Shown: positions 1-64,000 of the stretch, piece by piece
How the letters are laid out: each line of letters begins with the position of its first letter
Numbering within the stretch: the stretch's first letter is position 1
Source: Micrococcaceae bacterium Sec5.1
Lineage (GTDB): Bacteria > Actinomycetota > Actinomycetes > Actinomycetales > Micrococcaceae
DNA: 64,000 nt
Assembly: GCA_039636795.1 (NCBI GenBank)
Contig: CP143430.1
Span: 4,464,001-4,528,000, forward strand
Direction: 5' to 3'
The notes under the pieces: model-generated
The model's input: the letters and a program-made list of their open reading frames with translations, nothing else
Database searches by the model: none
What the model was told of the DNA's origin: nothing
Position numbers and translations under genes: made by a program

Positions 1-1
1 C

Positions 2-481
2 TTTACGGCCCGTTTCGGCGGAAAGACGCGCGACGGCGGTGACCCAGCAATAACGGGTGGCGGCACGACCGCCGTCGAGCGTTCCACCCACGCCGGCCCG
101 ATCGGCGTGTTCGAGGCGACTCGGTTTGCCCTGGGAAGGAAGAACGCCATGCGACTGGAACTCAATGGCACGCTCGGCTCCTTGGCATTCGACTTCGAGG
201 ACATGAACGTCTTGTCCTTTTACGATGCTTCGGCCGAGGACGCGGGCTTCCGGCGGATCATCGTGACGGAACCATCGCACCCCTACGTCGGGAACTGGTG
301 GCCCACCGGACACGGCTTGGGCTACGAGCACGGGTTCACACATCAGGTGGTGGACCTCGTGAACGCCATCGCTGAGGATCGCCAGCCGGAGCCATCATTC
401 GCAGATGCTTTGCAGGTCCAGAAGGTGTTAGCGGCAGTGGAGGCCAGCGCCGAGGCTGAGAGCCGCTGGCAGAAGGTGTGA
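2..481 (+). CDS. Gfo/Idh/MocA-family oxidoreductase, C-terminal fragment
   Basis: The reading frame is open from the left window edge, so this is the last 159 residues of a gene that starts outside. The visible part matches the C-terminal substrate-binding domain of Gfo/Idh/MocA NAD(P)-dependent sugar or cyclitol dehydrogenases: a beta-sheet segment with FEATRFALGRKNAMRLELNG, which is the dimer-interface sheet, then a GHGLGYEHGF stretch and a terminal helix ending QKVLAAVEASAEAESRWQKV. The N-terminal Rossmann domain is not visible, so the substrate cannot be given. The next gene is convergent, leaving about 90 bases between them. Confidence 0.85.
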   Translation, partial: FTARFGGKTRDGGDPAITGGGTTAVERSTHAGPIGVFEATRFALGRKNAMRLELNGTLGSLAFDFEDMNVLSFYDASAEDAGFRRIIVTEPSHPYVGNWWPTGHGLGYEHGFTHQVVDLVNAIAEDRQPEPSFADALQVQKVLAAVEASAEAESRWQKV

Positions 482-569
482 GCTTGCGTCCGGCCTGCAT
501 GAACGTCGCGAACCCGCTGTTGCGTTGTTGGGCAACAACGAAACAGCGGGTCGGCAACGTGCTAGTGGT

Positions 570-1466
570 TTAGCGTTTGGCGAGTTTCGTCAGCTGCACA
601 GAGGAGAGCAGGGCGGACGCGTAGGCCTTATGTCCGGCATCGTTCGGATGGAAGTTTGCATCCAGACGCGGCTGCATGAGATCCAGGACGATCCACGGAT
701 TGGCGGAGTTAACCGCGTGCCCGATGAATCGCTTGGTCATGTCGATGAACACTGCGTTGGTTTGACTGTCGGCGACCGCCTGGGCAATAGTCGCGTTGAG
801 GGCATCAATGGCCATGTTCACTTGGATCTGGTTCGCGACCGGCACCACTGTGACGCCACCAATAACGATGTCGCCTTGGGACGGATCAAACAGGCGCGGA
901 TAACCAAGAACAGCGATGACGGCGTCCGGGGCCGCCTGTTGGATGGCCTGATACGTGGTCTCAAGTCCGGACTCGATCACAGGAAGATTGGCGATGATCC
1001 CGGAAACGGTGTCCTCACAAGGCTGTGTAGTCGGCATAGAGCAGGCCTGCAAAGCGAGCAAACTGCCAGCGTCGAGCGCACCAGCAGTGATACTGACCAG
1101 ATCAGTGTCACTGTTCAAAGCTCCCCCGCTGAGTTCTGCGATCTGTTGCGTCACGGATTTCGAAGTCCCCACCGGGAGAAGAAAAGCGCCGTGGCAGGCT
1201 GCGTTTTCAACCAGCGTCACGCGAGGTGAAGCGTCTACGATGTCAACGTATCCACCTTCGCTCTGCCAACATGGAATAGGCGGGAAGGGGCCCGAAAGAT
1301 CCCCCGCACCCGTCCCCGCGGTGTACGAATCACCGAGCGCCACATACGTGACAGGTGGCGGCGGTGCGGCGGTGGCCGGACTGGCCGTGAATCCCAGGGT
1401 GAGTGCCAGGGCGGCGAGTCCGCCTGCAAAAGCCAAGCGCCGGCGTCGTGCTCGATGAGTTGCCAT
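570..1466 (-). CDS. Secreted SGNH/GDSL-type hydrolase
   Basis: 298 residues. An Arg-rich start followed by a hydrophobic stretch and an ATAA cleavage region (about residues 1-34) is a Sec-type signal peptide, so the enzyme is exported. The nucleophile block is ALGDSYTAG with Ser47, and a C-terminal NFHPNDAGH block gives His273. This is the layout of the Streptomyces-type secreted esterase/lipase branch. The block that normally carries GxND reads SITAGALDAG, so the oxyanion-hole Asn appears to be Leu. Cysteines near residues 66, 94, 142 and 149 suggest disulfides. Start chosen for the AGGGGAAG ribosome binding site upstream. Ester substrate unknown. Confidence 0.8.
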   Translation of the reverse strand: MATHRARRRRLAFAGGLAALALTLGFTASPATAAPPPPVTYVALGDSYTAGTGAGDLSGPFPPIPCWQSEGGYVDIVDASPRVTLVENAACHGAFLLPVGTSKSVTQQIAELSGGALNSDTDLVSITAGALDAGSLLALQACSMPTTQPCEDTVSGIIANLPVIESGLETTYQAIQQAAPDAVIAVLGYPRLFDPSQGDIVIGGVTVVPVANQIQVNMAIDALNATIAQAVADSQTNAVFIDMTKRFIGHAVNSANPWIVLDLMQPRLDANFHPNDAGHKAYASALLSSVQLTKLAKR

Positions 1467-1646
1467 GATGCTTCCCCTTCATACTGCTCTTTTGGGGCTC
1501 CGGTGGTCCGACAAACAGGATCACTTCGCGGCACGCCCACCCGTCGGCCGCGTACGGGGCAATGTGTTGGCCAGATTACGCCCGGCAGGCAACGCGGTAC
1601 AGACCTTGTGCCTAGCCTATTTTTCGGCTTCCACGTTCTTGGGCAG

Positions 1647-2243
1647 CTATGCGCCGTACCTTGCCAGCCTGAACTCCAGGCCGTTCCGCACCGCTGGCCA
1701 TTCGTGTTCCAGTATGGAGAACACCACTGTGTCGCGGAGGGTGCCGTCCTTGCTGCGCGAGTGGTTCCGGAGCACACCGTCCTGCTTGGCGCCGAGTCGG
1801 GCGATCGCGTCGCGGGACTGGTGGTTGAGCCAGTGCGTACGGAATTCGACGGCGGGGCAGCCAAGGGCCTCAAAGGCATGCCTAAGGAGCAGCAGTTTGG
1901 AGTCGGGGTTGGTGCCCGTGCCGTGCACGGACGCGGCGTTCCAAGTCGAGCCGATCTCAACGCGCGGGGTGGCGGCGTCAATGTTCATGTACGTCGTCAT
2001 CCCGATGACCTTGCCCGTGCTGTTGAGCCGGGTAGCGAAGGGCACCATGGACCCTTCGGTTTGCAGGCCCAGCCGCCGCTCAATCTCGGCAGCCATACCT
2101 TCCGGAGTGGGTACGGAGGTGTACCAGAGCTTCCAGAGTTCACCGTCCTTGGCCGCCTCCACAAGGTCGTCGTGGTGACCTGGCCGCAACGGTTCAAGGC
2201 TCACGAATTTGCCGGTCAGGGTAACGGGTTCAATCGAGCTCAC
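1647..2243 (-). CDS. GNAT-family N-acetyltransferase (RimJ/RimL-like)
   Basis: 198 residues, GTG start. The sequence begins with the LTGKFVSLEPLRPGHHDDL pattern typical of RimJ/RimL-type GNAT proteins and carries the GMTTYMNID and EIGSTWNAASVHGTGTN strands expected around the acetyl-CoA site, then a helix ending in RDAIARLGAKQDGVLR. The family transfers acetyl from acetyl-CoA to amino groups of proteins or small molecules; the acceptor cannot be deduced. The gene stands alone and appears to be transcribed leaderlessly, with a TAGGCT box six bases before the GTG. Confidence 0.85.
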   Translation of the reverse strand: MSSIEPVTLTGKFVSLEPLRPGHHDDLVEAAKDGELWKLWYTSVPTPEGMAAEIERRLGLQTEGSMVPFATRLNSTGKVIGMTTYMNIDAATPRVEIGSTWNAASVHGTGTNPDSKLLLLRHAFEALGCPAVEFRTHWLNHQSRDAIARLGAKQDGVLRNHSRSKDGTLRDTVVFSILEHEWPAVRNGLEFRLARYGA

Positions 2244-2249
2244 CCGGTT

Positions 2250-2255
2250 AGCCTA
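2250..2255 (-). promoter_or_regulatory. Leaderless -10 box for the GNAT gene
   Basis: TAGGCT on the minus strand, then six bases, then GTG. The distance places the transcription start on or next to the first base of the start codon, and no Shine-Dalgarno sequence is present. The same geometry recurs at several other genes in this window. Confidence 0.55.
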
Positions 2256-2269
2256 ACCCGCCCCGGGCT

Positions 2270-3133
2270 TCAGTCGTTCCAGTCGAAGAAGCCCTTGCCC
2301 GTTTTGCGGCCAAGCTCCCCGCGGGCCACCTTGTCCCTCAGGATTTGCGGCGGAGCGAAGCGGTCACCCAGTGTGGAATGCAGGTACTCCGCGATGCCCA
2401 GACGAACATCAAGACCGACGATGTCCGTGGTCTTGAGCGGCCCGGTAGGGTGCTTGTACCCCAGGACCATGGCGGCGTCGATGTCCTCTGCTGATGCCAC
2501 ACCCTCCTCAACCATGCGCATCGCCTCCAAGGCAATAGCGACGCCCAGCCTTGAGGACGCAAAGCCCGGCGCGTCATTAACGACGACGGCGGTCTTGCCG
2601 AGTGTCTCGGTCCAGTTCTTCGCCGCTTGGGCGAGTTCGGGCGAGGTCTCTTTGGCCAGCACCACTTCGATGAGGGTGGAGGCGGGCACCGGGTTGAAGA
2701 AGTGCAGGCCGATGAAGTTGGCTGGCCTGCGGAGTTCATTCGCCAATCCCGTGACGGACAACGACGACGTGTTCGAGGCCAGGAATGCGTCTGCGGAAAG
2801 ATGGTCTTCCACCGCTTTCAAGGCGGTGACCTTGAGATCGTAATCCTCGGGCACGGCTTCTACCACCAGGCCGCAGTGAATGAAGGATTCGTAGTCCGTC
2901 GACGTGCTGAACCGGGCCATGGCTTCTTCAGGGGTTTCGCCCAGGGTGCCGCGGGCAGCGGACTTGGCAACCGCATCAGCTACCCGGCCCTGCGCTCCGG
3001 CGGCTGCCTCATGATCCCGCTCCACCACGATCACGGTAGCGCCATTGGTCAGGAACGCGTGCGCGATGCCTGCACCCATCCGGCCACCGCCAAGGACTCC
3101 AACAACGTGGGGAATCGCGGGAACTGCTGTCAT
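2270..3133 (-). CDS. 3-hydroxyacyl-CoA dehydrogenase (PaaH/Hbd-like)
   Basis: 287 residues, the usual length of the short single-domain enzymes. It oxidises L-3-hydroxyacyl-CoA with NAD. The nucleotide-binding motif GGGRMGAGI is at residues 15-23, an EAVPED segment near 92, SNTSSL near 120, and the catalytic His144 in IGLHFFNPV; the helical domain ends KTGKGFFDW. It is the third gene of a thiolase, hydratase, dehydrogenase operon and overlaps the hydratase by four bases (ATGA), which implies translational coupling. With the beta-ketoadipyl-CoA-type thiolase upstream, a role in the lower phenylacetate or a related beta-oxidation route is likely but inferred. Confidence 0.93.
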   Translation of the reverse strand: MTAVPAIPHVVGVLGGGRMGAGIAHAFLTNGATVIVVERDHEAAAGAQGRVADAVAKSAARGTLGETPEEAMARFSTSTDYESFIHCGLVVEAVPEDYDLKVTALKAVEDHLSADAFLASNTSSLSVTGLANELRRPANFIGLHFFNPVPASTLIEVVLAKETSPELAQAAKNWTETLGKTAVVVNDAPGFASSRLGVAIALEAMRMVEEGVASAEDIDAAMVLGYKHPTGPLKTTDIVGLDVRLGIAEYLHSTLGDRFAPPQILRDKVARGELGRKTGKGFFDWND

Positions 3134-3933
3134 TTCTGGGTCCTGTCATCGTTGGCAGTCGGGGATGAGCTGGCGGCCTTCGCCGATTTCCTATCCAGGA
3201 AAGCCTGCATCCTGTCGAACTTGGCCTGGGATTCGAAGAGGATCCCTTGGGCAAGGGTATCGATCAGCGGGTGCGCTTCCGCAGGAGCGTGGAACACCGA
3301 CTTGGTAATGCGGACGGCAAGGGGGTCCTGGCGGCCGATCCTGTCAACCAGATTGTGCGCGGCCTCCATGAGCTCAGGGGCCTCGTGAATCTCGGTGATC
3401 AAGCTGATTCGCAGCGCTTCCTCGGCCCGCAACACCGCGCCGGCGAGGAGGATTTCTTTGGCCTTCGGTTCACCCACAAGCTCCTTGAGCCGCCAACTGG
3501 CACCGGCTGCAGCAAGGATTCCCAGCCCTGTTTCGGGATTGCCAATCCGCACACTGGGGGTCCCGATGCGGAAGTCTGCCGCATAGGCAAGCTCCGCACC
3601 GCCACCGAGGCAATAGCCGTCCAGCGCTGCGATGACGGGCATGGGCAGCTTGGCGATGCGCATGAAGATGGTTGAGTTGATCCCCCGCAGTGCGTCATCC
3701 CGTCGGCGTTCCCGGAGCTGTCCAATGTCCGCGCCCGAGGCGAAAACGCCGTCAGTGCCCGCGATGATCAGGACCTTGGGGTTGCGCTCCAGTTCGGCAC
3801 AGACAAGGTGAAGCTCGTCCACCATGGTCTGGTCGATCGCGTTGCGTACTTCGGGACGGTTGAGAAGAACAGTGAGCCTGTCGTCGCGTTCCTCGAGGAG
3901 AAGTGTGCTGAAGTCTTCCTGGTTCAGTGCCAT
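3130..3933 (-). CDS. Enoyl-CoA hydratase/isomerase (crotonase family)
   Basis: 267 residues. Crotonase-fold features are the oxyanion-hole segment ASGADI near residue 66 and GYCLGGGAEL at 106-115. Both catalytic glutamates of true hydratases are present: Glu114 in GGGAEL and Glu134 in NPETGLGI. It therefore should hydrate a 2-enoyl-CoA to the 3-hydroxyacyl-CoA used by the next enzyme. It starts right after the thiolase stop and overlaps the dehydrogenase start. The C-terminus has a basic, low-complexity tail (AKAASSSPTAND). PaaF-like assignment rests on the neighbours only. Confidence 0.92.
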   Translation of the reverse strand: MALNQEDFSTLLLEERDDRLTVLLNRPEVRNAIDQTMVDELHLVCAELERNPKVLIIAGTDGVFASGADIGQLRERRRDDALRGINSTIFMRIAKLPMPVIAALDGYCLGGGAELAYAADFRIGTPSVRIGNPETGLGILAAAGASWRLKELVGEPKAKEILLAGAVLRAEEALRISLITEIHEAPELMEAAHNLVDRIGRQDPLAVRITKSVFHAPAEAHPLIDTLAQGILFESQAKFDRMQAFLDRKSAKAASSSPTANDDRTQK

Positions 3934-5160
3934 TTACACGCCTTCCAGCAGCATTGCCGTGCCTTGGCCCACGCCGATGCACATCGTGGCAAGGCCAAGC
4001 TTCGGTCCATTGTTGCTGGCAAGCTCCCGCTCCATGCGGCCCAGAAGGGTAATGGCCAGACGCGATCCGCTGGAACCCAGCGGGTGCCCCAAACTGATGG
4101 CACCGCCGTCGTTATTGACGATTCCCGGGTCCAGCCCCAGGCGCCGCATGCTGGCAAGGGACTGGGTGGCAAAAGCTTCGTTGAGTTCTACTGCGCCGAG
4201 CTGGTCCACGGTAAGGCCAGTGCGGGCAAGGACCTTCTGCGTTGCCGGAACAGGACCGATGCCCATGATTTCCGGCTCACAGCCCGCCGAAGCGCCATCG
4301 ATGATGCGGGCGCGAGGCGTCAGACCGAACTTCTTGATGGCGGCCTCGGAGGCAACGATGATCGCAGAGGCGCCGTCGTTGAGGCTGGAGGAGTTGCCCG
4401 CGGTGACCACGGAGCCACCGGGGACCACTGGCCGAAGCCCGGCCAGGACGTCCATGGTGGTGCCCTCGCGCGGACCTTCATCAGTGTCCACCACGGTCTC
4501 GGACTTGCGGGTCTTGACGGTGACCGGAACGATCTCGTCCTTGAACCGGCCGCCTGCGATGGCCGCCAACGCGAGCTCGTGAGAGCGGACAGCGAAAGCG
4601 TCTGCGTCCTCGCGGGAGATGTTATCCACGCGGCCCACTTCCTCGGCCGTTTCAGGCATGGAGTAGGTCATCTTGCCGTCACGGGAGAGCTCGCCCTTGG
4701 TGAAAAGCGGGTTGACGAAGCGCCAGCCGATGGACGTATCGAAGATCTGGCCCGGCTTGGCGAATGCAGTAGTGGGCTTCTCCTGGACCCAGGGTGCCCG
4801 GCTCATGGATTCGACGCCACCTGCCACTACGATGTCCGCCGCGCCGGACTTGATCATCTGGCTGGCCATGATGATGGCACTCAGGCCCGAGGCGCAAAGC
4901 CTGTTAACGGTGATGCCCGGGATGTGGAGGGGAAGTCCCGCGAGGATGGTCGCCATGCGGGCTACGTTGCGGTTCTCCTCTCCAGCGCCGTTGGCGTTGC
5001 CGAGGATTACCTCATCAATGGAGTCAGGATCGACGCCGGCACGCGCCACTGCTTCACGGACCACCAACGCGGCGAGGTCGTCAGGACGGACGGAGGACAA
5101 TGCCCCGCCGTAACGACCAACCGGCGTCCGTGCGCCGCCAACAAGAAAAGCCTCGACCAT
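3934..5160 (-). CDS. Acetyl-CoA acyltransferase (beta-ketoadipyl-CoA-type thiolase)
   Basis: 408 residues from ATG at 5160, preceded by AAGGA with seven-base spacing; the frame stays open 31 codons further upstream but that part would cover the promoter and operator. Active-site Cys89 lies in NRLCASGLS; the second Cys is in CIGVGQG and His in SLGHPLGSSG. The segments GEENRNVARM, PGITVNRLC and TSIGWRFVN are typical of PcaF/PaaJ thiolases that cleave 3-oxoadipyl-CoA to succinyl-CoA and acetyl-CoA. First gene of a three-gene operon with a TetR-type operator at its promoter. The exact substrate is inference. Confidence 0.92.
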   Translation of the reverse strand: MVEAFLVGGARTPVGRYGGALSSVRPDDLAALVVREAVARAGVDPDSIDEVILGNANGAGEENRNVARMATILAGLPLHIPGITVNRLCASGLSAIIMASQMIKSGAADIVVAGGVESMSRAPWVQEKPTTAFAKPGQIFDTSIGWRFVNPLFTKGELSRDGKMTYSMPETAEEVGRVDNISREDADAFAVRSHELALAAIAGGRFKDEIVPVTVKTRKSETVVDTDEGPREGTTMDVLAGLRPVVPGGSVVTAGNSSSLNDGASAIIVASEAAIKKFGLTPRARIIDGASAGCEPEIMGIGPVPATQKVLARTGLTVDQLGAVELNEAFATQSLASMRRLGLDPGIVNNDGGAISLGHPLGSSGSRLAITLLGRMERELASNNGPKLGLATMCIGVGQGTAMLLEGV

Positions 5161-5202
5161 GAGAACATCCTTCGCGAAGTGAAAGGGACCGGTGCGGAAT
5201 AA

Positions 5203-5224
5203 TATACCGACCGTTCGTTCTATA
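5203..5224. promoter_or_regulatory. TetR(PaaR)-like operator overlapping the thiolase promoter
   Basis: A 14-base near-palindrome, ACCGACCGTTCGTT at 5206-5219, lies between symmetric TATA ends. It fits the ACCG-NN-CG-NN-CGGT core I recall for PaaR of Corynebacterium, apart from one base. On the minus strand the -10 box TATATT (5201-5206) abuts it, so a bound repressor would block RNA polymerase. No tetR gene is in the window. Confidence 0.5.
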
Positions 5225-5289
5225 AAGATTACACGGCCTGCCCTCCGGGTCAACAGATGAAGTCATCTCCGCGCAGTCCAGTCAGTGCT

Positions 5290-5946
5290 TCAGACCACCC
5301 GGATGCCCAAATGACCAGCCAATAACGGGGCCATGAGACTCAACTGGTAATCGTCGATAACAACTCCGGCGAGTCCCGCCAATCCGTTGATACTCCGGAA
5401 CTCCGAGCTCCGCAGGTCCACGTCCTTGAGCTTGGCGCCGGTGACATCCAAGGTGCCGATAGTGCAGTTCTTCAACGACACCCGTGTCCCGGTGCAGCCG
5501 CCAAGATCGAGCTCGTTGATGATGCAATCTGAAATCTGGACGTCCATCAGCTTTGAACCCCGCAGGTTCACGTAGTCCAGCTTGCCGCCCTCGATCCGCA
5601 CCGAGCGCCACGTGCCCTCGTAGAGTTCGGCTGATCCCCACCGCGGGTTGCTGATCTCCACGTCCTGCCAGGAAGTCCGGGCGGCTGTGAAGACTGGGGC
5701 ATACGGCTCGGCCAGGATGCACTCCCGGAACGTGGCGCCGCGCAGCTGAGCCTCGTTGAAGGAGACTCCCGTGAACTCACACTCGATAAAGTCGGCACCG
5801 CTCAGCTCCTCCCCATCGGCGGAAACGCGGGTAAACCTGATGCCGTCATAGCGTTCGCCACGCTGGAAGTCCGGGGCGTCGTCGTCGCGCAGTTCTTCCA
5901 GGCGCACCGGCGAGATCTTGGGGGCCGCTACCTTTGCAGCCGCCAT
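5290..5946 (-). CDS. Pentapeptide-repeat protein
   Basis: 218 residues. Between residues 50 and 195 the protein repeats the A(D/N)LXX pattern of right-handed beta-helix pentapeptide proteins: SGADFIECEF, NEAQLRGATF, VNLRGSKLMDV, NELDLGGCTG, TLDVTGAKLKDVDLRS. It has no signal peptide or membrane segment. The start codon overlaps the stop of the SRPBCC gene (ATGA), so the two are one transcript. Members of the family range from DNA-gyrase-protecting DNA mimics to proteins of unknown role; nothing here decides which. Confidence 0.85.
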   Translation of the reverse strand: MAAAKVAAPKISPVRLEELRDDDAPDFQRGERYDGIRFTRVSADGEELSGADFIECEFTGVSFNEAQLRGATFRECILAEPYAPVFTAARTSWQDVEISNPRWGSAELYEGTWRSVRIEGGKLDYVNLRGSKLMDVQISDCIINELDLGGCTGTRVSLKNCTIGTLDVTGAKLKDVDLRSSEFRSINGLAGLAGVVIDDYQLSLMAPLLAGHLGIRVV

Positions 5947-6404
5947 CAGAGGGATTCCGCCTTTGCAGCGATCTCGGCAAGGTCCTTGCTGAGGGCTTTC
6001 CGGGTGATGCTCATGCCGATCTTCCCGATCAAGGCCATCGCGACCTTGCTCACGAGCGTGGGCTTGAGGACCTCGGCGCCGAATGTCAGCGTAAGGTCAG
6101 TGCCGGCATCGCGCCCTGCCAGGTTAAAGCGCGTGGTGTAATCGGCGCCGCCCTGAAGTGCTTTGACCGTGGTACTGCGGGGTGGATCCACCTCCGACAC
6201 CCACAACTCCACGGTTTCCTGCCTGCCCATCATGGTCCGTGTTTCCTTCCAGCGTGTGCCTTCCCCATAGGGACCCTCGCTGAGCATCTGGATTGCGTTG
6301 ATGCCCGAAAGGGTGCCGGCCGAGCCTGGAATGTCCGAGAGGACCGCCCAAACTTTCTCCGGGCTGGCGTTGATGTGCTGCGTCAGGGTGGTGGTGTGAT
6401 CCAT
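5946..6404 (-). CDS. SRPBCC-family (START/polyketide cyclase-like) protein
   Basis: 152 residues. The opening TTTLTQHINASPEKVWAVLSD is the classic first strand and helix of SRPBCC lipid-binding proteins, with the VDPPRSTTVK central strands and a long C-terminal helix. The family binds hydrophobic ligands in a deep cavity; no catalytic signature is evident. It heads a two-gene unit with the pentapeptide protein and is transcribed from a leaderless promoter (TAGGCT, six bases, ATG). Confidence 0.85.
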   Translation of the reverse strand: MDHTTTLTQHINASPEKVWAVLSDIPGSAGTLSGINAIQMLSEGPYGEGTRWKETRTMMGRQETVELWVSEVDPPRSTTVKALQGGADYTTRFNLAGRDAGTDLTLTFGAEVLKPTLVSKVAMALIGKIGMSITRKALSKDLAEIAAKAESL

Positions 6405-6410
6405 ACATCG

Positions 6411-6416
6411 AGCCTA
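6411..6416 (-). promoter_or_regulatory. Leaderless -10 box for the SRPBCC gene
   Basis: TAGGCT on the minus strand, six bases, then ATG at 6404. No ribosome binding site lies between. Identical hexamer to the GNAT gene promoter at 2250-2255. Confidence 0.55.
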
Positions 6417-6443
6417 GTCCGGGGCACTGACACTCCCAACTGA

Positions 6444-6491
6444 CTGGCATTTGTGGTTGTTATAGAGCCCCATAACAACCACTAATGCCAG
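6444..6491. repeat. 20-bp-stem hairpin, upstream copy flanking a DUF559 gene
   Basis: Arms at 6444-6463 and 6472-6491 pair over 20 bases with one mismatch around an 8-base loop. Each arm contains the TGGCATTAGTGGTTGTT core (one base differs in the left arm). The same element occurs at 7498-7552, directly after the next gene. It lies between two divergent genes, so it is not positioned as a transcription terminator for either. Confidence 0.85.
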
Positions 6492-6515
6492 CCGGATGCA
6501 GGGAAGCTACTAGAG

Positions 6516-6527
6516 CCTGTGGATAAC
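6516..6527. promoter_or_regulatory. CCTGTGGATAAC element (perfect DnaA-box sequence)
   Basis: The reverse complement contains TTATCCACA, the consensus DnaA box. It lies 48 bases before the ATG at 6564. The identical 12-mer occurs 50 bases before the start of the paralogous gene at 29664. I saw no other TTATCCACA in the window. Confidence 0.6.
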
Positions 6528-6563
6528 CGCTCACGTCCACCAAGGTTTTGCAAACATGGGGAA

Positions 6564-7499
6564 ATGCGTATCCCGAAGCAGTTGCCCGGTCGCCTTGAGT
6601 CGGCGCCCTTCACTTGGCAGGAAGCGCTCGACGCCGGCATCACCCGTCAGCGGTGGAGGCACCGAGGTCTTGACTCACCCAGCCGGGGCATCCGCAGCCC
6701 CGCGCCCGAACAAGCGACGGAGTTTTCCATTACGGTCCGGCCCTACACGGTCATTACGCCCTTTTGCGCAGCCTCCCATGCCACGGCGTTCAAGCTCTGG
6801 GAGTTTCCGGGTTTCCTGCCGGGCAGCCACGAATCTGCCATCCACATTTCCCGTCCCGACACCATGGCAATCCCGCGAAGGAAGGAAATGGTGGGGCATG
6901 TAGGGCAGTTCTTCGAGGACGAAATCACTAACCACCAAGGCTTGCTCGTCACCACCAGGGCGCGGACGTGGCTCGATTGCGCCCGGAAGATGAGCATCAA
7001 CGAGATCACGGTGGTGGCCGATCACCTGCTGCGGTTGCCGAGGCCTGAATTCGAAGGGCGCAGCGATCCTTACTGCACGCGCGAGGATCTGGAAACCATG
7101 CTTGACCGCCACAAAGGAACGCCAGGGATCCGGAAGGCTCGCTTGGCACTGGAGCAGGCCCGCGTCGGAGCTGATTCCGCGCCCGAAACCCCGCTTCGGC
7201 TGGCACTCGAGTGGGCTGGGCTGCCAGAAGCGGAAGTCAACATGCCCACTGAGTTGGGTCCCGGCGTCGTGCGTCAACCGGACCTTTCGTATCCCGGACA
7301 GCGCGTGGCCGTGGAATACGAAGGTGAGGGGCACTCCGATCCGGGCCAAATTGTCAGGGACATTGCGCGGGAAGAGGATTTCAGTCGCGCCGGGTGGATA
7401 CTGGTCCGCATCTCAAAGCGCCACATGGGAAACGATGCGAGCTCAGCGGTAGCCAAAGTCAGGAGCGCGCTCATCAATCGTGGATGGACACCCAAGTGA
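6564..7499 (+). CDS. AbiEi-like / DUF559 protein (Vsr-fold nuclease domain), paralogue 1
   Basis: 311 residues from ATG 6564; a GTG at 6519 is in frame but lies inside the conserved upstream 12-mer, so I prefer the ATG. The first 150 residues resemble AbiEi-type antitoxin/regulator proteins (an FTWQEALDAGITRQRWR helix region, SHATAF, TRARTWLDCAR). The C-terminal 100 resemble DUF559, related to Vsr/PD-(D/E)XK nucleases: PDLSYPG, VAVEYEGEGH and a terminal AGWILVRISKRH strand, with acidic residues in the expected places. Shares VGADSAPET and many other blocks with the gene at 29664. The stop codon abuts the downstream hairpin. Function unproven. Confidence 0.75.
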   Translation: MRIPKQLPGRLESAPFTWQEALDAGITRQRWRHRGLDSPSRGIRSPAPEQATEFSITVRPYTVITPFCAASHATAFKLWEFPGFLPGSHESAIHISRPDTMAIPRRKEMVGHVGQFFEDEITNHQGLLVTTRARTWLDCARKMSINEITVVADHLLRLPRPEFEGRSDPYCTREDLETMLDRHKGTPGIRKARLALEQARVGADSAPETPLRLALEWAGLPEAEVNMPTELGPGVVRQPDLSYPGQRVAVEYEGEGHSDPGQIVRDIAREEDFSRAGWILVRISKRHMGNDASSAVAKVRSALINRGWTPK

Positions 7500-7552
7500 C
7501 TGGCATTAGTGGTTGTTCTGGGCCTTCAGAACAACCACTAATGCGAGCCAGT
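7498..7552. repeat. Hairpin, downstream copy flanking the DUF559 gene
   Basis: Arms 7500-7519 and 7528-7544 share a 17-base perfect stem, AGAACAACCACTAATGC against its complement, around an 8-base loop; the outer CTGG/CCAG ends pair after a short insertion in the right arm. Same sequence family as 6444-6491. It begins at the stop codon of the preceding gene and could also end transcription of that gene and of the convergent permease. Confidence 0.85.
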
Positions 7553-7566
7553 TGGTGAAGAGAGGG

Positions 7567-9030
7567 TTAGCTGAAGAGTTCGCTCTTCGGCTCGTTGTTC
7601 TTGACCTTCTGCCAGCCAAGCCACAGGACCAGGGCGAAGAACGGAATGGTCGCCAGGGTCCAGAGACCCAGGAGGAAGACCTCACCGGTTGTCTTATCCG
7701 TCATGGTGTCGAAGCCAATCAGAATGGTGATGGCCAGCAGCGCAATGAGGCCCAACCAGCTGGTCCAAGGCGAACCGGGCATCGGCAGGGTGGAGACGTT
7801 GCCGCGTTTCTTCCGCAGGGCAATCTGGCTCGCGAAGATGGAGCCCCAGGTGAAGATCACACCAATGGAGGCCGTGTTCAGCGCGAGGTCGAACGCGTGG
7901 GAGCCACCCAGCCAGATGTTAAGCAGGATGCCCACCAGGTAGACGCCGCCGATCGCCAGGATGGCCGCGTACGGCACGTGGCGGGAGGACATTTTGGTGA
8001 GCCACTGCGGGGCGTGGCCGTTGTTGGCCATAGTCCGGAAGATGCGGCCGATCGAGTACAGGCCCGAGTTGCAGGAGGACAGCGCGGCGGTAATGACGAT
8101 CATGTTCATGACGTCGCCCATCCAGCCGAGACCCATCTGGCCGAACACAGTCACGAACGGCGAGGTGCCCGCCTTGTACTGGTCCGACGGCAGCAGCATC
8201 GCAAGGAGCATCACCGAACCGACGTAGAAGACGATAATGCGGATCACGACGGCGCGGATCGCCTTGGGAACTTCGCGTTCCGGGTTCTGCATCTCACCAG
8301 CGGTAATACCGACGAGTTCGATCGCGTTGTAGGCGAAGATCACGGCGTTGAGGACCAGGATCATGACCAGGCCGCCCTTGGGGAACATACCGCCGTCGTC
8401 GTGGAACAAGTTGCCCACCGAAGCGTGGCCGGTACCCACCTGCGCGTTGGTGACAACCATGAAGGTCCCAACGGCAAGGAAGATCAGGATGGCTGCGACC
8501 TTGAGGCAGGAGGCCCAGAATTCGAACTCGCCGAACGCCTTGACGCTGAACAGGTTCACGGCCACCAGCAGCACCAGCGCTGCGATGGCAGAGAGTTCAA
8601 CGGGAACGTTCGGGAAGAAGAACTGGAAGTACAGGCCGATCGCGATGAGCTCGGCAATGCCTGTCATGGCCCAGTTGATGAAGTACATCCAGCCTGAAAG
8701 GAAGGCGCCCTTCTTGCCGAACATTTCGCCGGCGTAGCTCACGAACGAGCCCGAGGTCTGGCGGTACATGATGAGCTCACCGAGGGCGCGCATCAGCAGG
8801 TAAGCGATGACGCCGGCGATTGCGTAGGAGAAAATCAGGGCCGGGCCGGTGGAGGCCAAGCGGCCACCGGCGCCCATGAACAGACCGACGCCGATTGCGC
8901 CACCCATGGCGATCATGGTGACGTGGCGCCGGCTCAGGGTCTTCTGGTATCCCTCAGCGCTGAGGGTTGAATCGACGGCGTTGGGTGTGGCCGTCGGGTT
9001 CTGGAGATCTGTGGGGGTACTTTGCGGCAC
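7567..9030 (-). CDS. Amino-acid permease (APC/AAT family)
   Basis: 487 residues from GTG 9030, chosen because AAGGA precedes it at proper spacing; an ATG at 9105 is also in frame. Twelve hydrophobic segments. The first helix reads MIAMGGAIGVGLFMGAG, the unwound glycine-rich substrate-binding helix of APC proton-coupled transporters, and RALGELIMYRQTSGSFV follows, as in the AAT subfamily (asparagine, GABA, aromatic or D-Ala/Gly permeases). It imports an amino acid across the cytoplasmic membrane. Asparagine-permease-like is my best guess, but the sequence does not fix the substrate. No catabolic neighbour helps. Confidence 0.9.
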   Translation of the reverse strand: MPQSTPTDLQNPTATPNAVDSTLSAEGYQKTLSRRHVTMIAMGGAIGVGLFMGAGGRLASTGPALIFSYAIAGVIAYLLMRALGELIMYRQTSGSFVSYAGEMFGKKGAFLSGWMYFINWAMTGIAELIAIGLYFQFFFPNVPVELSAIAALVLLVAVNLFSVKAFGEFEFWASCLKVAAILIFLAVGTFMVVTNAQVGTGHASVGNLFHDDGGMFPKGGLVMILVLNAVIFAYNAIELVGITAGEMQNPEREVPKAIRAVVIRIIVFYVGSVMLLAMLLPSDQYKAGTSPFVTVFGQMGLGWMGDVMNMIVITAALSSCNSGLYSIGRIFRTMANNGHAPQWLTKMSSRHVPYAAILAIGGVYLVGILLNIWLGGSHAFDLALNTASIGVIFTWGSIFASQIALRKKRGNVSTLPMPGSPWTSWLGLIALLAITILIGFDTMTDKTTGEVFLLGLWTLATIPFFALVLWLGWQKVKNNEPKSELFS

Positions 9031-9240
9031 AGCTGTTCCTTGTGGGTTGGGGTATTGCTGTAGGTGTTTGTGCCATGCCGGAACATGGGCACCTTTGCCA
9101 CACAAAATTCGAGCTTTCCTCGCTTGAGGACCCCGAAGTGTGACAAAGAACGCAGAACGCCGAAGGTTCGCGCAACCCGTCTATCTTACGGGATTAACGG
9201 GAATGACCGTGACGCAGGCAACAGCACCCTCCGTGGATAC

Positions 9241-9307
9241 AGCAACGCGGGGTCACTTATGGCCCATGTTGGCCGCCCAAAGGGGCCATAAGTGACCCCG
9301 CGTTGCT
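9241..9307. repeat. 25-bp perfect inverted repeat after nirD
   Basis: Arms 9241-9265 and 9283-9307 are perfect reverse complements over 25 bases with a 17-base spacer that holds a small inner TTGG/CCAA pairing. It starts immediately after the nirD stop codon and so may terminate the nir transcript, but there is no U tract and the arms are far longer than a usual terminator. Its sequence differs from the hairpins at 6444 and 7498. Confidence 0.85.
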
Positions 9308-9616
9308 TTAAGGAATGACGACGATGTTCTGGCCCTCATCTGCGAAAACTTCGTACGTCCGCAGGGGCTTCGCTCCCGTGGTGGAACACCCGGTTTCCAG
9401 CTCAAACGAGTGCTGGTGGAGTGGGCACATCACCACACGCTGATCGATGGTTCCGTCCGCGAGGGGGCCTCCTTTGTGAGGGCATACCGCAGAGACAGCA
9501 CGCAGGCTCCCATCACGTAGCCGGAAGACCGCAACCTGCTCGCCGTCGATCCCGAACGCCCTGCCTTCACCGAACGGAATTTGGTCCACCGGCCCTACAA
9601 CGTGTGGAATCTTCAT
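9308..9616 (-). CDS. nirD: Nitrite reductase (NADH) small subunit, Rieske type
   Basis: 102 residues. A complete Rieske [2Fe-2S] ligand set is visible: CPH at 45-47 and CPLH at 64-67, in a fold of small NirD proteins that partner NirB. Some enterobacterial NirD proteins lack these ligands; here they are all present, so electron transfer through a Rieske centre is expected. It overlaps the end of nirB by four bases and is the last gene of the operon. Acts in cytoplasmic assimilatory reduction of nitrite to ammonium. Confidence 0.95.
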   Translation of the reverse strand: MKIPHVVGPVDQIPFGEGRAFGIDGEQVAVFRLRDGSLRAVSAVCPHKGGPLADGTIDQRVVMCPLHQHSFELETGCSTTGAKPLRTYEVFADEGQNIVVIP

Positions 9617-12081
9617 CGGACCGGCACCTGCGGCAGCACCGTCAAGGGCAGCGACGTCCGGAACTGGCCAGGGGTTAGTGGATCATCGCGCTCACTCCAC
9701 GGATCCACGTAGTTGTCCACGGACTCCTGCATCGCCTCATCCAGGCGTGCAGCGATGCCCTCCGAGTCGTCCAGGATGACGCTGCGAAGATGCTCAATCC
9801 CTACCCGGGGAACAAACGCGTACGTCCGTTCCAGCCAGTTCGCGTTTTCGCGGTAGTACTGCATGAAACGACCCGCCAGGAGCGTGACTTCCTCCGGAGT
9901 ATCCACCGTGACCAGTAGATCGCCCTTACGGATGTGGGCGCCGGCCGCTCCCCCAATGTAGATCTCCCAGCGGCCGCCCTCCACCGCCACGACCCCAACG
10001 TCCTTCACCAAGGACTCAGCACAATTCCTCGGACATCCGGAGACCGCGAGTTTCAGTTTTGCCGGCGACTCAATTCCCTGGAAGCGGGACTCTAGCGAAA
10101 TTCCCAAACCTGTGGAATCACCCGTCCCAAAGCGGCAATAGTCCTTCCCCACACACGTCTTCACAGTGCGAAAACTCTTGCCGTAGGCGTAGCCGGAGGG
10201 CATATCCAGATCGGCCCAGACTGTGGGGAGGTCTTCCTTGGCCACGCCCAACAGGTCAATCCTCTGCCCACCCGTGAGCTTGATCATGGGAATGTTGTGC
10301 TTCTCCGCGACGTCGGCGATCCTCCGGAGCTGCTGCACGGACGTCACGCCGCCCTTCATTTGGGGTACCACGGAGAATGTGCCATCGCGCTGGATGTTGG
10401 CATGCACGCGGTCGTTGATGAAACGGGCATCGCGCTCGTCGATGTACTTGTCCGCCAGCATCATCTTCATGAGCGAGGCGAGGCCCATCTTGGACTTGGC
10501 GTCCTCCGCACTGTCAGGAGCCAAGGCCGCGAAAACCTGTGAAACCGAGCGCAGCCCAAGCTCCCGGATCCGGGACATCAACGCGGCCTTGTCCAAGGGA
10601 ATGCCAGGGACGTAATAGCTGGCTGCGGGGTCTTCTTCCACGGAACCGTCGGCCGCCCACTCCACCACCTGCGTGACCAGCAACTTGCAGGAACCGCACC
10701 CCTTGCCGGCCCGGGTGGCGTCCATGGCAGCGGGTACCGAGCGGCACCCACCCTGCACCGCCGAGACGAGTGCCCCTTTGGAGACTCCATTGCAGTTGCA
10801 GACCTGGGCAGAGTCAGCCAGTTCCGCAACACCTTCCTCCTCCGAAGGCGAGCCGAGATCGAACATCAGCGAGAGCCGCTCCTCCGGCAGCGGCAGTCCC
10901 TGGTCAAAAGCCTGGGTTAGGTACGCAACTTTTCGGCTGTCACCCAGGAGGGTGGCGCCCACCATCTTGTTGTCCCGGATCACGATCGACTTGAACACGC
11001 CCCGGCTCGGTTCCGAGAAAACAATGTGCTCATCCGTGTCGAGTTCCGGGCCCGGCAGGCCCATGGAAGCGACGTCGACGCCGGCCACCTTCAGTTTGGT
11101 GGCGGTCCGGGATCCAAGATAGACCGATGAACGATCCACGCCGGTGAGCTGGTCCGCCAGAACGGCAGCCTGCTCCCACAAGGGAGCCACCAGCCCATAA
11201 ACCTCGCCCCGGTGTTGCACGCACTCCCCCACGGCATAAATATCCTCTTCGTCCATGACCCGCAGGTGGTCGTCCACCACGATGGCCCTTTCCACCGCCA
11301 GCCCACTCACCACGGCGACATCCACGTTGGGCCGGATGCCGGCTGTAACAACCACCATGTCGCAGCTCAGCTCAGTATCATCACGCAATCGCACGCCGGT
11401 GATCCGGTCCTTGCCCAGCACCGCGGTGGTCCGGCTTCCTGTGTGGACCTCGATGCCCAGCGCCTGGACGCTTCGCCGCAGTATTGCGCCGCCGTCGGGC
11501 CCTAATTGAGCATTCATGAGGTGGCCGCCTGAGTGGACCACCGCCACGTCAAGGCCGTAGGCCTGCAACCCGCGGGCCGCCTCCAACCCAAGCAGTCCAC
11601 CGCCAATCACGACGGCCTTGCGATGATGCTCGTGCTGGGCGAACTGGACCATCTTGCGGGTATCGTCCATGGTCCGGAACGTGAAGACCCCGTGACGCAC
11701 CGATCCGCTGGGTGTGTACAGGCCATCCATCGGCGGAAGAAACGAGTGGCTTCCGGTGGCGATGATCAGGACATCGTACGGAACCACCCTGCCATCGGCC
11801 GCGAAGACGTGTTTGCTGTACTTATCTATGCGCTCCACCCGCACCCCGGCGTGCAGGGTGATGTTGTTTTCCTGGTACCAAGAAAGGGCGTTGAGGAAGA
11901 TGTCCGCATCGCTTTCCTCACCGGACAGCACGTGGCTGAGCATGATGCGGTTGTAGTTCCCATACGGCTCATCGCCGAAGATGGTGATCTCGAAAGCGTC
12001 TCCGCCGGCGCGGGCCAGGATCTCCTCAACAGTGCGGGCACCGGCCATGCCGTTGCCGATGACCACCAGTCGCCTGGCCAT
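9613..12081 (-). CDS. nirB: Nitrite reductase (NADH) large subunit
   Basis: 822 residues, normal for NirB. Domains in order: FAD-binding GNGMAGARTVEE at the N-terminus, the NADH-binding IGGGLLGLEAARG near residue 165, a BFD-type [2Fe-2S] domain from about 425 (CNCNGVSKG and GKGCGSC), then the siroheme/[4Fe-4S] ferredoxin-like domain with CVGKDYC near 640 and SGCPRNC near 680. It performs the six-electron reduction of nitrite to ammonium with NADH. Its ATG overlaps the stop of the upstream small gene (ATGA), and nirD overlaps its end. Confidence 0.96.
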   Translation of the reverse strand: MARRLVVIGNGMAGARTVEEILARAGGDAFEITIFGDEPYGNYNRIMLSHVLSGEESDADIFLNALSWYQENNITLHAGVRVERIDKYSKHVFAADGRVVPYDVLIIATGSHSFLPPMDGLYTPSGSVRHGVFTFRTMDDTRKMVQFAQHEHHRKAVVIGGGLLGLEAARGLQAYGLDVAVVHSGGHLMNAQLGPDGGAILRRSVQALGIEVHTGSRTTAVLGKDRITGVRLRDDTELSCDMVVVTAGIRPNVDVAVVSGLAVERAIVVDDHLRVMDEEDIYAVGECVQHRGEVYGLVAPLWEQAAVLADQLTGVDRSSVYLGSRTATKLKVAGVDVASMGLPGPELDTDEHIVFSEPSRGVFKSIVIRDNKMVGATLLGDSRKVAYLTQAFDQGLPLPEERLSLMFDLGSPSEEEGVAELADSAQVCNCNGVSKGALVSAVQGGCRSVPAAMDATRAGKGCGSCKLLVTQVVEWAADGSVEEDPAASYYVPGIPLDKAALMSRIRELGLRSVSQVFAALAPDSAEDAKSKMGLASLMKMMLADKYIDERDARFINDRVHANIQRDGTFSVVPQMKGGVTSVQQLRRIADVAEKHNIPMIKLTGGQRIDLLGVAKEDLPTVWADLDMPSGYAYGKSFRTVKTCVGKDYCRFGTGDSTGLGISLESRFQGIESPAKLKLAVSGCPRNCAESLVKDVGVVAVEGGRWEIYIGGAAGAHIRKGDLLVTVDTPEEVTLLAGRFMQYYRENANWLERTYAFVPRVGIEHLRSVILDDSEGIAARLDEAMQESVDNYVDPWSERDDPLTPGQFRTSLPLTVLPQVPVR

Positions 12082-12428
12082 CAGTGCTCCACCATGCCCA
12101 GGTCCACCACCACGGAACCGCGGACACCAGCTGGCGCGGCGATGAACAGCTCGATCATCGAGCCGCCCTCGATATCTTCCACAACCCTCAACGGGACGTG
12201 TACATCGCCTTTTGCTCCGATGGGGAAGTACCGCATCGGAACGCCGTCGCGCATGAGGACAACCGCGATGAGTTCGGAGCTGGAGTTGCCGCCGCGGAAG
12301 TAAAGAGTCTGATTTACGACGCCGTCCGGGACAAAGTGCGCCAGCTCGCTGTGGAGGGGAACCGGCTTTTCCATGCCGATGCCGTCAAACGGGAAAATGC
12401 CCTGGAGGAAGAGGTTCTTGGAGATCAC
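12081..12428 (-). CDS. Small conserved protein, first gene of the nirBD operon
   Basis: 115 residues from GTG 12428, chosen because GAAAGGA lies eight bases upstream; an ATG at 12539 is in frame but gives an unlike, basic N-terminal extension. The protein is beta-rich with no signal peptide, membrane segment, Cys pair or catalytic motif. Blocks such as ISKNLFLQGIFPFDG, GGNSSSELIAVVLM and RYFPIGAKGDVHVPL look like a single compact beta domain. The four-base overlap with nirB implies coupled translation, so a role in assembly or regulation of nitrite reductase is an inference from position. I do not recognise the family. Confidence 0.7.
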   Translation of the reverse strand: MISKNLFLQGIFPFDGIGMEKPVPLHSELAHFVPDGVVNQTLYFRGGNSSSELIAVVLMRDGVPMRYFPIGAKGDVHVPLRVVEDIEGGSMIELFIAAPAGVRGSVVVDLGMVEH

Positions 12429-12556
12429 GGAAAGATCCTTTCGGCCGGCTTCCTTCCATGGTGCTCCAGTGTTGTTTCGGGACGCTTGATGCCGTGTTTC
12501 CATATGCAGGACACAGCGTAACGATCCCTTTGCGAACAACTCACCCCGGCGGCAAC

Positions 12557-14206
12557 CTACAGCAACTCGCCATCCTGCATTCCATAACGGACCCAGCTAC
12601 CCACCGAGCCCGCCGCGGCGCACCGGTCGAACCACTCCCCCAGCGCGCGGTCGTGGCTCACGATGACCAGTGTCCCTGAGAAGTCTGCGAGCGCGGCTTC
12701 CAACTGTTCCACGAGCACCGGCGCGAGGTGGTTGGTGGGTTCGTCCACGATCATGGTCTCGTAGCTTCCCAGAAGCAGCCTGGCCAGGGTGAGCCGGCGT
12801 TGCTGCCCGGCCGAGAGGCTGCCCACGGGAACGTGAAATTCAGCAGGCCGAAACAAGCCAAGGCGCAGCAGGGCCTCGGCATGTTCGTCGATGTTTCCTC
12901 CCAGTCCGGCGGCAAACGCCGGAAGCAGACGGAGCCCCGGACGGGGCGGAACGTCGAGTTCCTGCTGCAGGTACCCGACTGTGCCCTGAACGGCCAAGGT
13001 TCCGCTGACGGGCTCAAGCGTCCCGGCGAGCACAGAGACCAACGTTGATTTTCCTGCGCCGTTGGGTCCGGTGATGAGGATCTTTTCCCCGGTTTCGACG
13101 CGCAGGTCAGTTGGCTTCAAGCGCCCCGGAACGGTGATGCCGCGTGCTTCGATGGCTGGCCCAGCGGCCTCCTGCACCTGAAGGTCAAGTTGCGCGGCGA
13201 GCTTGAGCGGCACGGGTGGCCGGTCAATGGGGTTCTCTTCGAGCCGTCGGAGGCGTTCCTGGGCGTTCCGCACTTTGCTGGTGGCGGCGCGCTGCCACGT
13301 TCCTTTTTTGAAGCCGGTTGCAAACTTGTCGTTGTCGCGCACCCGGCCGTAGCCCATGCCGCCCGAAACCGTGGCGGCCTGGAACCGCTCGGCGGCCATG
13401 GCGTCTAGCCATTCCTCATATTGCTGCACCCAACGGGCACGCTGTGCGGCTTTCTCGCGCAAGTAACCTTCGTACCCGTTGCCATAGCGATTGACGGATC
13501 GGCGTTCAGCGTCGACTTCGATGACTGTGCTGGCTACCTTCCGCAGCAGGACGCGATCGTGCGAAACCACCACCACGGTCCCTCGATGCGCAGCCAACCT
13601 CGATTCCAGCCAGGCTGTGCCGTTGGCGTCGAGGTGGTTGGTGGGCTCGTCCAGGAGCAGGGCTTCGGCCGGATCGGCCAGCAGGCACGCGAGGGCAACG
13701 CGCTCCTGCTCGCCGCCGGACAAAGATCCAAGCGTTCGACGCCGGTCCAGGCCTCCTAGCCCCAGCCGGTCAAGCGCTGCTTCCACCCGGGACTCGGCAG
13801 CGTAACCTTCGCGAAGTTGGTACTGGGTCTGCAGGCTTCCGTAGAGTTCCAAGGTTTCGGGGCCCGCATCCGCCAGGTCCCGCTCCAGTTCGGTGATGCT
13901 GGCCTCGAGCGCACGCAACGCAGTAAGCGACGCGTCAATGGCGTCGCCCACGGTGAGCGAGGCCGGAAGTCCGTGTGTTTGGGCGAGATAGCCCACGCGG
14001 TAGCCGGAAGTCCCTGCCAAACCTGCCGTGCCGTCGTCGGGCGTTTCCACGCCGGCCAGCAGGCGGAGAAGGGTGGATTTTCCCGCCCCGTTTTCTCCGA
14101 CAATGGCTACGTGTTCGCCGTGATCGATGGTGAGGTCAACGGCGTGGAAAAGTTCTCGATCCCCATAACCGTGGGAAACGCCGGAAAGGTGAAGGTGGTC
14201 AGTCAA
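12557..14206 (-). CDS. ABC-F family ATPase (ribosome-associated type)
   Basis: 549 residues from TTG 14206, which follows GAGGA; ATG 14257 is an in-frame alternative that adds 17 residues without family resemblance. Two ABC domains on one chain and no membrane segments: Walker A GENGAGKST and GPNGAGKST, signatures LSGGEQERVAL and LSAGQQRRLTL, Walker B LLLDEPTNHLD and MIVDEPTNHLA, separated by a basic helical linker rich in Arg and Gln. ABC-F proteins act on the ribosomal E site in translation or antibiotic resistance. The second domain has Ala where NHLD normally ends in Asp. Which ABC-F class it is cannot be told from sequence alone. Confidence 0.9.
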   Translation of the reverse strand: MTDHLHLSGVSHGYGDRELFHAVDLTIDHGEHVAIVGENGAGKSTLLRLLAGVETPDDGTAGLAGTSGYRVGYLAQTHGLPASLTVGDAIDASLTALRALEASITELERDLADAGPETLELYGSLQTQYQLREGYAAESRVEAALDRLGLGGLDRRRTLGSLSGGEQERVALACLLADPAEALLLDEPTNHLDANGTAWLESRLAAHRGTVVVVSHDRVLLRKVASTVIEVDAERRSVNRYGNGYEGYLREKAAQRARWVQQYEEWLDAMAAERFQAATVSGGMGYGRVRDNDKFATGFKKGTWQRAATSKVRNAQERLRRLEENPIDRPPVPLKLAAQLDLQVQEAAGPAIEARGITVPGRLKPTDLRVETGEKILITGPNGAGKSTLVSVLAGTLEPVSGTLAVQGTVGYLQQELDVPPRPGLRLLPAFAAGLGGNIDEHAEALLRLGLFRPAEFHVPVGSLSAGQQRRLTLARLLLGSYETMIVDEPTNHLAPVLVEQLEAALADFSGTLVIVSHDRALGEWFDRCAAAGSVGSWVRYGMQDGELL

Positions 14207-14419
14207 GAGGTGTCCTCGCAAAGTCCGCAGTGGATGGCAGGGAACCGCTGAGGGCACTGCCGTAGTGGGTACTGGGGATGCAGCCGGATGGAAGGGCTGC
14301 GCTCAAGACTTCATCGGTCCAGACTGCCCGGGGAACGAGGGCGCGTCAAGTTTCAGGCTGGAGCGATTGCCCGCTTCCTCAGGCCCCCTGGCACGCGCGC
14401 ACCATTCCACCCGCAAAGA

Positions 14420-14425
14420 TAGTCT
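14420..14425 (+). promoter_or_regulatory. Leaderless -10 box for the CPBP protease gene
   Basis: TAGTCT, six bases, then ATG at 14432; no Shine-Dalgarno in between. Confidence 0.45.
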
Positions 14426-14431
14426 GGTCAT

Positions 14432-15160
14432 ATGGGCACCATTTCGACGCGGACGAGGCTTTACCGGTTCAATGCCCTGGACGCCGTGGCCGTCGCTGCC
14501 TATCTGGGATTCACGATCTACTTCACGTTTGCGGGCGAATCCGTGGAGCGAATGATGCTCCAGCTTTTTTCAGACCCTGCCACAGCCTCGTATGCCGTTA
14601 ACGCACTCTTCTATGCCGTCGTCGGGGTTTTCGCCCTGGCATCCGCCTGGCGCATAGTCGGCCGTGACGTCAAGATCCTGGGCACCCGCCCTTGGTTCAC
14701 TCTTGGCATGGTCCCCCTTGCGGTGGTGGTCATGCTGATCGTCACGGCACTCCTGGTCGCGGCGACCGGTACTGCGCAGACTTCCGAAAACCAGTTGGGC
14801 ATCCAAGGCCTGCTCCAGCGTGTGCCGGCCTGGCTCATGGTGCCGCTGCTGGTGGTCCTGGGGCCGTTCGTAGAGGAGTACTTGTTCCGGCACCTGCTGA
14901 TCGGCAAGCTGTCGCAGTACGTGAACATCTGGATCTGCTGTGCCCTTTCGGTGGGAGTTTTCGCATCGATCCACGTGGTGGGCAGGGAGGGTCTGGTGTT
15001 GCCGGCCCTTGCGCCTTATCTCGGCATGGCCCTGGTGCTGGTGGCGGTCTATGTGTGGACGGGAAAGAACCTGATGTTCTCCTACTTCGTCCATGCCGCC
15101 AAGAACCTCCTGGCCGTGGTTCTCATCTATGCGATCCCGCCGGACTTCCTCCCCCACTAG
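14432..15160 (+). CDS. CPBP-family intramembrane metalloprotease
   Basis: 242 residues with about seven hydrophobic segments. The abortive-infection/CAAX-protease (CPBP, Rce1-like) signature is present: VEEYLFRHLLIG (EExxxR) near residue 150 and FASIHVVG near 176, which supply the zinc-binding Glu and His residues within the membrane. Bacterial members process membrane or secreted peptides and include bacteriocin-immunity proteins; the substrate here is unknown. Stands alone between the ABC-F gene and menB. Confidence 0.88.
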   Translation: MGTISTRTRLYRFNALDAVAVAAYLGFTIYFTFAGESVERMMLQLFSDPATASYAVNALFYAVVGVFALASAWRIVGRDVKILGTRPWFTLGMVPLAVVVMLIVTALLVAATGTAQTSENQLGIQGLLQRVPAWLMVPLLVVLGPFVEEYLFRHLLIGKLSQYVNIWICCALSVGVFASIHVVGREGLVLPALAPYLGMALVLVAVYVWTGKNLMFSYFVHAAKNLLAVVLIYAIPPDFLPH

Positions 15161-15209
15161 CAACAGGGGCATGCCGAGACACGAGTTCTGCATCAGCGGA
15201 GGCCGTTAC

Positions 15210-15215
15210 TAGACT
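15210..15215 (+). promoter_or_regulatory. Leaderless -10 box for menB
   Basis: TAGACT, six bases, then GTG at 15222. The geometry predicts a transcript beginning at the start codon of the menB-menE-menA unit. Confidence 0.55.
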
Positions 15216-15221
15216 CGGACT

Positions 15222-16172
15222 GTGAACAACCAACTCCCTGCCAAGGTTTCCGACATCTTTGACCCCTCGCGCTGGCGCACCGTTTCCGGCTTCGACGACT
15301 TCAAGGACATGACGTACCACCGGCAGGTTGAGCGTTCCACGGACGGGACGGTCAAGGATCTCCCCACTGTCCGCATCGCGTTTAACCGCCCCGAAGTGCG
15401 CAACGCGTTCCGTCCCGGCACTGTGGACGAGCTTTACCGGGCCATGGACCACGCCCGCATGACTCCCGACGTCGCCACCGTGCTGCTCACGGGCAACGGA
15501 CCGTCGGAAAAGGACGGCGGGCACTCGTTCTGTTCGGGCGGCGACCAGCGGATCCGTGGCAGGGACGGCTACCGCTACGCCGAGGGTGATACCCAGGAGA
15601 CCATCGACCCCGCCCGCGCCGGCCGCCTTCACATCCTGGAAGTCCAGCGCCTGATGCGGACCATGCCCAAGGTGGTCATCGCCGTCGTCAATGGCTGGGC
15701 AGCTGGCGGGGGACATTCCCTGCACGTGGTCAGCGACCTCACCATCGCCTCGCGCGAACACGGCAAGTTCAAGCAGACCGATGCCACGGTGGGAAGTTTC
15801 GACGCCGGATACGGCTCTGCGCTGCTGGCCCGCCAGATCGGGCAGAAGGCCGCGCGGGAGATCTTCTTCCTGGCCCGTGAATACTCGGCTGAGGACATGG
15901 TCCGGATGGGAGCCGTGAACGAGGCCGTGGACCACGCCCGGTTGGAGGAGGTCGCACTGGAGTACGCGGCTGATATCGCCCGCCAGTCCCCCCAGGCAAT
16001 CCGCATGCTGAAGTTCGCCTTCAACCTGGCCGACGACGGCCTTGCCGGGCAGCAGGTCTTCGCCGGTGAAGCCACGCGGCTGGCCTACATGACGGACGAG
16101 GCCGTGGAGGGCAAGGAAGCCTTCCTCCAGAAACGCGACCCCGACTGGTCCAACTTCCCCTACTACTTCTAG
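15222..16172 (+). CDS. menB: 1,4-dihydroxy-2-naphthoyl-CoA synthase
   Basis: 316 residues, GTG start. Crotonase-fold enzyme that cyclises o-succinylbenzoyl-CoA in menaquinone synthesis. Key blocks: GHSFCSGGDQRIRG (about 102-115), NGWAAGGGHSLHVVSDL (about 156-172), QTDATVGSFDAGYGS (about 185-199) and the C-terminal WSNFPYYF. The Asp in QTDA is the acidic residue of the actinobacterial/plant type of MenB, which does not need bicarbonate, whereas the E. coli type has Gly there. Followed by menE after nine bases and then menA. Confidence 0.96.
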   Translation: MNNQLPAKVSDIFDPSRWRTVSGFDDFKDMTYHRQVERSTDGTVKDLPTVRIAFNRPEVRNAFRPGTVDELYRAMDHARMTPDVATVLLTGNGPSEKDGGHSFCSGGDQRIRGRDGYRYAEGDTQETIDPARAGRLHILEVQRLMRTMPKVVIAVVNGWAAGGGHSLHVVSDLTIASREHGKFKQTDATVGSFDAGYGSALLARQIGQKAAREIFFLAREYSAEDMVRMGAVNEAVDHARLEEVALEYAADIARQSPQAIRMLKFAFNLADDGLAGQQVFAGEATRLAYMTDEAVEGKEAFLQKRDPDWSNFPYYF

Positions 16173-16181
16173 GACATCCCT

Positions 16182-17321
16182 GTGGACATCGATCCCGTAC
16201 TCAAAGCACTGGCCGCTGCCCTGCATGGCGAGGGTCCCGCCGTCGAAATTGTGGTTCACGAGGACGGACGGCCGGAAGCCGTTCCGGTAGAGACCGGCGT
16301 GGAAGAGGCTGCAGTGGTGGTCCGAACCTCCGGCTCCACCGGGACGCCCAAGGCGACTGTCCTCACTGTGGATGCCCTGGCTGCGTCCTCTGTGGCCACG
16401 GCCATGGCATTGCGCGCCGAAGGCCAGTGGCTGCTCGCGCTCCCCCTTCAGTACGTGGCTGGCGTGCAGGTCCTGGTTCGCTCCCTCTACGCCGGGACGC
16501 GGCCCTGGGTGATGGATCAGTCGAACGGCTTCACGCCTGAGGCATTCACGGCTGCCGCCGAGGAACTGACGGACAAGATCCGCTTCACCTCGCTGGTACC
16601 CACCCAGCTGCAGCGGCTCCTGGACTCACCCGCCCCGGAAACCCTTGCTGTGCTGCGCCGCTTCAATGCCATCCTGCTGGGAGGCGCTCCGGCGTCGGCT
16701 GAGCTGCTGGCAAATGCCCACGCGGAGGGACTCCACGTTGTCACCACGTACGGCTCGGCCGAGACGTGCGGCGGGTGCGTGTACGACGGCGAGCCACTGG
16801 ACGGCGTCGAGGTCCGCATCGGCGAGGGCGAACTGGAAGGCCGCATCCTGCTGGGTGGCGAGACCGTGGCGGCGGGCTACCTTGACGCGCCGCGCGCCAC
16901 GAAGGCCGCGTTCTTCGAGGAGGACGGTGTGCGTTGGTACGTTACCGGCGACCTCGGCGAAGTTACCGGCGACGGCAAGCTCACCGTTCTGGGCCGTGCC
17001 GACGACGTCATCATCACCGGCGGCGTCAAAGCCTCCGCCGCGTACATCCAAAGCAAGCTGGAAGAGCTCGACGGCGTCAGCGCGGCTTTCGTCGCGGGTG
17101 TCCCATCACATGAATGGGGCCAGGCCGTGGCAGCTTACGTGGCCATAACCGATCCATCGCCGGAAGGCCTGAAGGGGTTCACGGCCCGCCGCGAAGCCGC
17201 ACTGGGCGTCCTGGCGCCGAAGACGGTCCTGGCGGAGAAGGAATTGCTCATGCTGCCTAACGGAAAACCGGACAGGCTGGCCATGATCGACCAGCTATCC
17301 GCCGCGCATCAGGGACAATAG
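16182..17321 (+). CDS. menE: o-succinylbenzoate-CoA ligase
   Basis: 379 residues, GTG start. Adenylate-forming enzyme that activates o-succinylbenzoate to its CoA ester, the substrate of MenB. AMP-binding motif TSGSTGTPKAT lies near residue 50, TYGSAETCGG near 190, VTGDLGEV near 255 and the C-terminal hinge and Lys region LPNGKPDR near 362. It is shorter than E. coli MenE (about 450), as is common in actinobacteria. Between menB and menA in one transcript. Confidence 0.94.
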   Translation: MDIDPVLKALAAALHGEGPAVEIVVHEDGRPEAVPVETGVEEAAVVVRTSGSTGTPKATVLTVDALAASSVATAMALRAEGQWLLALPLQYVAGVQVLVRSLYAGTRPWVMDQSNGFTPEAFTAAAEELTDKIRFTSLVPTQLQRLLDSPAPETLAVLRRFNAILLGGAPASAELLANAHAEGLHVVTTYGSAETCGGCVYDGEPLDGVEVRIGEGELEGRILLGGETVAAGYLDAPRATKAAFFEEDGVRWYVTGDLGEVTGDGKLTVLGRADDVIITGGVKASAAYIQSKLEELDGVSAAFVAGVPSHEWGQAVAAYVAITDPSPEGLKGFTARREAALGVLAPKTVLAEKELLMLPNGKPDRLAMIDQLSAAHQGQ

Positions 17322-17336
17322 AGAGGTTCTGCCCTC

Positions 17337-18263
17337 ATGACTCCGACTAAAGATCAACGCGAAACACACGAGGTACTGCACGTGGCGACAGCTGCACATT
17401 GGATTCAAGGAGCCCGGCTCCGCACACTGCCCGCGGCAATCGCGCCGGTACTGATCGGTTCGGCAGCGGCGTTTGAGCTCCATGCTTTCCGGCTGCCGAA
17501 TGCGATCCTTGCGGCACTCGTGGCGCTTCTTCTCCAAGTCGGCGTCAATTACGCCAATGACTACTCGGACGGCATCCGTGGGACCGACGAGGACCGGGTG
17601 GGGCCGCTGCGCCTGGTTGGTTCCGGACTCGCCAAGCCGGAGCAAGTGAAGTGGGCGGCCTTCGGATTGTTCGGCGCCGCCATGGTTTGCGGGCTGATCC
17701 TGGTCATCATTACCCAGACCTGGTGGCTGATCCTGGTGGGCCTCGGCTGCGTCCTGGCAGCCTGGGGCTACACGGGCGGCAAGAACCCCTACGGCTACCT
17801 TGGCCTGGGCGACGTCTTCGTCTTCGTGTTCTTCGGGCTGGTGGCAACGCTCGGCACCACGTACACCCAAGCCGGGCAGGTCAGCCTTGCTGCCGTCATT
17901 GGCGCGATCGGTACGGGGCTCATCGCCTGCGCCCTGCTCATGGCCAACAACGTCCGGGACATTCCCACGGACACGGCGGCCGGGAAACGCACTTTGGCCG
18001 TGCGTCTTGGAGACAGGCATGCCCGCGAGAGCTACGTGTTGATGCTGGCCGTCGCCATCCTGCTGGTGATTGTGCTGGCGCCCACCAAGCCTTGGATGTT
18101 GATCGTTCTCCTGCTGATCCCCGCCTGCCTGATGCCCGCTTGGCTCATGGTGAACGGCAAGAAGCGCAAGAGCCTCATTCCAGTGCTCAAGCAGACCGGC
18201 CTGATCAACCTCGGCTACAGCCTGCTGTTCTCGCTCGGCCTGATTCTGAGCCGCGGCTTCTAG
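17337..18263 (+). CDS. menA: 1,4-dihydroxy-2-naphthoate polyprenyltransferase
   Basis: 308 residues; GTG 17382 is a plausible alternative start giving the usual MenA beginning ATAAHWIQGARLRTLP. UbiA-family integral membrane enzyme with about nine segments, which prenylates and decarboxylates DHNA to demethylmenaquinone. The two Asp-rich prenyl-diphosphate motifs are NYANDYSDGIRGTDEDR (about residues 75-91) and NNVRDIPTD (about 204-212). Fifteen bases after menE. Confidence 0.94.
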   Translation: MTPTKDQRETHEVLHVATAAHWIQGARLRTLPAAIAPVLIGSAAAFELHAFRLPNAILAALVALLLQVGVNYANDYSDGIRGTDEDRVGPLRLVGSGLAKPEQVKWAAFGLFGAAMVCGLILVIITQTWWLILVGLGCVLAAWGYTGGKNPYGYLGLGDVFVFVFFGLVATLGTTYTQAGQVSLAAVIGAIGTGLIACALLMANNVRDIPTDTAAGKRTLAVRLGDRHARESYVLMLAVAILLVIVLAPTKPWMLIVLLLIPACLMPAWLMVNGKKRKSLIPVLKQTGLINLGYSLLFSLGLILSRGF

Positions 18264-18268
18264 GTTTC

Positions 18269-18298
18269 CCTACTTGGAACCTTTTCCTACTTGGAACC
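18269..18298. repeat. 13-bp direct repeat at the menA/DUF4229 junction
   Basis: CCTACTTGGAACC occurs at 18269-18281 and again at 18286-18298, the second copy holding the stop codon of the DUF4229 gene. It looks like a small local duplication of the 3' end of that gene. Confidence 0.7.
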
Positions 18299-18595
18299 CG
18301 GGCGTTTGTCGTTGTTGACGGCGATGTCCGGGTTCTGCTCCACGAGGCTATCCTCTGCCTCGGCGTCCTCAACCTCACCAGCGGTGCGGATGGGCTTGGC
18401 CCGGCCGGAAAAGCGTTCCCGCATGGCCGCAGTGGCGGCGTCGCGCTGTTTCTGGAAGAAGAGGTAACTGATGGCGAACGCGATCAGTCCCGCGAAGACC
18501 ACGGCCAGGATCCAACCCACCTGCAAAAAGGCGAACAGGATGAACAGCGGCACGAACAGCGCCAAACGGATGAGGGAATACTTCAGGAAAGCCAC
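18287..18595 (-). CDS. DUF4229 membrane protein
   Basis: 102 residues, GTG start. Two adjacent transmembrane segments occupy residues 1-45 (LIRLALFVPLFILFAFLQVG and a second GWILAVVFAGLIAFAISYLF), then a charged Arg/Glu-rich cytoplasmic tail. DUF4229 proteins commonly lie next to menA in Micrococcales, and this gene is convergent with it. No known function. A TAAACT box six bases before GTG suggests leaderless transcription. Confidence 0.85.
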   Translation of the reverse strand: MAFLKYSLIRLALFVPLFILFAFLQVGWILAVVFAGLIAFAISYLFFQKQRDAATAAMRERFSGRAKPIRTAGEVEDAEAEDSLVEQNPDIAVNNDKRPGSK

Positions 18596-18601
18596 TATCC
18601 A

Positions 18602-18607
18602 AGTTTA
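18602..18607 (-). promoter_or_regulatory. Leaderless -10 box for the DUF4229 gene
   Basis: TAAACT on the minus strand, six bases, then GTG at 18595. Confidence 0.5.
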
Positions 18608-18673
18608 GCCGCCCGGATGGTTGCACTCTGATCACGGCCGGAACCGGGCGTCCGGTGAATGCCATACGGCGAC

Positions 18674-18679
18674 TAGACT
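18674..18679 (+). promoter_or_regulatory. Leaderless -10 box for the PLDc_N protein gene
   Basis: TAGACT, six bases, then ATG at 18686. Same hexamer as at menB and at the HAD gene. Confidence 0.55.
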
Positions 18680-18685
18680 TGGTGC

Positions 18686-19129
18686 ATGCTCCGGGTTGTT
18701 GGCGTCGTCGTCGTCCTTGTTATCTTCGTCTACGCCCTCGTGGACGTGATACGTACGGATGGCAGATTCACACGCGGCATCTCCAAGCCCGCTTGGATCG
18801 TCGTCATGATCCTCCTGCCCCTCTTGGGTGCCGTCCTCTGGTTCATCTTCGGGCGGCCCTACGGCAAGCCCTCGGCGCAGCCCATCCGCCGCCACCCTAC
18901 CGCCCCGGATGATGATCCCGAGTTCCTCCGCAACCTCGAAACCCGCCGCCGGAACACCGCCGAAGAAGAACGCCTCAAGAAGCTCAAGGCAGAGCTCGAA
19001 GCCAAGGAACGGAAGCTCAAGGGTGCTGATGGCGCGGAGGGCAGCCAGGGCAATAAAGCCCCCGGATATAAGTCCGGCGATGCTAAACGCGGCGAGCCGG
19101 ATACCCATGGCACCGACGAACTGAAGTAG
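18686..19129 (+). CDS. PLDc_N (phospholipase D N-terminal-type) membrane protein
   Basis: 147 residues. Two transmembrane helices (about residues 2-20 and 32-52), the second ending in LLGAVLWFIFGRPYG, the hallmark of the PLDc_N domain found alone in actinobacterial membrane proteins. The C-terminal half is a highly charged coiled-coil-like stretch (ERLKKLKAELEAKERKLK). No catalytic HKD motif, so not a phospholipase itself. Function unknown; next gene begins five bases later. Confidence 0.8.
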   Translation: MLRVVGVVVVLVIFVYALVDVIRTDGRFTRGISKPAWIVVMILLPLLGAVLWFIFGRPYGKPSAQPIRRHPTAPDDDPEFLRNLETRRRNTAEEERLKKLKAELEAKERKLKGADGAEGSQGNKAPGYKSGDAKRGEPDTHGTDELK

Positions 19130-19134
19130 GGAAC

Positions 19135-19713
19135 ATGGCCCAGCAAGCTGATGGACCACGGCAGTCATTTACTTCCGCGTCCCCCAGCGGCGGGCCACCG
19201 ACTCTTGCACATCCACCCATTGAGGCCCTCCTGCGTCCACCACGCCCAGCACTGCTGGCAAGATCATTGTGGATAGCCAGCTTTGTCGCAGGAATCGCAG
19301 TAGTCATCACCAGCCTCCTTGCCCGCGACTCGCACCTGGACCGCCTGAAGAGTGTTATCGCAGGCAAGCTCCCCGATGGTGACGCCCTGGCTGTCGAGGG
19401 TGCAACCGCCGTCGTGTTCCTCGGAAGCCTGGCCATGCTTGCCCTGGTGGTCGCGATGGAAGCGGTCCTGCTGGCTGTGGCCTTCAAGCGCCGCAGCTGG
19501 GCGCGGTGGCTGCTTGCACCGCTGATCCTCCTGCACGCCGTGGTCACCGTAATCACCGCAGATTACGTCGTAGCCCCGGGAGGCGCGGGCGTCCTGTCCA
19601 CCGTGCTGCTTGCCGTCCAGTACGTCTTGGCTGCGGCAGGCCTGATCCTTTTGTTTCTGCCCTCCACCACGGCATGGTTGCTCAGCGGACGCCGACGCGC
19701 GACGGAAATCTAA
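19135..19713 (+). CDS. Four-helix membrane protein, unknown function
   Basis: 192 residues. A Pro/Ser-rich cytoplasmic N-terminus (HPPIEALLRPPRPALLARS) precedes about four hydrophobic segments (near 42-60, 88-115, 125-145, 155-178). It follows the PLDc_N gene closely with its own TAGGGAAC ribosome binding site, so they probably share a transcript. I recognise no family motif. Confidence 0.65.
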   Translation: MAQQADGPRQSFTSASPSGGPPTLAHPPIEALLRPPRPALLARSLWIASFVAGIAVVITSLLARDSHLDRLKSVIAGKLPDGDALAVEGATAVVFLGSLAMLALVVAMEAVLLAVAFKRRSWARWLLAPLILLHAVVTVITADYVVAPGGAGVLSTVLLAVQYVLAAAGLILLFLPSTTAWLLSGRRRATEI

Positions 19714-19768
19714 CCGCGCCCACTGTGGCTAAACGCCAGCGAGGGGGCGGGCGTCGAAAGCGGTCTGC

Positions 19769-20836
19769 TCAGAGCCCGGAGTATGAGTGCAGGCCGTTGA
19801 AAACCGTGTTCACGAGTGTGAAGTTGATGATCACGCATGCGTAGCCAACGATCGACAACCACGCTGCGCGGGTTCCCGTCCAACCACGGGTAGCCCGGGC
19901 GTGAAGGTAGCCGGCGTAGACCACCCAAATAACGAACGTCCACACTTCCTTGGGGTCCCAGCCCCAGAACCTGCCCCAGGCCTTCTCTGCCCAGATGGCA
20001 CCGAACATGAGCGTGAACGTCCAGCCGATGAAAGCGATAGCGTTGATGCGGTAGGACAGGTTTTCCAGGCTCAGCGCGTTCGGAACCACCCGCATGAAGC
20101 CGAGATTGTCAGCGCGGCCGGCGGCCAGGTTCTTCTGCCGGTACGACTGGACCAACTGCAGCGCGGACATGGCGAACGTCAAGGTAAACAGGGCCGAAGA
20201 GAGCACCGCGATGGAAACGTGGATGATCAGCCAGTAACTCTGCAGGGCCGGGACCAAGTGGCCCACCGGCGTCCAGAACGATACAGAGGCGGCCACCAGC
20301 ATGATGATTGCCAGCCCGATGACGAACGTACCCAGGAACCGCAGATCACGGCGGATGAGCACGATAAGGAAGACCGCCACGGCTACGAAAGCACCCGTGG
20401 TGAGGAACTCGTACATGTTTCCCCACGGCACGCGGCCTGCGCCCAGTGCACGGGTCACAACGCCCGCACCATGAATGAGCACGCCCAGTACTGTGAGTGC
20501 CACAGCCACCCGCGCAGGCACACGGCGTTCGGCGGAGTACTTCATGTCGCCTGCCGCGGTGCCACCCTCAACGGTGAGGCCCGACGTCGGACGCTCGGCC
20601 CGGCCAGCCGGCCCACCGGCGTCGGGCCCTCCCAAGCTTCCGTTGGCGCGACCAGCCGCCACGGCAACCTTCACTGCAGGAGCGCTGGCAGCAGCCTTCG
20701 CGTCGATGGCACGCAGCGCCTTGCTGCTCTTGGCCAGGTCCCAGGCAAACGCGATGAACGCCACGGTGTACGTGCCGGCGGCCAACAGCATGAACAGCTC
20801 GCTGTACTGGCCCAGGGTTTCGTTGATGACGGGCAT
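19769..20836 (-). CDS. ccsB: Cytochrome c biogenesis protein CcsB (ResC)
   Basis: 355 residues, about eight transmembrane segments. The tryptophan-rich haem-handling motif WGRFWGWDPKEVW lies near residues 288-300, with conserved His residues in flanking loops. It forms with ResB the System II haem translocase/cytochrome c haem lyase that attaches haem to apocytochromes outside the membrane. Start overlaps the resB stop (TAATG). An Ala/Gly-rich cytoplasmic loop (about residues 50-85) separates the first helix from the rest. Confidence 0.95.
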   Translation of the reverse strand: MPVINETLGQYSELFMLLAAGTYTVAFIAFAWDLAKSSKALRAIDAKAAASAPAVKVAVAAGRANGSLGGPDAGGPAGRAERPTSGLTVEGGTAAGDMKYSAERRVPARVAVALTVLGVLIHGAGVVTRALGAGRVPWGNMYEFLTTGAFVAVAVFLIVLIRRDLRFLGTFVIGLAIIMLVAASVSFWTPVGHLVPALQSYWLIIHVSIAVLSSALFTLTFAMSALQLVQSYRQKNLAAGRADNLGFMRVVPNALSLENLSYRINAIAFIGWTFTLMFGAIWAEKAWGRFWGWDPKEVWTFVIWVVYAGYLHARATRGWTGTRAAWLSIVGYACVIINFTLVNTVFNGLHSYSGL

Positions 20837-22554
20837 TACTGGTCCTTCGAGGTTGGGGAAGAGACTGTGGGGGTTTGTGCCGGCGTATCGGAGTCAGCGG
20901 GGATCTGCCATTCCCGGGCAAAAAGTTCACGGAGGGCTGCTGCTTCGCCCGCGAGTCGGTGGTCTTCGCCTCGGGCCAGCAGGCCGTATTCCACCATGGT
21001 GCGGCCGTCCGAGTGGGTTCCGGTGCGGACCCATACGCGGCGGCGGTTGACGTAAAGCGAAGTCACCAGGCCGGCTACGGCCAGGAGGCCGAAGATCAAA
21101 GCGTACAGCTGGCCAGGGTTGTGGTGGACATCCATGCCAATGTACTTCTTGACGCCGTCGAAGGTGATGCTGCCTTTGCCGTCCGGCAACGTTTTGGTCA
21201 TTCCTGGGGCCAGTGTGATTCCGCCGGCTTCAAGCTTTCGGCCATTGAGCTGTTGGAGGTTCCTGACGTCCAGCTCGAACACGTTCTGGGGAACGCCTTT
21301 GTCCAGGCCGAGGTCGCCGTAGTAGGAATCCAGGCTCAACTGGGGGTTGAAGAGTTCGGGACTTGCGCTGAAGGAGATGCCGTTCTCGGATTTGAAGGCC
21401 GTGGGCAGGAAGAAGCCTTGGAACGCCAACTGGTCCGGCTTGCCGTCCGGCACTTTGATGACCACGGACGAGTAGTAGTTATCGCCCTGGACCTTGGCCG
21501 TGACCGGCCCTTGGAAAGCAATGTTGCCATCGCCGTCGCGGACAGTCACCACGGGTGCGTAGCCGTTTCCGGTGAGGTAGAGGCTGGTGCCGCCCAGTGA
21601 AATGGGATCGTTGACCTTGAGGGTTTCCTTCTTCGCCGGCGAATCCGGATTTTCCTTGGTTGTGACCTCGGCCGTGTAGTCGATGGGCTGGCCGATCTTT
21701 TTGGGCGACTCGCGATCGAAGGTGGCTTCAAACTTGTCCAACTGAATGGAGTAAGGCTGGAGCCAGCTGCTTTGGAAGTTGGTGCCCGGGGTGAATTGGT
21801 CGTAGCCCACCAGAGTGTTGACGAACGTCTCACCTTCCACAAGGATCCGCTGGCCGCTGTACCCGAACAGGCCGCCGATGGCCACGGAAACCAGCACGCC
21901 GATCAGCGAAGTGTGGAAGACCAGGTTGCCGGCTTCCTTCAGGAAGCCGCGCTCGGCACCCAAGGACGGGAGGTCGCCGTCGGCGTCCCTGACCTCCACG
22001 CGATAGCCGCGCTTCTTGAGCAGTCCAGCGGCATCGTTGATAGCCTTCGACGCCGGGATCCCGGCGTCGGCCGGCAGAGCCAGCGTGCTGTACTCGGGCA
22101 GGCGCGAAAGGCGCTTGGGAGTGCGCGGCGGCTGCGATTTCAGCGCCTTGTAGTGGACGATGGCACGCGGGGTGACGCAGCCGATCAGGGAGATAAACAG
22201 CAGGATGTAAATGGCCGAGAACCAGGCGGACGAGTAGACGTCGTAGAGCTGAAGCGCGTCGAGGAACTGTCCGTAGGACGGGTTGTCCTTAATGTACTGG
22301 GTGACAACTGCCGGATTGGCGGCGCGTTGCGGGAAGAGGGACCCGGGCACCGCGCCCACGGCCAAGAGAAGCAGCAGGAACAACGCCGTCCGCATGCTCG
22401 TCAACTGGGTCCAAGCCCACCGAAGCATGCCAAGGATGCCAAGGGAGGGCAGCGCGGCCTCGGACTTGGCCTGCTGGAGTTTTCCTGCAGCTGTATTCGA
22501 GGCCGTGCTTTCAGCGGCTGGTGACTTCTTCTTGGCTTTCACGGACTCGCTCAT
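20836..22554 (-). CDS. resB: Cytochrome c biogenesis protein ResB
   Basis: 572 residues from ATG 22554, which overlaps the ccdA stop; the frame is open further upstream but only in antiparallel overlap with ccdA. Transmembrane helices near residues 65-85, 120-140 and 215-235, then a large extracytoplasmic domain and a last helix near 515, as in ResB. Works with CcsB in haem delivery and ligation. Charged N-terminus MSESVKAKKKSPAAES is cytoplasmic. Confidence 0.94.
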   Translation of the reverse strand: MSESVKAKKKSPAAESTASNTAAGKLQQAKSEAALPSLGILGMLRWAWTQLTSMRTALFLLLLLAVGAVPGSLFPQRAANPAVVTQYIKDNPSYGQFLDALQLYDVYSSAWFSAIYILLFISLIGCVTPRAIVHYKALKSQPPRTPKRLSRLPEYSTLALPADAGIPASKAINDAAGLLKKRGYRVEVRDADGDLPSLGAERGFLKEAGNLVFHTSLIGVLVSVAIGGLFGYSGQRILVEGETFVNTLVGYDQFTPGTNFQSSWLQPYSIQLDKFEATFDRESPKKIGQPIDYTAEVTTKENPDSPAKKETLKVNDPISLGGTSLYLTGNGYAPVVTVRDGDGNIAFQGPVTAKVQGDNYYSSVVIKVPDGKPDQLAFQGFFLPTAFKSENGISFSASPELFNPQLSLDSYYGDLGLDKGVPQNVFELDVRNLQQLNGRKLEAGGITLAPGMTKTLPDGKGSITFDGVKKYIGMDVHHNPGQLYALIFGLLAVAGLVTSLYVNRRRVWVRTGTHSDGRTMVEYGLLARGEDHRLAGEAAALRELFAREWQIPADSDTPAQTPTVSSPTSKDQ

Positions 22555-23309
22555 CAGATTGGCAACTTCACATCGGTTTGGAACCAGTACTGCAACTCGG
22601 TCACCCAGGTTCCCCACACACCGGTGGCCATCAGGATGCCGAGCAAAATCAGGATGCCTCCGCCAAACCGCTGGATCGCCAGGCGGTGGGTGCGGAAGAA
22701 GGACATGACGCCCATGCCCCGCCGGACGGCAAGGGCGATCAAGAGGAATGGGATACCCAGGCCAAGGCTGTAAACGAAGGCCAAAAGCGCGCCCTTTGCC
22801 GCCGACGATCCGCCGGACAAGCTCAGCAACTGTACCGCGGAGTATGTGGGTCCGATACATGGGGCCCAACCCAGGCCGAACGTCAGCCCCAGGAGCGGTG
22901 CGCCCCACAGGCCCGCCGGAGGCTTGGCATGGATTTTGGCGTCGCGCTGCAGCCAACCAAAGCCACCCATAAAGACGATGCCCATGAGGATGACCAGAAT
23001 GCCCAGCAGTTGGGTGATCCAGGCATTCTGTGGGCCCGTCAGGAGGGTCCCGAGCTGGCCAAACGCACCGCCCAGGAGGACAAAAATCACCGAGAAGCCC
23101 AGGACAAACAGTCCAATACCGGCGAGCATGCGGCCCCGCCGCTGCTTTTGGAGGTCGACGCCGGTCAGTCCCGTGACGTAGCCAAGGTAACCGGGTACGA
23201 GCGGCAGCACGCACGGCGAAAGGAACGAGACGAGTCCGGCCAGCAGCGCAACCGGCACAGCAAGCAGCAATGATCCATTCAGGATCGTCTCGGCGAAAGG
23301 ACTGTTCAT
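22554..23309 (-). CDS. ccdA: Cytochrome c biogenesis protein CcdA
   Basis: 251 residues, six transmembrane helices. The two conserved redox Cys are in LSPCVLPLVPG (helix 1) and GWAPCIGPTYS (helix 4), the signature of CcdA/DsbD-type thiol transporters. It passes reducing equivalents from cytoplasmic thioredoxin to the extracytoplasmic ResA-like protein, keeping apocytochrome Cys reduced. Five bases after that gene and overlapping resB. Confidence 0.95.
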   Translation of the reverse strand: MNSPFAETILNGSLLLAVPVALLAGLVSFLSPCVLPLVPGYLGYVTGLTGVDLQKQRRGRMLAGIGLFVLGFSVIFVLLGGAFGQLGTLLTGPQNAWITQLLGILVILMGIVFMGGFGWLQRDAKIHAKPPAGLWGAPLLGLTFGLGWAPCIGPTYSAVQLLSLSGGSSAAKGALLAFVYSLGLGIPFLLIALAVRRGMGVMSFFRTHRLAIQRFGGGILILLGILMATGVWGTWVTELQYWFQTDVKLPI

Positions 23310-23314
23310 GGGTA

Positions 23315-23920
23315 CTACTCAGCCACTGCGGACGTAATGAGGGCCTTCAAAGTGCTCTTCTCAATTTCGCCGAGGACGCGGGAGGCAACCTTGCCGTCCT
23401 TGTCCAGGACCAACGTGGTGGGCACCGCACCCGGAGGCACGATTCCAGACACGGACAGGAGCACGGCCCCGTCTTTGTCGTTGAAGCTCGGGTAGGTGAG
23501 GTTGAAGGTCTTGTCGAAGGCCTCCGCCGTGGCTTTCTCATCGCGCAGGTTAACGCCGAAGAATTGAACGCCTTGGTCCTTGAAGTCCTGGTGCAGGGCT
23601 TCAAGTTGGGGAGCTTCGACGCGGCAGGGGGCACAGGCCGCGAACCAGAAGTTCAAGACCGTGACTTTGCCCTTAAGGTCTTCGGGCTTGACCGTTGTTC
23701 CGCTGAAGAGTGTGCCCTTGAGCGCCACGGGCGCAGCGCGGTCCGCTTTGGCGAACTCAGTGACGGAACCGTCCCCGGCCACATAGTTCTTGTTGTCGCC
23801 TTTTCGGGCTTGCTCTGCGAGGGAATCCTTCTGGGCGCAGGCTGACAAGCCCATGGTAAGTCCTGCCAACAGGACACCACCGGCGGTGAGCACGCCACGG
23901 CGCGAAAGGTTGTTATCCAT
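23315..23920 (-). CDS. ResA/TlpA-type thiol-disulfide oxidoreductase (lipoprotein)
   Basis: 201 residues from ATG 23920; an upstream start would run into the preceding gene. The N-terminus has RRGVLTAGGVLLAGLTMGLSAC, a twin-arginine-like start and a lipobox with Cys23-region acylation. The thioredoxin fold carries CAPC in FAACAPCRVEAP and the cis-Pro region GAVPTTLVLD. It reduces apocytochrome c haem-binding Cys in the extracytoplasmic space, receiving electrons from CcdA, the next gene. Confidence 0.92.
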   Translation of the reverse strand: MDNNLSRRGVLTAGGVLLAGLTMGLSACAQKDSLAEQARKGDNKNYVAGDGSVTEFAKADRAAPVALKGTLFSGTTVKPEDLKGKVTVLNFWFAACAPCRVEAPQLEALHQDFKDQGVQFFGVNLRDEKATAEAFDKTFNLTYPSFNDKDGAVLLSVSGIVPPGAVPTTLVLDKDGKVASRVLGEIEKSTLKALITSAVAE

Positions 23921-23924
23921 GTGC

Positions 23925-24590
23925 CTATGCCCCCGGAGTGCTGGCTGCACCGGGAAGGAGCACCGCAGCAGGCTCGCTGTATTCGACCCGCACAATCTTG
24001 CCGTTGTCGTCCAGGACCAGGGACGTCAGGGAGGTCAGGGTGCACTCGCGCTTACGCGGGTCGTGCGCCAGCCGGCGTCTCTCGGCGGACAGGCGGGTGG
24101 ACCAGATGGGAAGCTGATGGCTGACGAGGATGGCTTCAGCGCCGTCGCCACCCAGTTCGATTGCCTTGACCCGCGCGTCTTCAACGGCGGCCAGGACCCG
24201 CGCGGCTTGCTCTTTATAGGGCTCGCCCCAGGACGGGCGCAGGGGGTTCCGGAAATAGAACCAGTGCTTGGGCTTCAAGAATTCGCTGCGAGTGGGGTGG
24301 AGTCCCTCAAAGTGGTTCTCCGCTTCGATGATCCTCGGGTCCGTATGGATGTCGAGATGGAGCGCCTCGGCAGTGGGCATGGCCGTTTCCTGGGCGCGCG
24401 TCAGCGGCGAGGCGACCAAGTGGACAATCCTGGCACCCTCGCTTGCGCGGACGGCAAAGTGCTCGGCCAGCATGCGGGCCATCTCCCGGCCCCGCTCGGA
24501 GAGGTGGAATTCAGGCAGCCGGCCATAGAGGACGCCATCGGGATTGTGGACCTCGCCATGGCGAAGCAGATGGACAGTTGCTTGGGGCAT
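23925..24590 (-). CDS. Histidine phosphatase family protein
   Basis: 221 residues. The phosphohistidine motif VHLLRHGEVHNPDG is at residues 5-18, VASPLTRAQET near 60, and the second His in VSHQLPIW near 155. Members dephosphorylate small metabolites or proteins. It is the first gene of the cytochrome c maturation operon with only four bases to the ResA-like gene, an arrangement common in actinobacteria; a direct role in maturation is not known. Confidence 0.9.
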   Translation of the reverse strand: MPQATVHLLRHGEVHNPDGVLYGRLPEFHLSERGREMARMLAEHFAVRASEGARIVHLVASPLTRAQETAMPTAEALHLDIHTDPRIIEAENHFEGLHPTRSEFLKPKHWFYFRNPLRPSWGEPYKEQAARVLAAVEDARVKAIELGGDGAEAILVSHQLPIWSTRLSAERRRLAHDPRKRECTLTSLTSLVLDDNGKIVRVEYSEPAAVLLPGAASTPGA

Positions 24591-24688
24591 GTTTACCAGT
24601 TTCTCAAAGAAGCGGGGCGATCCGAAATCTTCTACCGCTAGTAGAACTCAAAGTTTTCTCAAAATGTTCCGTGGAGTTGGAATAAAAG

Positions 24689-24700
24689 ATGCATATGCAT
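24689..24700. promoter_or_regulatory. 12-bp palindrome ATGCATATGCAT in the YceI promoter region
   Basis: A perfect palindrome just upstream of TTATACT (24703-24709), which resembles a -10 box. Its position within the likely promoter suggests an operator. The base composition around it is AT-rich compared with the neighbours. Confidence 0.4.
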
Positions 24701-24802
24701 GTTTATACTAGACACGAAGCTCGGTTGACGTTTCAAGTAAATGCATCAAACCACCGACCGGGCAAGCAAGCGGTACCTTCCACTACATACAGGAGCAACA
24801 TC

Positions 24803-25357
24803 ATGATGACCCTTCCCGCCAACGTCACCACCGGCATCTGGAGCCTCGACGCTTCCCACAGCGAAATCGGCTTCACCGTCCGCCACGCAGGCATCAGCAA
24901 GGTCCGCGGCGCCTTCAAGGACGCCGACGCCACCCTCGAAGTGGGCGAGACGCTGACCGACTCGAAGGTCACCGCAACCATCCGCACCGCCAGCTTTGAC
25001 TCCGGCGACGTCAACCGCGACGGCCACGTCAAGGGCGAAGACTTCTTCGATGTGGAGAAGTACCCGGAGATCACCTTCGTCTCCCGCCACGTCAAGGCAA
25101 ACGGCGACGGCTTCGATCTTGTGGGCGATCTCACCATCAAGGGCGTGACCAAGGAAGTTTCCATCGAAACCGAATTCAACGGTGTCGCAGTGGATCCCTT
25201 CGGCAACACCCGTGCAGGCGTCTCCGGCGAAACCACCATCAGCCGTAAGGACTTCGGTCTGACGTGGAACGCGGTTCTTGAGGCCGGCGGTGTCCTGGTG
25301 AGCGACAAGGTTGTCATTAACCTGGAACTCGCGTTCATCGCACCTGCGGCTGCCTAA
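24803..25357 (+). CDS. YceI-family protein
   Basis: 184 residues from ATG 24803, preceded by AGGAG at seven-base spacing (ATG 24806 is equally possible). The sequence matches the YceI lipocalin-like barrel: IWSLDASHSEIGFTVRHAG, VRGAFKDADATLEVGE, HVKGEDFFDVEKYPEITF, KGVTKEVSIETEF. The barrel binds polyisoprenoids in the E. coli and Thermus homologues. No signal peptide, so this form is cytoplasmic. Followed by a strong terminator. Confidence 0.92.
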   Translation: MMTLPANVTTGIWSLDASHSEIGFTVRHAGISKVRGAFKDADATLEVGETLTDSKVTATIRTASFDSGDVNRDGHVKGEDFFDVEKYPEITFVSRHVKANGDGFDLVGDLTIKGVTKEVSIETEFNGVAVDPFGNTRAGVSGETTISRKDFGLTWNAVLEAGGVLVSDKVVINLELAFIAPAAA

Positions 25358-25397
25358 ATCCACAGCTTGCACTGCAGTTTGCACCGCAGTCCCGAGT

Positions 25398-25438
25398 AAA
25401 CGGCGCCCCGACACAGTTCCGCTGTGGGGGCGCCGTTT
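25398..25438 (+). terminator. Terminator after the YceI gene
   Basis: Stem of 12 perfect pairs (25398-25409 with 25427-25438) ending in TTT, with a further inner CACAG/CTGTG pairing. Placed 40 bases past the YceI stop. Confidence 0.8.
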
Positions 25439-25535
25439 CGCGTACTCAGAAGTCACCCAGCGATTATTCGGCAAACAGCCTGTAGTTAGCTGCGAAGTAG
25501 CCCGGAATTTCCTATGCATCCTTCAACCCGCGGTC

Positions 25536-25541
25536 TAAAGT
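25536..25541 (+). promoter_or_regulatory. Leaderless -10 box for the following membrane protein gene
   Basis: TAAAGT, six bases, then ATG at 25548; no ribosome binding site. Confidence 0.45.
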
Positions 25542-25547
25542 GATGCC

Positions 25548-26258
25548 ATGAGTAACCCAGATGAAGCACCAGAGCCTCAGCAGCCCGGCGCCCAGCCTCC
25601 GCAGCCCGGCAACGTTCCTCCTGCGGGTTACCAACCGCCGCAGGGCTACCAACCACCCCAGGGCTACCAGCCGCCGTCGCAACCTGGCCAGTATTCGCAA
25701 CAGGGGCAGCCGGTGCAACCAGGCCAGCCGGGCCAGCCGGCGCAGCCAGGGCAGCCAGGTGGTTTCCACTTCGAAATGCCCACCGACGGACCCCGCAACT
25801 TCAATGACGTCCTTCCGCAGGGCGGTTTCTCGGGCCTGTTCAAGACCATGGGCCTGCCCACCGAGCTCAAAGTGTCCTACTTCATTTGGGTCATTTCGGG
25901 ACTCCTGGGGCTCCTCTTTGGCCTCATTGGGCTTTTCGCCATCATCGCCGCGTTCGCTTTCATGCCAGGAGTCGCCGCACTCCTTCTGGTTCTCCTGATC
26001 ATCAGCCTTGCTGTTGCAGCCGCGCAGATTGTCCTCGCCATGAAGATGAAGGAAGGCAAGGAATGGGCTCGCCTTGCCTTGACCGTCCTTGCCGCGGTGT
26101 CGCTGTTGCTCGCTATTTTTGGCTCCATCAACGCCGGCGGGCCCGGTGCAGGCCTGGGTGGCAACTGGTTTGGCTTCCTGGTCAGCGCAGTGGCCGTTGT
26201 CCTGATGTGGTTGCCGAACTCACAGCTGTGGTTCAAGGCAGTAAAGGGTGCCGTCTAG
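25548..26258 (+). CDS. Membrane protein with Pro/Gln/Gly-rich N-terminus, paralogue A
   Basis: 236 residues. Residues 1-70 are low complexity, with GYQPPQ repeated three times and GQPxQP repeats; residues 105-230 hold four hydrophobic helices. Between helices 2 and 3 is MKMKEGKEWARLALTVLAAVS, a block repeated in the next gene as RKGKNWARILGTVFAAIS, so the two are paralogues with different disordered heads. Such proteins are common in actinobacteria, and no function is known to me. Confidence 0.75.
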   Translation: MSNPDEAPEPQQPGAQPPQPGNVPPAGYQPPQGYQPPQGYQPPSQPGQYSQQGQPVQPGQPGQPAQPGQPGGFHFEMPTDGPRNFNDVLPQGGFSGLFKTMGLPTELKVSYFIWVISGLLGLLFGLIGLFAIIAAFAFMPGVAALLLVLLIISLAVAAAQIVLAMKMKEGKEWARLALTVLAAVSLLLAIFGSINAGGPGAGLGGNWFGFLVSAVAVVLMWLPNSQLWFKAVKGAV

Positions 26259-26312
26259 CCCGGCTGAAGTACCGCCGTCGGGCTCTCATCCAAGACGCCC
26301 TGACAGGCCCGC

Positions 26313-26347
26313 AAGGCCGTGGTGGTCCATTGGACCACCACGGCCTT
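26313..26347. terminator. Perfect 35-bp palindrome, probable bidirectional terminator
   Basis: Seventeen-base arms (26313-26329 and 26331-26347) around a single base, starting AAGGCCGTGGTGG and ending CCTT. It lies 55 bases after the preceding gene. The hairpin lacks a long U tract. Confidence 0.65.
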
Positions 26348-26521
26348 CATCATGAAGGCGTACGCCATCGTGATGATTTCATCGGAAGCAGGAAATTCCT
26401 GCGTGTGATCATCCGCAGCACCGCACCCCGGAGGTACGGTGGAAGCAGAACCAGGCTGGGGGCAGGGTCTTTTTGCTGATCCCGGCAGCCGTGCCAGCAG
26501 TCGAACAAGCAAAGGAATGCC

Positions 26522-27412
26522 ATGAGCAACCCTCCATACCCACCGTCCAACCCGGGGGACGCCAACAAGGGCGACACCAACACCGGTGATGCCAACAAGG
26601 GCGACGCCAACAAGCCTGAGCAGCCGGGCCAGCCATCCACGCCACAGTTTGGCCAGCAGTCACCTCAGTATGGTCAGCAGACTCCCCAATATGGTCAGCA
26701 GACGGGCGCTCCACAGTACGGTCAGCAGACGCCGCAGTTCGGCCAGCAGAGTCCCCAATATGGTCAGCCCCCGGCTCCCCAGTACGGCCAGCAAACCCCG
26801 CAGTACGGTCAGCAGGCTCCGCAGTTTGGCCAACAGTCGCCTCAGTACGGTCAGCAGGCGTCTCCCTACGGTCAGCAGGCTCCGCAATATGGCCAGGACA
26901 CCAACTGGCCCAGCCAGCAGCCAGGACCCACCACGGTTCCGCAGTTGGTCAACATCTCCTTCTGGATGATCATCGCAGCGGGCATCCTGTCCGCCATCAG
27001 CTCGCTGATCCTGGCCACCACCGGCTCAGATGCCTTCATCAACTCGATGATCAAGCAGGCCGCACAGCAGGGCACTGAATTCCCGGAAGGCTCCCTGGAA
27101 GGCATGCGTGGCGGAATTGTCGTTGCAGCAATCATTGGGGCAATCGTGTCCCTGGGACTGTATGCGCTGGTTGCGTTCCCGGTCCGCAAGGGCAAGAACT
27201 GGGCCAGGATCCTGGGCACTGTCTTCGCGGCGATCTCGGTCCTAGGCCTTGCCGGTCTGTTCCAGTTCGGCGCCACGTACGGCATCCTGCAGCTCTTGGT
27301 GATCCTCCTGGGAGTTGCCGCAATAGTCCTGCTGTACCTGCCGGCGTCGGCTCCGTACTTCCGTAAGCCGCAGCCGTTCGGCAACCCTTACCAGAACCCT
27401 TACGGCCGCTGA
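26522..27412 (+). CDS. Membrane protein with long Gln/Tyr-rich repeat head, paralogue B
   Basis: 296 residues; AAAGGA lies six bases before the ATG. Residues 1-33 repeat GDANKGD-type units, and about residues 41-127 are tandem QYGQQ(T/S/A)P units. Residues 140-285 contain four hydrophobic helices with the RKGKNWARILGTVFAAIS block between two of them. The head is predicted disordered and prion-like in composition. Paralogue of the gene at 25548. Confidence 0.75.
   Translation: MSNPPYPPSNPGDANKGDTNTGDANKGDANKPEQPGQPSTPQFGQQSPQYGQQTPQYGQQTGAPQYGQQTPQFGQQSPQYGQPPAPQYGQQTPQYGQQAPQFGQQSPQYGQQASPYGQQAPQYGQDTNWPSQQPGPTTVPQLVNISFWMIIAAGILSAISSLILATTGSDAFINSMIKQAAQQGTEFPEGSLEGMRGGIVVAAIIGAIVSLGLYALVAFPVRKGKNWARILGTVFAAISVLGLAGLFQFGATYGILQLLVILLGVAAIVLLYLPASAPYFRKPQPFGNPYQNPYGR
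26645..26900 (+). repeat. Intragenic tandem repeats coding QYGQQ units
   Basis: About sixteen degenerate 15-18-base units of the form CAGTA(T/C)GGTCAGCAG followed by one or two variable codons. Slippage here would change the length of the disordered head. Confidence 0.8.
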
Positions 27413-27452
27413 GCTTTCTGTAGTAACGTCAACGGCCGCGGATCCGGTAAGG

Positions 27453-28160
27453 CTAGACGGCCTGACCCGGTGTCTGCGCCCGTTGTGCGTGGTAGGCCAG
27501 GATCTGCAGCTCGGTGGCCATGTCCACCTTGCGGAGGTTCACGTGGGGTGGAACCTGGAGGAGAACCGGAGCAAAGCTCAGGATGCTCCGGATTCCGGCA
27601 GCGATGACGCGATCGCAAACTTCCTGTGCAACGGTGGCGGGCAAAGCCAGCACCACCATGTTGGTGTGGGTGCGCTCCAGAACGCGTTCAAGCTCTGCCG
27701 AGTCGCTGACCCGCAACCAACCGACCTCATTGCCGATCACCATGGGGTCGGCGTCGAAGATCGCCACGACGTCGAAGCCCCGTGACTCGAAGCCGCCGTA
27801 CCGTGCCAACGCCTTGCCGAGGTTACCGGCACCGACAATTGCGACCTTCCAGTCGTGCGTCAGGCCAAGGGCTGCGGCAATGTGGCGGCTGAGGTACTGG
27901 ACTTCATAGCCCACGCCGCGGGTTCCGTAAGAGCCGACGTAGGAGAGGTCCTTGCGCAGCGTGGAGGAGCTGACGCCTGAAGCCTCGGCCAACGCGTCCG
28001 ATGACACACGTTCCACGCCTTCTGCCAGAAGCGAGTTGAGCGCGCGCAAATAGAGAGTCATCCGGGCCACAGCCGCGGGCGGGATCTGCTTGGCGGCATG
28101 TTCGTTGTCCCCGCTTGTTGCCCCGGGGGACGGTTCCAGCGCAGTCACGGTTTTCTCCAT
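27453..28160 (-). CDS. rex: Redox-sensing transcriptional repressor Rex
   Basis: 235 residues. An N-terminal winged helix (about 30-95; RVSSDALAEASGVSSSTLRKDLSYVGSYGTRGVGYEV) is followed by a Rossmann domain with VAIVGAGNLGKALARYGGF (about 105-123) that senses the NADH/NAD ratio, and a C-terminal helix swapped between subunits. Represses respiratory and fermentative genes when NADH is low. Convergent with the paralogue B gene; a glutaredoxin-like gene lies upstream on the same strand. The N-terminal 20 residues are an unconserved extension. Confidence 0.95.
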   Translation of the reverse strand: MEKTVTALEPSPGATSGDNEHAAKQIPPAAVARMTLYLRALNSLLAEGVERVSSDALAEASGVSSSTLRKDLSYVGSYGTRGVGYEVQYLSRHIAAALGLTHDWKVAIVGAGNLGKALARYGGFESRGFDVVAIFDADPMVIGNEVGWLRVSDSAELERVLERTHTNMVVLALPATVAQEVCDRVIAAGIRSILSFAPVLLQVPPHVNLRKVDMATELQILAYHAQRAQTPGQAV

Positions 28161-28244
28161 TGCGTCGCTTGTTGTTCCACTCTATGGCCCTTGGCCGGAC
28201 TCAACAAAAGGCCGGTACTTCCGGGTAACAGCGTCCTCTGGTCC

Positions 28245-28499
28245 TCAGCCTTCAAGGACTCTTTTCAAAGTACGGGTCAGGCGCTGCTCGTCGATCGTCC
28301 AAAAATCGCGCTGGACCCCATCCACCAGCACTACGGGTATTTCCTCCGCGTAGCGCTCCTGCAGTTCGGCGCTTCCGTCGATCGTCTGCTCGGTCCACTG
28401 GACGCCCAGTGCCGAGGTAACGCGCTCGACGGCGGCACGCGCCTCCGTGCACAGGTGGCAGTCAGCTTTGGTGAGGAGAACGACGTCGGGAATAGCCAT
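28245..28499 (-). CDS. Glutaredoxin-like protein (DUF836 type)
   Basis: 84 residues from ATG 28499; a longer frame to 28583 runs through repeat sequence and is rejected. The redox motif CHLC occurs in LLTKADCHLCTEA near residue 14, with the cis-Pro in EEIPVVLVDG near 54. It is the small thioredoxin-fold family often placed before rex in actinobacteria. TACCGT six bases before the ATG predicts leaderless transcription. Confidence 0.88.
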   Translation of the reverse strand: MAIPDVVLLTKADCHLCTEARAAVERVTSALGVQWTEQTIDGSAELQERYAEEIPVVLVDGVQRDFWTIDEQRLTRTLKRVLEG

Positions 28500-28505
28500 G
28501 ACACA

Positions 28506-28511
28506 ACGGTA
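28506..28511 (-). promoter_or_regulatory. Leaderless -10 box for the glutaredoxin-like gene
   Basis: TACCGT on the minus strand, six bases, then ATG at 28499. Confidence 0.45.
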
Positions 28512-28523
28512 ACCGCCCCAACC

Positions 28524-28670
28524 CTCTCTCACATCCCCCGCCCTTTCCCCCCACGCTCTCTCACATCCTGACCGCTTTCCCACCGATGCTCTCTCACATC
28601 CCGACCGCTTTCCCCCGACGTTCTCTCACATCCTGACCGGTTTCCACCGATGCTCTTGCACATCCCCACG
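28524..28670. repeat. Tandem array of 32-33-bp units (5 units), left array
   Basis: Units start at 28524, 28556, 28589, 28621 and 28653. Each has the conserved core GAYGYTCTCTCACATC and a more variable 16-base remainder resembling CCGACCGCTTTCCCCC. Read on the plus strand the core points rightward, opposite to the array at 30623-30763. No ORF covers the array and no cas gene is present. Confidence 0.85.
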
Positions 28671-28716
28671 GGGCAGCCCCACCGTGCGCCCTCAGCGCCG
28701 GGGCCTGGCGATTGAC

Positions 28717-28722
28717 TAGACT
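28717..28722 (+). promoter_or_regulatory. Leaderless -10 box for the HAD gene
   Basis: TAGACT, six bases, then ATG at 28729. Confidence 0.55.
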
Positions 28723-28728
28723 CAAGGC

Positions 28729-29544
28729 ATGCCCGACGAGAAGAACGCCGCTGTGGTCGCCGACGCCAAGGTTCCGCAGCACACCGGCGAAGCCGCTTTC
28801 TTCGACGTCGACAACACTTTGATGAAGGGCGCCAGCCTCTTCCATGTGGCCCGCAAGATGTACGAACGCAAGGCCTTCACGCTGTCCCAGGCGGCTGGCT
28901 TCGCGTGGAAGCAGTTCAAGTTTGTAATGCGCGGCGAGAACATGGACGACGTCCATGCCGTGCGCGACTCGGCCCTGACGTTGGCCGCCGGGATCACTGT
29001 GGAGGACATCAAAGCCCTGGGCGAAGAAGTTTATGACGAAATGATCGAGTCCCGGATCTGGCCTGGAACCAAAGCGCTCGCCGAGCAACACCTCCGTGTA
29101 GGCCGGAGGGTATGGCTGGTGACGGCGACCCCCATTGAGGTTGCCACCGTGATCTCCACAAGGTTGGGCCTGACGGGCGCGCTGGGAACCGTCGGCGAAG
29201 TCCATGACGGAATGTATACCGGCAAGCTTGTCGGTGACATTCTGCACGGCCCGGCCAAAGCCATCGCGGTCCAGCTCATAGCTGACCAAGAAGGCTTGGA
29301 CTTAGACCACTGCTGGGCTTACAGCGACTCCGCCAATGACATCCCCCTGCTCACTATGGTGGGCCACCCCGTGGTGATCAACCCCGATTCGAAGCTGCGC
29401 CGGCATGCCCGCGACAACAACTGGCCGGTCTACGATTTCCGATCCGGTCGCCGTGCAGCAACCCTGGGGCTGAAGGCGGCCACCGTGGGCGGTGCCATCT
29501 ACGGGCTGTGGCGTGGATTCTCAAAGTTCCGCGGGCCCCGCTAG
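28729..29544 (+). CDS. HAD-IB family hydrolase (phosphoserine-phosphatase-like)
   Basis: 271 residues. HAD motif I is FFDVDNTLMKG near residue 23 with the nucleophile Asp and second Asp; VWLVTATP near 126 is motif II; the Lys is in the GPAKAIAVQ region near 183; motif IV is YSDSANDIPLL near 201. This is the IB subfamily, which includes SerB-type phosphatases and lysophosphatidic-acid phosphatase domains. The helical cap (40-110) fits. A hydrophobic stretch near the C-terminus may contact membrane. Substrate unknown. It lies between two blocks of the 32-bp repeats. Confidence 0.88.
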   Translation: MPDEKNAAVVADAKVPQHTGEAAFFDVDNTLMKGASLFHVARKMYERKAFTLSQAAGFAWKQFKFVMRGENMDDVHAVRDSALTLAAGITVEDIKALGEEVYDEMIESRIWPGTKALAEQHLRVGRRVWLVTATPIEVATVISTRLGLTGALGTVGEVHDGMYTGKLVGDILHGPAKAIAVQLIADQEGLDLDHCWAYSDSANDIPLLTMVGHPVVINPDSKLRRHARDNNWPVYDFRSGRRAATLGLKAATVGGAIYGLWRGFSKFRGPR

Positions 29545-29546
29545 CC

Positions 29547-29598
29547 GTTCCTCTCTCACATCCCCACGCGTTTCCAGCGTTCCTCTCCCACATCCTCT
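29547..29598. repeat. Two further units of the 32-bp repeat
   Basis: Cores at 29551 (CTCTCTCACATCC) and 29583 (CTCTCCCACATCC) are 32 bases apart, in the same orientation as the array at 28524-28670. They begin right after the HAD stop codon. Confidence 0.8.
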
Positions 29599-29613
29599 GG
29601 TACTGCTGGCCTA

Positions 29614-29625
29614 CCTGTGGATAAC
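29614..29625. promoter_or_regulatory. CCTGTGGATAAC element (perfect DnaA-box sequence)
   Basis: Identical 12-mer to 6516-6527, placed 50 bases before the ATG of the second DUF559 gene. The reverse complement holds TTATCCACA. Confidence 0.6.
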
Positions 29626-29663
29626 TTCTGCACGCTTAGCGGCTTCCAAGGAACAATGCGGGT

Positions 29664-30629
29664 ATGCAGAATTCGTTACTCAACCAATCCAGCCCGCTCT
29701 TGGGACCGTTCAGCCTGAACGACGCCAAGGCAGCGGGCATCGATCTTTCAGACATTTGGCGCAGCAGTAGCATCGTTCCTGTGAGCCGGGGCTTGTATCG
29801 GCCGACGGATTGGGATTTCGACCTCTCGTCAGCTGCCCGTTCCCTCTCGTCAGCCAGCCCTGGCGCTTGGATCTCCCATACAACGGCAGCCAGGCTCCAT
29901 GGTTTTGTCTTGCCGGCGTGGCTATCGGATTCAAATGAATTGCATTTGAGCAAACCGCGACGTCTGCCGTCGGTCCGGCGCAAAGGCATCATAGGGCACA
30001 CTGAAACGCTCTTCGAGGGAGAAATTGAGCAAGTCCAAGGGATTTGGATGAGCACTCGAGCTAGAACATGGCTGGACTTGGCGCGTCGTCTCCCCCTTCA
30101 TGACCTCGTATGCGTGGCAGATCAGTTGATTCGCATTCCACGGCTGAATCTTGAGGGGCGCGATACACCGTTCGCCACTGCCGAAGGGCTTCGGAGCATG
30201 GTCGAACGGCACAAGAACCGTCAGGGCGTAGTCCGGGCACGGGAAGCCCTGGACCTCATGCGCGTCGGGGCCGACTCAGCTCCAGAGACTTTGCTTCGTT
30301 TAGCCATGCTCGATGCCAACTTGCCCGAGCCTCAGCTCCAGGTGATGCTCCGCGCGGACGACCCGTTCTCGCCGTCAGCAGACTTGGGTTTCAAGAGCCG
30401 TCGCCTCGCGATCCAGTACGACGGCGGCCATCACCTTGAGGAGGAACAGATCCATAGCGATCGGCGCAGGGATAAGGCATTTAGAGCAGCGGGGTGGACT
30501 GTCCTCGTTTTCGGAAAAGAGGACCTGGCGGACAACTTTGGCAACGCCGTTCTGCAGATCAAGCGGGCGCTACGGACTGCATGGATGGATCCATCCGTTG
30601 CATCCGGGTTTGCCAAGAACGCGACGTGA
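29664..30629 (+). CDS. AbiEi-like / DUF559 protein (Vsr-fold nuclease domain), paralogue 2
   Basis: 321 residues. N-terminal AbiEi-like part: FSLNDAKAAGI, VSRGLYRP, SHTTAARLHGF, then TRARTWLDLARRLPLHDLVCVADQLIRIPR, closely matching the gene at 6564. C-terminal DUF559 part: VGADSAPETLLRLAM, ADLGFKSRRLAIQYDGGHH, RDKAFRAAGWTVLVF. Where paralogue 1 has VEYEG, this one has IQYDG, so one acidic residue of the putative nuclease centre is Gln; it may be altered or inactive. The TGA stop is inside the first unit of the downstream repeat array. Function unproven. Confidence 0.75.
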   Translation: MQNSLLNQSSPLLGPFSLNDAKAAGIDLSDIWRSSSIVPVSRGLYRPTDWDFDLSSAARSLSSASPGAWISHTTAARLHGFVLPAWLSDSNELHLSKPRRLPSVRRKGIIGHTETLFEGEIEQVQGIWMSTRARTWLDLARRLPLHDLVCVADQLIRIPRLNLEGRDTPFATAEGLRSMVERHKNRQGVVRAREALDLMRVGADSAPETLLRLAMLDANLPEPQLQVMLRADDPFSPSADLGFKSRRLAIQYDGGHHLEEEQIHSDRRRDKAFRAAGWTVLVFGKEDLADNFGNAVLQIKRALRTAWMDPSVASGFAKNAT

Positions 30630-30763
30630 GAGAACGTCCGGGCACAAGCGCCACGACGTGAGAGAACATCGGGCCAAAAGTGTCCCGACGTGAGAGAACA
30701 TCCCGCCAGAAGCGCCACGACGTGAGAGAACATCCCGCCAGAAGCGCCACGACGTGAGAGAGC
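30623..30763. repeat. Tandem array of exactly 32-bp units (5 units), right array, inverted
   Basis: Units start at 30623, 30655, 30687, 30719 and 30751 with core GACGTGAGAGAACATC; units 3 and 4 are identical over 32 bases. The core is the reverse complement of the one in the arrays at 28524 and 29547. The first unit contains the stop codon of the DUF559 gene. Confidence 0.9.
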
Positions 30764-30798
30764 AAAAATGCCCGCCGCCTTGGAAGGCAACGGGCATT
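30764..30798 (-). terminator. Rho-independent terminator of the bS22 gene
   Basis: On the minus strand AATGCCCG (30798-30791) pairs with CGGGCATT (30774-30767), with an inner GCCTT/AAGGC stem, followed by TTTTT at 30768-30764. Confidence 0.8.
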
Positions 30799-30817
30799 CA
30801 CGCTTGGTGAAGTATCT

Positions 30818-30916
30818 CTACTTCTTATTGCGGCGCTGGTGGCGAGTCTTGCGAAGCAGCTTGCGGTGCTTCTTCTTGGCCATACGCTTGCGGCGCTTCT
30901 TAATAACTGAACCCAC
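30818..30916 (-). CDS. bS22 / AURKAIP1-COX24-type small ribosomal protein
   Basis: 32 residues, GTG start with AAGGA seven bases upstream. Begins MGSVIKKRRKRMAKKKHRKL and is almost entirely Lys, Arg and His. This matches the actinobacterial AURKAIP1/COX24-domain peptide found as protein bS22 in mycobacterial 30S ribosomes. It binds rRNA; its small size means it is often missed. It has its own terminator and lies upstream of no other gene on its strand. Confidence 0.9.
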   Translation of the reverse strand: MGSVIKKRRKRMAKKKHRKLLRKTRHQRRNKK

Positions 30917-31087
30917 GAAAGTTCCTTACAAACTAGATGAAGGTCCTGTCTGTTGGAACGGATCCGCGGACTAGCAGCAGACAGTACAACTGACAGATTC
31001 TTACATTGACGTAAAACGTTCCTTAACAGAGTACCGCTTCAAAGGGGCACCCCGTGACCACGGTCCGCGGGACGGACCACGGCGCCC

Positions 31088-31300
31088 TCAGGCGGTCTCC
31101 GATTGTCCGTCGACCACAGCACCCTTGAGGTACTGGGCCACGGCTTCTTCAGGCACCCGGAAGGAACGGCCAAACCTGACGGCAGGCATTTCCCCTGAGT
31201 GGACCAGGCGATACACAGTCATTTTGGAAACACGCAGGACGTCGGCTACTTCAGCCACAGTCATGAAACGCGCATTCGAGAAGTTAGTCTCCGCGGACAT
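31088..31300 (-). CDS. bldC: BldC-like MerR-type helix-turn-helix regulator
   Basis: 70 residues from ATG 31300, preceded by AAAGGA. Residues 12-60 form a MerR/excisionase-type winged helix: FMTVAEVADVLRVSKMTVYR, LVHSGEMPAVRFGRSFRVPEEAVAQYL. The RVSKMTVYRLVHSGE and FGRSFRVPE segments are those of actinobacterial BldC, a small DNA-binding protein that oligomerises along direct repeats. In Streptomyces it controls development; in Micrococcaceae the role is unknown. The neighbouring bS22 gene is a frequent partner. Confidence 0.85.
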   Translation of the reverse strand: MSAETNFSNARFMTVAEVADVLRVSKMTVYRLVHSGEMPAVRFGRSFRVPEEAVAQYLKGAVVDGQSETA

Positions 31301-31451
31301 TTCCCATATTCCTTTGCTCTCAGCTGGACAGGACACCCCCAGTAGAACGGTGTGCCGATGCTGAGCCATCAAACAACCATGTGCTAGATACTCTAGAGGC
31401 TGAAGTGACCAATGTGAAAGCATTTCCGGTAAGTGGGACTCTACTCCCTGG

Positions 31452-32609
31452 CTACTCCCCCGCGACCAGCCGGCGCTTCCGCGCAGACGAAGCAAGCTGT
31501 TCCAGCACCGAAGCGGTGACATCCCATTCCATGCAGGCATCCGTAACGCTCTGGCCGTAAACGAGCTCCTGCTCCCCCGCGAGTTGCTTGGTCACATCCA
31601 GGTTCTGCGCCCCTCCCACGAGGAAGCTCTCCAGCATGACGCCAGCAATCGGCGAAGTCTCCCCCGCCTCAAGCTGCGCACCGATTTCCAGGGCAACTTC
31701 AGCCTGGCGGTGGTGGCTCTTTCCACTGTTGGCGTGACTCGCGTCCACAATCAAGCGCGGGTTCAGTCCCTTGGCGGCGAGCTTGGAGGAGGCAGCGGCA
31801 ACGTCTTCCGACGAGTAGTTTGGACCCTTGCGTCCGCCGCGCAGGATCACGTGGGTGTCCGGGTTGCCGGACGTCGCCACGAGGGCCGCGCGGCCGTCGT
31901 CGTCGATTCCGAGGAAGGCTTGTTCAGCGGCCGACGCGCCGCAGGCATCGATGGCCACCTGGAGGTCGCCGTCGGTTCCGTTCTTGAAGCCAATGGGCAT
32001 GGACAGCCCGGAGGCGAGCTGACGGTGGATCTGGCTTTCAGTGGTACGGGCACCGATCGCACCCCAGGAGACGAGGTCGGCCATGTACTGCGGGCTGATG
32101 GGTTCCAGGAACTCAGTGGCGGTGGGCAGTCCCAGCGCGGTGACCCGCTTGAGGAAGCCGCGGGCTGCCCGCAGGCCGGCGGCAATATCGTGGCTGCCGT
32201 CCAGGTGGGGATCGTTGATGAGGCCCTTCCAGCCGACCGTGGTGCGGGGCTTCTCGAAGTAGGTCCGCATGACGATCAGCAGGTCTTCCTTGTGTTTCTC
32301 CGCCTGGCTGACCAGCCGACGTGCGTATTCCAGTCCGGCTTTGGGATCGTGGATGGAGCAAGGCCCGACGATTACCAGCAGGCGGTCGTCCACGCCGTCC
32401 ATGATGGCCCGCACTTCATCTCGGCCACGGTCGACGACGGCAGCTGAGTGGGCGTCCAGCGGCAACTCGGCGATGAGGTCCTGAGGGGCCGGAAGCGGTT
32501 CGAAGCGGGCTACGCGCAAGTTGGAGGTGGCGGGCTGGGAAGCTTTCCCGGCAACGCGGAGTGCCTCGTTGTCGAGTGTCTCGGTGGATTCTGCAGCGAT
32601 GCTGGTCAT
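31452..32609 (-). CDS. 3-deoxy-7-phosphoheptulonate (DAHP) synthase, class I
   Basis: 385 residues, somewhat longer than E. coli AroFGH (about 350). It condenses phosphoenolpyruvate and erythrose 4-phosphate in the first step of aromatic amino-acid synthesis. Motifs: RDEVRAIMDG, LVIVGPCSIHDPKAGLEYA near 79-97, RTYFEKPRTTVGWKGLINDP near 116-135, GARTTESQIHRQLASGLSMP near 184-203, and DASHANSGK with the metal-binding His near 290. AGGA lies eight bases before the ATG. Preceded by an aromatic leader peptide and hairpin that indicate attenuation control. Confidence 0.95.
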   Translation of the reverse strand: MTSIAAESTETLDNEALRVAGKASQPATSNLRVARFEPLPAPQDLIAELPLDAHSAAVVDRGRDEVRAIMDGVDDRLLVIVGPCSIHDPKAGLEYARRLVSQAEKHKEDLLIVMRTYFEKPRTTVGWKGLINDPHLDGSHDIAAGLRAARGFLKRVTALGLPTATEFLEPISPQYMADLVSWGAIGARTTESQIHRQLASGLSMPIGFKNGTDGDLQVAIDACGASAAEQAFLGIDDDGRAALVATSGNPDTHVILRGGRKGPNYSSEDVAAASSKLAAKGLNPRLIVDASHANSGKSHHRQAEVALEIGAQLEAGETSPIAGVMLESFLVGGAQNLDVTKQLAGEQELVYGQSVTDACMEWDVTASVLEQLASSARKRRLVAGE

Positions 32610-32670
32610 TTGTGGGTCCTGTTCCGGATGCGGAGCGGGCCCCTTTTCAGAACCCGCCGGATATGGCGAA

Positions 32671-32692
32671 GGGCAGAGAATAATCTCTGCCC
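32671..32692 (-). promoter_or_regulatory. Hairpin in the DAHP synthase leader RNA
   Basis: GGGCAGAG (32685-32692 read on the minus strand) pairs with CTCTGCCC (32678-32671) around a six-base loop. No U tract follows, so it is not a plain intrinsic terminator. A second pairing, TGGCTCTG inside the leader coding region with CAGAGCCA at 32703-32696, and a GCGGG/CCCGC pair (32657-32653 with 32639-32635) near the aro start give alternative structures. Confidence 0.6.
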
Positions 32693-32722
32693 TGCTGGCT
32701 CTGAAGGAAAGTTGGATGCGTG

Positions 32723-32782
32723 TCAGTTAGACGCGGGCCCCTCCAGAGCCAACGAAAAATACGCATACCAACGGTTAGTCAT
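32723..32782 (-). CDS. Aromatic leader peptide upstream of DAHP synthase
   Basis: 19 residues: it starts MTN and contains RWYAYF, so Trp, Tyr, Tyr and Phe fall within five consecutive codons after Arg, then a short tail ending PASN. It lies 113 bases before the DAHP synthase start on the same strand, in an otherwise gene-free gap. Ribosome stalling on these codons when charged aromatic tRNAs are scarce would change the folding of the RNA behind it. The arrangement parallels the aroR leader of Corynebacterium glutamicum, from established knowledge. TATGGT six bases before the ATG predicts leaderless transcription. Confidence 0.8.
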   Translation of the reverse strand: MTNRWYAYFSLALEGPASN

Positions 32783-32788
32783 AGCCAC

Positions 32789-32819
32789 ACCATAGCCGCG
32801 GTTCGTCAAACCGGGCAAA
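32789..32819 (-). promoter_or_regulatory. Leaderless promoter of the aro leader peptide
   Basis: On the minus strand: TTGCCC (-35), 18 bases, TATGGT (-10, 32794-32789), six bases, ATG. The predicted transcript starts at the leader peptide start codon. Confidence 0.55.
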
Positions 32820-32828
32820 TTGGGTCCG

Positions 32829-33836
32829 TCATGATGACAAAAGTTTGCGAAGGAACTGGAGCTGCTTGATCCACTGGTGCTCCTGGCCGCCCTCGTGGTT
32901 GTTGAAGCGGTATACCTCGATGTCCTTGACGGGCACTCCCCCGGAGACGCCATAGTTATTGAAGCTCGCAAACACGGTTGACGGCGGACAAATATCGTCC
33001 ATTTGCGCCGTTGAGAAGAGAGCCGGCACCGTGGCTGCCCGGCCCAGATGGACTCCGTCGAAGTAGTTCAGCACGGCAAGCATGGGCTCGTACTTGTCGC
33101 GGTGCCGCCCCAGGAAGCCGGCAATTTCGGGGTATGGCCCGCGTGGCGCGATGTCGATCGCACGGGGAAAGTCCTGCAGGAACGGGACGTCGGGCAGCGC
33201 GGCGATCACGCCGTCGAGCCGTCCAGCGACCAGCCCGGCGGCCGCCACCGTGATGCCACCACCTTGGCTGATACCGGCCAGCACCACTTTGGAAGGGTCG
33301 ACGGCGGGATGGCTCTGCGCCGCTTCTACCGCACGGAAGGCGTCCACGTAGACCCGGCGGAAGTAGTAATCGTCCTGATGGTCAGCTCCCCGGGTCATCA
33401 GGCCTGCATAGTTGATGCCGCCGGCTGATGGATGCGGATCCGGCGTGTCACCGGATACGCCCCCGTAGCCCTGACCGCGGGTGTCCATGATGAAGTGGGC
33501 GTATCCAGCCTGCGCCCACCGTGTGTTTTGGTTGACCAGTCCGCGTCCACCGGAGTAGCCGATGTACTCCACGACGACGGGAAGCTGCTGCCCTGGTTCA
33601 AGATGCGAAGGAACGTGGAGCCAGCCCTTGATGCGGTCCCCACCGAAGCCGGAGTACGTGACATCGAAGGTGTCGATGACGCTGAGGTAGTTGTCAACGG
33701 GCTCGAACACAGCATTCAGCGGCAAGGTCCGGGCCTCGGCGATGGTGCGCTCCCAAAAGGCCTCAAAATCAGCAGGCGGAACTGCGCTGGAGGTGTAGTT
33801 GCGGAGCTGCTCGAGGGGAAGGTCGAAAAGAGGCAT
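32829..33836 (-). CDS. Acetylxylan esterase / cephalosporin-C deacetylase (AXE1, CE7)
   Basis: 335 residues, normal for CE7 esterases. Alpha/beta hydrolase with the nucleophile in LAGISQGGGITVAAA near residue 185, the acid in AQMDDICPP near 275, and His in NNHEGGQEHQW near 305. Also the RGQGYGG and YIGYSGGRG oxyanion blocks. It removes acetyl groups from xylo-oligosaccharides or other acetylated sugars; no signal peptide, so it acts in the cytoplasm on imported oligomers. Transcribed separately (TAGGAT box) from the pectin genes behind it. Confidence 0.93.
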   Translation of the reverse strand: MPLFDLPLEQLRNYTSSAVPPADFEAFWERTIAEARTLPLNAVFEPVDNYLSVIDTFDVTYSGFGGDRIKGWLHVPSHLEPGQQLPVVVEYIGYSGGRGLVNQNTRWAQAGYAHFIMDTRGQGYGGVSGDTPDPHPSAGGINYAGLMTRGADHQDDYYFRRVYVDAFRAVEAAQSHPAVDPSKVVLAGISQGGGITVAAAGLVAGRLDGVIAALPDVPFLQDFPRAIDIAPRGPYPEIAGFLGRHRDKYEPMLAVLNYFDGVHLGRAATVPALFSTAQMDDICPPSTVFASFNNYGVSGGVPVKDIEVYRFNNHEGGQEHQWIKQLQFLRKLLSS

Positions 33837-33842
33837 GAGGAC

Positions 33843-33848
33843 ATCCTA
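33843..33848 (-). promoter_or_regulatory. Leaderless -10 box for the acetylxylan esterase gene
   Basis: TAGGAT on the minus strand, six bases, then ATG at 33836. Confidence 0.45.
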
Positions 33849-33886
33849 CGTCATGGGAGTGTGTCGCCCGTCACGGGGACGGGAAG

Positions 33887-34591
33887 CTAAAGAGGTGTGA
33901 TGGAGAGGTTTCGGTAGGCCGCCCGCAAAGGGGCCATCTGGCGGATTCCGAAGTAGCCGCCGCCCAGGGGTTCCTGACTGCTGTCCACCCAGTCAAACAA
34001 GGGCAAGCCATTGATCGAAAAGGCCACGCGAGGACCATCTTTGATGACTTCCATCCGATAAAACCCATCCGCATCTTCGGCTGGAGGAAGCGGGTCTGCT
34101 CCCTGCGCTACAAGTTCGAAGCCGGCACTTTTGCGCAGGTTGCACGTCCGGAAGGCCCGCTCGGCGGCGTATTTGTGGCGGAAGTAGGAGATGTGGAGCG
34201 CGTCCATATCCCCTGAGTGGTACTGCGGGTAGAAGCCCGTGCGCTGAGCCAAGTCGGGAGAGAACAGATCCTCGCCCCCGTGCCCCCGCGCAGAGAAGAA
34301 GACCATGGCCAGGCCTGGCTCCTCAAGCGGAAGGAACTCCCACCTGATCCTGACGTGGTCCGGGAGTTCCTCGGGGCACCAGAGAGTCCAGTGGGCGTGA
34401 TCTCCGTGTTCCTCGGGATCGAGGGAACCGGAAAGGAGCAGGGCTGTGCTTTCTGCGGGAGCCGGCCCCGAACTGCCGGTTCCCTCCGGGACCAAGGCCG
34501 GCCCGCCGTCGTCGTAAATTTCCAACTGAACCGGCCCTTCCGCGATCCAACCAGCGATATCCGAGGGACCTCGTAAAGGGTTGGAATACAT
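33887..34591 (-). CDS. DUF1961 family protein
   Basis: 234 residues, no signal peptide. Concanavalin-like beta-sandwich features typical of DUF1961: HWTLWCPEELPDHVRIRWEF, GLAMVFFSARGHGGEDLF, DALHISYFRH, FYRMEVIKDGPRVAFSING and GGYFGIRQMAPL. The family is found in rhamnogalacturonan and alginate/ulvan-type utilisation loci, where it may be a lyase or carbohydrate-binding enzyme. It overlaps the rhamnogalacturonan acetylesterase gene by one base and is the last gene of the importer operon. Confidence 0.85.
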   Translation of the reverse strand: MYSNPLRGPSDIAGWIAEGPVQLEIYDDGGPALVPEGTGSSGPAPAESTALLLSGSLDPEEHGDHAHWTLWCPEELPDHVRIRWEFLPLEEPGLAMVFFSARGHGGEDLFSPDLAQRTGFYPQYHSGDMDALHISYFRHKYAAERAFRTCNLRKSAGFELVAQGADPLPPAEDADGFYRMEVIKDGPRVAFSINGLPLFDWVDSSQEPLGGGYFGIRQMAPLRAAYRNLSITPL

Positions 34592-35262
34592 CAGGCCTTC
34601 GCCCCCAGGTTGAGGGTGGCCACCAGTCCGTAGCCGAGGGACTCAAGCTGCTCCGCGACGAAACCGGCAATCCGCTTGGCCCCTTTCTCGTGGAAGTGAG
34701 TATTGTCCTCGAGTCCCCCGGCCCAGTGCGCATGCTCTCCGGGAGCGAAGTGGAAGAACAACTCCGTAGACCCCTCCTCCCCCAGCTCCTGGTACAGCGC
34801 GCGGGTCCATTCATTGAGGTCGATGAGATCAAAGCCAAGCTCAACCGCCAACTCGCGAACCACCAGAGGATATTCGCCTAGGGTGACGTCGAGGCGTCCG
34901 TCCGTGAAATGCCGGCGCTCCACCGGCGTGCACAGAAGGGGAATGCCGCCCTTGGAACGGACGTCGGCCACCATTCGCCTCAGATTGTCCGTGAAACCCG
35001 TCCGCGCAGCGAGATGAGCCCGCTTTTGGTCGTTGTGCCCGAACTGGATCAGCACGAGATCGCCCTTCACGGTCTGGCCCAGCAGCTGATACCAGAGGCC
35101 TTCATCGCGGAACGACTCCGTGGTGGCACCGCCCTTGGCATAGTTGTGGACCGCAGCCCACCAATAGGTTTCGGGCGCGAGGTGGGCTCCCCAACCGCTC
35201 ATCGGGTATTCGTAACTGGGGCAGGCAGCCACGGTGGAGTCGCCCGCGAGGAGGATTTTCAT
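34591..35262 (-). CDS. Rhamnogalacturonan acetylesterase (SGNH, CE12-like)
   Basis: 223 residues. SGNH blocks: LLAGDSTVAACPSYEYPMSGW with the nucleophile Ser9, GGATTESFRDEG with Gly, IQFGHNDQK with the oxyanion Asn, and DNTHFHEKGA with the Asp/His pair near 200. The fold and GDSTVA motif are those of CE12 rhamnogalacturonan acetylesterases, which deacetylate galacturonate residues of RG-I. No signal peptide, so it handles imported oligomers. Lies between the importer genes and the DUF1961 gene. Confidence 0.92.
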   Translation of the reverse strand: MKILLAGDSTVAACPSYEYPMSGWGAHLAPETYWWAAVHNYAKGGATTESFRDEGLWYQLLGQTVKGDLVLIQFGHNDQKRAHLAARTGFTDNLRRMVADVRSKGGIPLLCTPVERRHFTDGRLDVTLGEYPLVVRELAVELGFDLIDLNEWTRALYQELGEEGSTELFFHFAPGEHAHWAGGLEDNTHFHEKGAKRIAGFVAEQLESLGYGLVATLNLGAKA

Positions 35263-35287
35263 GATTTCCTTTCGTCAGCCGAAGCCT

Positions 35288-36160
35288 TTAACCCTTAACC
35301 GAACCGATCAACATTCCCTTGGCAAAGTGCTTCTGCAGGAAGGGATAGAAGATGAGGATGGGCAGGGTTGCCACCACGATTACGGCGAACTTGATGCCTT
35401 GCTCGGGCGGGATGTACGACGGATCCACGTTGCCGGTACCAAGGAGATCCGAGGCCGCCGTGACCTGGCGCAGGTACATCTGCAGGGTCCACATGTTGTT
35501 ATCGCTCAGGTAGAGCAAGGGCGACATGAAGTCGTTCCAAATACCTACCGCATAAAACAGCGCAAACGTGGCCAGCACCGGTTTGGACAGCGGCAGCAGG
35601 ATCCGCCAGAGGATTCCGATTTCCGTAGCGCCGTCCATCTTGGCCGATTCCTCGAGCTCGGCAGGGAGTTCCTGGAAGAAGTTCTTGATGATGATCAGAC
35701 TGAACGGGTTGATGGCCGCAGGCAGGATCAGCGCCCAGTAGCTGTTTAGTAGGCCCAGGTCCTTCACCAGCAGGAACGTTGGAATCATGCCGCCTGAGAA
35801 GACCATGGCAAAAACCACCAGGGACAGGATCAGTTTCCGGCCACGGAGTCCACGCTTCGCCAACGGGTAGGCCATGGTGACGGTGAGGACCAACTGCACC
35901 AAGGTCCCGACCAGCGTGACCAGCACGGTGGTGATCAGGGCTCGGGTAAAGGACGGCGTGGAGAAGATGTACTCATACGCCCCCAGCGTGAACTGCTCGG
36001 GCCAGACGAAGAACGCCCGCCGGGTAATTTCCGCTTCGTTGGCGAAGGATCCTGCCAGGACGTAGACGAAAGGCAACAGGGTGATGATGCCGATCAGCGT
36101 CAGGAAGACATAGTTGGCGGCATCGAAAATCCGCCCGCCCCGCGTGTTGTGAATCTTCAT
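35288..36160 (-). CDS. Carbohydrate ABC transporter permease, LplC/YtcP-like
   Basis: 290 residues, six transmembrane segments. Starts MKIHNTRGGRIFDAANYVFL and carries the EAA loop EELPAELEESAKMDGATEIGILWRIL near residues 155-182, followed by PLSKPVLATFALF. Long LplC-type spacing and the terminal KHFAKGMLIGSVKG are typical of the LplABC/YtcP group that imports large or unusual oligosaccharides, such as unsaturated rhamnogalacturonan. Overlaps the preceding permease gene. Confidence 0.94.
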   Translation of the reverse strand: MKIHNTRGGRIFDAANYVFLTLIGIITLLPFVYVLAGSFANEAEITRRAFFVWPEQFTLGAYEYIFSTPSFTRALITTVLVTLVGTLVQLVLTVTMAYPLAKRGLRGRKLILSLVVFAMVFSGGMIPTFLLVKDLGLLNSYWALILPAAINPFSLIIIKNFFQELPAELEESAKMDGATEIGILWRILLPLSKPVLATFALFYAVGIWNDFMSPLLYLSDNNMWTLQMYLRQVTAASDLLGTGNVDPSYIPPEQGIKFAVIVVATLPILIFYPFLQKHFAKGMLIGSVKG

Positions 36161-37134
36161 TAGAAAAGTCCGCTCTGGTTGAACCGCTTGGACAGCCAGT
36201 TGGTGCCGAAGATCAGTACGATGCCCACCAAAGACTTGAAAAGCCCGACGGCGGTGCTGTAGCTGTAGGCGCCTTGTGTGATGCCTACGAAGTACACGTA
36301 GGTATCGAAGACGTCGGCCACGCTGCGGTTGAGTGCGTTGGTCATGAGGTAGATCTGCTCAAAGCCGGTGTTGAGCATCTGCCCGATGGCCAGGATGAGC
36401 ATCACGATGATGGTGGACCGGATGCCGGGCAAGGTGATGTGCCAGACGCGCCTGAACCTGCCGGCGCCGTCGATAATCGCAGCCTCGTACTGGTCCTGGT
36501 CCACAGTAGCCAGTGCCGCCAGGAAGATGATGGTCCCCCAGCCCGTGTTCTTCCAGATCTCCTGAAGCACAATCAGCGGCCGGAACCAGTTGGGATCGGA
36601 CAGGATATCCACGTTGGTGCCGAACAATCCGTTGACGAACTGGAACAACGGTCCGATGTCCAGGGCGAAGAGCAGGAAGCTCAGGGACGCCACGATAGTC
36701 CATGACAGGAAGTGCGGGATGTAGACGAGTGTCTGGACCGTCCGCTTCAGTACCGAAAGCCGGACCTCGTTGAGCAGCAATGCCAGGACGATGGTCAGCG
36801 GAAAGGCGATCCCCAGGTTCAGGAAGGCCAGGATCAGTGTGTTGCCCAGCAACCTCGGAAAGTCGGGGTTGGCAAAGAAGTCGGTGAAGTTCGTCAGACC
36901 AACCCAAGGACTGCCGTTGACGCCCAGGAACGGAACGTAGTCCTTGAAGGCGATGGAAACACCGTACATGGGACCGTACCGGAACACTGCGAAGTACACG
37001 ACGCCGGGCAGGAGCAGCAGATACAACCATTTGTAGTGCGCGAAGTGGACTGCAAAGCTGCGTCGCCGCGCCGGGGCGGGCGGCTTGCTGGCCGCCCGCT
37101 CGAGGGCTTTGGCTTCGACGACCGGGGCGGTCAC
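36160..37134 (-). CDS. Carbohydrate ABC transporter permease, LplB/YteP-like
   Basis: 324 residues from GTG 37134, whose GTGA overlaps the stop of the binding-protein gene; ATG 37152 is an in-frame alternative. Six transmembrane helices, LLLLPGVVYFAVFRYGPMYG and FKDYVPFLGVNGSPWVGL early, and the EAA loop DQDQYEAAIIDGAGRFRRVW near 225-245. Belongs to the LplB family. Partner of the downstream LplC-like permease and the upstream LplA-like binding protein. Confidence 0.93.
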   Translation of the reverse strand: MTAPVVEAKALERAASKPPAPARRRSFAVHFAHYKWLYLLLLPGVVYFAVFRYGPMYGVSIAFKDYVPFLGVNGSPWVGLTNFTDFFANPDFPRLLGNTLILAFLNLGIAFPLTIVLALLLNEVRLSVLKRTVQTLVYIPHFLSWTIVASLSFLLFALDIGPLFQFVNGLFGTNVDILSDPNWFRPLIVLQEIWKNTGWGTIIFLAALATVDQDQYEAAIIDGAGRFRRVWHITLPGIRSTIIVMLILAIGQMLNTGFEQIYLMTNALNRSVADVFDTYVYFVGITQGAYSYSTAVGLFKSLVGIVLIFGTNWLSKRFNQSGLF

Positions 37135-38660
37135 TTCTTGGTGTCCTGCCACAGCTTGTTTATTTCTTCTTTGACCTTGTCACCGCCGCTGGTGTTCCAC
37201 AGCTTGATGGCATCCTTTAAGCCCTGCTCGTCCAGCTGCCCAGCCAGGTACTTAATGCGGGCGTCGGCCACGATGTTGTCCAGTTGTGCACCCTTGGCGA
37301 CATACGTGGGGGAAACGAAGGCCGCGGCCGGGTTGTACACGGCACTCTTGAGGTCGTTTGCCATCACTGCGACGCGGTCGTCAAAGACCTTCTGCTCGTA
37401 CTCGGACGCCTGCTTCACTGGGTAGAAGTTGTTCCCCGTGACGTTGGTTCCGAGTTGCGCGTAGCTCTTGATGTCGGTGTTGACCACCTTGCCCTCCGGC
37501 GTTTCCGGCTTGATGGTAGCCGCCAGGCCTTCCTCAACCGTGAAGTTGACGCCCTCGATGCCGTTGTTCATCAGGACGGCAACTTCCTTGCTGTTGAGTT
37601 TGTCCAGGAATGACAGGACGTTCTTCAGGTCGGCTTCGGTTTTGACGCTGGATTTGGGGATGGCGAGGAAGCCCGAGTAGCCGTCCGTCGGGTGGGCGTG
37701 CAGTTCACCGTCCGGGCCCTTCAGGCTGCCTACGAAGCCCACCTTGTTCTGGAAGTCGCTCGGGTTGGCCTGCTTGAAAAGGTTGATCAGCACGCTGACC
37801 CGGGAGTCGACGTCGACAATAATGCCGCCCTTGCCGTTGAAGAAGGGCTCGTTCCACTTAGTGGGATCGAAAGTGGCGAAGTCGGGGTTGATGAGTTTCT
37901 CGTCCACCATCTTCTTGATGAAGCGATCGGCCTCCAGGAATTCCTCGGTTTCGAAGCTCGGCACCAGCTTGCCGTCCCGCTCGGTCCAGCGGTTTCCAGC
38001 GCCGAACCAGGTCTCGATCATGTCGTAGGGGCTGTTGGTGCCCAAGGCGCCCCATTTGGGAATGGTGATGCCATAAGTATCGTTCTGGCCGTTGCCATCC
38101 GGATCCTGTTCCGTGAAAGCCTTGGCCACTTTGTACAGGTCTTCTGTGGTCTGCGGCGCCTTCAGGCCCAACTTGTCCAGCCAATCCTGGCGGAACATCA
38201 CGGCGGCACGGATCGGGTTACGGGCCCGGAAAACGCCGTAAACCTTGCCATTGACGCTGGCGTTCTGCTGGACTTCGGGGAATGTGGTCTTCAGGTTCGG
38301 GTAGTCCTTGAGTTTATCGGTGAGGTCCCAGAACGCCCCGGCTTCGGCGTTCTTGACGAAGCCCGGCGACTTGCCCTGGACCACCAGAACGTGCGGGATG
38401 TCGGAGGAGGCCAAGGTGATATTCATCTTGTCCTCGTAGGAGGCATTGGGCGCCCACGAGATGTTGATGTCCTTGCCCGTCAGCTCCTCAAGCTTCTTCT
38501 GCACAGCGCCATCGGGCGAGGGCGGCTGCGCCTCCAGGAAGGGTGCCATGATCTTGACGGTTGAGAGGTCCGACGCCGGCGCTTCGCCACCGCAGGCGGT
38601 CAGGGCCAAGGCGGCAGAGACGACGACGGCGGCCGCAAGCGTTGGTTTTCTACGGAACAT
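37131..38660 (-). CDS. Extracellular solute-binding lipoprotein, LplA/YtcQ-like
   Basis: 509 residues. Signal peptide with lipobox ALTACGG (Cys near residue 23) anchors it to the outer face of the membrane. The size and segments such as ELTGKDINISWAPNASYEDK, AVMFRQDWLDKLGLKAPQTTEDLY and NDTYGITIPKWG mark the LplA/YtcQ family. GGAGTAGG precedes the ATG. First gene of the transporter operon; a LacI-type operator lies about 60 bases upstream. Predicted ligand: pectin- or RG-derived oligosaccharide, inferred from the esterase and DUF1961 partners. Confidence 0.94.
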   Translation of the reverse strand: MFRRKPTLAAAVVVSAALALTACGGEAPASDLSTVKIMAPFLEAQPPSPDGAVQKKLEELTGKDINISWAPNASYEDKMNITLASSDIPHVLVVQGKSPGFVKNAEAGAFWDLTDKLKDYPNLKTTFPEVQQNASVNGKVYGVFRARNPIRAAVMFRQDWLDKLGLKAPQTTEDLYKVAKAFTEQDPDGNGQNDTYGITIPKWGALGTNSPYDMIETWFGAGNRWTERDGKLVPSFETEEFLEADRFIKKMVDEKLINPDFATFDPTKWNEPFFNGKGGIIVDVDSRVSVLINLFKQANPSDFQNKVGFVGSLKGPDGELHAHPTDGYSGFLAIPKSSVKTEADLKNVLSFLDKLNSKEVAVLMNNGIEGVNFTVEEGLAATIKPETPEGKVVNTDIKSYAQLGTNVTGNNFYPVKQASEYEQKVFDDRVAVMANDLKSAVYNPAAAFVSPTYVAKGAQLDNIVADARIKYLAGQLDEQGLKDAIKLWNTSGGDKVKEEINKLWQDTKK

Positions 38661-38718
38661 TTTCCTACTCCACTTCTTCGGGGTTGTTGTCGATCGACGA
38701 TTCCGGAGATACGCCAGG

Positions 38719-38728
38719 GAAGCGCTTC
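38719..38728. promoter_or_regulatory. LacI-type operator upstream of the LplA-like gene
   Basis: GAAGCGCTTC, a perfect 10-base palindrome with central CG, 59 bases before the binding-protein start. The 239-base gap 38661-38899 that holds it contains no other supported gene. Confidence 0.55.
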
Positions 38729-38899
38729 AGGCTCCACAGGTGCTGCCCGTTCTCGTCTTGATACGTTTCATTAGTGCTCACACCAAGGGAATCTGCGCCT
38801 GGTTCGGGGCGCCCTTGGACAAGTTCGGCATGCCCTTGGATGTCAAGGGATCGATGGAGGATGTGGCGGCCGCCCGTGGGCAGGCCTTGGCGGTCGATC

Positions 38900-39613
38900 T
38901 CAGGCAAGGCTGGTCTCCTTGGCAGTGGAAGGGGTGGTCGAGGTGGTGGTTGCGCGACTTGAAGCTGCAACTGCTGCCGCATGGCCCGCTTCCTTGGCAA
39001 ACATGGCGTCGTCATTGGCAGTAAAGAACCTGTCGCACAACCAGCCGGTGAGATAGAGCCAGCTGCCAACGCCAAAGAAGGGCACCAGTCCCGGAAGCGA
39101 GCGGCAGGCGAATACGGCGGCGGCCGTCACAAACAGGAGGATGACGGTCCCCGCGAGGTGGCGCATGGCAAACCGGGAAGACATCAGAAAGTACTGCGGA
39201 ATCGTGAGCTCGTACCTGGCAAACATGGGAAAGAGGTAGCACAACGTTCCGGCGGCAAAGAGGACAGCCAAGAGGATCGCGGCCGACGCGACTTGCGAAC
39301 CCAGATCCCAGCCGGCAGAAAAGTAGCCCCAGTTCAGGGCAAGGGACGCGGCAACTACCAAGACGGGAACGCCGAGGGCATTGCCCTTCCCAAAGTTCTT
39401 GAAGTACTCCTTGGCATAGCGACGCATCAAAGGCACGGCATTTCCCTGTACCTTTTCACGGATCAGGATGTGGGCCGCAGCGGTACTGGGCCCGGCTCCC
39501 AGCACCACGCCACCCAGCACTGTGAAGACAATCCACAGCATATTCAGGCAGGCGATCCATAGGAGTGTGTCGAAGAACGTGTAGGCCCGAAAGCCAAATC
39601 CCCCAGCAGTCAT
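38900..39613 (-). CDS. YesL family membrane protein (DUF624)
   Basis: 237 residues from ATG 39613, which follows AAAGGGAG; ATG 39631 is an upstream alternative. Five hydrophobic segments. The DUF624 signature is clear: FFDTLLWIACLNMLWIVFTVLGGVVLGAGPSTAA split over helices 1 and 2, MRRYAKEYFKNFGKGN loop, LPGLVPFFGVGSWLYL. YesL accompanies rhamnogalacturonan ABC importers in Bacillus; its exact role is unknown. It is read toward the binding-protein gene across a 239-base gap. Confidence 0.88.
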   Translation of the reverse strand: MTAGGFGFRAYTFFDTLLWIACLNMLWIVFTVLGGVVLGAGPSTAAAHILIREKVQGNAVPLMRRYAKEYFKNFGKGNALGVPVLVVAASLALNWGYFSAGWDLGSQVASAAILLAVLFAAGTLCYLFPMFARYELTIPQYFLMSSRFAMRHLAGTVILLFVTAAAVFACRSLPGLVPFFGVGSWLYLTGWLCDRFFTANDDAMFAKEAGHAAAVAASSRATTTSTTPSTAKETSLA

Positions 39614-39631
39614 GGAACTCCCTTTCTCCAT

Positions 39632-39967
39632 CGTTGCAGAATTCGCCGATTTGTCTGGCGCCGACGATTGTCCTGGTCTCTAGCTGCGGTCACCAATGCG
39701 AGCCAGAGTGGACTCCACCAAGTGCGCCACGCACAAGTAAACGGTTTCACCGAAATCTAGACTGACCACACGCCTTCAGTCAAGACTTAACTTGAATCGT
39801 TACATTCGTGAAGGGCGATCGCGCTACACTTGCAGAGCCAGCAATTGGAAAGCGCTTGCCGGTGGTGCCTTGCGAGATATAGCCTGAAGCGCAGGCCATT
39901 TCAGAAACGCCTTATCGACTACGCCTTCAGGTAGTGGCCAGCAGTTGCCAGCCAGCAGAGGAGAATC
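39632..39967. promoter_or_regulatory. 336-base divergent regulatory region with three operator-like sites
   Basis: No gene is seen. Sites: GTAAACGGTTTCAC at 39737-39750 on the YesL side; TGAATCGTTACA at 39793-39804, overlapping TTACAT (39800-39805); and GGAAAGCGCTTGCC at 39847-39860. TTACAT, 19 bases, TACACT (39825-39830) is a reasonable plus-strand promoter, so the two right-hand sites would flank its start. The 12-mer and the 14-mer recur, with one base changed in each, at 49223-49269. Confidence 0.6.
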
Positions 39968-41998
39968 ATGGAAATCGCTTCCGCCGGGTCCGCCGAAAGT
40001 CCCAACGCCCTCAGGACTGCACCGGCAAGGATCGCTCTGGTAGGCGTTCATGGATTCGGCGCCCATCATCTTCAGAACCTGGAAAGGCTCAGGTTGGAGG
40101 GCGTGGTGGATCTCGTTGCGGTCGCAGACCCGAATCCCCCGGCCCCAGGGACGTTACCGCCTTCAACGGCGGTCCACTCCGATCTGGATGAGCTGCTTGC
40201 CGGGGGCCATCGGCCGGACGTGATCATCGTGGCGACCCCGATCCAGACACACGCCCCGTTGGCTCTTTCTGTGCTGGCTTCTTCGGCCCATCTGTATCTC
40301 GAAAAGCCTCCCGTCGCCTCCATGAGCGACTTCATCCGGCTGCAAGAGGCCGCGGCGACAGCTGGCCGCAGCGTACAAATCGGCTTCCAAAGCCTGGGCT
40401 CCCATGCACTCGCCGCGCTTGAAAAACTGGCTAACGGGGAAGCTTCGGCAGAGCTCCCCCGCATTGGGACGCTCAAGGGCATCACGGCCACGGGGCGCTG
40501 GGTCCGTGACCGCGCTTATTACAAACGCTCACGCTGGGCTGGAAGGCGAAGCATCGACGGAGTCGATGTAGTAGACGGCGTGGCCACCAATCCCCTGGCT
40601 CATGCAATCGCCACAGCCCTCCGGATCGCCGGAGCCCGTAGCGCAAAAGACCTGGCCACCGTGGAGACGGATCTCTACCGAGCCAACGACATCGAGGCGG
40701 ACGATACCTCCGTGATTCGGATGCGGACAGTGGACGGGCTGCCCATCACCTGCGCCCTGACGCTGTGTGCAACGGAATCAGTGGAACCCTACGTCACGCT
40801 GCACGGCAATGAAGGAACGGCCGTGTTCCACTACACCGAAGACCACGTCACCGTCCGCACCGAAGCGGGCGAAACAACGCACACGTTTGGACGAGACGAT
40901 CTCACTGAAAACCTGCTCCACCATTTGTCCCAGGGCGCAGCCCTGCTGAGTCCTTTGGATGAAAGCGGTGCGTTCATGCGTGTGCTGGAAGCCATCCGCA
41001 CCGCCGAAGCGCCCGCACTCATTCCGCAGCAGTACGTCGAATGGGTAGGTGAAGGCGAACAGGCGCATGCCGTGATTCATGGGATAGAAGAAATCCTGGA
41101 GCGGGCAATCCGCTCACATGCAACTTTCTCCGAGCTCGGGCTTCCTTGGGCGCGGAAGAATACTGCCGCCGCTGAGCCCCTTTTCGTCAATCATGGTGGG
41201 TCTCCCACTGCAGTCTTCCGGATCGGCGACGCCTTGGAGCCGGAGCTCTCACCGCGGCCTTATCTCCACCCGGTTACGACGCCGTCAGGGATTGTGGTGA
41301 CGGAACATCTGCCTGTGGACCACGTTTGGCATCTCGGTGCCGGGTTCGCCCTCCAGGATGTCAACGGCAGCAACTTCTGGGGCGGCCGCAGCTATCGGCG
41401 TCCGGCTGGCAGATATGAAGATCTCAGAGACCACGGCCGGATCGACGTTCACGGCCTGCGTCACGAAGAGGAGAAGACCACGCTGGACCTCCACTGGCTC
41501 GCGTCCGACGGCGGACTCCTGCTCGAAGAGCAACGGAGCTACCGGCGAACGCATCTGGACCCCGGCACCTGGCGACTCGATATCCAATCGGAACTTACCG
41601 CCGTCGTGGATGTCTCACTGGGCAGTCCCGGATCCCACGGCGCGGCCGGTAGTGGCTACGGCGGCTTCTTCTGGCGCCTCCCCGGCAACGATTCCCCGCG
41701 CGTCTTCTCCGCCGTTGCTGAGGGAGAGGCTGCTGTGCACGGCTCGGTTGCGCCGTGGCTTGCGTGGACCGGAGGGTTCGACGGCGGCCCGGCCACTTTG
41801 GTGTTTGCCGCACCTGCCGAATCGGCGGACCCGTGGTTTGTTCGCTGCAGTGAGTACCCTGCCGTGGGTTCTGCCTTGGCTTGGGACACTGCGGTTGAGC
41901 TCGCTGCAGGCACGTCACTCACCCGCACAAACACGGTCTGGATCAGCGATGGAAACCTGAGCGTGGAGGCTATCGAGGAGTTGGTTGCCGGACGTTGA
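39968..41998 (+). CDS. Fusion of Gfo/Idh/MocA oxidoreductase and PmoA-like (DUF6807) domain, copy 1
   Basis: 676 residues. Residues about 18-380 are a Gfo/Idh/MocA dehydrogenase: IALVGVHGFGAHHLQNLERL Rossmann start, the EKPPVASM motif near 113, then the alpha/beta domain. About 425-676 is a PmoA-like domain: RPYLHPVTTPSGIVVTEHLP, DHVWHLGAGFALQDVNGSNFWGG, RDHGRIDV, LGSPGSHGAAGSGYGGFFWR and PWFVRCSEYPAVG. The pairing suggests an NAD(P)-linked step on a sugar ring with a second sugar-binding or modifying domain; the reaction is unknown. Paralogue at 56527. GAGGAG precedes the ATG. Confidence 0.88.
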   Translation: MEIASAGSAESPNALRTAPARIALVGVHGFGAHHLQNLERLRLEGVVDLVAVADPNPPAPGTLPPSTAVHSDLDELLAGGHRPDVIIVATPIQTHAPLALSVLASSAHLYLEKPPVASMSDFIRLQEAAATAGRSVQIGFQSLGSHALAALEKLANGEASAELPRIGTLKGITATGRWVRDRAYYKRSRWAGRRSIDGVDVVDGVATNPLAHAIATALRIAGARSAKDLATVETDLYRANDIEADDTSVIRMRTVDGLPITCALTLCATESVEPYVTLHGNEGTAVFHYTEDHVTVRTEAGETTHTFGRDDLTENLLHHLSQGAALLSPLDESGAFMRVLEAIRTAEAPALIPQQYVEWVGEGEQAHAVIHGIEEILERAIRSHATFSELGLPWARKNTAAAEPLFVNHGGSPTAVFRIGDALEPELSPRPYLHPVTTPSGIVVTEHLPVDHVWHLGAGFALQDVNGSNFWGGRSYRRPAGRYEDLRDHGRIDVHGLRHEEEKTTLDLHWLASDGGLLLEEQRSYRRTHLDPGTWRLDIQSELTAVVDVSLGSPGSHGAAGSGYGGFFWRLPGNDSPRVFSAVAEGEAAVHGSVAPWLAWTGGFDGGPATLVFAAPAESADPWFVRCSEYPAVGSALAWDTAVELAAGTSLTRTNTVWISDGNLSVEAIEELVAGR

Positions 41999-42098
41999 GC
42001 GGGTTCGTGGAGTCGCTTAGCAAACTCGCATAGCCGATTTTTTCGGAAGGCATTGTCCGAGGCCTTATATTGTCGTACCCCTCCGGAAGAGTGTTGGT

Positions 42099-43811
42099 AT
42101 GGATCGGATTCGGGCAAGGCAAGCACGCACGGTGGTTTCGGGTGTGCCCTTGCCTGCGACTGCCATTTCCAGCGGCTCTGGGTCCGAGGGCTCTGACGTT
42201 GGGGAGTTCCTCGCCAGGTTGGGCTCCTTCCGCATCCGTGCAGGCAGTGCTGCTTTGATTGATCAGATTCGTGGTTTGGAGGACGTGAAGTCCGCGATCG
42301 CGGCTTTGCAGGCGCGGGCGTCGGTGGCGTTTGACCTCGCCCAGCGCCGCGAACAAGCCACCGCCGGTGTCCCCTCCGCGGAGCAGGGTCAGAATGTGGG
42401 TGCGCAGATCGCCCTCGCGCGCCGGGAATCACCGAACAAAGGGTCCCGGCTTCTCGGACTGGCCAAGGCACTGGTCTCGGAAATGCCGCGCACCATGGCC
42501 GCCCTGGAAACCGGACACCTGAACGAATGGCGGGCCACTCTGCTGGTGAAGGAAACCGCGTGCCTGTCCGTCGAAGACCGGGCAGCCGTTGATGAGGATC
42601 TCGCCCCCGACACCGGAACCTTCGACGGCGCTGGAGACAAAACCATCATCGCCGCCGCGAAAGCCGCCGCTTACCGGCGGGACCCGCGCTCCGTGACCCA
42701 ACGCGCAGCCCACGCCGCGTCCGAACGGCACGTTAGCCTCCGCCCGGCCCCGGACACCATGACCATCCTCACCGCATTGCTCCCGGTCGCCCAAGGGGTC
42801 GCCGCGTATGCCGCGCTCACCCGGCACGCGGACTCGGCCCGCTCGGGCGGGGACACCCGGAACCGGGGCCAGGTGATGGCCGACACCCTGACCGAACGCC
42901 TCACCGGCACCCCCGGCGGGATCAGCGGTGTTGATGTGCAGCTCGTCATGACCGACCGCACCCTCTTCCAAGGCGACAGCGAACCAGCACGGCTCCAGGG
43001 CTACGGAATCGTCCCCGCCGAATGGGCCAGAACCCTCATCGCCGGAGGCAGCAACCAGACGAACGGGGCACCCGGGGCCGTCCAGACGGACGGGGAGTCG
43101 CGAATCAATGGTCAGAGCGGAACCAGCGGCAAGGCCGGGGTTGTGGGAAAGGCCGGGACCGACAACCAAGCGAATTCCGGGCAGGCCAACTCGGGTAGGA
43201 AACGCACGGACCGCGAGGGCCTTAGGGTCTTGCTTCGCCGGCTCTACACAGCACCTTCCAGTGGTGAACTGCTGGCCATGGATTCCAAAGCCCGACTCTT
43301 CCCACCCGGGATGCGGCGCTTCATCGAAACCCGCGACGACACCTGCCGCACGCCCTACTGCGACGCGCCCATCCGCCACATAGACCACGTGGTTCCCTGG
43401 CACTACGGCGGCGCCACGAGCCTGTCCAACGGCGCGGGACTCTGCGAAGCATGCAACCACACCAAAGAAAACCCCGGCTGGAACGCAAAAACAATCCCCG
43501 GCGGCAGACATGAACTCGAAGTCAACACACCCACCGGACATACATACCAATCCAAGGCCCCACCCCTGCCAGGGCATCCGGGCGCCCCGGCGACGCCTGA
43601 CGCGCCAGCAACTTCACCGCCACCATCTTCACCGGCACCTTCCGGAACGTGGTTCCCAGCATCGACCTCACTTTGGGAGAGCTTCTTACTGCAGCGCGCC
43701 AATTCAACTGCGTCAAGGGATCAGCTCCAAGGGGATAACTGGGCCAACGCAAAAACCCGCTACAAGCACCACAAGCACGTCCACGTGGCTCGACGCATCT
43801 CCACTCAATAA
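42099..43811 (+). CDS. DUF222 and HNH endonuclease domain protein (13E12 type)
   Basis: 570 residues. An N-terminal helical DUF222 domain (about 60-330; [46 protein letters not shown] region) is followed by a Gly/Asn-rich linker of repeated NG(Q)[12 protein letters not shown] units (about 328-366) and a C-terminal HNH domain: [23 protein letters not shown] and [14 protein letters not shown]. These multicopy actinobacterial genes are possibly mobile nucleases, with function unknown. A long Pro-rich C-terminus follows the HNH. It splits the carbohydrate cluster and is flanked downstream by short repeats. Confidence 0.9.
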
Positions 43812-43840
43812 GTTCTCCGCGCAGGAGGTTTACAGTGCTG

Positions 43841-43939
43841 TAGGTTCCGGGCGCGCGCTAGGTTTCGGCGCGCTAGGTTCCCCGCCCAGTCCGTTGCCGA
43901 GCCAGCACCTTAACGAGCCCAGCACCTTAACTGGCTCGG
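43841..43939. repeat. Short direct and inverted repeats after the DUF222 gene
   Basis: TAGGTT followed by a C/G-rich tail occurs at 43841, 43859 and 43874. CCAGCACCTTAAC occurs twice (43902-43914 and 43919-43931), enclosed by an inverted pair CCGAGCCAG/CTGGCTCGG (43897-43905 and 43931-43939) that reaches into the end of the MFS gene and may form a shared terminator. Confidence 0.65.
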
Positions 43940-45213
43940 TCAAAACTCCGCTTTCGGCCCAGCAACCAAAGACTGAAGCCAATCACGGCCGCCGAAGCCA
44001 TACCCAGCGCACCGGTGACCAGCAGTGCCGCCCGTACCCCGAAATCTTCCGTGAGCCATCCCGCGAGCAGGCCTCCCAAGGCATGCCCACCCAACAGAAG
44101 TGGAAAGTAGAGAGCCAAGACCCTGCCACGCACGCTTGCGCCGGCTTCGAGTTGGACGCTGGTGGCCGCGCTGGTGAGGAACATGAGAGTCATGAAGCCA
44201 ACCACCACGAGCATGACCACGAACAATTCCTGCGTGGGCATTAGCGCGGCAAGGAGCTGCGTGAGCCCGAAGAGTGCTGCGCTACCCACGATCCCCTTGC
44301 GACCCAAGTGCTTGATCCGGGCAGCCAGGAGAGCGCCAGCCAAAGCTCCCAAGGCGCTGACCATATTGAAGAGCCCAAATCCGGCAGGACCGCTGTGCCA
44401 CACGCGGTCAGCGAATGCGGCAAGGACCACGGGACCGTTCATGCCGAACGCTCCCAGCAGGCCCGCCAACAGCATGATGAGCAAAAGCTGGGGCCTGGCA
44501 CTCACATGCTTGAAGCCTGCCAGGATTTGTCCACGCCTATCCCGCGGCGGGCAATCAGGGTCGTGGGCGTGATGAAGCTCAGCTGGCCGAATAATAGCGA
44601 TCATCACCAATACGGTCACCCCGATCCCCGCGTTCGTCGCAAACGCGGCGGCCGGGCCAGCTTGGGCAATGACGACTCCGGCCAGGGCGGGACCAAGCAT
44701 GGCACCTAGTTGGCCTGTCGCACTGTTGAGGCCGATAGCGGCGGGTAGTCCGGCATCGCCTACTACCTCATTGACGAAGACTTGCCGGGCGGGCCCATCA
44801 ATGGAGCTGGTAATTCCCAAAGCAATGCAGGAGCCATAGACAACCCACACGTCCGTGCCGCCCATGGCATTCCAAACGGCCAGTCCAGCCGCCAGTAGTG
44901 CAGCAACGGACTGGCACACCATGAGGATTCGGCGCTTCGGAAAGAGATCCACCAGCACACCGCTGATAGGACCAACCACCAGCATCGGCAGGAATTGAAG
45001 TGCAACAGCCAACCCCACAGCGGCCGGGCTTCCGGTGAGCTGCAGGACAAGCCAGTCCTGGGCGAGTCGTTGCATCCACACTCCGCCGCTGCCGACGAGC
45101 GAAAGCGTTACGAAGATCCGGTAATTATGGTGCCGGAGCGGGTAATACCAAGTCTCTGTGGAGCGACTAATGGCTGCTTTGGTGGAAGACCCGGATTGGG
45201 GGCGCGGTGACAC
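43927..45213 (-). CDS. MFS transporter
   Basis: 428 residues from GTG 45213; a longer frame to 45303 would overlap the preceding gene by 50 bases. Twelve hydrophobic segments. Opening YPLRHHNYRIFVTLSLVGSGGVWMQRLAQDWLVLQLTG and the ISGVLVDLFPKRRILM loop 2-3 motif resemble the Bcr/EmrB-like or MFS_3 (enterobactin exporter-like) exporters. Efflux of a small molecule is likely; substrate unknown. Convergent with the DUF222 gene. Confidence 0.88.
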   Translation of the reverse strand: MSPRPQSGSSTKAAISRSTETWYYPLRHHNYRIFVTLSLVGSGGVWMQRLAQDWLVLQLTGSPAAVGLAVALQFLPMLVVGPISGVLVDLFPKRRILMVCQSVAALLAAGLAVWNAMGGTDVWVVYGSCIALGITSSIDGPARQVFVNEVVGDAGLPAAIGLNSATGQLGAMLGPALAGVVIAQAGPAAAFATNAGIGVTVLVMIAIIRPAELHHAHDPDCPPRDRRGQILAGFKHVSARPQLLLIMLLAGLLGAFGMNGPVVLAAFADRVWHSGPAGFGLFNMVSALGALAGALLAARIKHLGRKGIVGSAALFGLTQLLAALMPTQELFVVMLVVVGFMTLMFLTSAATSVQLEAGASVRGRVLALYFPLLLGGHALGGLLAGWLTEDFGVRAALLVTGALGMASAAVIGFSLWLLGRKRSFDRAS

Positions 45214-45253
45214 GGCGTGATCGGCTCGATTCAGCGGGTAGTCGGATGCACAC

Positions 45254-45919
45254 TCAGTCTTGGGCGCGGCTGGCGGCCCGGATCTTGACGGCAGCAGCGG
45301 CAAGAATCAGCATGCCGGGGACAATCACGAAGAGCGCCTGCAGCATCCACACGAAAACGACCGCCACGAAAACGGCCCCGAGGAGCAACAGCGAACCGCT
45401 CCAATCACGGAACGAATCAGCCTTGGCTTGGGAGTAGGCAAGCCGCCACTGCTGCTGTGGACCGGGAAGATCCACGGGCTTCCGGCTGGCGTCGCCCGCC
45501 CAGATCACTCCGCCGCTCCAGTTGCCGGCGGTCCTGAGCAGGAGCACGGCGGCTGCGGCCGCCAGAATCAAGGTCGCCGGCAGAATCAGTGCCCGCCCGG
45601 GCAGTTGACCCACCAGTGCGAGCAACAGGTTAAGGACAATCACGACGCCGGCCGCCGCCGTCGTGATTCCGATCTTCCAACTGCCGGGAAGCGCACGCTG
45701 GAAGTTGCCCCAAAGGCTCCGAAGGGAGTCATCCCTTCCGCTGAGGTGCCGCTCAAGATGTGCGACGCCGGCAGCATAGGCAGCCGGCGCCGTCACCAAG
45801 GGGACGGACAGGAGGAGCACAATAACTCCGGCGAGGATGGTTTCGGAGAAGAGGGCAAAGCGGTTGACTGAAATCCCGGGCTTTTCCGAGGACTTTCCTG
45901 CGGTATCCATGATGCTCAT
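45254..45919 (-). CDS. DUF624-like membrane protein of the galactoside importer operon
   Basis: 221 residues from ATG 45919. About five transmembrane segments; the first pair reads ILAGVIVLLLSVPLVTAPAAYAAGVAHLERHL, followed by an SLRSLWGNFQRALPGSWKIG loop, which resembles DUF624/YesL topology (PxxTxxAA and a charged loop). The resemblance is moderate. It follows the second permease closely (25 bases) and is the last gene of that importer operon, as YesL is linked to the LplABC-like importer at 35-39 kb. Confidence 0.7.
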   Translation of the reverse strand: MSIMDTAGKSSEKPGISVNRFALFSETILAGVIVLLLSVPLVTAPAAYAAGVAHLERHLSGRDDSLRSLWGNFQRALPGSWKIGITTAAAGVVIVLNLLLALVGQLPGRALILPATLILAAAAAVLLLRTAGNWSGGVIWAGDASRKPVDLPGPQQQWRLAYSQAKADSFRDWSGSLLLLGAVFVAVVFVWMLQALFVIVPGMLILAAAAVKIRAASRAQD

Positions 45920-45944
45920 TTTCTTTTTCCGTCTTCCGTGTCTG

Positions 45945-46862
45945 TCAGCCCTTGAGGCCCTGTGTTGAAACGCCTTCGACGATGTAGCGCTGGAAGACGA
46001 GGAAGAAGACCAAGACGGGCAGGAGCGCAAGAACGGACATCGCGATCATCGCTCCGTAATCCGAGCTCTGGGTCTGGTCCACGAAGAGCCGCAAAGCCAG
46101 TGGCAGCGGGTACTTTTCGGGGGTGTTCAGGTACAGCAGCGGGCCCAGGAAGTCGTTCCAGCTCCAGATGAAGGAGAAGATCGACGTCGAGATCAATGCC
46201 GGCTTCATGAGCGGGAGCATGATGGACCCGAAGATGCGGACGTGTCCGGCGCCGTCGATGCGGGCAGCCTCGTCCAGTTCGGCCGGGAGGCCGCGCATGA
46301 ACTGGACCATCAGGAAGACGAAGAACGCGTCGGCGGCCAGGAACTTGCCGATCAACAGCGGCACATAGGTGTCCACGAGACCAAGCTGCTGGAACACGAT
46401 GTACTGCGGGATGATCACCACGTGGAACGGGAGCAGCAAGGTGGCAATCATCATGCCGAAGAAGATTCCGCGGCCGGGGAAGTTGATGCGGGCAAAAGCG
46501 TACGCCGAGACGCTCGCTGAAAGGACGGTGCCGACTACTGCGCCCACGGCCAGAATCAGGGAGTTGGTGAAGAACGTCAGCGTGGACACCCCGCCGATGC
46601 CGTCCATGGCTGTGATGAAGTTGTCGAAGCTGAAGTTGTTGGACCACAGCTGGGTGGTGGAACCACCGATTTCGGAGTTCGGTTTGAAGGACGAGACCAC
46701 CATCCACAGAGCCGGGTAGAGGACTACCCCAACGAGCGCCAACGCAACGATGTGGAAGATGATGCTTTTGATGCGCTTGACCGTGCCCGACTCGGACTTC
46801 GGGTTGTACTCCTGGGCCGACGTCGCGGACGTGGACTGGGTGGGGGTTGCCATGGTTGTCAT
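45945..46862 (-). CDS. Sugar ABC transporter permease, MalG-like
   Basis: 305 residues, six transmembrane helices. The EAA motif is RGLPAELDEAARIDGAGHVRIFGSIMLPLMKPAL near residues 195-228. N-terminal tail MTTMATPTQSTSATSAQ is cytoplasmic. It is the downstream permease of a binding-protein-dependent importer (CUT1) and overlaps the MalF-like gene by four bases. Confidence 0.95.
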   Translation of the reverse strand: MTTMATPTQSTSATSAQEYNPKSESGTVKRIKSIIFHIVALALVGVVLYPALWMVVSSFKPNSEIGGSTTQLWSNNFSFDNFITAMDGIGGVSTLTFFTNSLILAVGAVVGTVLSASVSAYAFARINFPGRGIFFGMMIATLLLPFHVVIIPQYIVFQQLGLVDTYVPLLIGKFLAADAFFVFLMVQFMRGLPAELDEAARIDGAGHVRIFGSIMLPLMKPALISTSIFSFIWSWNDFLGPLLYLNTPEKYPLPLALRLFVDQTQSSDYGAMIAMSVLALLPVLVFFLVFQRYIVEGVSTQGLKG

Positions 46863-47812
46863 TTTGAATCACCGCTGTAGTGGACCCAGGACTTGGAGGT
46901 CTTGAAGAAGATCAGCGTGATGATGCCGACCACGATCACCAGGAGCCAGGCCATGGCCGAGGCGTAGCCCATCCGGAAGTCGCTGAAACCGCGCAAGTAC
47001 AGGTAGAGGGTGTAGAAGAGGGTGGAGCCTGCGGGGCCGCCTTCACCATTGGAGATGATGTAGGCCGAGGCGAAGATCTGGAACGCGTGAATGGTTTCCA
47101 TCAGCAAGTTGAAGAAAATCACGGGCGAAAGCATGGGCCAGGTGATGTTGAAGAACTTACGGACCGGACCGGCGCCGTCCATCGAGGCTGCCTCGTAGAG
47201 GTCGGCAGGAATCTGCTTGAGTCCGGCCAGGAAAATCACCATTGGGGCGCCGAACTGCCACACCGTCAGAAGGATCATCATGGGCATCGTCATGGAGGGG
47301 TTGCCCACCCAGCCGCCGAGGTCGATGCCGAAGAAGGACAGGCCCTCGTCCACAGGACCGGAATCGCCGAACATCGCCTTCCAGACAATTGCGATGGAAA
47401 CACTGGCACCGATCAGGGAGGGAGCGTAGAACGCGGAACGGTAGAACCCCTGTCCCTTTCGCTTGCTGTTCAGCAACATGGCGATCGCCAGCGCAGCTGC
47501 GAGCTTCAGAGGGGTACCGAACACTACGTAGCTCAGGGTTACGCCCACTGACTGCAGGAAACGTTCGTCCTGGAAGAGCGTGGCGTAGTTGTCCAGGCCT
47601 ATCCACTTGGGGGCATCGAAGAGGTTGTAGTTGGTGAAGGAGAGGTACAGCGAGGAAATCATCGGACCCACGGTCAGGGCAATGAATCCGAGCAGCCAAG
47701 GAAGCAGGAAGGTGTAGCCGGCGCGGGCGTCCGTCCCTCGCCGCCGCGATGTGCGCGGCTGCGAGGGAGTGGACGACTGGGAACGCCTGCTCAGGGTTGG
47801 GGTTTGAGTCAC
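46859..47812 (-). CDS. Sugar ABC transporter permease, MalF-like
   Basis: 317 residues, GTG start, six transmembrane helices: AGYTFLLPWLLGFIALTVGPM first, EAA loop IPADLYEAASMDGAGPVRKFFNITWPML near residues 214-241. CUT1 family. It lies 48 bases after the solute-binding protein gene and overlaps the MalG-like gene. Confidence 0.95.
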   Translation of the reverse strand: MTQTPTLSRRSQSSTPSQPRTSRRRGTDARAGYTFLLPWLLGFIALTVGPMISSLYLSFTNYNLFDAPKWIGLDNYATLFQDERFLQSVGVTLSYVVFGTPLKLAAALAIAMLLNSKRKGQGFYRSAFYAPSLIGASVSIAIVWKAMFGDSGPVDEGLSFFGIDLGGWVGNPSMTMPMMILLTVWQFGAPMVIFLAGLKQIPADLYEAASMDGAGPVRKFFNITWPMLSPVIFFNLLMETIHAFQIFASAYIISNGEGGPAGSTLFYTLYLYLRGFSDFRMGYASAMAWLLVIVVGIITLIFFKTSKSWVHYSGDSK

Positions 47813-47860
47813 GAGATCAGTCCGTCGGTTGGAACGCCTGGATCAGACACGAATGTCTGC

Positions 47861-49147
47861 TCAGGCATTCTGCTTGATGAGGTCTTCGGCTTCTTTGAAC
47901 CACGCGTCTGCGGCGCCGTCGATGGTGAGTTTGCCGTAATTGAGGTCAGAGCTGACGCGCTTGAAAGAGGATTCAAGCGTGCCGAAACCGACGATGGGCG
48001 GCTCCGGAGCATCCTTGAGGTACTTTTCGATGGACTTTTCGTAATCCACAACCAGCTTGTCTGTTCCTTCAAAGGTGGTTCCGTCGCGCTGGGTCTTGGA
48101 TGCCGGAACACCACGGGAGGTCTTGAAGATCTGGCCTACCTCGGGATCGTTGACCATGAAGTCGATGAAACGGGCAGCAGCATCCTTGTACTTGGTCTTG
48201 GCGCTGGCCACCATCAGCATTGAGGGCTTGAGAAAGAGTCCCAGGTTGTCCGAGTTATCGGAAGGAACCGGCACCAGCTTGAGTTCCTTGGCGCCGCTAT
48301 CGCCGAGGTAACCGGCCATGAAGTTGTCCCACGTGACTTCCGTGGCAGTGACGTTTGAGCCGAACGGGGACTTCGGCAGCAGCTGCGTCGTCTTGTCTTC
48401 GCCAACGATCGCCGGGGTTCCGCGAAGCTGGGCGGTGGTGTTCCACCACTTCTTCAGGTCGTCCTTGGAGAAGCCCAGCTTGCCTTCATCCGTGAAGGCC
48501 TGAATGTTGTTTTGGCGCAACCAGATGTTGAACATCCACCAAACACCGGTGTAGTCGGTGCCGCCAAACAACGTTCCGTTGCCCTTCTGGCCCACCTCAG
48601 CAAGGAAAGAGTTGAACTCCTTGTAGTTCCACGTTCCGTCAGGCTCAGCGATGCCCATGGCCTTGAGCTTGGCGGGATCGTAGTAGACAGCGAATGCATT
48701 GGTGCTGGTGGGTATGCCGTAGGTCTTGCCGCGGATCTGGCCCGAAGGCAGGAGGGACTTATCGAAGGCATCGGTGTTGATTTTTACGGTGCCCAGGTCC
48801 AGCAGCTGGTTCCGCTGGCCGTAGTCGCGCAGGTAGGACAAGTCCCACTGCATGACGTCCGGCAAACCACCACCAGCGGCTTCCGTGGCTCGCTTCTGCC
48901 AGTATCCAGCGAAGTCAGTGAAGTTTCCGTTGACCTTGACATCCGGATTCTTGGACTCGAAGAGTGCAATCGCCTTGCGGGTGCGCTCGGCACGGTCGTC
49001 GTTGCCCCACCAGGTGTACGTGATGGTCACAGGGTTCTCGGCTGAACCCGCCTTGCCGGACGACGAAGACTGGCCGCAGGCGGACAGGAATGCCGCAGAT
49101 GCAGTGCCAAGGGCAACCGTGGTGAGGAAATTCCTTCTATTGATCAT
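47861..49147 (-). CDS. Sugar ABC transporter substrate-binding lipoprotein
   Basis: 428 residues from ATG 49147; AGGAG-like AGGCTCTC lies just upstream. N-terminus MINRRNFLTTVALGTASAAF ends in lipobox LSACGQ, with an RR pair that may allow Tat export. CUT1-type binding-protein features: VTITYTWWGNDDRAERTRKAIALFE, VMQWDLSYLRDYG, PTSTNAFAVYYD. Divergent from the GH42 beta-galactosidase gene and sharing its regulatory region, so galactosides such as galactan oligomers are the likely ligand. Confidence 0.93.
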   Translation of the reverse strand: MINRRNFLTTVALGTASAAFLSACGQSSSSGKAGSAENPVTITYTWWGNDDRAERTRKAIALFESKNPDVKVNGNFTDFAGYWQKRATEAAGGGLPDVMQWDLSYLRDYGQRNQLLDLGTVKINTDAFDKSLLPSGQIRGKTYGIPTSTNAFAVYYDPAKLKAMGIAEPDGTWNYKEFNSFLAEVGQKGNGTLFGGTDYTGVWWMFNIWLRQNNIQAFTDEGKLGFSKDDLKKWWNTTAQLRGTPAIVGEDKTTQLLPKSPFGSNVTATEVTWDNFMAGYLGDSGAKELKLVPVPSDNSDNLGLFLKPSMLMVASAKTKYKDAAARFIDFMVNDPEVGQIFKTSRGVPASKTQRDGTTFEGTDKLVVDYEKSIEKYLKDAPEPPIVGFGTLESSFKRVSSDLNYGKLTIDGAADAWFKEAEDLIKQNA

Positions 49148-49222
49148 GAGAGCCTCCTTGCTCAGTTGGTGCAAGCCTTTTCGGTTCCCCACCAGGGAGA
49201 GTGACGTCGCTTACACTCGTTC

Positions 49223-49269
49223 TGAATCGATACAATATCCCCTATCGAGGATCTGGGCAAGCGTTTTCC
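49223..49269. promoter_or_regulatory. Paired LacI-type operators between the importer and beta-galactosidase
   Basis: TGAATCGATACA at 49223-49234 and GGCAAGCGTTTTCC at 49256-49269. Each matches a site in 39632-39967 with one base different (the second in reverse complement), so one regulator or close relatives probably control both loci. Both sites lie in the 197-base divergent gap. Confidence 0.6.
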
Positions 49270-49344
49270 AAGATCCTCGCCTAACCTGATAACAGTCAAG
49301 CTCCAGAGTTATCCCGCACTGCCGAACCTGACAAAGGAGTCTCT

Positions 49345-51417
49345 TTGCCCTCCCCTGAACTTTCCCGAGACGCATCCAAGCGCCCATCCGAAGGCGCATC
49401 CAGAGGCCCGTCCGCAGCCCCGTCTGTATGGAACAGCATCAATGGCCTGGCCTACGGCGGCGACTACAACCCTGAGCAGTGGCCGGAAGACGTCCGCCGT
49501 GAAGACATCGAGCTCATGAAGGAGGCGGGGGTCAATTTCCTGAGCGTCGCCATCTTCTCCTGGGGCCTGCTGGAACCCGTGGAAGGCCAGTACGATTTCG
49601 ACTGGCTGGACGACGTCATGGACAACCTCCACGAAGCGGGCATCAAGGTGGCATTGGCTACGGCTACCGCATCACCGCCCGCCTGGCTGGCCAGGAAACA
49701 CCCGGAAATCCTGCCCGTGACAGCGGAAGGAACAAGGCTGGAACGCGGCTCGCGGCGCCACTACACGCCGTCGTCCTCCGTGTACCGCAGGTACGCGACC
49801 ACCATGACGCGGGTCATCGCCGAACGCTACAAGAACCACCCGGCGCTGGCATTGTGGCATGTGGACAATGAGCTCGGCTGCCATGTTGGCGAGTTCTACG
49901 GCGAAGAAGACGCCGCCGCTTTCCGGGCCTGGCTTGAGCGCCGATACGGATCCATCGAGGCTCTGAACGAGGCTTGGGGAACGGCCTTCTGGTCCCAGCA
50001 CTACGCCACGTTCGAGGAAATCATCCCGCCCGGAGCCGCCCCCACCACGCTTAACCCGGGCCAGCAGTTGGACTTTGCACGCTTCAATTCATGGGCGTTC
50101 ATCGATTACTACCGCGCCCTGCTGCAGGTCATTCGCGAAGTCACACCGAACATCCCGGCCACCACGAACTTCATGGTCTCCAGTGCTACCAAAACCCTGG
50201 ACTACTTTGATTGGTCCAAGGACATGGACGTGATCGCGAACGACCATTACCTGGTGGCTGCCGATCCTGAACGGGAGATTGAACTTGCCTTCAGCGCGGA
50301 CCTCACGCGCGGCGTGGCCGGCGGCGAGCCGTGGATCCTGATGGAACATTCCACGTCTGCGGTCAACTGGCAGCCCCATAACCAACCGAAAATGCCCGGG
50401 GAAATGCTCCGCAACTCCCTGACGCATGTGGCCCGCGGCGCCGACGCCGTCATGTTCTTCCAGTGGCGCCAAAGCAAGGCCGGATCTGAAAAATTCCACT
50501 CGGCCATGGTTCCGCACGGCGGACGGGACACACAGGTCTGGCGCAACGTGGTGGAGCTCGGCGATGCCCTGTCCAAGGTGGAATCCGTGAAGGGTTCCCG
50601 TGTGGAATCGCGGGTTGCTTTCGTCTTTGATTACGAAGCATGGTGGGCCTCCGAGCTGGATTCGCACCCAAGCCAGGACGTGAAGTACCTGGAAACCATG
50701 CGCGCCTTCCACCGTTCCCTCTACCTGCGTGGCGTCACTGCGGACTTCGTCCACCCCTCCGACGACCTCTCCGGCTACAATCTCATTCTGGTCTGCACCC
50801 TCTACGCCGTGACGGACGCTGCCGCCGCCTCGATCGCTGCCGCAGCAGAGCGTGGTGCAACGGTCCTCATCAGCTACTTCAGCGGCATCGTGGATGAGCT
50901 GGACCACGTTCGGTTGGGTGGCTACCCGGGTGCTTTCCGCGAATTGCTGGGTATCCGAACCGAGGAATTCCACCCGCTTTTCCCGGGCAGCACACTCACA
51001 CTCAGCGATGGAACAGTTGGTTCCTTGTGGAGCGAGCACGTTCACGTGGCTGAGTCTGGGCCGGCCGAAGTTCTGGCAACCTTTACGGACTACCCGCTCG
51101 ACGGCGTCCCCGCCCTCACGCGCAGATCCACCGGCGCGGGGGCGGCTTGGTACCTCGCCACACTCCCCGACGCCGACGGCATCGATTCACTGACCGCACG
51201 ACTGTTGGAGGAATCTGGGGTGACAGCCGCTGCCGAAGCTTCTGCCGGCGTCGAACTCGTCCGACGGCGATCCGCGGACGGCCGCAGCTTCCTCTTCGCC
51301 ATCAACCACACTCGGGATGACGTGACCGTGAAGGCCGACGGCGACGAACTGCTAAGCGGAGCACGCTTCGGCGGCGTGGTCCCCGCCGGAGCCGTGGCAG
51401 TTATCGCAGAGGACTAA
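49345..51417 (+). CDS. Beta-galactosidase, glycoside hydrolase family 42
   Basis: 690 residues, TTG start with AAAGGAG five bases upstream. GH42 landmarks: LAYGGDYNPEQWPEDV near residue 35, the acid/base Glu176 in LWHVDNELGCH, and the nucleophile Glu334 in WILMEHSTSAVNWQ, then the trimerisation domain (about 410-620) and a C-terminal beta domain. No signal peptide: it cleaves imported beta-galactosides in the cytoplasm. GH42 enzymes act on galactan side chains of RG-I as in Bacillus YesZ and GanA. An unconserved Ser/Arg-rich head of about 28 residues precedes the domain. Confidence 0.95.
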   Translation: MPSPELSRDASKRPSEGASRGPSAAPSVWNSINGLAYGGDYNPEQWPEDVRREDIELMKEAGVNFLSVAIFSWGLLEPVEGQYDFDWLDDVMDNLHEAGIKVALATATASPPAWLARKHPEILPVTAEGTRLERGSRRHYTPSSSVYRRYATTMTRVIAERYKNHPALALWHVDNELGCHVGEFYGEEDAAAFRAWLERRYGSIEALNEAWGTAFWSQHYATFEEIIPPGAAPTTLNPGQQLDFARFNSWAFIDYYRALLQVIREVTPNIPATTNFMVSSATKTLDYFDWSKDMDVIANDHYLVAADPEREIELAFSADLTRGVAGGEPWILMEHSTSAVNWQPHNQPKMPGEMLRNSLTHVARGADAVMFFQWRQSKAGSEKFHSAMVPHGGRDTQVWRNVVELGDALSKVESVKGSRVESRVAFVFDYEAWWASELDSHPSQDVKYLETMRAFHRSLYLRGVTADFVHPSDDLSGYNLILVCTLYAVTDAAAASIAAAAERGATVLISYFSGIVDELDHVRLGGYPGAFRELLGIRTEEFHPLFPGSTLTLSDGTVGSLWSEHVHVAESGPAEVLATFTDYPLDGVPALTRRSTGAGAAWYLATLPDADGIDSLTARLLEESGVTAAAEASAGVELVRRRSADGRSFLFAINHTRDDVTVKADGDELLSGARFGGVVPAGAVAVIAED

Positions 51418-51442
51418 CCGAAGCAGATAGCGCCAACGCAAA

Positions 51443-51487
51443 AACCGCGCCCGGGCGGATCACGAATGATTCGCCCGGGACGCGGTT
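51443..51487. terminator. Bidirectional terminator between convergent genes
   Basis: AACCGCGCCCGGGCG (51443-51457) pairs with 51472-51487 apart from one bulged base, loop of 14; A-rich on the left and TTCTTTG on the right, so it can serve both the GH42 gene and the convergent binding-protein gene. Confidence 0.8.
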
Positions 51488-51510
51488 CTTTGATGCATTG
51501 ATGCCGGAAG

Positions 51511-52899
51511 CTAGGCTCCGATCGCGGACTTCATCTCGTCCACGGCCTTCTTACCGGCTTCCTCGGTGGAGAGCCTGTTGAACAGGACTTCCGAGGAGTA
51601 GCGCTTGATGATTTCCTGAATGGCACCTGCACCCTTGGGCGGTGCGGCCGGAGCTTCACCGAGCTCGGGCTGGATCTCACTGATGAAGTTGACCACCTTG
51701 GTGTCCGCCGTCGCCAGTTTGGGAGCGATTGCATCGCGGACGTCCGAGTTGGGGTAAACGCCGCGGTCAGCCAGCAGAATTTCGCCGGCCTTGACGTTGT
51801 TCGTCAGGAAGTCGATGAACTTGGCCGTCTCTTCAGGGTGCTTGGTCCTGGAGGATGCTGACCAGAACTGGGAAGCCTTGTACCAAAGCTTCGTATCAGT
51901 GGCCTTGCCCGTCTTGGAGGGGAAACGAAGGATCTGCAGTTCGCCGCCCGCAGCTTTCTCGAGCGCCGGCAACTGGTTGGACCACCAGAACGCCATGCCG
52001 TTCTTGCCGGTTGCCAGGCCACTCTGATCCAGTGGAGCAGCCTCGGCCTCAACAATTTCCGATGCCGACGGAACAGCCTTTTTCTCGCTGAGTTCCTTCA
52101 GGAAGTCCCAGTAGCCTGCGACGTCCGAGGGCTCGAAACCAAGCTTGCCGTCCTGGGTATAGAGTGACTTGCCGTTCTGACGCAGCCACACACCCAGGGA
52201 CGCCTCATCGGTACCGTATGCAGCAGCCCCGTAGGTTCCCTTGGGAGAGTTGGCCGTGACCTCCGCGGCAATGCGCTCGAAGTCTTCCCACGTCCAGGTC
52301 TTGTCGTCCGGAAGAGCGACGCCCGCAGCCTTGAAAACAGCCGGGTTCGCGAGGATGGTGGCAGCGTTGATGCCTGCTGCAATACCAGTGAGTCCCTTGG
52401 AACCCTTGCCAGCATTCAGCGCGGCTTCGTCCAGCTTGGACGTGTCGATCTTGTACTTGGACAGATCCAGGAGCGCTCCACGAGTGGAGTACTCGGTGAT
52501 GTACTTTTCGTCCATCTGGATGATATCCGGAGCGTCATTGGCAGCAACTTGGGTGGCCAGCTTGTCCCAGTAGCCACTCCAGTCGCCATACTCGGCCTTG
52601 ATCTTGATGTTGGGATTCTCGGCTTCAAAAGCCGCGATGGCTTGCTGCGTCAATTGCGCCCGCTTGTCGCCGCCCCACCAGGAAAAGCGGAGTTCCACCT
52701 TGCCGTCGGCACTCTTTTGTTCTGCTCCACTGCCACATGCGCTGAGCGCCAGAACGGCAGCAGCTGTGGCAGCGATGATTGCGGAGGCGCGAAGCCGCCG
52801 CTTGGACCGCTTGGCCTTGGGTTCCGATGCGTGGGCTTTGGAAGAACCTGCGGAAGCACCTGCAGGGGCGATTCCTTCACCCTTTGGAAATACCGGCAC
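51511..52899 (-). CDS. Sugar ABC transporter substrate-binding lipoprotein
   Basis: 462 residues; GTG start with GGAG seven bases upstream. An unusually long basic head (about 35 residues, SEPKAKRSKRRLRAS) precedes the signal helix and lipobox LSACGS near residue 54. CUT1 family pattern: LRFSWWGGDKRAQLTQQAIAAFEAENPNIKI, IIQMDEKYITEY, GINAATILANPAVFKAAG. Third gene of the operon behind two permeases, with its own operator at 52937-52950. Ligand unknown; the divergent hydrolase and oxidoreductase suggest a modified plant oligosaccharide. Confidence 0.93.
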   Translation of the reverse strand: MPVFPKGEGIAPAGASAGSSKAHASEPKAKRSKRRLRASAIIAATAAAVLALSACGSGAEQKSADGKVELRFSWWGGDKRAQLTQQAIAAFEAENPNIKIKAEYGDWSGYWDKLATQVAANDAPDIIQMDEKYITEYSTRGALLDLSKYKIDTSKLDEAALNAGKGSKGLTGIAAGINAATILANPAVFKAAGVALPDDKTWTWEDFERIAAEVTANSPKGTYGAAAYGTDEASLGVWLRQNGKSLYTQDGKLGFEPSDVAGYWDFLKELSEKKAVPSASEIVEAEAAPLDQSGLATGKNGMAFWWSNQLPALEKAAGGELQILRFPSKTGKATDTKLWYKASQFWSASSRTKHPEETAKFIDFLTNNVKAGEILLADRGVYPNSDVRDAIAPKLATADTKVVNFISEIQPELGEAPAAPPKGAGAIQEIIKRYSSEVLFNRLSTEEAGKKAVDEMKSAIGA

Positions 52900-52936
52900 T
52901 GTTGTCTCCGATCCTCTTTGATCTTGATACGAATGA

Positions 52937-52950
52937 GAAAGCGTTTTCTT
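52937..52950. promoter_or_regulatory. LacI-type operator upstream of the third binding protein
   Basis: GAAAGCGTTTTCTT, 37 bases before the GTG start; the larger GAGAAAGCGTTTTCT (52935-52949) is identical to that at 55168-55182. Lies in a 153-base gap with no gene. Confidence 0.65.
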
Positions 52951-53052
52951 GCGTGGGTTTTATGCTACAAGTCACAATCTTGTATGACAAGATCCCAGCT
53001 TGTATTACTTGTCGGGCGGAAGCCCTGGACTTCCACTCAGTACGTCGACGTC

Positions 53053-53985
53053 CTATTTGATGCCGGTGGTTGCGATGCCTTTGATGAGGAACCGCTGGCC
53101 GAACAGGAAGACAAGGAACACAGGGAACAGGGACACGATGGACATCGCGAAGAGCGATCCCCAACTGGTGGCGGACTGCGAATCAACGAAAGCGCGAAGC
53201 GCTACGGGGACCGTAAACATGTCCGGATCAGTGAGGTAGATAAGTGCACCGAAGAAGTCGTTCCACGTCCAGATGAAAGTGAAGATCGTGGTGGTGGCGA
53301 GGGCCGGAACCATCAAAGGCAGAATGACACGGAGGAAAATCCTCGGGTGGCCGGCGCCGTCAATGCGGGCAGCCTCATCCAATTCCTTCGGAATGCCACG
53401 GATGAACTGGACCATGAGGAACACAAAGAACGCGTCCGTGGCCAGGAGCTTTGGCACGATGAGCGGCCAGAAAGTGTTCACCCAACCGATCTGCGAAAAC
53501 AGGATGTACTGCGGCACGATCACAACATGGAATGGCAGCATGATGGTCAGCAGCATGATTCCGAAGAACAGCTTTTTGCCGCTGAACTGCAGCCGGGCGA
53601 AGGCATAGGCGGCCATGGAGCACGAGATCAGGTTTCCGAGGATCGAGCCGAGTACGACGATGGCGGAGTTGATCATGTAATGCCCGAAGGGGTGCGTCAG
53701 CGCAGACCAACCATCGGTGTAGTTGCTCATTTCCAGGTTGTTCAGCCAAAGGCCGGGTTCGCGGAAGATGAGGTCATTGGGCCGCAGCGAGGAAACAACC
53801 ATCCACAGCAGCGGGTAGATCATGATCCCGCCAACGAGGATCAAGATGGCGTGCTTGATGAGTCCCTTGATGCGGGCGTTCCGGCTGAAAGCCAGGCTTC
53901 CTGGCGATTCACGGCGGCGCGGGCTTTTGCTGGTCTTGCTGCTTTGGCCCTCAGCGGCGGCGGGGAGGGTCTGGATTTTAGTCAT
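53053..53985 (-). CDS. Sugar ABC transporter permease, MalG-like
   Basis: 310 residues from ATG 53985; the frame is open further upstream but only inside the other permease gene. Six transmembrane helices, EAA motif RGIPKELDEAARIDGAGHPRIFLRVILPLM near residues 200-229. Overlaps the end of the MalF-like gene by eight bases. Very similar to the permease at 45945 (same EAA block), indicating related transporters. Confidence 0.94.
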   Translation of the reverse strand: MTKIQTLPAAAEGQSSKTSKSPRRRESPGSLAFSRNARIKGLIKHAILILVGGIMIYPLLWMVVSSLRPNDLIFREPGLWLNNLEMSNYTDGWSALTHPFGHYMINSAIVVLGSILGNLISCSMAAYAFARLQFSGKKLFFGIMLLTIMLPFHVVIVPQYILFSQIGWVNTFWPLIVPKLLATDAFFVFLMVQFIRGIPKELDEAARIDGAGHPRIFLRVILPLMVPALATTTIFTFIWTWNDFFGALIYLTDPDMFTVPVALRAFVDSQSATSWGSLFAMSIVSLFPVFLVFLFGQRFLIKGIATTGIK

Positions 53986-54922
53986 CGTAGAACACCCAAT
54001 ACTTTGAAGCGATGAAGTTGATGGCAGTGAAGGCGCCGATAATGACCAGCAGGAACCAGGCCATCGCGGAGGCGTAGCCCATATCGAACTGACCGAAGCC
54101 CTTCTGGTACAGGTACAGCGTGAAGAACATGGTGGAGTCGGACGGTCCGCCGTTGCCGCCAGAGACGATAAACGCCTGCGTGAATGACTGGAACGAACCA
54201 ATGATTTGCAGCACCAGGTTGAAGAAGATGATGGGGCTCAGCATCGGCAGCGTGATCCGCCAGAACTTCTGCAAGGTGGTGGCGCCGTCAACTTCAGCGG
54301 CCTCGTAGTACATGTTCGGGATCTGGCGCAGGCCCGCCAGGAAGATGATCATGGGGCTGCCGAACGTCCAGACGTGCAGCAGGATGATGGAGCCGAGCGC
54401 CGTGTTGGGATCCGAGATCCAGCCAGGCCCCTGGATGCCGATCATGGCGAGGACCTGGTTCACAAGGCCGGTGGTGCCGAAGATCTGTTTCCAAAGAATC
54501 GCAACAGCCACAGATCCGCCCAGCAACGACGGCAAGTAGAAGATGGAGCGGTAGAACGGAAGGCCACGAAGCCCTTTGTCCAGGACCAGCGCGATCACCA
54601 GGGCCACAGCCAGTTGGAGCGGCACGCCTACCAGCACATATGTGAAGGTGACGCGCAGGGAATTATGCAGGCGGGCATCGCCGAACATGCGGACGAAGTT
54701 GTCGATTCCCACCCATTGCGGTGGTTGCAGAAGGTTGTAGTCCGTGAAGGACAGGTACAACGACATCAGCATCGGACCCACGGTGATGACCACGAGGCCG
54801 ATCAGCCACGGAAGCAGGAAAACATAGGCGGCCTTGTTGTCGCGCCCGTTCGCTTTCTTCTCCTCCTTGGTCATGGGCCCCTTGCGGCGGGACATCGTGG
54901 AGAGTTCGCCGATGGCGCTCAT
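53978..54922 (-). CDS. Sugar ABC transporter permease, MalF-like
   Basis: 314 residues, GGAGGG before the ATG. Six transmembrane helices (AAYVFLLPWLIGLVVITVGPM first) and the EAA motif IPNMYYEAAEVDGATTLQKFWRITLPML near residues 212-239. First gene of the third importer operon. No ATPase gene follows; a shared MsiK-type ATPase is inferred. Confidence 0.94.
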   Translation of the reverse strand: MSAIGELSTMSRRKGPMTKEEKKANGRDNKAAYVFLLPWLIGLVVITVGPMLMSLYLSFTDYNLLQPPQWVGIDNFVRMFGDARLHNSLRVTFTYVLVGVPLQLAVALVIALVLDKGLRGLPFYRSIFYLPSLLGGSVAVAILWKQIFGTTGLVNQVLAMIGIQGPGWISDPNTALGSIILLHVWTFGSPMIIFLAGLRQIPNMYYEAAEVDGATTLQKFWRITLPMLSPIIFFNLVLQIIGSFQSFTQAFIVSGGNGGPSDSTMFFTLYLYQKGFGQFDMGYASAMAWFLLVIIGAFTAINFIASKYWVFYDD

Positions 54923-55309
54923 CGCTTCCCTCCTGCCTGACCGCGAACGCCTTTCGGCGTCCCCGTGTGTTCATAAGCGGCCATGTGGTCTCCTTTGGTC
55001 ATCGTGGCCATCCACGGAGTACGAGTGTGGTTGATGCTTGCCTTCCGGGACGCCGCCGTTCTCCTGGCGGTACCCCTTGACACACCGGGATACAGGTCCT
55101 GGTAATCAGCGGCTCCGTACCAAAGTAAACGCTTTCTTGACCCATGTACAGCCTTTTGCTAATTTTTGAGAAAGCGTTTTCTGACGAAGCCGCCCAGACC
55201 CGTTTACACGCGACCCGTTTACACACACCAAGAAGTCCGGCGTGCGCTTTCGCGCATCATCCGCACCGAAAAGGCAGGACACCATTGTTCCCCAAGCACG
55301 GCGACTGCC
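54923..55309. promoter_or_regulatory. 387-base divergent regulatory region with two LacI-type operators
   Basis: No gene is supported here. GTAAACGCTTTCT at 55125-55137 and GAGAAAGCGTTTTCTG at 55168-55183 are operator palindromes 43 bases apart. A 13-base direct repeat GACCCGTTTACAC occurs at 55197-55209 and 55212-55224. An in-frame TTG at 55166 could extend the hydrolase but would translate the operator. Confidence 0.6.
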
Positions 55310-56530
55310 ATGACCACTGCTGACATGGCCGCAGCGCCCACCCGCCCCAGCGCTCTTGAGCGCTACGAGGATTGGCCCGCTTACGTTGCCCGGCATCCCT
55401 TCGCGGCAGCCTCTCCAAGTGCCCAGCAGCTTGCCGACACACTCGGAGTTCCAGCTATTGGCCCGGCTCCCGAATACAGCGTGGACTCGGAAACCGAACA
55501 CGACGGCGTCATCACCTCCCGCCTGTCGTGGCAGCTTGGATTCGGGCCAAGAACCTCGGCTTGGTTCGTGCGGCCGGCTGGCTCCATAGGCCCGCTGCCC
55601 GGGATACTGGCTCTTCACTGCCATGGTGGGATCAAATCCCATGGCGCGGAGCGGCTGGTGTTACTTCCACAAGACGAAGAGAACGACGCCGACGCCACCA
55701 CGGGGAGCGGGTTCGGTCCCGTGCCGGCCCAGTTGCGGGAAAAGCTCTACGGTGGGCGGTCCTTCGCTACGTGGCTTGCCCAGCAGGGTTTCGCCGTCCT
55801 GGCGCACGACGCCTTCATGTGGGGCAGTCGCGGCTTCGGCCTGGAAACCCAGCCGTGGCGGACGGCCCAGGCCGTCAACGGCCGGCAGGCACTGTGGCGG
55901 GAGGCCGGCGTCGAACCTTCCGCGACGGATCTTTACAACGCAGCGGCGGCGGACCACGAACAGACTGTGGCGAAAGCCGCGACGCTCCTGGGCAGCAGCA
56001 TCGCCGGAACGGTGGCGCATGATGATCTCGCGGCGCTTGGCATCCTGGCGTCCCTCCCTGGAGTGGATGCGGAACGCCTTGGATGCACAGGATTTTCAGG
56101 TGGAGGCGGCCGGGCCATGGTGCTCGCCGCGCTCAGTCCCCTGATCCGCAGCTATGTGGTCACGTGCATGATGACCACCTTCGCTTCACTCCTCCCCGCC
56201 TACCTCGACGCACATTCCTGGCTGCTCCACTCCCCCGGCCTGTCAAAGCTTGGGGATTGGCCGGATCTTGTGGCGCGTTCAACTGCCGGCGCTGTCCTGG
56301 TCCAGTACGCACTTGCCGACGAACTGTTTCCAGAGGCAGGAATGCGCGACGCAGATGCCCACCTTTCGCAGCTGATGCCGCCAGGGCGGTACACAGGCAG
56401 CTTTTGGCCCGAGCCCCATGTTTTTTCCACCGCCATGCAGGAAGAGGCGGCAGCTTTTCTCTCCTCCAACCTCCAGGCCAACGCAGCCCCTGGTTTCCCC
56501 ACAACTGATCCCGCTAGGACAGCACTATGA
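55310..56530 (+). CDS. Alpha/beta hydrolase (dienelactone-hydrolase / acetyl-esterase-like)
   Basis: 406 residues from ATG 55310, the first start past the operators; the ribosome binding site is weak. Nucleophile in LGCTGFSGGGGRA near residue 265, acid in YALADELFP near 333, His in PEPHVFSTA near 370. Blocks LALHCHGGIKSHG and FAVLAHDAFMWGSRGFG are typical of esterase-like Abhydrolase families acting on modified sugars. No signal peptide. Its ATGA overlap with the next gene indicates coupling with the Gfo-PmoA fusion. The exact substrate is unknown. Confidence 0.78.
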   Translation: MTTADMAAAPTRPSALERYEDWPAYVARHPFAAASPSAQQLADTLGVPAIGPAPEYSVDSETEHDGVITSRLSWQLGFGPRTSAWFVRPAGSIGPLPGILALHCHGGIKSHGAERLVLLPQDEENDADATTGSGFGPVPAQLREKLYGGRSFATWLAQQGFAVLAHDAFMWGSRGFGLETQPWRTAQAVNGRQALWREAGVEPSATDLYNAAAADHEQTVAKAATLLGSSIAGTVAHDDLAALGILASLPGVDAERLGCTGFSGGGGRAMVLAALSPLIRSYVVTCMMTTFASLLPAYLDAHSWLLHSPGLSKLGDWPDLVARSTAGAVLVQYALADELFPEAGMRDADAHLSQLMPPGRYTGSFWPEPHVFSTAMQEEAAAFLSSNLQANAAPGFPTTDPARTAL

Positions 56531-58626
56531 CTTCGCCCTCAACGGCCGCCGGCACCAACGTGGCCATTCCCAACCAACTGCCCCGGGTAGCACTCGTTGG
56601 CGTTCACGGATTCGGCGAAAGGCACCTTGACAACCTCCGTCGGCTTGGTTCTGCCGGAATGCTTGAACTAGTAGCTGTTGCCGATCCAATGCCGCCGGCC
56701 CAGGACCAGTTGCCTCCTGAGGTGGGCGTCTACAGTTCCCTGGAGGAGCTGCTGGCTGCGGGAAGAGCCCCCGACGTCGTCATCATTTCCACCCCTATCC
56801 AAACCCACGCCCCGCTGGCCCTCACAGCGCTCGGGGCAGGCGCCAACGTTTACCTCGAAAAGCCTCCCGTGGCTTCCATGGCGCAATACGAAAGCGTGCT
56901 TGCAGCGGCGGCGAGCGCCGGGCGGCTGGTTCAAGTCGGTTTCCAGAGCCTTGGTTCGCACGCCCTTCCCGCCATTGAAAAGTTTGTGGCCTCGGGGGAA
57001 ATCGGCGAGGTCCGCGGCATCAGCGCCACCGGTCTATGGCTCCGGACCAAGGGCTACTTCAAACGCTCCCGCTGGGCCGGTAAGCGAAGCCTGAACGGCA
57101 CGGATGTGGTGGACGGCGTGGCGACGAACGCCTTGGCACACGCTGTGGCTACTGGGCTGCGACTCGCAGGTGCAAGGACCCTTGCCGACGTCGAATTGGT
57201 CGAAACTGACCTATACCGTGCGAATGACACCGAGAGCGATGACACTTCCGTGATCAGGGTTCGCACCACGACTGGCACTGTGCTGACCTGTGCCTTGACG
57301 TTGTGCGCACCCGTGCAGTCAGCGCCATCGGTGACCATCTACGGCACACTCGGGCAGATCACGCTTTCCTACACGGAAGACAGTGTGGAGGTCACCACTC
57401 CCAGCGGGGTCCGGACTGAGACTTTCGGGCGGACGGACCTGTTGGAAAACCTCTTGTCAGCACGGACCGAACAAGATCTGCTGAGCCCCCTGAGTGGAGC
57501 CGGCGCCTACATGTCCGTGCTGGAAGCGGTACGAACCTCGGACGCACCCACGCTCATCCATCCAGACCATGTGACATGGCTGGGTGACGGCGACGACGCC
57601 CATGCCGTGGTGCAGGGCATCGAATCGTGGATCCGCCGCGCCACCCTGGGGCAAGCCACTTTCGCGGAACTCGGGGCGCCGTGGGCGGCGAGTACCGCTG
57701 CAGCAGTCAAGCCAGAACTGAAGGTCAACGGCAAAGCCGTCGCCACCCTGCAGGACGGCTCGGCCATCCGGCCAACCTCCTCTCCGCGTCCATACCTCCA
57801 TCCCGTCCGAACCCTTGCCGGCACGGTCGTAAGCGACCACATCCCGGAAGACCATGTGTGGCACCTTGGAGCAGGGGTCGCAATCCAGGACGTGGATGGT
57901 ATCAATTTCTGGGGTGGCCGGACCTACACCCGCGACGCCGGAGCTTACGTCTGGCGCAAGGACCACGGCCGCGTGGTCCTTGAGTCTGCCGAGCACAGGG
58001 ATAGCGCCGACCTCGGAGATGGCGCCGTACACATGGATGGCGAGCGGCACGAACTGTTGAGCTGGGTGGGCCCTGACGGTACCCCTGTCCTCCGCGAACA
58101 GCGCGAGTGGCACTGGGCCGCCGTCGGGAATTCTGCCTGGCAGCTGACGCTGGACTTCACGCTCGAATCCGCCACGGGACGCCCGGTGCTGCTGGGCAGC
58201 CCAGGTTCCAACGGACGGGCGCAGGGCGGTTATGGCGGCTTCTTCTGGCGCCTGCCGAGGGTTAGCGACGCGACCATCTGGACCCCTGATTCGCGTGGTG
58301 AAGATGCCGTACATGGCAGCGTCGCGCCCTGGTTGGCTTGGTCAGGAACTTTCGACGCCGCAACGGGCAGCGGTCAGACTGCAGGCGATCCGGGTCTGGG
58401 CCATCCGGCCACGCTCGTATTCCTTGCATCGCCCCAAGCGCCGGACCCCTGGTTCGTTCGGCACTCAGGCTATCCGGGCGTGGGGCTGTCCTTGGCGTGG
58501 GAATCGCCGGTGGCCGCAGAACCCGGCCGCCCTGTGCATCGCACGGCCAGGGTGCTCATTGCCGATGGCTTCCTTGCCACTCAAGACATTGAACAGCTCA
58601 TTTCAACCCAGGGGGACCCAGCATGA
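56527..58626 (+). CDS. Fusion of Gfo/Idh/MocA oxidoreductase and PmoA-like (DUF6807) domain, copy 2
   Basis: 699 residues, colinear with the protein at 39968. Rossmann start ALVGVHGFGERHLDNLRRLG, EKPPVASM near residue 117, RAND(T)ESDDTSVIRVRT, then from about 420 the PmoA-like part: RPYLHPVRTLAGTVVSDHIP, EDHVWHLGAGVAIQD, NFWGGRTYTRDAGAYVWRKD, GGYGGFFWRLP. Four-base overlaps on both sides tie it to the hydrolase and the creatinase-fold protein. An oxidative step on a plant-derived sugar is inferred from the domains. Confidence 0.88.
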   Translation: MTSPSTAAGTNVAIPNQLPRVALVGVHGFGERHLDNLRRLGSAGMLELVAVADPMPPAQDQLPPEVGVYSSLEELLAAGRAPDVVIISTPIQTHAPLALTALGAGANVYLEKPPVASMAQYESVLAAAASAGRLVQVGFQSLGSHALPAIEKFVASGEIGEVRGISATGLWLRTKGYFKRSRWAGKRSLNGTDVVDGVATNALAHAVATGLRLAGARTLADVELVETDLYRANDTESDDTSVIRVRTTTGTVLTCALTLCAPVQSAPSVTIYGTLGQITLSYTEDSVEVTTPSGVRTETFGRTDLLENLLSARTEQDLLSPLSGAGAYMSVLEAVRTSDAPTLIHPDHVTWLGDGDDAHAVVQGIESWIRRATLGQATFAELGAPWAASTAAAVKPELKVNGKAVATLQDGSAIRPTSSPRPYLHPVRTLAGTVVSDHIPEDHVWHLGAGVAIQDVDGINFWGGRTYTRDAGAYVWRKDHGRVVLESAEHRDSADLGDGAVHMDGERHELLSWVGPDGTPVLREQREWHWAAVGNSAWQLTLDFTLESATGRPVLLGSPGSNGRAQGGYGGFFWRLPRVSDATIWTPDSRGEDAVHGSVAPWLAWSGTFDAATGSGQTAGDPGLGHPATLVFLASPQAPDPWFVRHSGYPGVGLSLAWESPVAAEPGRPVHRTARVLIADGFLATQDIEQLISTQGDPA

Positions 58627-59732
58627 CCGCTCCGACTCAATTAACGCCGGCTCCGACTGCCGTCACTGCGCCCGGCAACGTCGCCGACCGCAGAGTAAAG
58701 CGCCAGCGGGTGCTGGACATCCTGGACCGCTCGGGTCGCGACTCGCTGCTGCTCACCAGCAACACGGCGCTCACCTGGTATCTGGACGGCAGCCGGGTCC
58801 ACATCAGTCTGGCCGGGGATCCCATTGCCGCCCTCCTGGTGGATCGAACCGGGGATCACCTGGTGACGTTCAACAACGAAGCCGGCCGCATTGAGGCAGA
58901 GGAGCTTCCGGAGGGCGTCAACCTGCACAGTATTCCGTGGCACGGCCAATTGCATGCCTCTGCGGCAGGGCTGGCCGACGATGGAAACCCGCTGATGGAA
59001 GCCGCCGTCACACAGGAACTTCGGGCAGCACGACAACAACTCCTGCCCGCGGAGACAGCCCGTTATGCCCAATTGTCCGCAGATGCAGCCAGCGCGATGA
59101 CGGACGTCCTCACGGCAGCAACGCCCGGGACAACGGAGTTCGAGCTGGTCTCAGACCTTGCTGCCCGGATTGTGGCAGTTGGCGCCGAGCCGCTTGTCCT
59201 GCTGTGCAACGGCGCTGCCCGGAGCGCGTTCCGCCACCCGCTGGCAACGCATGCTCCCATCGGCCGCAGGGCCATGGCCGTGATTTGTGCCCGGCGTCAT
59301 GGCTTGGTGGCCAACGTGACCCGTTGGGTAGCGTTCGACGCCGGTACCCCACAGGAGCTCGACGCCGAGGCCCGCATCGCGGCAGTTGAGGCCGACATTT
59401 TCCAAGCCACTGTGCCGGGTGCCAAGCTCAACGAGGTCTTTGCCGAGATCCAGGACGCCTATGTGCGCCACGGTTTTGGTCCCGAGCAGTGGACGCTGCA
59501 CCACCAGGGTGGTCCTGCAGGCTATGCGGGCCGTGATCCGCGGGTCACCGCGGACGTAGCCGACAGGATGGTCCTCAACCAGCCGTTCACGTGGAACCCC
59601 TCCGGGCCAGGCGTGAAAATCGAAGACACCGTGCTGCTCACGGATTCCGGCCTGCGCGTCCTGACCACTGACGACCGTTGGCCGACAACGGAAGTGGACG
59701 GCCGCCGTCGTCCGCTCACCCTGCGGCCCTAA
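58623..59732 (+). CDS. M24 (creatinase/aminopeptidase P-like) family protein lacking metal ligands
   Basis: 369 residues. N-terminal creatinase-type domain (about 20-130; RVLDILDRSGRDSLLLTSNTALTWYLDG) and C-terminal pita-bread domain (140-369). The His of the active site is in WTLHHQGGPAGYAG and one Glu in VKIEDTVLLTDSG, but the paired Asp ligands (D and D about 10 apart) are replaced by VICARRHGLVANVTR and the first Glu by NQPFTWNPS. So a normal two-metal peptidase centre cannot form; it may bind or hydrolyse another substrate. Coupled by ATGA to the Gfo-PmoA fusion. Confidence 0.82.
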   Translation: MTAPTQLTPAPTAVTAPGNVADRRVKRQRVLDILDRSGRDSLLLTSNTALTWYLDGSRVHISLAGDPIAALLVDRTGDHLVTFNNEAGRIEAEELPEGVNLHSIPWHGQLHASAAGLADDGNPLMEAAVTQELRAARQQLLPAETARYAQLSADAASAMTDVLTAATPGTTEFELVSDLAARIVAVGAEPLVLLCNGAARSAFRHPLATHAPIGRRAMAVICARRHGLVANVTRWVAFDAGTPQELDAEARIAAVEADIFQATVPGAKLNEVFAEIQDAYVRHGFGPEQWTLHHQGGPAGYAGRDPRVTADVADRMVLNQPFTWNPSGPGVKIEDTVLLTDSGLRVLTTDDRWPTTEVDGRRRPLTLRP

Positions 59733-59757
59733 GCCGCACCAAACCTCAACCAACACG

Positions 59758-59794
59758 AAGGGGCGGGGTCACCGTGATGGTGGCCCCGCCCCTT
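59758..59794. terminator. Bidirectional terminator between the M24-like and aldehyde dehydrogenase genes
   Basis: AAGGGGCGGGG (59758-59768) pairs with CCCCGCCCCTT (59784-59794), with an inner ACC/GGT pair, then TTCGT. Sits between two convergent stops. Confidence 0.85.
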
Positions 59795-59825
59795 TCGTCC
59801 GCCCACCCATGTAAGTTAGCCGGAG

Positions 59826-61277
59826 TTAGCCCAGGGTTAGCACGCCGTCCACCCGGCGCGGGATGCCCAACGGGTTCGACTCGCGCAGGGCCGGGTGCAG
59901 GATGTTGTCCGGCGCGTCCTGGTAAGCCACCGGACGCTGGAAGCGGCGGACCGCGGTCGCGCCCACTGAGGTAAACAGCGATGTCGTCGCGGGGTATGGC
60001 CCTCCGTGCTGCTGCGACCAATTCACGGCAACGCCAGTGGGCCAACCATCAAACAGGACCCGGCCGACGAGCTCACTCAGCTGCTCCACGAGCGCCGAAA
60101 CGTCCTCACCCGGCTGCGCATGGACAGTGCCGGTGAGGCTGCCTGGAACCTTGGCGAGGGCCTGGGACAGCTCTTCGTCATTGGCGTACTCAATGAGGAG
60201 CGTGGTGGGCCCGAAGCACTCTTCCAGCAACTCATCAGGACGCTCCAGCACGTTGGCGGCGCTCGTGGAGAACACCACCGGCGCGGCGCCGTCGGCCAGG
60301 CTGTCCTGATCCACAGTGCCACTCACCACCGCAACACCCGGCTGCTCGGCAACGCTGCGAAGGCCGTAAGGGTAGGCCTCCGCAATCCGCTCAGTCAGCA
60401 TGGCCGCCGTCGGCTTATCCTTGCTTGCCTCGGCCACCTGGGCAGCGAAATCGGTGCCAGCGGGGATAAAGACGAGCCCGGGCTTAGTGCAGAACTGCCC
60501 CGCTCCCTGGGTGAAGGAACCAGCCAGTCCTGCAGCAAGTTCCTGGCCGCGGTCAGCCAAGGCAGCATCAGTGATGACCACCGGGTTGAGGCTGCCGAGT
60601 TCGCCATAGAAGGGGATCGGCTCGGGGCGGGACGTTGCGAGGTCGAACAGAGCGCGGCCGCCGGGGATCGAACCGGTGAAGCCCACGGCCTTGATGGCGG
60701 GATCCTGCACCAATGCGGTACCGGCCTCGCGTCCGCTCACCAGGGCGAAGATTCCCTGCGGAGCGCCGGCATTGGCCAGGGCTTCGGTCACGATCTCGGC
60801 AGTCCGTTCGGACAGGCGGAGGTGGCCGGAATGTGCTTTGACGATCACCGGGCAACCGACAGCCAGCGCCGATGCGGTGTCGCCACCGGCCACCGAGAAG
60901 GCGAACGGGAAGTTCGACGCCGAGAACACGGCCACCGGTCCAATTGGACGCAGGATGCGGCGCAGGTCAGGCTTGGGCGGGGTGGCGGCAGGATCCGCGT
61001 GGTCGATGACGGCCTCCAAGTACGAGCCCTCGGTGATGACCCTCGCGAACAGCCGGAGTTGGCCGCTGGTCCGGGCTACCTCTCCGGTGAGCCGAACCGT
61101 ACCAAGGCTGGTTTCGGAGTCAGCTATGGACACCAGTTCCGTCACGTTGGCGTCCAGGGCGTCGGCGACGGCGGTCAGCCAGGCCGCGCGCTCGGCGTCG
61201 GACGCGGCGGCGGTCACCTTGAAGGCTGCGGCGGCAGCGGCCGTCACCGCGGTCAAATCAAGAGTTGCTGTACTCAA
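59826..61277 (-). CDS. Alpha-ketoglutarate-semialdehyde (2,5-dioxovalerate) dehydrogenase
   Basis: 483 residues from TTG 61277, with AAAGGA seven bases before it; ATG 61346 is an alternative. Aldehyde dehydrogenase fold with catalytic Cys in GAGQFCTKPG near residue 265, catalytic Glu in YGELGSLNPV near 230, and cofactor loops GCPVIVKAHSGHLRLSE and GFTGSIPGG. This KAHSGH/ELGSLNP branch is the KGSADH type that oxidises 2,5-dioxopentanoate to 2-oxoglutarate. Downstream of kdgD and the enolase-family gene, which supplies that substrate; overlaps the enolase-family gene by 20 bases. Confidence 0.92.
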   Translation of the reverse strand: MSTATLDLTAVTAAAAAAFKVTAAASDAERAAWLTAVADALDANVTELVSIADSETSLGTVRLTGEVARTSGQLRLFARVITEGSYLEAVIDHADPAATPPKPDLRRILRPIGPVAVFSASNFPFAFSVAGGDTASALAVGCPVIVKAHSGHLRLSERTAEIVTEALANAGAPQGIFALVSGREAGTALVQDPAIKAVGFTGSIPGGRALFDLATSRPEPIPFYGELGSLNPVVITDAALADRGQELAAGLAGSFTQGAGQFCTKPGLVFIPAGTDFAAQVAEASKDKPTAAMLTERIAEAYPYGLRSVAEQPGVAVVSGTVDQDSLADGAAPVVFSTSAANVLERPDELLEECFGPTTLLIEYANDEELSQALAKVPGSLTGTVHAQPGEDVSALVEQLSELVGRVLFDGWPTGVAVNWSQQHGGPYPATTSLFTSVGATAVRRFQRPVAYQDAPDNILHPALRESNPLGIPRRVDGVLTLG

Positions 61278-62391
61278 TGTGGTTTCCTTTACTCTCATTT
61301 TTGGAGCTCTCACGGTCGGCCAGCTCCGCGGCAAACTCGAAGCCAAGGCCTGGACGGCCTACGGTGCTGAGCCTGCTGTTGCGGATTCGGATGGGAGACG
61401 GCTCAGCGAGGATGCCGAGCTGCTCAAAGGAAGCGTCTTCCACGTCCTCCACGCTCACGGCCTCCCCCAGGGTGAGCGCCAACTGCCCGGAGAGCTCCGG
61501 AAGCAGGTGCGGAGCCACCCTGATGCTGTTGGCGCGGGCCAACTCAACGATCCTGCGGAATGGCGTAATGCCGCCCACGCGGACAATGTTGGGTTGGATG
61601 ATATCCACGGCTTCGGCTTCGATGAAGTCGCGGAAACGGTAGATGGTGTGGACGTTCTCGCCCAGCGCGATGGGCACTGGAGAGTGTTTACGCAGGCGCC
61701 GGTAAGCCCAGAGATCGTCAGCGCGGATTGGTTCTTCCAGCCATTCCAGTCCGTACTCCCCCAAAACATCCAAAGCACGGAAGGTGTGGGCCAGGTCCCA
61801 GCGTTGGTTGGCGTCAATCATGAGCAGACGGTCCGGGCCGATGACCTGCCGCACTGCGGCAACCCGTTCAGCATCCTCGCGTAGCTCAGGCTTTCCCACC
61901 TTGATCTTCACAGCCTTATGACCAGCGGCAACCCAACGCTGTGCCTGCTCCACGAGTTGTTCCAAGGAGTAGTGCAGGTTCACGCCCGAGCCATAGACCT
62001 CCACCGATTCCTGGCGTTGACCCAGAAGTGCAGTGACGGAGGTGTCGGACTGACGTGCCTTGAGGTCCCACAGCGCGAGGTCCACGCCGGCCATGGCGAT
62101 AGTGGTCAGGCCTCCCCCGCCTGCCTCGTGCAGGCGCTTCCAGAGCTGGTCCCACACGGTTTCCGGATTAGGCTCCAGCCCAAGGATGAAGGGAGCAATG
62201 TCGTGGTCCAGGAGGGCTTTGACTGCCTGGGGACCAATAGTAGGTGTCCACGAGAAGCCGTGGCCCACGCCGCCGTCGTCGGTGGTCAGCTCGGTGACGA
62301 TCACATGGTTCTCGGGCGCTTCAGCACCCCAACTGCGCAGCAGTGGAACGGTGATCAACCGCGTGGTGAGCCCCGTAATGCGCGCTGTCAT
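61258..62391 (-). CDS. Enolase-superfamily enzyme (acid-sugar dehydratase / galactarolactone cycloisomerase-like)
   Basis: 377 residues. Mandelate-racemase-like architecture with an N-terminal cap (1-120) and barrel. Catalytic segments: KAVKIKVG near residue 165 (KxK), DANQRW near 195, EEPIRADD near 222, ALGENVHT near 245, QPNIVRVGGITP near 270 and HLLPELSG near 299. Members dehydrate glucarate or galactarate or open galactarolactone. With KdgD and KGSADH beside it, it should yield 5-dehydro-4-deoxyglucarate. Glucarate dehydratase versus cycloisomerase cannot be separated by eye. Confidence 0.88.
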   Translation of the reverse strand: MTARITGLTTRLITVPLLRSWGAEAPENHVIVTELTTDDGGVGHGFSWTPTIGPQAVKALLDHDIAPFILGLEPNPETVWDQLWKRLHEAGGGGLTTIAMAGVDLALWDLKARQSDTSVTALLGQRQESVEVYGSGVNLHYSLEQLVEQAQRWVAAGHKAVKIKVGKPELREDAERVAAVRQVIGPDRLLMIDANQRWDLAHTFRALDVLGEYGLEWLEEPIRADDLWAYRRLRKHSPVPIALGENVHTIYRFRDFIEAEAVDIIQPNIVRVGGITPFRRIVELARANSIRVAPHLLPELSGQLALTLGEAVSVEDVEDASFEQLGILAEPSPIRIRNSRLSTVGRPGLGFEFAAELADRESSKNESKGNHIEYSNS

Positions 62392-63296
62392 CAGCTGACG
62401 GCCAGCTCGTGGCCCTTGGCCAGGATCGATTTGAGCTCCAACAGTTGTTCGTCTGTGGGGTCCACCAGCGGCGGGCGGACAGGGCCCACCGGCAAACCGG
62501 CCAAGCGCAGGCCAGCCTTGACGAGCGAAACGCCGAAGCCGGGCGTCTGGTCCCGAAGCCTCACGAGGGGAGCATAGAAGCCCTCAAGCAGTGCGTTTCG
62601 GCGGTCTTCGTCACCAGAGACGTAGGCGTCGTAGTAGGCTTTGGCGATCTCCGGAGCCATGGCAAAGGCGGCCGAGGAGTAGAGCGGGATCCCCAGGCCA
62701 CGGTAAGCGCCCTGGGTCAGCTCGGCCGTGAGGAGCCCGTTGAAGAGTGCGAAGTCGGTTCGGCCGCTGGCGTTGATGGCGGATACGATTTCCTGCGCCA
62801 GGCCGACGTCCCCGATCCCATCTTTGAAGCCCATGATTTTGGGGTTCGCAGTAAGGCGGGTCATGGCTGCGGCAGTGAACTTCGCCGTTCCCCGGTGATA
62901 CACGATCACTGGCAGGCTACTGGCCGCGGCGATGGCCTCGACGTAAGCAACGACGCCGTCTGTTGGCCCTGTTACGAGGTACGGCGGGAGAACCAGCAAC
63001 GCGTCAGCGCCTGCCTCCTCGGCAACCTTGGCGGCAGCAAGGGCGTGGCCCAGCGGGCCGCCGGCGCCTGCGACTACCGGGACAGCTCCGGCAACAGCTT
63101 CGACGGCGGCAGTCACCACGGTCCGGATCTCCTCCAGGGAGAGGGCATGGAATTCACCCGTGCCGCAGGCGGGGAACACACCTCCGGGTCCGAAAGGAAG
63201 GCGTGAAGTGATGTGCTCCTTCAGGAGGTCCACGTCCACCGAGCCGTCTTCGGCAAAGGGTGTGACGGGGAAAAACAGTACGCCGTCGAAGTTCAT
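62391..63296 (-). CDS. kdgD: 5-dehydro-4-deoxyglucarate dehydratase
   Basis: 301 residues of the DHDPS/NAL aldolase family. It converts 5-dehydro-4-deoxyglucarate to 2,5-dioxopentanoate, CO2 and water. GGVFPACGTGEFHALS near residue 40 is the KdgD-specific form of the GTTGE motif; the Schiff-base Lys is in KIMGFKDGIGD near 183 and the catalytic Tyr in VIVYHRG near 142. Its ATG overlaps the preceding SDR gene stop, and its stop abuts the enolase-family gene, so the pathway genes are one operon. Confidence 0.95.
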   Translation of the reverse strand: MNFDGVLFFPVTPFAEDGSVDVDLLKEHITSRLPFGPGGVFPACGTGEFHALSLEEIRTVVTAAVEAVAGAVPVVAGAGGPLGHALAAAKVAEEAGADALLVLPPYLVTGPTDGVVAYVEAIAAASSLPVIVYHRGTAKFTAAAMTRLTANPKIMGFKDGIGDVGLAQEIVSAINASGRTDFALFNGLLTAELTQGAYRGLGIPLYSSAAFAMAPEIAKAYYDAYVSGDEDRRNALLEGFYAPLVRLRDQTPGFGVSLVKAGLRLAGLPVGPVRPPLVDPTDEQLLELKSILAKGHELAVS

Positions 63297-64000
63297 GGTG
63301 TCTCCTTGGTTGCTCCCGCCGGGACCAGGCCGGCAGGATTCTCGTCGTCGAGTAGTGCTTGGTCTGATGCTGCTGAATCTGCGCCTTCGTAGGGCGGCGT
63401 AAGTTCGGTACGCCAGCTGCGCTTGGGCTCCCAGCCAAGTAGCTCACGCGCTTTCCTTACCGAGAACGCCGGACTGGTGCCGGTCAAATGTTCGGTGAGC
63501 GGGGCGCTGCCGGGCAGGAAACGCGGGAACAGCTCCGCGAGCGGGGAAGTGGCCAAGGCATCCTTGGCTCCGACGAAGAACACCTGGCCGTTGGGGATGG
63601 TGTCCATCTTTTCCAACAGGACGTCCAGGAATTCCGCTACGTCCCGGGCGTCAACGTAGTTGAACAGCGCGGGGGCGGACAGGGCCGGATCGGCAAGGCG
63701 TTCGCGGACGGTGTGTCCCTGCTGTGTGGGCGCGCCTTGCCACTCTTCCGGGGAGATGACAAAGCAGGGCCGGAATGCCGCATACCGGATTTTGTTGCCT
63801 TGCGCCGCGGCAAACATCTGCACTGTTTGTTCGGCGATCAGCTTGGAAAATGCGTAGGCATTCCAGGGCTTGGGCGGCGTCTGCTCGTCCAAGGGGAACG
63901 ACGGCGGCAACCAACCGGCGGGTGAGCCGTAGCCCAGGGCGGTGGGGCTGCTTGCCGTAATAATCTTCGGAATACCGGCGTCAGTGGCTGCACTGATCAC
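63293..64000 (-). CDS. NAD(P)-dependent epimerase/dehydratase (extended SDR), partial
   Basis: The 5' end lies beyond the right window edge; 235 residues are visible. Extended-SDR active site: Ser in ITASSPTALGYGSP and YAFSK (YxxxK) near visible residue 50, then RPCFVISPEEW, YVDARDVAEFLDVL and the C-terminal VRKARELLGWEPKRSWR. The position at the head of an acid-sugar operon suggests a uronate-dehydrogenase-like or related sugar dehydrogenase role, but the Rossmann glycine motif is outside the window and the substrate is inference. Overlaps kdgD by four bases. Confidence 0.82.
   Translation of the reverse strand: MISAATDAGIPKIITASSPTALGYGSPAGWLPPSFPLDEQTPPKPWNAYAFSKLIAEQTVQMFAAAQGNKIRYAAFRPCFVISPEEWQGAPTQQGHTVRERLADPALSAPALFNYVDARDVAEFLDVLLEKMDTIPNGQVFFVGAKDALATSPLAELFPRFLPGSAPLTEHLTGTSPAFSVRKARELLGWEPKRSWRTELTPPYEGADSAASDQALLDDENPAGLVPAGATKETP

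Follow-up and report, generated by a model that had tools for sequence, protein, structure and literature searches.

A gene for a DUF559/AbiEi-like protein in Micrococcaceae bacterium Sec5.1, a soil bacterium, is flanked on both sides by arrays of a tandem 32-bp repeat, and the gene and its arrays probably form a repeat-nuclease pair. Recognition of the repeats by the protein is well supported by sequence comparison, since the arrays accompany the gene at several loci and their core differs between copies, agrees across the two sides of one gene and, in the two cases followed, is dispersed in the genome with that copy. Such a pair would show that the arrangement known from REPs and RAYTs arose again from a different nuclease, and the system opens a direct test of why repeats of this kind gather behind stop codons.

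Organization of the locus

The window analysed here, a stretch of 64,000 nucleotides, carries the following features.

28520-28664, + strand: left array, 5 units starting at 28520, 28552, 28585, 28617 and 28649
28729-29544, + strand: HAD-IB family hydrolase gene, a neighbouring host gene
29547-29594, + strand: middle array, 2 units, beginning 3 bp after the HAD stop codon
29664-30629, + strand: gene for a 321-aa protein with predicted AbiEi fold and DUF559 (Vsr-like) domain, the proposed partner of the repeat
30623-30766, - strand: right array, 5 units at exact 32-bp spacing

The preliminary description of this locus had counted twelve units of one family around the DUF559 gene (five and two on the left, five on the right), spaced by 32 bases with one gap of 33, and a scan of the window found precisely these, with spacings of 32, 33, 32 and 32 in the left array. 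The ends of the feature lie at 28520 and 30766 rather than at 28524 and 30763. The exact core GAYGYTCTCTCACRTC occurs in six of the twelve units, and the others depart from it by one to three mismatches. When three mismatches are allowed, 14 matches to the core occur in the window, 12 of them within the arrays; in 100 shuffled windows the mean was 3.3 and the highest count 10. The 61.5 kb of the window outside the arrays contain no period-32 stretch, and positions 28000-31200 gave no Rfam match.

The stop codon of the DUF559 gene falls within the innermost unit of the right array. Upstream of the gene lies the HAD hydrolase gene, and the next plus-strand open reading frame of at least 90 aa downstream starts at 31584. 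The opposite orientation of the arrays around the gene arises partly because arrays follow gene ends in sense: the middle array comes after the HAD gene, and the right one after a short gene of the opposite strand. The array at 28520, leftmost of the three, breaks this rule and sits between two divergent genes. An inverted-repeat cassette enclosing the HAD gene had been suggested; the geometry is as described, but nothing shows the HAD gene travelling along. That part of the proposal is unsupported because a sister species has arrays in the corresponding positions (genome G439, with five, three and six units in the left, middle and right arrays) and because the DUF559 gene is flanked by arrays at other loci without the HAD gene, which adjoins it only at the kind of locus seen here (site A below; 12 of the best 80 loci, of 238, in a scan of named genomes).

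The DUF559/AbiEi-like protein

In a Pfam search, the 321-aa protein matched DUF559 (PF04480, E = 8.9e-7) and, weakly, AbiEi_4, and no transposase domain was found; AbiEi profiles matched it at E = 4.6e-12. One of five AlphaFold2 models was good (mean pLDDT 87.8, the others 64-70), and its structural matches were to Vsr-like nuclease and AbiEi folds, while Foldseek alone returned no match for the model at E ≤ 0.001. The predicted structure thus joins an AbiEi fold to a Vsr/I-Bth0305I-like nuclease, and the earlier statement that the protein is unrelated to RAYT agrees with these fold matches and the lack of a transposase domain in the Pfam search. Residues D240, D253 and H257 are invariant in 41 aligned orthologs (41 of 48 loci, leaving out five with in-frame stops and two others; one aligned row carries unread letters, X). 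A Vsr fold with conserved acidic and histidine residues is predicted.

To our knowledge, no function has been established for this DUF559/AbiEi subfamily. The open reading frame list showed no toxin-like gene beside the DUF559 gene, and, judged from that list and Pfam, the adjacent AbiEii nucleotidyltransferase toxin gene of a type IV toxin-antitoxin system is absent. The host genome contains nine DUF559/AbiEi-like matches. One paralog lies in the window itself (6603-7490, + strand; 38% identical to the 321-aa protein) and is without a flanking array; around the eight paralogs of the host, no array was detected within 1.5 kb for periods of 15 to 79 at a 72% threshold. Three plasmid records (35-38% identity, E ≤ 1e-20) and one phage record (31% identity, E ≤ 1e-5) hold relatives; as these are only distant, close relatives were not seen on the mobile elements searched.

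Dispersal of the repeat in the host genome

The host genome (G000, a single 5.43-Mb contig) contains 230 matches to the core at up to two mismatches, against nine for the reversed pattern. When the stretches around the listed matches were rescanned, a procedure that misses arrays elsewhere whose units do not fit the pattern, these matches resolved into at least 260 units in at least 78 groups, at least 75 of which have two or more units. Among 182 spacings, 174 are of 32 bp, three of 31 and five of 33. The preliminary description had held that a core scattered with no link to DUF559 genes would speak against it; the core is indeed scattered, and a strong link to the DUF559 gene is present as well. 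The feature is not a recent cassette; its core is spread over the 5.4-Mb genome.

The arrays appear to be homogenised one by one around a core common to all: the sequence separating the cores has an identity of 0.78 inside an array and 0.47 from one array to another, against 0.87 and 0.79, respectively, for the core, which had been chosen by pattern. Unit positions 1-16 were likewise chosen by the search pattern, so that their information content is inflated. The near-identical repeats and unique spacers of a CRISPR array are not seen here, the stretches between cores being themselves repeated. A hairpin was considered as well, as the core resembles an imperfect palindrome (GATGT...ACATC), and was rejected: the five candidate pairs, positions 1-5 with 12-16, are complementary about as often as in shuffled sequences, and there is no covariation of the palindrome.

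At five places in the host genome, near 761.2, 1079.5, 1483.4, 3145.6 and 5041.6 kb (loci L051, L055, L056, L062 and L071), an IS3-type element of 74 aa + 261 aa lies in or beside arrays; a domain search with a single copy gave rve and HTH. Some IS elements insert in REPs in a similar manner.

Copy-specific cores

The cores found beside other orthologs are quite different, and most begin with RACGC or RACCC; examples are GACGCTCGGTTGCAACCGGGG, GACGCGGTATCACTTTTGG, GACGCTCCTGCACTTTCGG and GACGCCATCGCAGCAATGG. For core agreement and for the gene tree described below, 78 of the best 80 named loci were used, two short open frames being excluded. Cores were present on both sides at 70 of these 78 full-length loci, and their identity across the two sides of one gene was 0.744, versus 0.597 between genes (sd 0.009 and maximum 0.637 in 2000 shuffles); the cores were picked by a script that favours an RACGC-like start, in the same way for real and shuffled pairs. 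Genomes with two copies of the gene have different cores at the two sites, and in the pairs L273/L300 and L274/L290 the cores differ only in their 3' part.

Two copy-specific cores were followed across 30 genomes. In G231, the core of its second gene copy has 20 matches, five of which lie at the gene, and none of the 29 other genomes has more than one; its reversed control gave single matches in five of the 30 genomes and none in G231, which puts single matches in this search at chance level. For the core of the G113/G052 copy, the counts are 18 matches in G113, eight in G052, six in G291, one in G211 and none in the 26 others, with two, one and one of these at the gene itself in G113, G052 and G291, respectively, and none for the control. 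Single matches aside, both cores were dispersed only where the corresponding copy exists, as predicted if the array next to a copy displays the site of that copy.

An attempt to assign specificity to one protein domain did not succeed, as the partial correlations of protein with core failed to separate the domains (r = 0.155 for the wHTH, 0.193 for the middle, 0.256 for DUF559 and -0.186 for the linker). A 400-kb sample of G231 contained neither expected core family, but this absence carries no weight, since no listed place of core b lies inside the sampled stretches and core a had no places listed. The sample did contain a third 32-bp tandem family with another core (L208:14464-14547 and L211:18361-18432) and further tandem families with periods such as 26, 33 and 35; some of these extra families may belong to other DUF559 copies.

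Association of gene and arrays across genomes

Of 395 genomes of the family, 22 contain the exact own-type core pattern, 31 the strict tandem pattern and 68 the relaxed tandem pattern, the last being distributed over 61 of 77 genomes in genus g1, 7 of 23 in g24 and none of 295 in the other 30 genera (reversed control: one match in all). Close orthologs of the DUF559 gene (E ≤ 2.4e-110; the next matches begin at E = 4e-101 and were taken as paralogs) occur in 53 of 77, 21 of 23 and none of 295, respectively. Close orthologs and tandem cores are therefore confined to the same two of the 32 genera sampled.

Within g1, with relatedness ignored, own-type arrays were present in 50 of 53 genomes with an ortholog versus 11 of 24 without, and at least 20 tandem matches were reached in 30 genomes with the gene and in none lacking it. 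Arrays conserved where the gene is absent had been named as grounds for abandoning the association, and the outcome is divided: the 11 ortholog-less genomes with arrays keep 1-13 tandem matches each, and the other 13 of the 24 have no own-type array at all. Four genomes without a close ortholog (G364, G374, G393 and G282) still carry 8-13 tandem core matches, as either remnants after gene loss or arrays with an unrecognised partner.

The three g1 genomes with an ortholog and without an own-type array are G198, G252 and G390. Among 18 ortholog loci fetched, 15 have a period of exactly 32 beside the gene at a 70% threshold, including those of G198, G252, G390, G009 and several from g24, and the remaining three (G182, G192 and G298) have one or two units a side by eye. 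Two paralog loci (G364 and G374) showed no period of 32 beside the gene at the same threshold, which brings the array-free paralog loci to ten. In a different draw of the genus, each locus of the best 29 relatives had at least two spaced units close to the gene, counting units with as many as three mismatches to the own core. Random scatter of the repeat without a link to the gene was first suggested by the array-free paralogs and by the gene's presence in genomes without the own core; it was rejected once cores of a different sequence, likewise with a 32-bp period, were seen next to the gene in those genomes.

A period scan that uses no motif gave the same association for the best 80 named loci. 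The strongest period between 20 and 60 (ties going to 32) was 32 in the 400 bp upstream at 76 of them and downstream at 61, four loci having one flank shorter than 400 bp. At a threshold of 28 matching bases in 40, lag-32 repeats were found on at least one side of 75 loci, upstream of 68 and downstream of 47, against 5 of 666 control segments from the same loci; at other lags the controls (n = 666) gave seven (lag 30), six (lag 36), one (lag 31) and one (lag 34). Five loci (L249, L286, L305, L308 and L320) were below the threshold on both sides. In Paenarthrobacter aurescens TC1, locus L246 carries an array upstream of the gene. Two loci in records titled Sporosarcina beigongshangi REN13 (L292 and L316) hold Arthrobacter-type DUF559 genes with arrays; the name of the record or its assembly is probably wrong.

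Stability of the arrays and relocation of the gene

In the sister genome G439 (Arthrobacter sp. NtRootA1), 29 of 55 array clusters of the host genome could be placed with both flanks on one piece; the other 26 were unplaced, which is not evidence of their absence. Each of the 29 has one or more units there, and in 28 of them there are at least two, with unit numbers equal in the two genomes at nine. Because all placed clusters have units in G439, the array positions compared predate the split of the two genomes, and arrays that stay put speak against active hopping. In G347, G370 and G244, 20 array loci were compared with the host genome; at eight of them a gene next to the array has a host relative (71-93% identical) that likewise lies at an array, the host set comprising only genes near its own arrays. 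The host relatives of genes at L222, L226 and L234, and of the second gene at L230, lie away from arrays. Stable positions point to slow spread, or to an old invasion followed by rewriting in place.

The gene itself is found at several sites, assigned from the sizes of neighbouring genes (eleven by hand): site A beside HAD, rex and aroF, as in the window; site B between genes of about 560 and about 345 aa; site C beside genes of 298 and 457 aa; and two more, D and E. Arrays are present at each kind of site, single loci excepted. In a tree of the 78 orthologs and a paralog, A, C, D and E each form one clade with support of 100/94 or better and B is split, from which the DUF559 gene appears to have changed locus at least four times. 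Site B is probably the oldest; the tree would look no different had the gene been duplicated into new sites long ago.

Arrays behind gene ends

In the host genome, 55 of the 75 arrays examined follow the 3' end of a gene in sense, as opposed to 20 placed otherwise (binomial p = 3.2e-5). Among the 55, 43 start within 100 bp of the stop codon and 31 within ten, and 17 start exactly on its last two bases. Thirty-five of the 75 are between convergent genes, 34 in tandem gaps and four between divergent genes, with two unclear; these contexts derive from our own simple gene caller, with a gene list from which IS genes were removed, in which the DUF559 gene was corrected and to which the short gene behind it was added. 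Arrays of two or more units were in intergenic gaps or overlapped a gene end. Two other core families were examined at 18 places (nine with two units, nine with one), and at 16 of the 17 with a called upstream gene the repeat stands in sense behind the stop codon, 3 to 109 bases from it.

Inverted array pairs in G347, G370 and G244 include nine with a fixed centre, where the last + and first - units start 23 bp apart (L223, L225-L227, L232, L233, L236, L238 and L240); the same centre occurs in the host genome at 4571234/4571257. Two other inverted pairs, L230 and L234, have 33 bp between starts.

Gathering behind stop codons, with the repeat reading in the direction of the gene, is beyond what a selfish repeat alone explains. 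It is possible that array position reflects a role at transcription ends, or that arrays are copied into DNA opened there.

Possible mechanism and alternative explanations

The pairing of gene and arrays, the agreement of cores across one gene, their difference between copies, their dispersal, their position and orientation at gene ends and the conserved acidic and histidine residues can all be read from the sequences; that the protein binds the units directly and nicks them, and that nicking drove their spread and homogenisation, is what we infer. As a repeat-nuclease pair, the system might operate through the AbiEi-type DNA-binding fold and the nuclease, which would together recognise the variable part of the unit, perhaps the 8-10 bp or so after the RACGC-like start. 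With a spacing of 32 bp, or about three helical turns, the sites of tandem units would all face the same side of the helix. By nicking or binding the units, the protein could keep arrays homogeneous and change their copy number, and could also have spread them over the chromosome, where arrays would persist largely behind gene ends. Several results count against this reading: covariation of protein and core does not pick out the winged-helix part, array positions are stable, 11 ortholog-less g1 genomes keep some arrays, the paralog loci of two such genomes (G364 and G374) have none beside the gene, five of the best 80 named loci are below the threshold, and the structure depends on one good model out of five, with no match from Foldseek alone at E ≤ 0.001.

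A serious contender, to which we give somewhat less than an even chance, is that the arrays are gene-end sites useful to the host and the protein a domesticated site-specific factor, with bound or nicked sites stopping transcription, separating convergent genes or relieving supercoiling rather than serving selfish spread. The sense arrays behind 3' ends, the excess of convergent over divergent contexts (35 versus 4), the like placement of the two other core families, the positions kept in the sister species where comparable and the eight loci, of 20 in three other genomes, with a neighbouring gene whose host relative is also at an array are all in keeping with this explanation. Against it, 13 of the 24 g1 genomes that lack the gene are also free of own-type arrays, the host relatives of genes at L222, L226, L234 and of the second L230 gene are not located at arrays, and loss of the remaining intergenic DNA as far as an array could also bring it next to a stop codon.

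That the flanking arrays are operators for autorepression by the AbiEi-like protein, with the dispersed arrays as a regulon or decoys, we regard as improbable. AbiEi antitoxins bind inverted repeats in their own promoter (PMC7319586), and upstream lag-32 repeats are common among the best 80 loci (68). The dispersed arrays, however, lie behind genes and not before them (4 of 75 between divergent genes), the DUF559 gene has arrays downstream of it too (47 of the best 80), and the acidic and histidine residues of the nuclease domain are conserved. It is very unlikely that the protein sits by chance among arrays that serve, without it, as Rho-type or other terminators: in favour, the core is C-rich and G-poor on the coding strand after stop codons, but it varies with the DUF559 copy within one genome and agrees across one gene, the two tested cores are dispersed only where their copy exists, single matches aside, and the ten paralog loci have no arrays. 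Finally, a cassette still mobile today, bounded by arrays and moving HAD and DUF559 as one, a mobility first listed as one possibility among several, fits the inverted geometry and the four or more locus changes but is scarcely credible, since those changes are rare and each new locus forms one clade, array positions are stable in the sister species where comparable, and HAD is beside the gene at so few of the named loci.

A more elaborate version of the repeat-nuclease pair, which we put forward tentatively and think rather unlikely to hold in full, is a self-diversifying nuclease system of gene ends, in which copies drift in specificity, arrays are rewritten in place to match, two copies keep two sets of sites, and a conserved role at transcription ends is retained. 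Were this true, the gene-end sites of a genome would change together, and the system would be a bacterial analogue of RAYT-driven repeats with a different nuclease fold.

Comparison with known systems

No published description of a DUF559/AbiEi-repeat pairing was found in a search of full-text literature at the level of titles and abstracts, with subscription papers and preprints mostly outside it. A GIY-YIG nuclease is paired with repeats in Neisseria; this case was not retrieved in the full-text literature and is not relied on here. Dispersed repeats paired with a cognate nuclease gene are a known kind of system; this one is set apart by its class of nuclease, by units of 32 bp in tandem and by a core that differs with the gene copy.

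Among more distant comparisons, the gene is free-standing as far as seen, in contrast to I-Bth0305I and other Vsr-like homing endonucleases, and its partner sites would be arrays behind genes rather than one homing site. AbiEi antitoxins of type IV toxin-antitoxin systems differ in that the present gene has no toxin-like neighbour and its product has an added nuclease domain. The CGTC-tagged REPs are palindromes without a dedicated transposase, recorded from five phyla excluding Actinobacteria (PMC3733652); many units here start with GACG, which is CGTC on the other strand (e.g., beside L174 and L169), but they are tandem and non-palindromic, and the link is only a lead.

The closest parallel is with REPs and RAYTs, a comparison already drawn in the preliminary description and strengthened, on sequence evidence, by the gene-array pairing and the copy-specific, dispersed cores. 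According to PMC2817692 and PMC12306157, REPs are dispersed, extragenic, often in inverted pairs and sometimes near stop codons, with several gene-repeat pairs in one bacterial group; the former describes the RAYT gene as always flanked by two inverted REPs, and the latter discusses E. coli REPs near stop codons as translational regulators. Likewise, the nuclease gene described here is flanked on both sides by its own repeat type in inverted arrays, and the repeat has many dispersed extragenic copies, 230 matches in this genome. The partner, however, is predicted to be an AbiEi plus Vsr-like protein and not an HUH/Y1 (IS200/IS605-type tyrosine) transposase, and the unit is a tandem, non-palindromic 32-bp repeat with no GTAG in its consensus. 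The DUF559 protein is therefore not a RAYT, given its different nuclease fold and a repeat that is neither palindromic nor GTAG-tagged. In related bacteria each copy of the gene is matched by its own form of the repeat, which suggests a nuclease and its recognition sites evolving together, and because the gene has dispersed sites of its own, specificity would be readable directly from genomes and swappable between copies.
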